From: Gemmatimonadota bacterium
GTDB lineage: Bacteria; Latescibacterota; UBA2968; UBA8231
Assembly: GCA_002712305.1 (NCBI GenBank)
Contig: PATE01000017.1
Coordinates: 5,441-23,860 of the forward strand
Direction of reading: 5' to 3'
Length of the DNA stretch: 18,420 bases
Shown: positions 1 to 18,420 of the stretch, in pieces
Layout of the letters: every line of letters starts with the position of its first letter
Numbering within the stretch: position 1 is the stretch's first letter
Translations under genes and position numbers: made by a program
Notes under the pieces: generated by a model
Database searches by the model: none
Seen by the model: the letters and a program-made list of their open reading frames with translations, nothing else
Told to the model about the DNA's origin: nothing

Positions 1-299
1 GCACGCAGGCAGAGCAAGGCCAGGGGCAGCGACGTCAGCACCGTGCCGACGACACTCATGATCACGTAGACGAAGGTGTGCCGCATGGCGAGCCAGAAAT
101 AGCTGTCCGGGGCGAACAAAGCTCGGCGGTAGTTGTCGAGGCCGACGAACTCAGATCCGCCGGCGAAGGCATCGTAGTGCTGAAAACTCACCCACAGACT
201 GATGCCCATGCTGACGAAGCTGAACAGACACGCCAGCCCCATGGCAGGGGCGATGTAGAAGTACGGCGTGAGTCGATGGGCGAGCGTTCTGGAAGCCAC
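1..299 (-). CDS. Sugar ABC transporter permease, N-terminal part (truncated by window edge)
   Basis: The first 99 codons of an inner-membrane permease of the MalF/UgpA type, which would form the channel of a carbohydrate importer with the binding protein encoded just upstream. The visible protein begins VASRTLAHRLTPYFYIAPAM, then has a hydrophobic helix (about residues 16-36), a periplasmic stretch with FVGLDNYRRA, which is typical of this family just after the first helix, and the start of a second helix (about 77-97). The GTG start overlaps the TAG stop of the solute-binding protein gene by one base (TAGTG), so the two are translationally coupled. The rest of the gene, and any second permease, lies outside the window. 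The family call is firm; the substrate is unknown. Confidence 0.88.
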   Translation of the reverse strand, partial: MASRTLAHRLTPYFYIAPAMGLACLFSFVSMGISLWVSFQHYDAFAGGSEFVGLDNYRRALFAPDSYFWLAMRHTFVYVIMSVVGTVLTSLPLALLCLR

Positions 300-1825
300 T
301 AGCGCTCCCCGCGAAGGCGACGTTCGGTCAGCCACAGATCGACCTGCTCGTGATAACGGGCGTACACATTGTCCACATTGCGCGCCGCTACCTTCAGGGC
401 GGCCTCGACTGACTCGTAAGGACCTGATCCTTCGACAATCTCCGGATAGTGCAGCAGCACACTCTCGAAGACGGGATTCGCCTGATGATCGACGGCGGTG
501 ATCTCCGTGTGCCGCAGTTTCTCTCCCACGAGGCAGATCTGTTTCACATTCGACAGATAGGGTCGCTCGGCCAGCGCTTCCTGCCAGCGATCGGTGGCGT
601 AGAAGTCGAAGCGGGGGCCGTTGTATCCCAGGTGTTTCGATCGCAGCAACGAGCCCTGCAGACCACAGACGAATTTCAGATACGCCCAGGCGGCATCCAC
701 ATTTTCGGCACGTCGCGTGATGACGAGCATGTTCCCCCACGTCACCGTACGGGGGCCATCGCCTGAGGGACCAGGCGGGAACGCCGTTTTGCCGAAGTGG
801 GTCCAGCCGAGGCTGTTGCGCGTGATGTCCTTGCCGGACCACGTACCTGCCGTCACGCTGGCCACCTTGCGTTCCTGAAACAGTTCCGCCGGGGTCATCT
901 GGCGCCGAAAGGGAGGACTCACCTTGTCGACCCAGTAGAGGCGCGACAGGAACTCGAGGGTTTCCACACCTTCAGGCGTGGCGAACAGGGCCTTTGTCCC
1001 CGCCTCGTTCTGCACGCGTCCGCCGTTGGCGGCAAGCCACGGAGAGAAGGCACCAGCGCCTGATCCATACGCAGACAGGACAAATCCGGCGCGTTCGACA
1101 TTTCCCTCGTCACCACGAATCGTCAGCTTGTCGACAATACGGCGAAAGTGGTCCCAGTCACGCAGCGCATCGAAGCGAATACGATCGTAGTCGATGCTGC
1201 CATCGGGTCGACGGGCGAACATCTCACGCAATTCTGCATCCGCTGCAGCTTCCTGTTGCAGGATATCGAGATTCCACACGATGCAGCTGGCATCGATGAT
1301 CTGAGGGATACCGAAGACGACGGTGTTGCCGTCCTTGTCGACGGTGTGGTTGTGGCGCCAGGCGGTGGGCAGGAACTGTTCGGCAGCCAGGGAGTTTCCC
1401 GAATCAGACGCCCTGCCCGCGGCAAGCAAGCCATTGTCTGCGGCGAGCAGGTCATCGAGGGGACGCAGCATGCCTCGCTGATAGAATCCCTCTGCCCAAT
1501 ACACGGAAGACTGAAACACGTCCGGCGGTGTATCGCCGACCATGGCCGTGGACAGTTTCTGCACATAGTTGCCGAAGGGGACGATCTGATAGACGATGTC
1601 GATGTCTGGATGCTGCGCCTCGAAGGTTTTCTCGATCTCCGCGTAGTAGGCGCCATACTCCTCATTGGTGGACGCACTCCACCAATCCCAGACGCGCAGT
1701 TCCTGGCGCTCTGTTTCCACGCCGATCCCTTCGATCCAGCGTCGGGTCATGCCGGCACGGGCGAAGACGCCTGCTGTCAGCAGCAGAGCGAGGGTGATCC
1801 ACGCGATGGTCTTGAGATGGCTCAC
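299..1825 (-). CDS. Extracellular solute-binding protein, family 1 (sugar ABC importer)
   Basis: A 508-residue periplasmic or membrane-tethered binding protein that would deliver a carbohydrate to the permease encoded next. Residues 5-21 form a hydrophobic signal segment ending in an A-R-A site (22-24). There is no lipobox cysteine, so it is not an obvious lipoprotein. The early domain shows features typical of family 1: a tryptophan-rich first strand (RVWDWWSA), FEAQHPDIDIVY, and GDTPPDVFQSS, which matches the usual G-x-x-P-D-V-F signature. At 508 residues it is longer than the usual 400-450. The start is a GTG with no clear Shine-Dalgarno sequence. It is the first gene of a leftward operon and diverges from PhyH-1. 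Confidence 0.9.
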   Translation of the reverse strand: MSHLKTIAWITLALLLTAGVFARAGMTRRWIEGIGVETERQELRVWDWWSASTNEEYGAYYAEIEKTFEAQHPDIDIVYQIVPFGNYVQKLSTAMVGDTPPDVFQSSVYWAEGFYQRGMLRPLDDLLAADNGLLAAGRASDSGNSLAAEQFLPTAWRHNHTVDKDGNTVVFGIPQIIDASCIVWNLDILQQEAAADAELREMFARRPDGSIDYDRIRFDALRDWDHFRRIVDKLTIRGDEGNVERAGFVLSAYGSGAGAFSPWLAANGGRVQNEAGTKALFATPEGVETLEFLSRLYWVDKVSPPFRRQMTPAELFQERKVASVTAGTWSGKDITRNSLGWTHFGKTAFPPGPSGDGPRTVTWGNMLVITRRAENVDAAWAYLKFVCGLQGSLLRSKHLGYNGPRFDFYATDRWQEALAERPYLSNVKQICLVGEKLRHTEITAVDHQANPVFESVLLHYPEIVEGSGPYESVEAALKVAARNVDNVYARYHEQVDLWLTERRLRGER

Positions 1826-1922
1826 TGCCAGCGCATCGATCTGGCAACGTGAACGCTCGGGGCGACGTCGCCTGTTTCAAAGTGGATCACTGTCGAGAGC
1901 CGGACCTGGCAAGCTGGCGCGC

Positions 1923-1937
1923 CTCGACTTCGTCGAG
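1923..1937. repeat. Short perfect inverted repeat in divergent promoter region
   Basis: CTCGAC and GTCGAG flank a 3-base TTC loop. It lies about 100 bp upstream of the solute-binding protein start and 213 bp upstream of PhyH-1. It could be a small hairpin or an operator half-site pair. A match this short is also possible by chance in GC-rich DNA. Confidence 0.3.
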
Positions 1938-2103
1938 TCGCTGGGTCTATGGCTAGCAGATGTAGGCAGTAGGGCGACGTGAATGCCCCTGCCTGTTCTC
2001 GTTGCCAGATCTGTGCGTGTCGTGTGCTCATCAGATCGAGGAAAGAAACTACGATGGGTGGATCTGTCGATAGGGGAGCATCTGTTGCTGACGAGGATGT
2101 GGG

Positions 2104-2111
2104 TATAGAAT
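2104..2111 (+). promoter_or_regulatory. Candidate -10 element for PhyH-1
   Basis: TATAGAAT stands out in an otherwise GC-rich region, 38 bp before the PhyH-1 start codon. The best upstream partner, TTGCTG at 2085-2090, is only 13-15 bp away, so the -35 assignment is poor. Transcription from here would give a leader of roughly 30 nt containing the GGAG ribosome site at 2141-2144. Confidence 0.3.
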
Positions 2112-2149
2112 GGGGACCGCAAACCCGGTTATCTATTCCTGGAGACGAC

Positions 2150-2983
2150 ATGACAACTTCTACAGCAGAGCCATCCATCGTGGCGATGACGGACGAACAG
2201 CGGTTTTTCTACGACCTGCGAGGGTGGATTCTCCTGCCCGCCGTGTTGACGGCGGACGAGATCGAGCCTCTCAAAGCCGAGGTCTACGGTGGAGCCCGGC
2301 AAAGCTACGAGGGCAAGCTACAGGAACTGCTCGATCACCCGGCGATCGTCGGTGTTCTCTCCGAGATCTTGTCGGAGGATCCCTTCATCCACGACGGTTG
2401 CTATGGCTTCCGTTGCGAAGGCTCTTTCACGACGGTGCGGCCTCCGGGGTGGGACACATCAGAGCGTGGTGACAATGGGCTGCCCCACGTGGTGCGTCCT
2501 CCACAGCAGGCCAATGCCATGCGTTATCAGGTGGCAGGGGGGCGGATCTTCTCTGGTCTGACGCGGGTCGTCTGGGAGTTGGAGGAAGTGAAGGACGGCC
2601 AGGGTTGTACCACCTTTCTCAGCGGTTCCCACAAGGCCCACTTCGGCTACGGTGGGCCCAACAAGTGGGCGCCGAATATCGGGGGCTCTCTCTGGGAACA
2701 GCAGATGCGGGACATGATGGATGGGTACTCCTGTCCTGCCGGATCGGCGGCGATCTTTACGGAGAGTCTCATTCATGCCGCCAACGACTGGACGAATCCG
2801 GACAATCCACGCTGCGCCGTCTTCAACGCCTACAACTCTGTGTGGTCGCAGTGGCACCGAACCAATCTGAGTCACGAGACCATCATGAGCATGCCGGAGA
2901 AGCGACGCACTCTGTTTCGCGGAACGTGGCAGTTGGGGGCCGGTGGCAATCGCGAATATGGGGAGGACAATCGAGCCATGTAG
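2150..2983 (+). CDS. Phytanoyl-CoA dioxygenase (PhyH) family protein, PhyH-1, with altered iron motif
   Basis: A 277-residue cytoplasmic protein of the PhyH family of Fe(II)/2-oxoglutarate oxygenases, which usually hydroxylate small organic substrates. Family features are the N-terminal FFYDLRGWILLPAVLTADE, the strand FSGLTRVVWELEEVKDGQG, the FLSGSHKAHF hairpin, and the distal SLIHAANDW (His209) followed by Arg221 for 2-oxoglutarate. The region where the H-x-D iron motif is expected reads LPHVVRPP (His113-Val-Val115), so the acidic ligand is not visible. I set the start at ATG 2150 because GGAG sits 5 nt upstream and the PhyH fold begins right after; an in-frame extension to 1979 is open but unsupported. 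It is a single-gene unit, convergent with the hydrolase operon. Confidence 0.85.
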   Translation: MTTSTAEPSIVAMTDEQRFFYDLRGWILLPAVLTADEIEPLKAEVYGGARQSYEGKLQELLDHPAIVGVLSEILSEDPFIHDGCYGFRCEGSFTTVRPPGWDTSERGDNGLPHVVRPPQQANAMRYQVAGGRIFSGLTRVVWELEEVKDGQGCTTFLSGSHKAHFGYGGPNKWAPNIGGSLWEQQMRDMMDGYSCPAGSAAIFTESLIHAANDWTNPDNPRCAVFNAYNSVWSQWHRTNLSHETIMSMPEKRRTLFRGTWQLGAGGNREYGEDNRAM

Positions 2984-3030
2984 TCGTCGACGGGTCCGCC
3001 CAAAGGGCAGAAAGCCGTGCAGATATGTCT

Positions 3031-3996
3031 TCAGGTTGTGGATCGCCTGCGAATGAAGTTGGCCATGTGTTCAATCGCCTGACGGGCGTCGGGCAGCAGC
3101 GGCTCATGCGAAGGGAAGACATGAAACATGCCAGGCCAGATCTCCAGCGTGCTGTCCACGCCATCTGACTTGGCTTTGGCGGCGGCCAGGACACTGTCAT
3201 CGCGTATGATTTCGTGCTCTCCCGCCTGAATCAGCAGCGGCGGAATCCCGGTGTAGTCACCGAAGATGGGAGACGCATAGGGATCACGGGGGTCTGAGTC
3301 CCCCAGATACATCTGCACGAACTGCGGCAGACAGCGGGGGCTCATGATGGGATCGAACGATTCTTCAGAGGACAGACTCTCACCCGCCAGCGTCAGATCT
3401 GCGAAGGCAGAAAGGGCGATCGCCCCGTTCGGCAGGGCCAACCGACGATCACGCAGGGCAAGCAAGGTTGCCAGCGTCAGCCCGCCGCCAGCGGAATCTC
3501 CACCGATAAAGGTCGACTGCGCACGGGCGGTGTCGTCGGGCCCCGCCTGCACCATGGCTTGAAACACGCCGATGCAGTCCTCGATGGCGGCGGGAAACGG
3601 GTGCTCGGGTGCCAGTCGATAGTCGAGCAGCAATACCGCGCAGCCTGCAGCGGCGGAGATGCGACCCGCCATGGCCAAGTAATAGGCCGCACTGCCAGCG
3701 ACGAAACCCCCGCCATGCAGATAGAGCAAACGGATAGAGGGATCGGCCGAGGGGGCAACGACCCATTCGCCGGAAAGTTCACCCATCCGCCAATCCCTAC
3801 AGGTCACAGATGGGTCGACAGGTTCGCGGCGAGTTCCCATGCCCTCTCGCAGGCCCTCCAGATCGAAGGTCCCATCCGCCCCGAAGGCAGGGGTGTCGTG
3901 CAACTGCTGGAAATACGCCCGACCCTCGTCAGAAACCTGCTGTCTCACTTCTCGCGATGCGCCTTCCATCGCTATCGGGGTTTGTACACCGTGCAC
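3031..3996 (-). CDS. Alpha/beta hydrolase, hormone-sensitive-lipase-type esterase
   Basis: A 321-residue cytoplasmic carboxylesterase-like protein. The oxyanion-hole motif HGGGF is at residues 94-98, the nucleophile Ser168 lies in GGDSAGGG, the acidic member is probably Glu262 in QAGEHEIIRDD, and the catalytic His292 is in PGMFHVF. Together these are the full HSL (bacterial family IV) triad, so it should hydrolyse small esters or lactones. The GTG start at 3996 is preceded by GGAGG with a 4-nt spacer and overlaps the end of the RidA-family gene by 25 nt. An alternative ATG at 3969 lies two bases after that stop but lacks a ribosome site. It is the last gene of the isomerase/RidA/esterase operon. 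The natural substrate is unknown. Confidence 0.92.
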   Translation of the reverse strand: MHGVQTPIAMEGASREVRQQVSDEGRAYFQQLHDTPAFGADGTFDLEGLREGMGTRREPVDPSVTCRDWRMGELSGEWVVAPSADPSIRLLYLHGGGFVAGSAAYYLAMAGRISAAAGCAVLLLDYRLAPEHPFPAAIEDCIGVFQAMVQAGPDDTARAQSTFIGGDSAGGGLTLATLLALRDRRLALPNGAIALSAFADLTLAGESLSSEESFDPIMSPRCLPQFVQMYLGDSDPRDPYASPIFGDYTGIPPLLIQAGEHEIIRDDSVLAAAKAKSDGVDSTLEIWPGMFHVFPSHEPLLPDARQAIEHMANFIRRRSTT

Positions 3997-4361
3997 TCCA
4001 CCTCCAGCAACAGGCCGGGTGCGAGGGCGGATCCGCGTGTGATTCGTGTAGGCTTGGGTGTCCAGTGGAAGATCGTGGCATACATGGCAGAGAACTCATC
4101 GAAGTCCTCGATGTTGTTCAGATGGGCCGATACTCGACAGATGTCGCGCAGATCGGCATCGGCGTGGCGCAGGATGCCAGCGATTCTATCAAAGGTCTTG
4201 CTCGTCTGTTCGCCGATCGTATTGCCGATGATCTGTCCCGTCTCTTCGTCTTCAGCTGCGACGCCAGCGACAAAGATGAAATCACCGGCGCGAACGGCCT
4301 CCGAGTAGGGCCAACCCTCGTGGGAGGGGTTGCCCGTCAGAATCTCTTCGAAATGAGGCAC
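3972..4361 (-). CDS. RidA (YjgF/YER057c/UK114) family protein
   Basis: About 129 residues, the usual size for this trimeric cytoplasmic family, whose best-known members hydrolyse reactive enamine/imine intermediates. Recognisable segments are WPYSEAVRAGDFIFVAGVAAED near the N-terminus, the central helix GEQTSKTFDRIAGILRHADA, DICRVSAHLNNIEDFDEFSAMY, and the C-terminal KPTRITRGSALAPGLLLEVECTVY. Arg106 (P-T-R) and Glu120 match the usual substrate-binding Arg and the active-site Glu. The Cys of the archetypal R-S-C-V segment is absent, so a different substrate is likely. I prefer the GTG start at 4361, just after the isomerase stop, with GAAGGA about 9 nt upstream; a longer GTG start at 4391 is possible. 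It overlaps the downstream esterase, which implies coupled translation. Confidence 0.9.
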   Translation of the reverse strand: MPHFEEILTGNPSHEGWPYSEAVRAGDFIFVAGVAAEDEETGQIIGNTIGEQTSKTFDRIAGILRHADADLRDICRVSAHLNNIEDFDEFSAMYATIFHWTPKPTRITRGSALAPGLLLEVECTVYKPR

Positions 4362-4363
4362 GT

Positions 4364-5158
4364 TTACAGTTCCTTCCAGTAGCGAAACCACTTGGGATAC
4401 CCCGTCTCGGCGGGCTCAATGTTGCCCACCTCGAATTCCAGGGCATAGTCGCCGGAGTAGCCGAGTGCCTCTACCTGCTCGTACACCCAGCGCACGTCGA
4501 TCTCACCATCACCCAGCATACAACGTTCCCACTTTCCCTCTGCATTGGGCGCGCCGTCTTTGATGTGCACGTGCACGATATGGTCCTTGAACACGTGGAA
4601 GGCCGTCTTGTAGTCGACGTCCGCCGCCATAAGATTGCACGGCTCGTAGAGAATACCAAAGTGATCCGAGCCGACCTTCTCACAGATCTCGAGACAGGCA
4701 TCCGGGTCGCCGGAGATCTCCGTCCCGTGATTCTCGATGCCGAGCCAGATTTGGTCTCGTTCAGCGATCTCGGCCGCTGCCTGGAAGAAGGGGACGAGGG
4801 TGTCGATCTCTTCTCGTCTGCCAGATCCGGGCGCCACACGAACCGTGCGTGAACCGAGACGTCTGGCGGCGGCGAAGGTCAGGTTCATCTCTTCCATTGC
4901 CGCGGCACGAACAGCCGCGTCGAGCGAACAGGCTTCGCGGCCACAATAAGCGCCGATGTTCGCGATACGAACCCCGTGTACGTCGCAGAGACGTTCGAGT
5001 TCGGCCAGGTCATAGTCCGGGTCTGTCACCGAGAAATGCGGCATCCGGGCGAGCAGGTCGACCTTGCGAAAACCCGACTCGGCGATGACACGAAGCGCAT
5101 GGTCAAGGGATTGCTCCCGCAGAGGAATGCTGCAGGCACTGACTCTGCTCCTATCCAC
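4364..5158 (-). CDS. Sugar phosphate isomerase/epimerase (xylose isomerase-like TIM barrel)
   Basis: A 264-residue cytoplasmic TIM-barrel protein of the AP-endonuclease-2/xylose-isomerase-like group that interconverts ketoses, inosose-type compounds or related polyols. Metal-ligand positions are recognisable: Glu142 in GIENHG, Glu172 in LYEPCN, the His195/His197 pair in VHVHIKDG and Glu241 or Glu243 in ALEFEVG. The N-terminal strand (VSACSIPLREQS) and the helix-strand pattern (ESGFRKVDLLAR, HGVRIANIGAY) fit the fold. The start is a GTG with only a weak GAGA upstream. It is the first gene of a three-gene leftward operon: RidA begins 2 nt after its stop and the esterase follows with overlap. 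The exact substrate is not predictable. Confidence 0.9.
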   Translation of the reverse strand: MDRSRVSACSIPLREQSLDHALRVIAESGFRKVDLLARMPHFSVTDPDYDLAELERLCDVHGVRIANIGAYCGREACSLDAAVRAAAMEEMNLTFAAARRLGSRTVRVAPGSGRREEIDTLVPFFQAAAEIAERDQIWLGIENHGTEISGDPDACLEICEKVGSDHFGILYEPCNLMAADVDYKTAFHVFKDHIVHVHIKDGAPNAEGKWERCMLGDGEIDVRWVYEQVEALGYSGDYALEFEVGNIEPAETGYPKWFRYWKEL

Positions 5159-5197
5159 TGGTGGTTCTCACAGATAAGGGGGTAGAACCGTCGCCGA

Positions 5198-5226
5198 TTG
5201 TCGAGGTCCTATAGCGACGGTATGAT
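5198..5226 (+). promoter_or_regulatory. Candidate sigma70-type promoter for the exported metallophosphoesterase gene
   Basis: TTGTCG at 5198-5203 (4 of 6 matches to TTGACA) and TATGAT at 5221-5226 (5 of 6 to TATAAT) are separated by exactly 17 bp. The expected transcription start near 5233 leaves a leader of about 93 nt before ATG 5326. It lies in the 167-bp gap between two divergent genes. This is the best promoter match I noticed in the window. Confidence 0.5.
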
Positions 5227-5325
5227 TCTGATCTTTGCGGCACACGTGACCATCAAGGCGAAGGAGTGATCTTTGGCCAGCGCGTGCCGGACAACCTAGC
5301 TGCGATCCAAAGGTGGGAGCAAGTG

Positions 5326-6306
5326 ATGTCAGGGATGAATCCGGCAGTGTCCAGGAGTGTTGTGCTGGGTTTTTTGGCGTGTATCACGTCGGCCCATCCG
5401 GCAACCGCCTTTGATTTCGCTTTCATCGGCGACGTTCCCTACAGCGACGAAGACAGCCTGCGTTTCAATCGTCTGCAGGAGCGCATCGACGCCGAAGATG
5501 TGGCGTTCGTCCTCCACGCTGGCGACATCAAATCGGGGATCGCTACATGCTCCGATGAGGCGCTGCAGCAGAGACACGATTGGTTCGATCGCTTCGAGGC
5601 GCCCTTCATCCTCGTGCCCGGTGACAATGACTGGACGGACTGTCACCGCGAACACGCGGGAGCGTGGTCGCCCGTGGAACGACTGGCGGCCCTGCGAAGA
5701 ATCTTCTTCACACCCCCGGGGCGCCTACCGGGCGGTGGCCACCTTGAGGTCGAGACGCAGGCTTCAGACCCTGCGTACGCCAACTATCCCGAGCACAAGC
5801 GCTGGCAAAAAGAGGGCGTGTGGTTCGTCAATCTCCATATCGTGGGAAGCCACAACGGCCTGCGTCCCTTCGCGGCGCGCACGCCGGCTGATGACGCGGA
5901 GGTGGAGGAGCGGACGGCGGCGGCCCTGGCGTGGATGCGGCAGTCCTTCATGGAGGCGAGCGCTGCCGATGCGCCGGGCATCATGGTCAACATCCATGCG
6001 AACCCGCGTTTCGAAGCGCACACGGATACGCTCATCCACAAGGCCTTCGACGGCTTCATCCAGGCGCTGCGAGAGGAAGTGATTGCTTTCGGTGGGCCTG
6101 TGGTACTGACGCACGGAGATTCACATTACTTCCGTATCGACAAACCGTTGACCAATGTGAGTGGTCGTCGTCTCGACTACTTCACACGTGTCGAGTCTTT
6201 CGGTTCACCCCACATGCATTGGATTCGCGTCAGCGTCGATCCGACCGATCCCCTCGTCTTCCGCTTTCGGCAGGAATTCATTCGCGAGAATGCGATTCTG
6301 CGCTGA
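5326..6306 (+). CDS. Exported calcineurin-like metallophosphoesterase
   Basis: A 326-residue protein with an N-terminal export signal (hydrophobic core around residues 11-22, probable cleavage after the A-T-A of residues 26-28) and a metallophosphoesterase domain. The metal-binding motifs are a variant form: IGDVPYSDE (Asp36), HAGDIKSG (Asp67), VPGDNDWTD (GDND in place of GNHD), NIHANP and THGDSHYF. Phosphoesterases of this type act on phosphomono- or diesters outside the cytoplasm. I set the start at ATG 5326 because GGGAG lies 6 nt upstream and the signal peptide follows; an open extension to GTG 5266 has a purine run overlapping the codon and no spacer. It is monocistronic, with a promoter-like element at 5198-5226. 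Confidence 0.87.
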   Translation: MSGMNPAVSRSVVLGFLACITSAHPATAFDFAFIGDVPYSDEDSLRFNRLQERIDAEDVAFVLHAGDIKSGIATCSDEALQQRHDWFDRFEAPFILVPGDNDWTDCHREHAGAWSPVERLAALRRIFFTPPGRLPGGGHLEVETQASDPAYANYPEHKRWQKEGVWFVNLHIVGSHNGLRPFAARTPADDAEVEERTAAALAWMRQSFMEASAADAPGIMVNIHANPRFEAHTDTLIHKAFDGFIQALREEVIAFGGPVVLTHGDSHYFRIDKPLTNVSGRRLDYFTRVESFGSPHMHWIRVSVDPTDPLVFRFRQEFIRENAILR

Positions 6307-6352
6307 CCGGAGCTTCACACCCGGAGGCGTCAAGGCGCGGGCACAACTCAGA

Positions 6353-7579
6353 TCAACCTGAGGCTACTTCGCGTAACATCGCCGTGTCCGGCAGGTATCC
6401 CGAGAAATCCGATATGGCCATCGTGTCACCCCGATACGTTCGGGGTTTCGGTTCAAGCCAATAGACGACCGTGTTCTTCAGGTGATAGGCGAAGAAGTGA
6501 TTGCCGGCCGGGGAATAGTGACCGATCCAGTATCGTCGGCGATAGTCGTCGACGGACAGATTGAAGTCGCCGAAGTCCTCTCCGTGGATCTCGTTCATAT
6601 CGAAGACGCGAAAATCCGCTTCCCGTAGGTGGTCGGCGAAGGCCTGGTCGTATCGCGGTTGGCCGTTCAGGACCTGGTTGGTCGCTGTCGGACACAGCAG
6701 GCACACGAGCAACTGTTTGCCAAGTCCGTCGAGAAACTGCTGGGCCTGATCGACCAGATAACGGCTGGCGGCAAAGCCGTAGGCGAGTTTGAGTCGTGTC
6801 ACTCCCTCCAGCGTCGTCTGTGGGTCGCTCGTATCGATCGGCGCTTCGGAGAGATGGTGGGCGAGCTGATTCAACAGGGGCATATCGCCCTCCACGTCGA
6901 ATTGCTCCATGGCGTAGAGCATGACCATCAGATCGTCGTGCAGGGATTCAACCATGAAATCCGGATCACACATCTGAAGCAGGGCATCCGGCGTCGGGCA
7001 CAGATTCGGTCGTTCGGTGAACTGTCCCGTGGTCAGATCGATCTCGATATTCGCCCAGAAATTGCCGTGAAAGAGCCGGCCATTCTGATCGTCCCAAACC
7101 CGATGGGTTGCCGCGTGGCGGGAGCGCATGACTGAACTGCAGTGGTCGTCGCCCCAGATGTAGAGGATGACGTATTCGGCGCCGAGGTCACTCGTCTCCA
7201 CCCGTCGCATCCTGCGATAGGCCTGATTCACTCCAAACCCACCCATGCCGAAGTTGCGCACAGGTTCGCCAAGATGGGCCGCAAGATATTCCTGCCAGGT
7301 CTCCCCATCGGAGACCTGATGACATTGGGTAAACGAATCACCATACGTGTTCAGTCGACACAGCTGGTCGGCGTAAAGCCAGGGCGTGCGCTGGCCGTTG
7401 TCGAGAGAGGTGGAGATCGTCCAGCTGTCGTGCAGCCCATCATGGGGCAAGAAGCGGCCCAAGGTATAGCCGACCTCCGGATCGAATTGTGCCCACGTGG
7501 GCTCTGACTCATCGAGGAATCGATCGATGGTTTCGCGTGGGACGGCGGCCTCAGCAAGAAACTGCTTGTAGCTGATCAT
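6353..7579 (-). CDS. SGNH/GDSL-hydrolase-like protein
   Basis: A 408-residue protein with a GDSF block (NTYGDSFTQCHQ, Ser82 as putative nucleophile), a following NFGMGGFGVNQAYRRM segment resembling SGNH block II, IWGDDH as a possible block III, and GHYSPAGNHFFAY near the C-terminus as a degenerate block V. The Asp three residues before that His in the canonical D-x-x-H is missing, so the catalytic assignment is uncertain. I see no signal peptide, and the middle (about residues 150-300) has no motif I recognise. The ATG at 7579 has AGGAG 7 nt upstream; an open extension to GTG 7633 lacks a ribosome site. It lies 55 nt after the M24 gene and is probably co-transcribed. It may be an esterase or an AlgX-like acyl-handling protein. 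Confidence 0.75.
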   Translation of the reverse strand: MISYKQFLAEAAVPRETIDRFLDESEPTWAQFDPEVGYTLGRFLPHDGLHDSWTISTSLDNGQRTPWLYADQLCRLNTYGDSFTQCHQVSDGETWQEYLAAHLGEPVRNFGMGGFGVNQAYRRMRRVETSDLGAEYVILYIWGDDHCSSVMRSRHAATHRVWDDQNGRLFHGNFWANIEIDLTTGQFTERPNLCPTPDALLQMCDPDFMVESLHDDLMVMLYAMEQFDVEGDMPLLNQLAHHLSEAPIDTSDPQTTLEGVTRLKLAYGFAASRYLVDQAQQFLDGLGKQLLVCLLCPTATNQVLNGQPRYDQAFADHLREADFRVFDMNEIHGEDFGDFNLSVDDYRRRYWIGHYSPAGNHFFAYHLKNTVVYWLEPKPRTYRGDTMAISDFSGYLPDTAMLREVASG

Positions 7580-7634
7580 GCGGCGTCTCCTGACGAGGAA
7601 CCTCGGAGGGTTCGTGCGCGGGGGATCAGGCACT

Positions 7635-8771
7635 CTACGAGCGACATCGAATCTCCATGGGATAGACCGACAGATTCTCCGGTCCAGACTCGGTGATCAG
7701 ATACATGTTCTCAAGTCGCACGCCGGCGCGAGCATCCGGGATGTAAGATCCGGGTTCGATGGAGACCACATTGCCCACCCGAAAGATACCGCCGCGTGTG
7801 GGATTTACATCCGGCATCTGGTGGGCGCGCAAGCCGATCGTGTGCCCACCATGGTGTCCCAGACCGGCCTCGGCGAGGGCCGGATGCTCGCGGATGTAGG
7901 CGTCCATCGCCTTGGCGCAGTCACGGCTGTCTTTGCCCGGTTGCAGATAGTCGCCAATACGATCGTGGAAGGCACTCAGGTGGTTGTAGATCGATTCCTG
8001 TAGTTCGGTCGGTTCGCCGACGGAGAAGGTGCGACACAGGTCAGACCAGTACCCTCGATAGGTGATCCATGCGTCGATGATGTAGAGCTCCCCTTCCTCA
8101 ATCTTTCGGTCGCGCGCAAACCCACCTAGCTGGCCGCATTGATAGTCGCCGTCGTGGAAGACCTTTTCACCCGCCGCCAGATGGGCTGCCTGCTGGGCGG
8201 CACCCAGAACCTCCAGTTCGTTCACACCGGGTGAGATCGCCTGCTGGGCGGCATCGTAGGCGGCCAGGTCGATCTGCACGGCCTTGCGCATCAGGGCCAA
8301 TTCGTCGTCGTCTTTGACCTCCTGCATCTGATTCAGCATCTCATCCACATCGACCCACTCCGGTGCCCCACCGAGGCCCTTCTCGATGTGGTCTGCGAGC
8401 AGTTTGCCCATGAACTCGCGCTGATACCCTACTCGCCCCGCCTTCGTGTTCTTTGCCTGCAGTCGATCCACGACCAATTCACCCAACTGAGTTCGCAGGT
8501 AGGAATTGACGGTGCCGCCGATACTCCATTCGTAGGTCACAGACTCATCGACGAGGGGGTCACCTTCATCGGTGTGGGCGGCGAGCCAACTGTTTCCGTC
8601 GGCTTCGAACCAGAACACGGCTGGTGGCGCCGGAAAACTCTCGGGCAGCAGCACTCCCGTGAAGTAGTAGATCTCGAGCGGGTGTACGAGTGCGATCGCA
8701 TCGATCCCGGCGCTGCTGAGTTCGTCTCGCAGGCGCGTCTGGCGAGTCTGGCATCCCTCTTTCGTCAGCAC
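7635..8771 (-). CDS. M24 family metallopeptidase (Xaa-Pro aminopeptidase / creatinase fold)
   Basis: A 378-residue cytoplasmic protein with the two-domain creatinase/prolidase layout. The N-terminal domain covers about 1-150 (VHPLEIYYFTGVLLPES, WLAAHTDEGDPL). The C-terminal pita-bread domain contains all five metal ligands: Asp233 (IIDAW), Asp244 (YWSDLCRTF), His310 (GHHGGHTIGL), Glu339 (VSIEPG) and Glu354 (VRLENMYLIT). An intact ligand set argues for a dinuclear-metal peptidase that removes N-terminal residues before proline, rather than a metal-free creatinase, though sequence alone does not settle this. The GTG start has AGGAG 8 nt upstream. It sits between a phosphoesterase gene (108-nt gap) and the SGNH-like gene on the same strand. 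Confidence 0.93.
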   Translation of the reverse strand: MLTKEGCQTRQTRLRDELSSAGIDAIALVHPLEIYYFTGVLLPESFPAPPAVFWFEADGNSWLAAHTDEGDPLVDESVTYEWSIGGTVNSYLRTQLGELVVDRLQAKNTKAGRVGYQREFMGKLLADHIEKGLGGAPEWVDVDEMLNQMQEVKDDDELALMRKAVQIDLAAYDAAQQAISPGVNELEVLGAAQQAAHLAAGEKVFHDGDYQCGQLGGFARDRKIEEGELYIIDAWITYRGYWSDLCRTFSVGEPTELQESIYNHLSAFHDRIGDYLQPGKDSRDCAKAMDAYIREHPALAEAGLGHHGGHTIGLRAHQMPDVNPTRGGIFRVGNVVSIEPGSYIPDARAGVRLENMYLITESGPENLSVYPMEIRCRS

Positions 8772-8879
8772 GTCGTCGTCTCCTGGCTGGTAGTGGTCGG
8801 TGATTGTGCCCGAGAGCCTATGAAACAGTTGGGTCGAGAGACAACCCCGAAACCCATCGACTGGAACGGGAGAGACCTT

Positions 8880-9599
8880 TCAGGAGGTCGGTGAGGAATA
8901 GGGGCCCAGCTGCAGGCCATGGACATCGACGACGCCACGACGCGTATAGTCGAACCACGTGTCGGCCGTATCCTGTGAGAGGGGCGACTGAGCATAGTCC
9001 CTCCGCAGCGCGTCCAGGTCGTATTCGACCCGCTCGAAGCGAATCTCCCCGTCCTCGATGAGCATACACTGAGCGCGATAGTCTCCGTCGCGGGGTTGCC
9101 CGATGGTGCCTGCATTGACGAGGCGTCTTCCATCCACGTCATGGATGAAAGCCATGTGCGTGTGACCGAACAGGACCCGGTCTGTTCCAGCCGTCTCGAG
9201 GGCGTCTGTGAACTCGGCTGATTCACTGTGTGGCCACAACGTGCCCCGCAGGGGATCCTGGGGTGTCGCATGAACCAGGTGATAAGAGATTCCGTCGACG
9301 TTTCGTGAGAGCGTCTTCGCGAGGGCACCCAGCCACTGGATGTGGTCTGGTGACCGATCAAATCCCCAGACATTGGATTCGAAGACGGCTGGATCTTCGC
9401 TGGCATAACGTGCGTCGTGATTGCCCAGCACGACGGCGTCACAGTGTTCTCGCGCCAGATCAATGCACTGAGATGGGCAGGGACCATATTCAACCAGGTC
9501 TCCAAGGCACCAGACCTCGTCGGCATCACCGTATCGGTCGAGGACGGCCTGCAAGGCACGCGCATTCGCATGAATATCGGTGATCAACAGAATCTGCAT
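8880..9599 (-). CDS. Small cytoplasmic metallophosphoesterase (YfcE-like)
   Basis: A 239-residue protein with a complete calcineurin-like set: TDIHAN (Asp8, His10), CLGDLVEYG (Asp34), LGNHD (59-62 region), YHLVHATP and LFGHTHM. This matches compact phosphodiesterases of the YfcE/MJ0936 type, which act on phosphodiester substrates with Mn(II) or Ni(II). After the GHTH motif there is the usual LVNAGTIGQPRDGD segment and about 60 further residues. I set the start at ATG 9599 because AAGGGG lies 5 nt upstream and the beta strand MQILLITDIHAN begins there; an open extension to 9737 adds sequence unlike the family. It diverges from the DUF1805 gene and is the first gene of a probable leftward operon with the M24 peptidase. 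Confidence 0.93.
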   Translation of the reverse strand: MQILLITDIHANARALQAVLDRYGDADEVWCLGDLVEYGPCPSQCIDLAREHCDAVVLGNHDARYASEDPAVFESNVWGFDRSPDHIQWLGALAKTLSRNVDGISYHLVHATPQDPLRGTLWPHSESAEFTDALETAGTDRVLFGHTHMAFIHDVDGRRLVNAGTIGQPRDGDYRAQCMLIEDGEIRFERVEYDLDALRRDYAQSPLSQDTADTWFDYTRRGVVDVHGLQLGPYSSPTS

Positions 9600-9735
9600 C
9601 GTGGCCCCTTGTGCCCGGTGATCAAGAATCGACGAGAGAATCGCGGCGCGTCCCTCGAAGACGTAAGGTAGCAGATTACGGAGCGTCGGAATGATGGCCT
9701 GGGCAGCTACGATCGCATGACCGCACAATGTCTCC

Positions 9736-9742
9736 AAGGAGG
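9736..9742 (+). promoter_or_regulatory. Strong ribosome site with unusually long spacer before the DUF1805 gene
   Basis: AAGGAGG is a near-perfect anti-SD complement, but it lies 14 nt before the DUF1805 ATG at 9757. An out-of-frame ATG directly abuts it at 9743. The protein family supports the 9757 start, since the domain begins within a few residues and no in-frame start lies nearer. Confidence 0.5.
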
Positions 9743-9756
9743 ATGGGTTACTTCAC

Positions 9757-10095
9757 ATGCAGACACTTCCCAAGGCGGAGCATCGCCAACTCCAGACACC
9801 CTACGGCTCATGCATCGGGGCAGCCTATGCCTGGGCAGGCGGGCAATACTGCGCCATTCACACCGACACAGGGGTCGTCGGTTGCGGCATCTACGATGTG
9901 GACTGCGCTGATGAGTTCGGCATGGCCTTCGCCATCGCCAAGGGAACGCCAGAGCATCCTCTGCGCGACCCCGAAGATCTATACGAAGCTCGCATCGTGG
10001 CCGTGAGTCGGTCCGCCCGCCAGCTTGGAATCAATACAGGCATGACAGGCATGGAAGCGTTGGAGAAGTTCCTGACGCGAGACACAGGTTCATAG
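9757..10095 (+). CDS. DUF1805 domain protein
   Basis: A 112-residue protein that matches my knowledge of DUF1805, a small family of unknown function in archaea and bacteria. The matching pattern is a glycine-rich strand (YAWAGGQYCAIHTDTGVVGCGIYDV), a helix starting CADEFGMAFAIAKG, a short segment (DPEDLYEARIVAVSRSARQLGI) and the ending GMTGMEALEKFL. No catalytic motif is evident. Two cysteines (Cys32 and Cys43) sit in the conserved core. It probably shares a transcript with PhyH-2, which begins 84 nt downstream. Domain recognition is by eye and no role is assigned. Confidence 0.8.
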   Translation: MQTLPKAEHRQLQTPYGSCIGAAYAWAGGQYCAIHTDTGVVGCGIYDVDCADEFGMAFAIAKGTPEHPLRDPEDLYEARIVAVSRSARQLGINTGMTGMEALEKFLTRDTGS

Positions 10096-10119
10096 TCCAA
10101 GACAAGCGACCACCTGCGA

Positions 10120-10150
10120 CCGCTGAACATGAGCGCGGAGAAATCAGCGG
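10120..10150 (+). repeat. Inverted repeat between the DUF1805 gene and PhyH-2
   Basis: CCGCTGA (10120-10126) and TCAGCGG (10144-10150) are exact inverted copies separated by 17 nt. The right arm is followed by CTCCTTAATCTT rather than a clean T-run, so it is a weak candidate for an attenuator or terminator in the 84-nt intergenic gap. Confidence 0.3.
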
Positions 10151-10179
10151 CTCCTTAATCTTCGGAATACTCGATCCCC

Positions 10180-10932
10180 ATGGAGGTCGCCATCCTGTTT
10201 CACACAAGCACCCTCGACCCGGCGGCGAAGGAGCGCCTCGACCACGATGGACACGTCCTTCTGCCCGGGCTGCTCACGGACGAGGCCTGTGCATCACTGA
10301 CGCAGGCCCTCGGTCACATTGCATCACTGATGCCGGGGGATCCGAACTATCCTCCCAACCACTACGCCGCCCAACACGATGAGTATCTGGCGCGTTTGAT
10401 CGCGGACCCTCAGATGCTCGAACTGGCGCGATCTGCCCTCGGAGGCAGCATTCGCTACGACCACTGCTTCACCCTCAATCGCCCGGGTGGCAACGGTGGT
10501 GCGAACTGGCACAGTCACGCCTACGCCGAAGAGGATGAGTCGCTCGGTTTCATGCGGATCTTCTTTTATGTGAATGGCTTTCGCCGGGGGGACGGAAACC
10601 TGAAAGTCGTACCGGGCAGCCATCTGTTTCGGGATGCGCAGGTTCAGGCCACGTCAGATGAAGATCTGATGACGGGGTGGATGAAGGGGCGGCGGCACCC
10701 TCTCAGCGGTGAACCGTTGAAGATCGAGGAGTTGGAGGCACCGGCCGGCTCCGTCGCCCTCATGTGGACCCATGCGGCACACGCGGTCAACTCTCGCCTC
10801 GAAGGCAGCGACACGCGTTGGTGTGTCGTGTATGGATATCGCAATCCCGGGGCCGCGTCACCGGCCCGCAGGATCACGCCCGAGTTTGAGAACCGGTTTG
10901 AGGGGGCACAGGATCTGATGCCCCTCTACTGA
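10180..10932 (+). CDS. Phytanoyl-CoA dioxygenase (PhyH) family protein, PhyH-2, with H-S-H in place of H-x-D
   Basis: A 250-residue cytoplasmic PhyH-family protein. It opens with the usual LDHDGHVLLPGLLTDEAC segment, has GGANWHSHAYAEEDESLG at residues 106-123, then the strand GFMRIFFYVNGFRRGDGNLKVVPGSH, the distal His201 in THAAHAVNSR, and Arg213 as the likely 2-oxoglutarate anchor. Where the family has W-H-x-D, this protein reads W-H-S-H (His111, His113), so the carboxylate ligand appears to be replaced by histidine. No Shine-Dalgarno precedes ATG 10180; a GGAGG just inside the gene would instead suit a CTG at codon 6, so the precise start is uncertain. It follows the DUF1805 gene and is convergent with galM, only 20 nt away. 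Confidence 0.87.
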   Translation: MEVAILFHTSTLDPAAKERLDHDGHVLLPGLLTDEACASLTQALGHIASLMPGDPNYPPNHYAAQHDEYLARLIADPQMLELARSALGGSIRYDHCFTLNRPGGNGGANWHSHAYAEEDESLGFMRIFFYVNGFRRGDGNLKVVPGSHLFRDAQVQATSDEDLMTGWMKGRRHPLSGEPLKIEELEAPAGSVALMWTHAAHAVNSRLEGSDTRWCVVYGYRNPGAASPARRITPEFENRFEGAQDLMPLY

Positions 10933-10952
10933 AGTCTCCGGAGGCGACGAGG

Positions 10953-11999
10953 CTAGAGCGTAGAGAAACGATACTCCGTCGATTGCTGGTACGTCTCGCC
11001 CGGTCGCAGAATGGTGGTGGGGAAGTGGTCGTGGTTGACGCTATCAGGAAAGTGCTGTGTCTCCAGACAGAAGGCATGATGGCGTTCGTACACTGCCCCC
11101 GCCTTGCCGCCGAGACCATCGAGGAAATTGCCGGTGTAGAATTGAACCGCCGGTTCTGTGGTCAGCACCTCCATGCGACGTCCTCGCAGCGGTTCGATCA
11201 CCTCGCCCACGAGTCGAGGCCTGCCATTCGCCTCCCAGCCATCGAAAACGAGATTGTCATCGTAGCCGCCTGACTCCAGTTGATCGATTCGGGCACCGAT
11301 CTCTGTGGGCGTGGTGAAATCGAAGGGTGTTCCTTCCACGAGGGCGACTTCACCCGTAGGGATCCCTGATGCATCACGGACGGTGTACTGACTCGATTTG
11401 AGCCGCATCACGTGTTGGTGTATCGAACCCGCATCGTGCCCTCTGAGTTGGAAGTACGCGTGGTTCGTGAGATTGATGGGCGTGGCGCGATCCGTCGTGG
11501 CATAGTAGTCGATGCGCAGCCCACTCGCCTTGGTAAGCGTGTAGCGGACCTCCACCTTGACCTCTCCCGGGTAGCCATCTTCGCCATCGGCACTGGCGTA
11601 GGTGAGACGCACACCCAGGCCTTCCAGACTGTCCTCGACCTCTCCCCGCCACAAGGCGCGTTGAAACCCGCCCTCACCGCCATGCAGATGATTCGGCGGA
11701 TTGTTGATGGCCAGCTGATAGTCGGTGCCATCGAGATGGAAGCGCCCCGCAGCGATACGGTTGGCGACGCGACCGACGATGACGCCGAGCGAACCCGACT
11801 TGGTCTGATACTCCTCGAGCGTATCGAAGCCGAGTACGACATCAGCCGGTTCCTCGAATCGATCCGGAACACTCAGACCGATCAGCGTGGCGCCATATTC
11901 CATGATGCGGACGATGGCGCCGCGATCGTTGGCAAGGGTGAACAGAGAGACGGACTCGCCGTCGATGGAACCAAAACTGTCGCGTGCGATGGAGGTCAT
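10953..11999 (-). CDS. galM: Aldose 1-epimerase (galactose mutarotase)
   Basis: A 348-residue cytoplasmic enzyme, the usual length for the family, that interconverts alpha and beta anomers of aldoses such as galactose and glucose. Signature segments are GRVANRIAAGRFHLDG (Arg81), NHLHGGEGGFQRALW (His106), NLTNHAYFQL (catalytic acid His180), GGYDDNLVF (Asp248 region) and FCLETQHFPD (catalytic base Glu313), ending in the usual LRPGETYQQSTEYRF. I set the start at ATG 11999, with GAAGG 4 nt upstream, because the family N-terminus begins there; the frame stays open to 12233 inside the upstream gene, but that part is unrelated sequence. It lies 17 nt after an unidentified gene, so the two are likely co-transcribed. 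Confidence 0.94.
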   Translation of the reverse strand: MTSIARDSFGSIDGESVSLFTLANDRGAIVRIMEYGATLIGLSVPDRFEEPADVVLGFDTLEEYQTKSGSLGVIVGRVANRIAAGRFHLDGTDYQLAINNPPNHLHGGEGGFQRALWRGEVEDSLEGLGVRLTYASADGEDGYPGEVKVEVRYTLTKASGLRIDYYATTDRATPINLTNHAYFQLRGHDAGSIHQHVMRLKSSQYTVRDASGIPTGEVALVEGTPFDFTTPTEIGARIDQLESGGYDDNLVFDGWEANGRPRLVGEVIEPLRGRRMEVLTTEPAVQFYTGNFLDGLGGKAGAVYERHHAFCLETQHFPDSVNHDHFPTTILRPGETYQQSTEYRFSTL

Positions 12000-12016
12000 A
12001 GAGCCTTCAATCTCTG

Positions 12017-12898
12017 CTATTCGTGCAGGATCTGCTGCGCCTTCTGCACTTCCAGCAGGATGTCGTCGTCGGAGTGAAATCGCTTGTAGATCATACGGAC
12101 GCGGAAGGTGAAGTCGCGGCCTGGCATGTATTCCCCTTCTGGGATGACCCACTCGAAATCCCAGGCGGGGCAAGTCCGTTCGGACTGAATCGCCCCACCA
12201 CCGCCCGATGGTGAGGAGAAGAAGCGGAGCCACTGAGGCTGATCGAAGACAAGAAGCAGAACCATGTCCCCGATTCTTCCGTAGTAGAAGGGCTCATCGA
12301 ATCTGAAGGGGACGCGGTGCCAGTGGAAGGGGCGTCCTTCGCCGGTGTTGGGCCATTTCTCGAGTTCGTCATCCGGGACCGAAGCGGGGGCCACGTTGCT
12401 GTGGATGCCATGACTCGGCGGGATGTAACGGAGCCACTGGCCATCGGCGAGAAAGTGCAGGCGCGGATCATCGGGACTGTTCATGTAGTTGCACCACGAT
12501 ACTTCACGGAAGCTGCACCCCGGAGCTCGGAGGTCGGCCTCGTCACAGAGGGTGAGTTCGTGATGGATCGTGAAGGGCGCCTCAACGCGATACAGGGCCC
12601 GCGTGCGGCTCTGTCGCTGTCGATCTGGCTCCCGGGTCAACACGGCACTGGTTGCATCGAGTTCTTCGAGAAAGGTGCGTCGACCTCTCAATTCGCCGGG
12701 CAGCAACCCCGCAAAGCTGTTGCCAAAGGCGTTGAACACCCGATGTCGGGACGTGAGAGACCATAAACCGCAATACTGCGTACCGCCTACACCATTGCGC
12801 ACACCGTCTCCGACCACCGCCTGTAGATCACCAGCCTGGATCAGATGGCTGTGGATGGGCAGCAGGCCAACCATCGACCGGGGTTCAAAATCAGTCAT
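12017..12898 (-). CDS. Conserved-looking protein of unknown function upstream of galM
   Basis: I do not recognise this 293-residue protein. It has no signal peptide or membrane segment. It is rich in aromatic residues and beta-strand-like stretches (YRVEAPFTIHHELTL, DGQWLRYIPPSHGIHSN, FHWHRVPFRFDEPFYYG, DMVLLLVFDQPQWLRFF, DFTFRVRMIYKRF), with His192 and His194 in FHWH and a loop with four glycines. The pattern would suit a beta-sandwich carbohydrate-active or mutarotase-like fold, which is speculation based partly on the galM gene 17 nt downstream. ATG 12898 is the most sensible start although its ribosome site is weak; the frame is open to 13072 but adds low-quality sequence crossing the divergent promoter region of PhyH-3. 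Confidence 0.7.
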   Translation of the reverse strand: MTDFEPRSMVGLLPIHSHLIQAGDLQAVVGDGVRNGVGGTQYCGLWSLTSRHRVFNAFGNSFAGLLPGELRGRRTFLEELDATSAVLTREPDRQRQSRTRALYRVEAPFTIHHELTLCDEADLRAPGCSFREVSWCNYMNSPDDPRLHFLADGQWLRYIPPSHGIHSNVAPASVPDDELEKWPNTGEGRPFHWHRVPFRFDEPFYYGRIGDMVLLLVFDQPQWLRFFSSPSGGGGAIQSERTCPAWDFEWVIPEGEYMPGRDFTFRVRMIYKRFHSDDDILLEVQKAQQILHE

Positions 12899-13055
12899 TC
12901 GATCGGTTTGTCTCTCGTAGACACCTGGATGAGCACCGTGTGCAGGGGCCTCATTATGGGGAGATTCGGGGTCTTCGAGCAAATCTGGAGATGTCTCGCA
13001 GGGAGATAATCCCGTAGACTTGCCCACGGATTCGACCTCAATGCGACACCCAAAA

Positions 13056-13060
13056 AAGGA
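13056..13060 (+). promoter_or_regulatory. Ribosome site offset 14 nt from the PhyH-3 start
   Basis: An A-rich AAGGA ends at 13060. It is 4 nt from an out-of-frame ATG at 13065 but 14 nt from the PhyH-3 ATG at 13075. The PhyH N-terminal motif begins immediately after 13075, so that start is preferred on homology even though the spacer is long. Confidence 0.4.
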
Positions 13061-13074
13061 ACCGATGCACATCC

Positions 13075-13800
13075 ATGCTCGACCAAGATCAGATCAACGC
13101 CTTCAAGGACCAGGGGCACCTCATTCTCCCCGGGTTTGTCGAAGCGGACATGGTGAGGCAGTGGCAGGAACAGTTCTGGCAGCACCTCGACTGTTCGATC
13201 GACGAACCCGACAAGTGGCCCGATCGGGTCGAGGGGTTCCAACCCGATCCGGTCTTCGGTGATCTGCCCGAGTTGCAGGGCATCGTGAAACAGGTCGGAG
13301 GTGGCCACTTCAGCGGGGGTGGATGCGGCGTGCTGGTGCGTTGGCCGCAGAAACAGGAGCAGTGGTCTATGCCAGAATCGGGACATCTCGACGGCTACCC
13401 CGGAGAGGGATGTCAGGCGGTGCTGATGATCGGGGCCACCACCTATCTCCACGATGTCGAATCCCAGGGGGGGGCCTACACCTACTGGCCTGCCAGCCAT
13501 CACATCGCCCATCGGTATTTCCGTGAACATCCCCATCAGATCGAGGGCACCTTTCGCGAAACGTCCGAGTGGGAGGAACGCGGCTGGGGGATCTTTTCTG
13601 ACGATAGTCCGGAACCTCCGCGCGAATTCGTGGCCAAGGCAGGAGATGTCATCCTCTGGCACGGATGGCTCTGTCACACGGGATCGACGAATGTGCGCCC
13701 TTCACCGCGCGTCGGTTTCTTTTCGAGGTGGATTCATGAAGACGACGCAGGCGTGCGAAAGGCGATTCCCGAAGATCCCTGGCATCACTGGGCGATCTAG
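13075..13800 (+). CDS. Phytanoyl-CoA dioxygenase (PhyH) family protein, PhyH-3, intact iron triad
   Basis: A 241-residue cytoplasmic Fe(II)/2-oxoglutarate oxygenase. It begins with the family's INAFKDQGHLILPGFVEADM and carries the iron motif GHLDGY (His104-x-Asp106), the core strand YLHDVESQGGAYTYWPASHH, the distal His201 in ILWHGWLCHTGSTN, and Arg212 as 2-oxoglutarate anchor (RPSPRVGFFSRW). All three metal ligands are therefore present and it should be catalytically competent. It is shorter than human PHYH, as many bacterial members are. A GATAAT at 13005-13010 could be a -10 element but has no good -35. The stop codon lies inside a 16-bp tandem duplication. Two further rightward genes follow. 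Confidence 0.91.
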   Translation: MLDQDQINAFKDQGHLILPGFVEADMVRQWQEQFWQHLDCSIDEPDKWPDRVEGFQPDPVFGDLPELQGIVKQVGGGHFSGGGCGVLVRWPQKQEQWSMPESGHLDGYPGEGCQAVLMIGATTYLHDVESQGGAYTYWPASHHIAHRYFREHPHQIEGTFRETSEWEERGWGIFSDDSPEPPREFVAKAGDVILWHGWLCHTGSTNVRPSPRVGFFSRWIHEDDAGVRKAIPEDPWHHWAI

Positions 13801-13818
13801 TTACTGGGCGATCTAGTT
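13787..13818 (+). repeat. Perfect 16-bp tandem duplication across the PhyH-3 stop codon
   Basis: ACTGGGCGATCTAGTT occurs at 13787-13802 and again at 13803-13818 with no mismatch. The first copy encodes the last residues (WAI) and stop of PhyH-3; the second lies just downstream. A replication-slippage origin is likely. Confidence 0.95.
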
Positions 13819-13862
13819 CACGACGAGACCGGTGCCTGACACGGAGCTTCGACAACGAATCG

Positions 13863-13884
13863 TGCATGGAGGATGCATGGAGGA
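13863..13884 (+). repeat. Perfect 11-bp tandem duplication in the leader of the unidentified gene at 13904
   Basis: TGCATGGAGGA is repeated head to tail at 13863-13873 and 13874-13884. Each copy contains an ATG and a GGAGGA ribosome-site-like stretch. The second ATG (13877) opens a 7-codon frame that ends in TGA at 13898, a few bases before the real start at 13904. Confidence 0.95.
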
Positions 13885-13903
13885 AGCAAGGCGAGGATGA
13901 TGA

Positions 13904-14680
13904 ATGCAACAGCGATCCGGTGAGTGGGAGTTGGCCCTGGAGCAGCAGTCCGATCTCAGTGTCACCCAAGGCAGCACTGCGGCCGTGGCCGACAGCGTTC
14001 GCCGCGGGGCAGATCTACGGGTGTACATGACCACGGAGAAGTACGAGGAGACGATCTACTTCCAGCAGACGTACGCCGCTGCCGGCGAAGACTTCGCCGG
14101 GCTGATGAGCCATCATCACGGGTATGTCCACCACGGGCAGCAGGTGGAGCAGCCGAACTGCAGCATCTTCAGATACGATGCTTCCGGTACTTTCGCCCAG
14201 ATGAAGTGGCTCTGGGGAGACGTCGCTGTCGATGAGAGTCAGTCTTACGGCTACGGCGTCTACCGCTGGTTCGTCAACGACCGATGGCGCCTCGTGTACG
14301 AACACGACGAAGCGGGACGCCCCATGACAGGTGACCTGGAAGAGCTCAAGAGCCTCGTACGTGAGGGGCGCACCCTGCAGGTGGGGATTCGGCAGTTGTT
14401 TGGTCTTGTGGACGACCGAACCGACGGTCCGGATCACATCAGCTATGTATCGACCATGCAGCCGGTTATCCGAGACGATCACGTAGAATCGAATTGCGAT
14501 CTCGTCGTCATCGGTGCTCCCACGTGGCCGATCACGTGGAAGGACGGCCTGCACATTTCCACGATGCTGCCGTCCACGACGGGTCAGATCATCTGTTTTG
14601 CAGCCGAACCGGGCAATCTACCCTTCACACACCTGGTCCGCCGGCGGGGGATGTGCTGGATGGTGGCCGAGAGAGGGTGA
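13904..14680 (+). CDS. Protein of unknown function between PhyH-3 and the TlpA-like gene
   Basis: I do not recognise this 258-residue protein. ATG 13904 has GAGG 7 nt upstream. There is no signal peptide or membrane helix. A histidine cluster (SHHHGYVHHGQQ, residues 69-80) is followed by aromatic strands (MKWLWGDVAVDESQSYGYGVYRWFVNDRWRLVYEHDEAGRP). The C-terminal third (about 198-258) holds hydrophobic strands such as LVVIGAPTW and GQIICFAAEPG. The His cluster could bind a metal, but no known motif fits. Its stop overlaps the ribosome site of the thioredoxin-like gene 9 nt downstream, so the two are co-translated and presumably functionally linked. Confidence 0.75.
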   Translation: MQQRSGEWELALEQQSDLSVTQGSTAAVADSVRRGADLRVYMTTEKYEETIYFQQTYAAAGEDFAGLMSHHHGYVHHGQQVEQPNCSIFRYDASGTFAQMKWLWGDVAVDESQSYGYGVYRWFVNDRWRLVYEHDEAGRPMTGDLEELKSLVREGRTLQVGIRQLFGLVDDRTDGPDHISYVSTMQPVIRDDHVESNCDLVVIGAPTWPITWKDGLHISTMLPSTTGQIICFAAEPGNLPFTHLVRRRGMCWMVAERG

Positions 14681-14689
14681 GGGGTTCTC

Positions 14690-15514
14690 ATGGACTGGTT
14701 GAGATATCTGCTTCTGTATGGGCCCGAGTTTGCGCCCATCGCTTCGGTTGCGGCCGCTGCGGTCCTGTTGACGCTGACGCAGCCAGAGGGTCTGATCCCC
14801 GAGACATCACGACGCAGATGGTTCGCCGTGGGAACCCTCGTCTTCATCGTCCTCGCGTGGCGGCCGATCACGGAGGGGGCCTTCTTCGTTCTGTGTATGG
14901 TGGGCGCCCTGCCCTGGCTGTACTGGTTCACACGCACACACGGGCATCAGCGTCTGAATTCCTTCCGCGACTGGGTCATCGTACTCGGCGCTGTCGTCAC
15001 ACTCGTAGGATCACAGGTCTTCCTGCACGAGGTGGATTACATGCGCGTCAGTGCCGGAGAGACAAGTATCCGGGCCCTGCACAGCAGCGAGGCGGCAGAG
15101 TTGCGCTTCGAGGACTACAGCACGGGCGAACAACGCCGCCTCTCCGACTATCGGGGGAAGGTGGTGGTCCTCGACTTCTGGCGTCCCTCGTGCTTTGTCT
15201 GTGTGGAGCAGATGTCGATCCTCGACGTGTTGTTTGACCAGTATGGGGCTGAAGGTCTCGTCGTCATTCACGTCGCCGCGTGGGAACGGGATCGGGCGAT
15301 GACGTATGTCGCTCAGAATCAACGGGACACGGTCTATGGAGGGTTGGATGGCGTCGAACAGGCGTCTTCGATCTTTACGCAGATCGGCAGGCCAGACGGG
15401 GTTGGCCTGCCGCAGGTCATCGTGATCGATCGCGAGGGCATCATCCGTTCGAGCTTCACGGGTGGCGTGCTGCCGTACACGCAATTCGCCATCGGCGTGA
15501 TCCCCTACCTATAG
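14690..15514 (+). CDS. Membrane-anchored TlpA/ResA-like thioredoxin-fold protein
   Basis: A 274-residue protein with about four hydrophobic helices in the first 113 residues (roughly 11-30, 44-57, 63-81 and 94-113) and a C-terminal thioredoxin-like domain. The domain shows LSDYRGKVVVLDFWRPSCFVCVEQM with the redox pair Cys168-F-V-Cys171, and the cis-proline segment GLPQVIVIDREG (Pro241). Such proteins reduce or exchange disulphides outside the cytoplasm, for example in cytochrome c or secreted-enzyme maturation. The multi-helix anchor is larger than the single helix of ResA or TlpA. ATG 14690 has GAGGGG 5 nt upstream, overlapping the preceding stop. It is the last gene of the PhyH-3 unit and converges with PhyH-4. 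Confidence 0.87.
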   Translation: MDWLRYLLLYGPEFAPIASVAAAAVLLTLTQPEGLIPETSRRRWFAVGTLVFIVLAWRPITEGAFFVLCMVGALPWLYWFTRTHGHQRLNSFRDWVIVLGAVVTLVGSQVFLHEVDYMRVSAGETSIRALHSSEAAELRFEDYSTGEQRRLSDYRGKVVVLDFWRPSCFVCVEQMSILDVLFDQYGAEGLVVIHVAAWERDRAMTYVAQNQRDTVYGGLDGVEQASSIFTQIGRPDGVGLPQVIVIDREGIIRSSFTGGVLPYTQFAIGVIPYL

Positions 15515-15533
15515 GATCTGGCCTGTAGGATCT
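15508..15533 (+). repeat. Imperfect 12-bp direct repeat across the thioredoxin-like gene's stop codon
   Basis: CCTATAGGATCT (15508-15519) and CCTGTAGGATCT (15522-15533) differ at one base and have a period of 14. The first copy contains the TAG stop at 15512-15514. It lies in the 49-bp gap between two convergent genes. Confidence 0.85.
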
Positions 15534-15563
15534 ACCCCCCGTTATGATCGCTCTGTTCGTCGG

Positions 15564-16646
15564 CTAATCAATCGAGGCCGCACGCAGTTCGTCCGACCAA
15601 TCCCGCCACGCGTCGCCGCCCGCATTGTCGAGGGCGAGTTCGTCTGACAGGGCGGCCCGCGTCTTCAGATACCCGTAGATCGTCGCCTGACGGATGACGT
15701 CGTCAGAGCAGTTCTGCCCGGCCATGTGAAGGATCTTCGTATGCCACAACACGACACTTCCCGCTGGACCGTGCGTATCGACCGGTTTCGTGTCCACCTT
15801 GATCTGGCCAATGACCGCATCACTGTATCCACCCGCCTTGCGATCGGTCAGGTGTTTGTCCGTGTGTTTTTCGCCCTCTTTGTAGGCCTCCCACTGCTCA
15901 TCCCAGATCCTCGTATGGCTGCCCGGCCATACGGTGAATCCTCCCGAGTTCGGCGGCAGATCATCGATGTAGGCGGCGAACTGGAGTCGCCAACGTCCAT
16001 AACACGCCCCATCAGAATGGGAACCCCGATACTCCGGGCCCGGTGACGGGCTGTTTGGAAGTGTGCAATAGAGCCCGCGGCTCCCCTGACCGTTGAGCCA
16101 GACGGGGCCATTCTTTGGCAGTTTCAGGGCATCCTCGGTTTCGAAGGTCCCTTTCTCCGGCCATCCCATGCGGTCACCCATGTGGCTCACCAAGCCACCC
16201 ACGGCGTCATCACTCATCAGGCACGGACCTGTTGTCATCCCCGATTCATCAGCACCTTCGGGCCACACGACCGTATCGGCCCCCATCAACTGCTCGGCGA
16301 TTCTCCACAGGGCCCGCGGCGACAGGTCGAGCATGTCCTGCTCTGCGCCGTTGCGGATGTAGAATCGGTGGCCCTTTCCTCCCAGAAGTGGCTCGCCTCC
16401 ACCGCTCGGCCGTTTTGCCGCCAACCTCTCGCTTTCTTCGTCCGAGATGGGGCCCCACGTGGCGGGGTCATCTCGTTTCATTCTTGGCAGACCGTCGGCC
16501 AACGTCTCCCACATCTTGTCGCGCGCCGACCGACACCGTTCGGGATCGAGGACGCCCGGCAGCACGAGGTAGCCGTCCCGTTTGAATTGGACGACTTGAT
16601 CACTGGTCAATGGGGCGATCTGGTCGACTGCTGGGATCGTCGTCAT
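15564..16646 (-). CDS. Phytanoyl-CoA dioxygenase (PhyH) family protein, PhyH-4, intact iron triad
   Basis: A 360-residue cytoplasmic Fe(II)/2-oxoglutarate oxygenase, the longest of the four here. The N-terminus has VVQFKRDGYLVLPGVLDPER. The iron motif is GSHSDGA (His210-x-Asp212), followed by the strand RLQFAAYIDDLPPNSGGFTVWPGSH, the distal His307 in LWHTKILHMAGQN and Arg319 as 2-oxoglutarate anchor. A roughly 100-residue insertion before the iron motif (about 100-205) distinguishes it from the other three. ATG 16646 overlaps the SMP-30 stop as ATGA, so translation is coupled and a separate ribosome site is not needed; the open frame continues upstream to 16751 but only inside the SMP-30 gene. 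It ends a sialidase-like/SMP-30/PhyH operon. Confidence 0.93.
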   Translation of the reverse strand: MTTIPAVDQIAPLTSDQVVQFKRDGYLVLPGVLDPERCRSARDKMWETLADGLPRMKRDDPATWGPISDEESERLAAKRPSGGGEPLLGGKGHRFYIRNGAEQDMLDLSPRALWRIAEQLMGADTVVWPEGADESGMTTGPCLMSDDAVGGLVSHMGDRMGWPEKGTFETEDALKLPKNGPVWLNGQGSRGLYCTLPNSPSPGPEYRGSHSDGACYGRWRLQFAAYIDDLPPNSGGFTVWPGSHTRIWDEQWEAYKEGEKHTDKHLTDRKAGGYSDAVIGQIKVDTKPVDTHGPAGSVVLWHTKILHMAGQNCSDDVIRQATIYGYLKTRAALSDELALDNAGGDAWRDWSDELRAASID

Positions 16647-17542
16647 CGGTTGTCTCTGTCCCTGTCTGTGTGCATCATGGCCCAACTCCTGCCGGCATGG
16701 GGTGCCCGGAAGGCTTCGATACATCCTCGGTCGGACACTGTGACGTAGCAAGTCCGGCCGTCGGTTCCTCCGAAGGCGATGTTGGTCGGGTTCTTTCCCT
16801 TGATGGTGATCTCATCCAGCAATTCGCCGCCGGGGGAGATGATAGCGACTGTTCCCTTGCCGTAGCGCGTGACGTAGAGATTCCCCATCTCGTCGCAACG
16901 CATTCCATCGAGGCCAAAATCTTCGAAGGTGATCAGGAGTCGCTTATTCGACAGCTGACCGTCTGCAGACAGATCATACTGCCAGATCCAACGCTGCGCG
17001 CTCTCGCCCACATAAAGCGTGCCGCCATCAGGACCGACCTCGATGCCATTGGTCGTGCCCATCTCCGTTTCCATCAGATGCACAGTGCCGTCGGGGTCGA
17101 TTCGCCAGAGCTGCCCGGTGCCCTCGGACCAGTTGGGATCACTGGCGAACAACACATCGGCATCGATGATGGCCAGATCGTTCGGCTGATTCATGCGTGG
17201 CTCATGGTCGAAGACACTGATGGCTTTCGAAATGGGGTCGAGGCGCAACACATTGTGCCCGGTCACGTCGGCCACGAACAGTTGACCCTGCCGGTCAAAC
17301 CTCAGGCCATTGGCCATGCCGCCGGCGGGCACATCCACAAAGGTGCCATGGGTGCCATCCGCAGAGACCCGTCCAAGGGAAAAACTGCCCTCCCAGAGTC
17401 CGAGCATGGTGAGCAGGGCAACGAACTGGCCGCTCGCACTCGAACCATCTGTCAACTCACCGTACCCCATGGCAAAAAGGGTTCCCTCTGCATCACAGAC
17501 GGGCCCTTCGACCAGACCTGTGAACGTGTCCTGCGGGACCAC
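16643..17542 (-). CDS. SMP-30/gluconolactonase-family protein (possibly 5'-truncated by an in-frame TGA)
   Basis: A 299-residue six-bladed beta-propeller of the SMP-30/gluconolactonase/LRE family, which hydrolyses sugar lactones using one divalent metal. The metal ligands are present: Glu12 in LVEGPVCD, Asn165 in TTNGIEVGPDG and Asp212 in GLDGMRCDEMG; MANGLRF and QPNDLAI are further blade motifs. The GTG start leaves only about 11 residues before the first ligand, and AGGG lies 8 nt upstream. The same frame continues upstream through one TGA (17546-17548) into a signal-peptide-like leader, so this may be the body of an exported protein whose leader is now split off. It is coupled to PhyH-4 by an ATGA overlap. 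Confidence 0.88.
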   Translation of the reverse strand: MVPQDTFTGLVEGPVCDAEGTLFAMGYGELTDGSSASGQFVALLTMLGLWEGSFSLGRVSADGTHGTFVDVPAGGMANGLRFDRQGQLFVADVTGHNVLRLDPISKAISVFDHEPRMNQPNDLAIIDADVLFASDPNWSEGTGQLWRIDPDGTVHLMETEMGTTNGIEVGPDGGTLYVGESAQRWIWQYDLSADGQLSNKRLLITFEDFGLDGMRCDEMGNLYVTRYGKGTVAIISPGGELLDEITIKGKNPTNIAFGGTDGRTCYVTVSDRGCIEAFRAPHAGRSWAMMHTDRDRDNR

Positions 17543-17545
17543 GTC

Positions 17546-17668
17546 TCACACCCTGTGGGTTCCGGAATCACCATCGGTGGCGCTATCATCGGTTTCGGTG
17601 AAACCGGCAGTCGCGACCAAGAGGAGGGCAGTGACAGCAGAGATGGACATGCTCGAGAAGTGATCCAT
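17546..17668 (-). CDS. Leader fragment: 40-residue signal-peptide-like ORF in frame with the SMP-30 gene
   Basis: This small ORF starts 11 nt after the sialidase-like gene's stop and encodes a hydrophobic leader (MSISAVTALLLVATAGF, residues 7-23, with an A-T-A site) plus a Thr/Asp-rich linker ending THRV, then TGA. Two codons later, in the same frame, the GTG of the SMP-30 protein begins. A single C-to-T change (CGA to TGA) or a base-call error would explain the split. The n-region lacks Lys or Arg, which is unusual for an export signal. It could alternatively be a chance open frame, or a separate tiny peptide. Reading 16643-17668 as one interrupted gene is my preferred interpretation. Confidence 0.55.
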   Translation of the reverse strand: MDHFSSMSISAVTALLLVATAGFTETDDSATDGDSGTHRV

Positions 17669-17679
17669 TCGATTCCCGT

Positions 17680-18420
17680 TCACAGCGATGTGTTGTCCTG
17701 CAAGATATCACCGATCGAAAAACGGACACACGCCAGTCGTTTGTATCCATCGGCCTCGAACAGGCACAGAACGTGCGCGCGCGCCTCCCCCGGCGCGACC
17801 ATGACCAGATCACTATAGGCGGAAGGCCCTTTGTAGATCAGCATGGCGTGGGGCCACGTGTGGCCGCCATCCTCGCTCAGGTAGGCCGTCAGTTCCGAGC
17901 GGTCTCCGGTGCTGGCAGGGTGCACAACCAGGACCCGACGGTCACCGAGACTCAAAATACTTCCCTGACAGGAAAGCTCCGGCAGGGACGGCACGAATTC
18001 GATGGGCGACCAGCTCTGGCCACCATTTGAACTCCAGGACCGTCCTCGCTGCTGTCGGCCACCCCGGCTTCGCGCGGTCAGATACACACGGCCATCGACC
18101 TCTGCTGCTTCGCACTCGTCGGTTGTATCGTGGGTCAGCTTCTCGGATGGACGCCAACTCTCGCCGCCATCGTCACTCAACAGGGCATAGGAGCTCTGAA
18201 TCTTTCCCCAGTTTGCCGGTCGCCACGTCGCCGGGCCGGGACTCTCGTCGACCCAGCAGGGAATCAGCAGGCGACCGCTGGCCAACTGGATGCCGTGCCC
18301 CGGACCGGTGCCAACGAAGGTCCCGCCGGGGAGCAGAGCCTGGGCGCTGATGTCACGGGGCACATCCCACGTGTGACCGTCATCGCGACTGCGACTGAGA
18401 AAGACTCCCTGGTTGTCCTT
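17680..18420 (-). CDS. Sialidase-like BNR/Asp-box repeat protein, C-terminal part (truncated by window edge)
   Basis: The last 246 residues of a GH33-like neuraminidase-fold protein whose start lies beyond the right edge. Four Asp-box motifs (S-x-D-x-G-x-x-W) are seen in order: SRDDGHTW, SDDGGESW, SSNGGQSW and SEDGGHTW. FVGTGPGHGIQLASGRLLIPCW and VYLTARSRGG match segments around active-site loops and arginines of sialidases and related exo-glycosidases. Members release terminal sialic acids or other sugars from glycans, usually outside the cell, but the substrate of this branch is unclear. It ends with TGA at 17680-17682 and is the first visible gene of an operon with the SMP-30 and PhyH-4 genes. 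Confidence 0.88.
   Translation of the reverse strand, partial: KDNQGVFLSRSRDDGHTWDVPRDISAQALLPGGTFVGTGPGHGIQLASGRLLIPCWVDESPGPATWRPANWGKIQSSYALLSDDGGESWRPSEKLTHDTTDECEAAEVDGRVYLTARSRGGRQQRGRSWSSNGGQSWSPIEFVPSLPELSCQGSILSLGDRRVLVVHPASTGDRSELTAYLSEDGGHTWPHAMLIYKGPSAYSDLVMVAPGEARAHVLCLFEADGYKRLACVRFSIGDILQDNTSL

Follow-up and report, generated by a model that had tools for sequence, protein, structure and literature searches.

Among the described proteins closest to the one considered here are RPA3624 (PDB 8djf) and the Caulobacter xylonolactonase (7plb), both of which share with it the propeller fold and the residues at the ligand positions. For human SMP-30, the metal ligands are E18, N154 and D204, which we take to be the counterparts of the Glu, Asn and Asp positions discussed below. 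Unlike in RPA3624 and the xylonolactonase, the frame of the present gene is broken by a TGA before the domain, and the first blade carries a private 23-residue insert. The gene lies in the window, that is, the whole stretch of 18,420 nucleotides that was analysed, and it is probably a young pseudogene; the main alternative is a base-call error.

Gene layout and identity of the encoded protein

Read on the minus strand, ATG 17668 and the 39 codons behind it lead to a TGA at 17548-17546, which is followed by GAC, by GTG 17542 opening a run of 299 codons and by a final TGA at 16645-16643. The first-pass annotation had described a frame that continues upstream of GTG 17542, a single TGA and a 40-codon leader from ATG 17668, and all of this is borne out by the minus-strand reading, as are the start of the leader 11 nt past the stop of the BNR/sialidase-like gene (17682-17680) and the 11 residues that a product from GTG 17542 would have ahead of the first metal-ligand Glu. 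In the SMP-30 frame, 45 codons are open upstream of the TGA, back to GTG 17683 (leader frame 17549..17683, minus strand), and the leader has two possible starts, GTG 17683 (45 codons, with the TGA as codon 46) and ATG 17668 (40 codons). GTG 17683 overlaps the sialidase stop as GTGA, and the junction with the downstream gene is of the same type (ATGA at 16646-16643, shared by the SMP-30 stop and the PhyH ATG 16646). With the leader counted in, the sialidase, SMP-30 and PhyH genes are packed with 4-nt overlaps, whereas leaving it out creates a gap of 137 nt. The upstream gene (17680..18420, minus strand; Pfam BNR_2) is cut short where the source contig stops, contig and window sharing this end, 872 bases from TGA 17548-17546, and the downstream gene (15564..16646, minus strand; PF05721) is phytanoyl-CoA dioxygenase-like (PhyH). 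TGA also serves as the terminator of the SMP-30 gene itself and of 7 of the 13 window genes.

The window gene is a predicted SMP-30/gluconolactonase-type lactonase. The domain (16643..17545, minus strand) matches the PF08450 (SGL) profile with 142.2 bits against a curated cut-off of 26.3, and the best Foldseek matches of an AlphaFold model of the readthrough protein (pLDDT 82) are SMP-30-type lactonases with a six-bladed propeller (E 2e-21 to 8e-20). Residues E59, N212 and D259 (and N168) stand in invariant alignment columns, their ligand roles being assigned by motif and not by structure superposition. The pLDDT of the model is about 45 for residues 31-40 and 85 for residues 41-50; as order starts at about residue 41 and the TGA is residue 46, the stop falls inside the folded domain, the predicted fold starting about 6 residues ahead of it. 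The insert (GELTDGSSASGQFVALLTMLGLW; 17393..17461, minus strand, edges approximate) is absent from every homologue and is modelled partly as a helix. A search for its source in the genome itself and in 24 relatives found no second copy, and no internal repeat was found.

Further SMP-30 genes occur in the same genome. One (G000:C29, L142:111-3869) encodes a 1252-aa protein in which a PQQ-type sugar/alcohol dehydrogenase propeller (residues 28-625) is fused to ankyrin repeats at about 868-936 and to an SMP-30 lactonase domain at 994-1227, and a matching ankyrin and SMP-30 stretch is found in a 1259-aa frame of the congener G001 (L009). This fusion suggests that a dehydrogenase and a lactonase step are joined in one protein. 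Two other SMP-30 homologues, on contigs G000:C58 (L006) and G000:C133 (L007), have identical 310-aa open frames, which suggests either a recent duplication or an assembly or binning duplicate.

The leader and the TGA column in homologues

The leader (VNGNRMDHFSSMSISAVTALLLVATA followed by GFTETDD...) is signal-peptide-like, with a hydrophobic core and an A-T-A site, and an n-region Arg is present only with the GTG 17683 start. Openness over its length is expected in 23-31% of Markov sequences and is not significant alone, while only 0.2-0.3% of them have both an open frame and a 12-residue core as hydrophobic as that of the leader. Its codon-position GC (0.53/0.51/0.67, compared with 0.65/0.45/0.72 for the window genes) leans to the coding pattern. 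The leader sequence itself gave no alignment to homologous leaders; the homologues nearest in the tree (L025, L031, L027 and L029) have signal-peptide-like leaders, and these lie at the same place.

At the column of the TGA, the 20 family homologues have Arg (9), Ser (6), Lys (2), Thr, Glu or His, and the 72 wider relatives have Arg (16), Gln (16), Thr (10), Ser (9), Lys (9) or other residues, the latter column being read at a fixed offset from the Glu of EGP, where small indels may shift individual rows. The two sets have two places in common, giving about 90 relatives together. Neither set has a stop or a Cys at this column, and in both no residue is more frequent than Arg. The first-pass annotation had proposed checking whether close homologues run uninterrupted through this point with Arg or another residue, and all those examined do. 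A Pseudoxanthomonas relative among the 72, for example, reads LYVARDVVGDGIF..EGP (i.e. VARDVVGDGIF..EGP), where the window has HRV*DVVPQDTF..EGP. The frame is open upstream of the TGA point in all 72, and the nearest ATG is most often found 21 residues ahead of the first ligand Glu, compared with 11 for GTG 17542. Homologues starting at the equivalent of that GTG, which the annotation had named as evidence against its reading, were looked for among the relatives examined and none was found. As the relatives read through, none of them starts at the GTG 17542 equivalent and the fold begins ahead of the TGA, the leader and the SMP-30 domain form a single gene that the TGA interrupts; we regard the homology around the stop as the decisive evidence that the leader belongs to it.

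Probable recent loss and alternative readings of the TGA

The only sequenced congener, G001, has kept the order of the neighbourhood, including a PhyH orthologue with 77% identity and, over window positions 10.8-14.7 kb, four further genes. Its syntenic SMP-30 gene is a 3' piece only, in which residues about 171-209 are joined directly to about 256-339; it has lost the 5' half and 46 internal codons, and other sequence replaces everything upstream, the sialidase gene included. This orthologue is undoubtedly a degraded remnant. The replacement (G001:C44, L043:1-3710) marks a rearrangement breakpoint inside the G001 lactonase gene and contains a stretch resembling an ABC-transporter ATPase. Order and class searches for an intact orthologue from the same species or closer returned nothing closer than 61% identity.

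The window copy is the fastest-evolving family member compared. It differs from the G001 copy by 0.54 changes per site, compared with 0.15-0.22 for two other SMP-30 pairs from the same genomes, its dN of 0.23 exceeds those of the seven other gene pairs compared (0.07-0.18), and it departs from otherwise invariant columns at 9 positions, compared with 0-4 in other sequences. Some of this acceleration, however, is common to the sister lineage and predates the stop, which counts against reading it as decay. The body after the TGA is a single open frame with its ligand positions intact, and omega against the G001 remnant is 0.13, an estimate made with a saturated dS and a remnant that may itself have drifted, which as it stands points to selection during most of the divergence. 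Given the open frame, the intact ligands and the low omega, any decay cannot be old. A recent loss of function fits the remnant, the divergence, the departures and the insert together.

We therefore consider it fairly probable that the TGA arose by a genuine and recent nonsense mutation in a dispensable gene for an exported SMP-30-type lactonase; the change looks real and recent because the rest of the frame is open, all metal ligands are kept and the sister orthologue is a remnant. The uninterrupted homologues, the leaders of the nearest relatives and the G001 remnant likewise favour the first of two explanations offered by the first-pass annotation, a nonsense change or base-call error in an exported lactonase. 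In the proposed model, the lactonase would be the second gene of a tightly packed sialidase-lactonase-PhyH operon, in which a change to TGA would have hit one codon of the propeller's opening strand. Ribosomes beginning at the normal start would stop after 45 (or 40) residues, releasing a signal-peptide fragment. The stop would be present in the DNA of the organism, export would be the ancestral state, and little or no active enzyme would now be made.

Of the alternatives, the most serious is that the TGA arose as an error in one metagenome assembly and that the organism itself carries an uninterrupted gene for the exported lactonase, which we consider possible but unlikely. Such an error would yield an identical sequence, and what is available here is a single assembly; one altered base in a codon of the common Arg family would suffice, the remainder of the gene is intact, and the draft genome consists of 146 contigs at 91% completeness, with the stop close to a contig end. 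Against this, among the SMP-30 matches reported for the genome no other is interrupted, and with a degraded sister orthologue, an insert and raised divergence in the window copy, a real lesion is not surprising.

A genuine truncation, in which re-initiation at GTG 17542 (or coupling from the leader stop) gives a cytoplasmic form without a signal peptide, is improbable. The GTG is separated from the TGA by 3 nt, a spacing that favours re-initiation, the same family has cytoplasmic members, and the body is under purifying selection. The product would, however, begin closer to the first ligand Glu than in cytoplasmic relatives (mostly about 21 residues) and would lack some of the ordered residues of the model; it would have a shorter N-terminus than the protein of any relative, and no homologue uses an equivalent start. 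The Shine-Dalgarno-like pairing, at -4.1 kcal/mol, comes close to what random sequences give (median -3.0), a comparison that is itself weak because several other starts in the lineage show little Shine-Dalgarno signal. The switch to a cytoplasmic form, the second explanation of the first-pass annotation, thus gained no positive support, its ribosome site being no better than typical random 20-mers. The broader proposal that the TGA is maintained and functional, with readthrough or recoding giving a little exported enzyme, or with the stop and the GTG giving two forms in two compartments, appears quite improbable.

More improbable still is that the TGA is recoded, by selenocysteine or functional readthrough, to give the full exported protein. 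Selenocysteine was worth testing because the genome encodes a tRNA-SeC (anticodon TCA; L045:1501-1599) and a SelB (L053), the latter with C-terminal winged-helix domains; a hairpin can be drawn just 3' of the UGA, and a survey of in-frame stops has proposed TGA readthrough as widespread in bacteria (PMC7918605). Selenoproteins are usually recognised by Cys homologues together with a SECIS-like hairpin (PMC1088965). Here, no homologue in either set has Cys at the column, which is a variable position and not a redox motif, the hairpin is not stronger than in shuffled sequences (z -1.4, -0.8 and -0.1; range -1.36 to -0.07), and TGA is an ordinary terminator of the same gene and of others in the window. 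With no Cys homologue and downstream RNA that folds no better than shuffles, selenocysteine is disfavoured. A search of the accessible literature for selenocysteine in Latescibacterota found no paper; with tRNA-SeC and SelB encoded, in-frame TGAs elsewhere in the genome may be true selenocysteine codons. Finally, that the leader is an unrelated small ORF or a chance open frame and that the SMP-30 gene always began at GTG 17542 is barely credible, for although the leader cannot be aligned to homologous leaders and its openness alone is unremarkable, every relative extends in frame upstream through the TGA point, the gap left without it would contrast with the overlaps on both sides, and its position, hydrophobicity and codon-position GC fit the leader of the gene.

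Significance and comparison with known systems

The importance of a recent nonsense change at this locus lies mainly in annotation: a gene caller will start the lactonase at GTG 17542 and the product will be reported as cytoplasmic, whereas the evidence points to an interrupted exported enzyme. In a modest way, it would also illustrate how a gene is lost in a Latescibacterota-related lineage in which many SMP-30 paralogues are retained.

Like bacterial pseudogenes in which one nonsense codon has recently arisen, the window gene has one in-frame stop in an otherwise open and conserved sequence and, likewise, a broken orthologue in a sister species, and nothing about it is distinctive in this respect. 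The exported homologues from Latescibacterota relatives (L025, L031, L027/L076 and L029) are 51-54% identical to the window protein and share its arrangement of a leader, then an SR/RD strand, then FTxGIEGP, and the motifs GLDGMRCD and RYGKG are common to the window protein, L025, L031 and L027. In contrast to the window gene, all of these exported homologues are uninterrupted.
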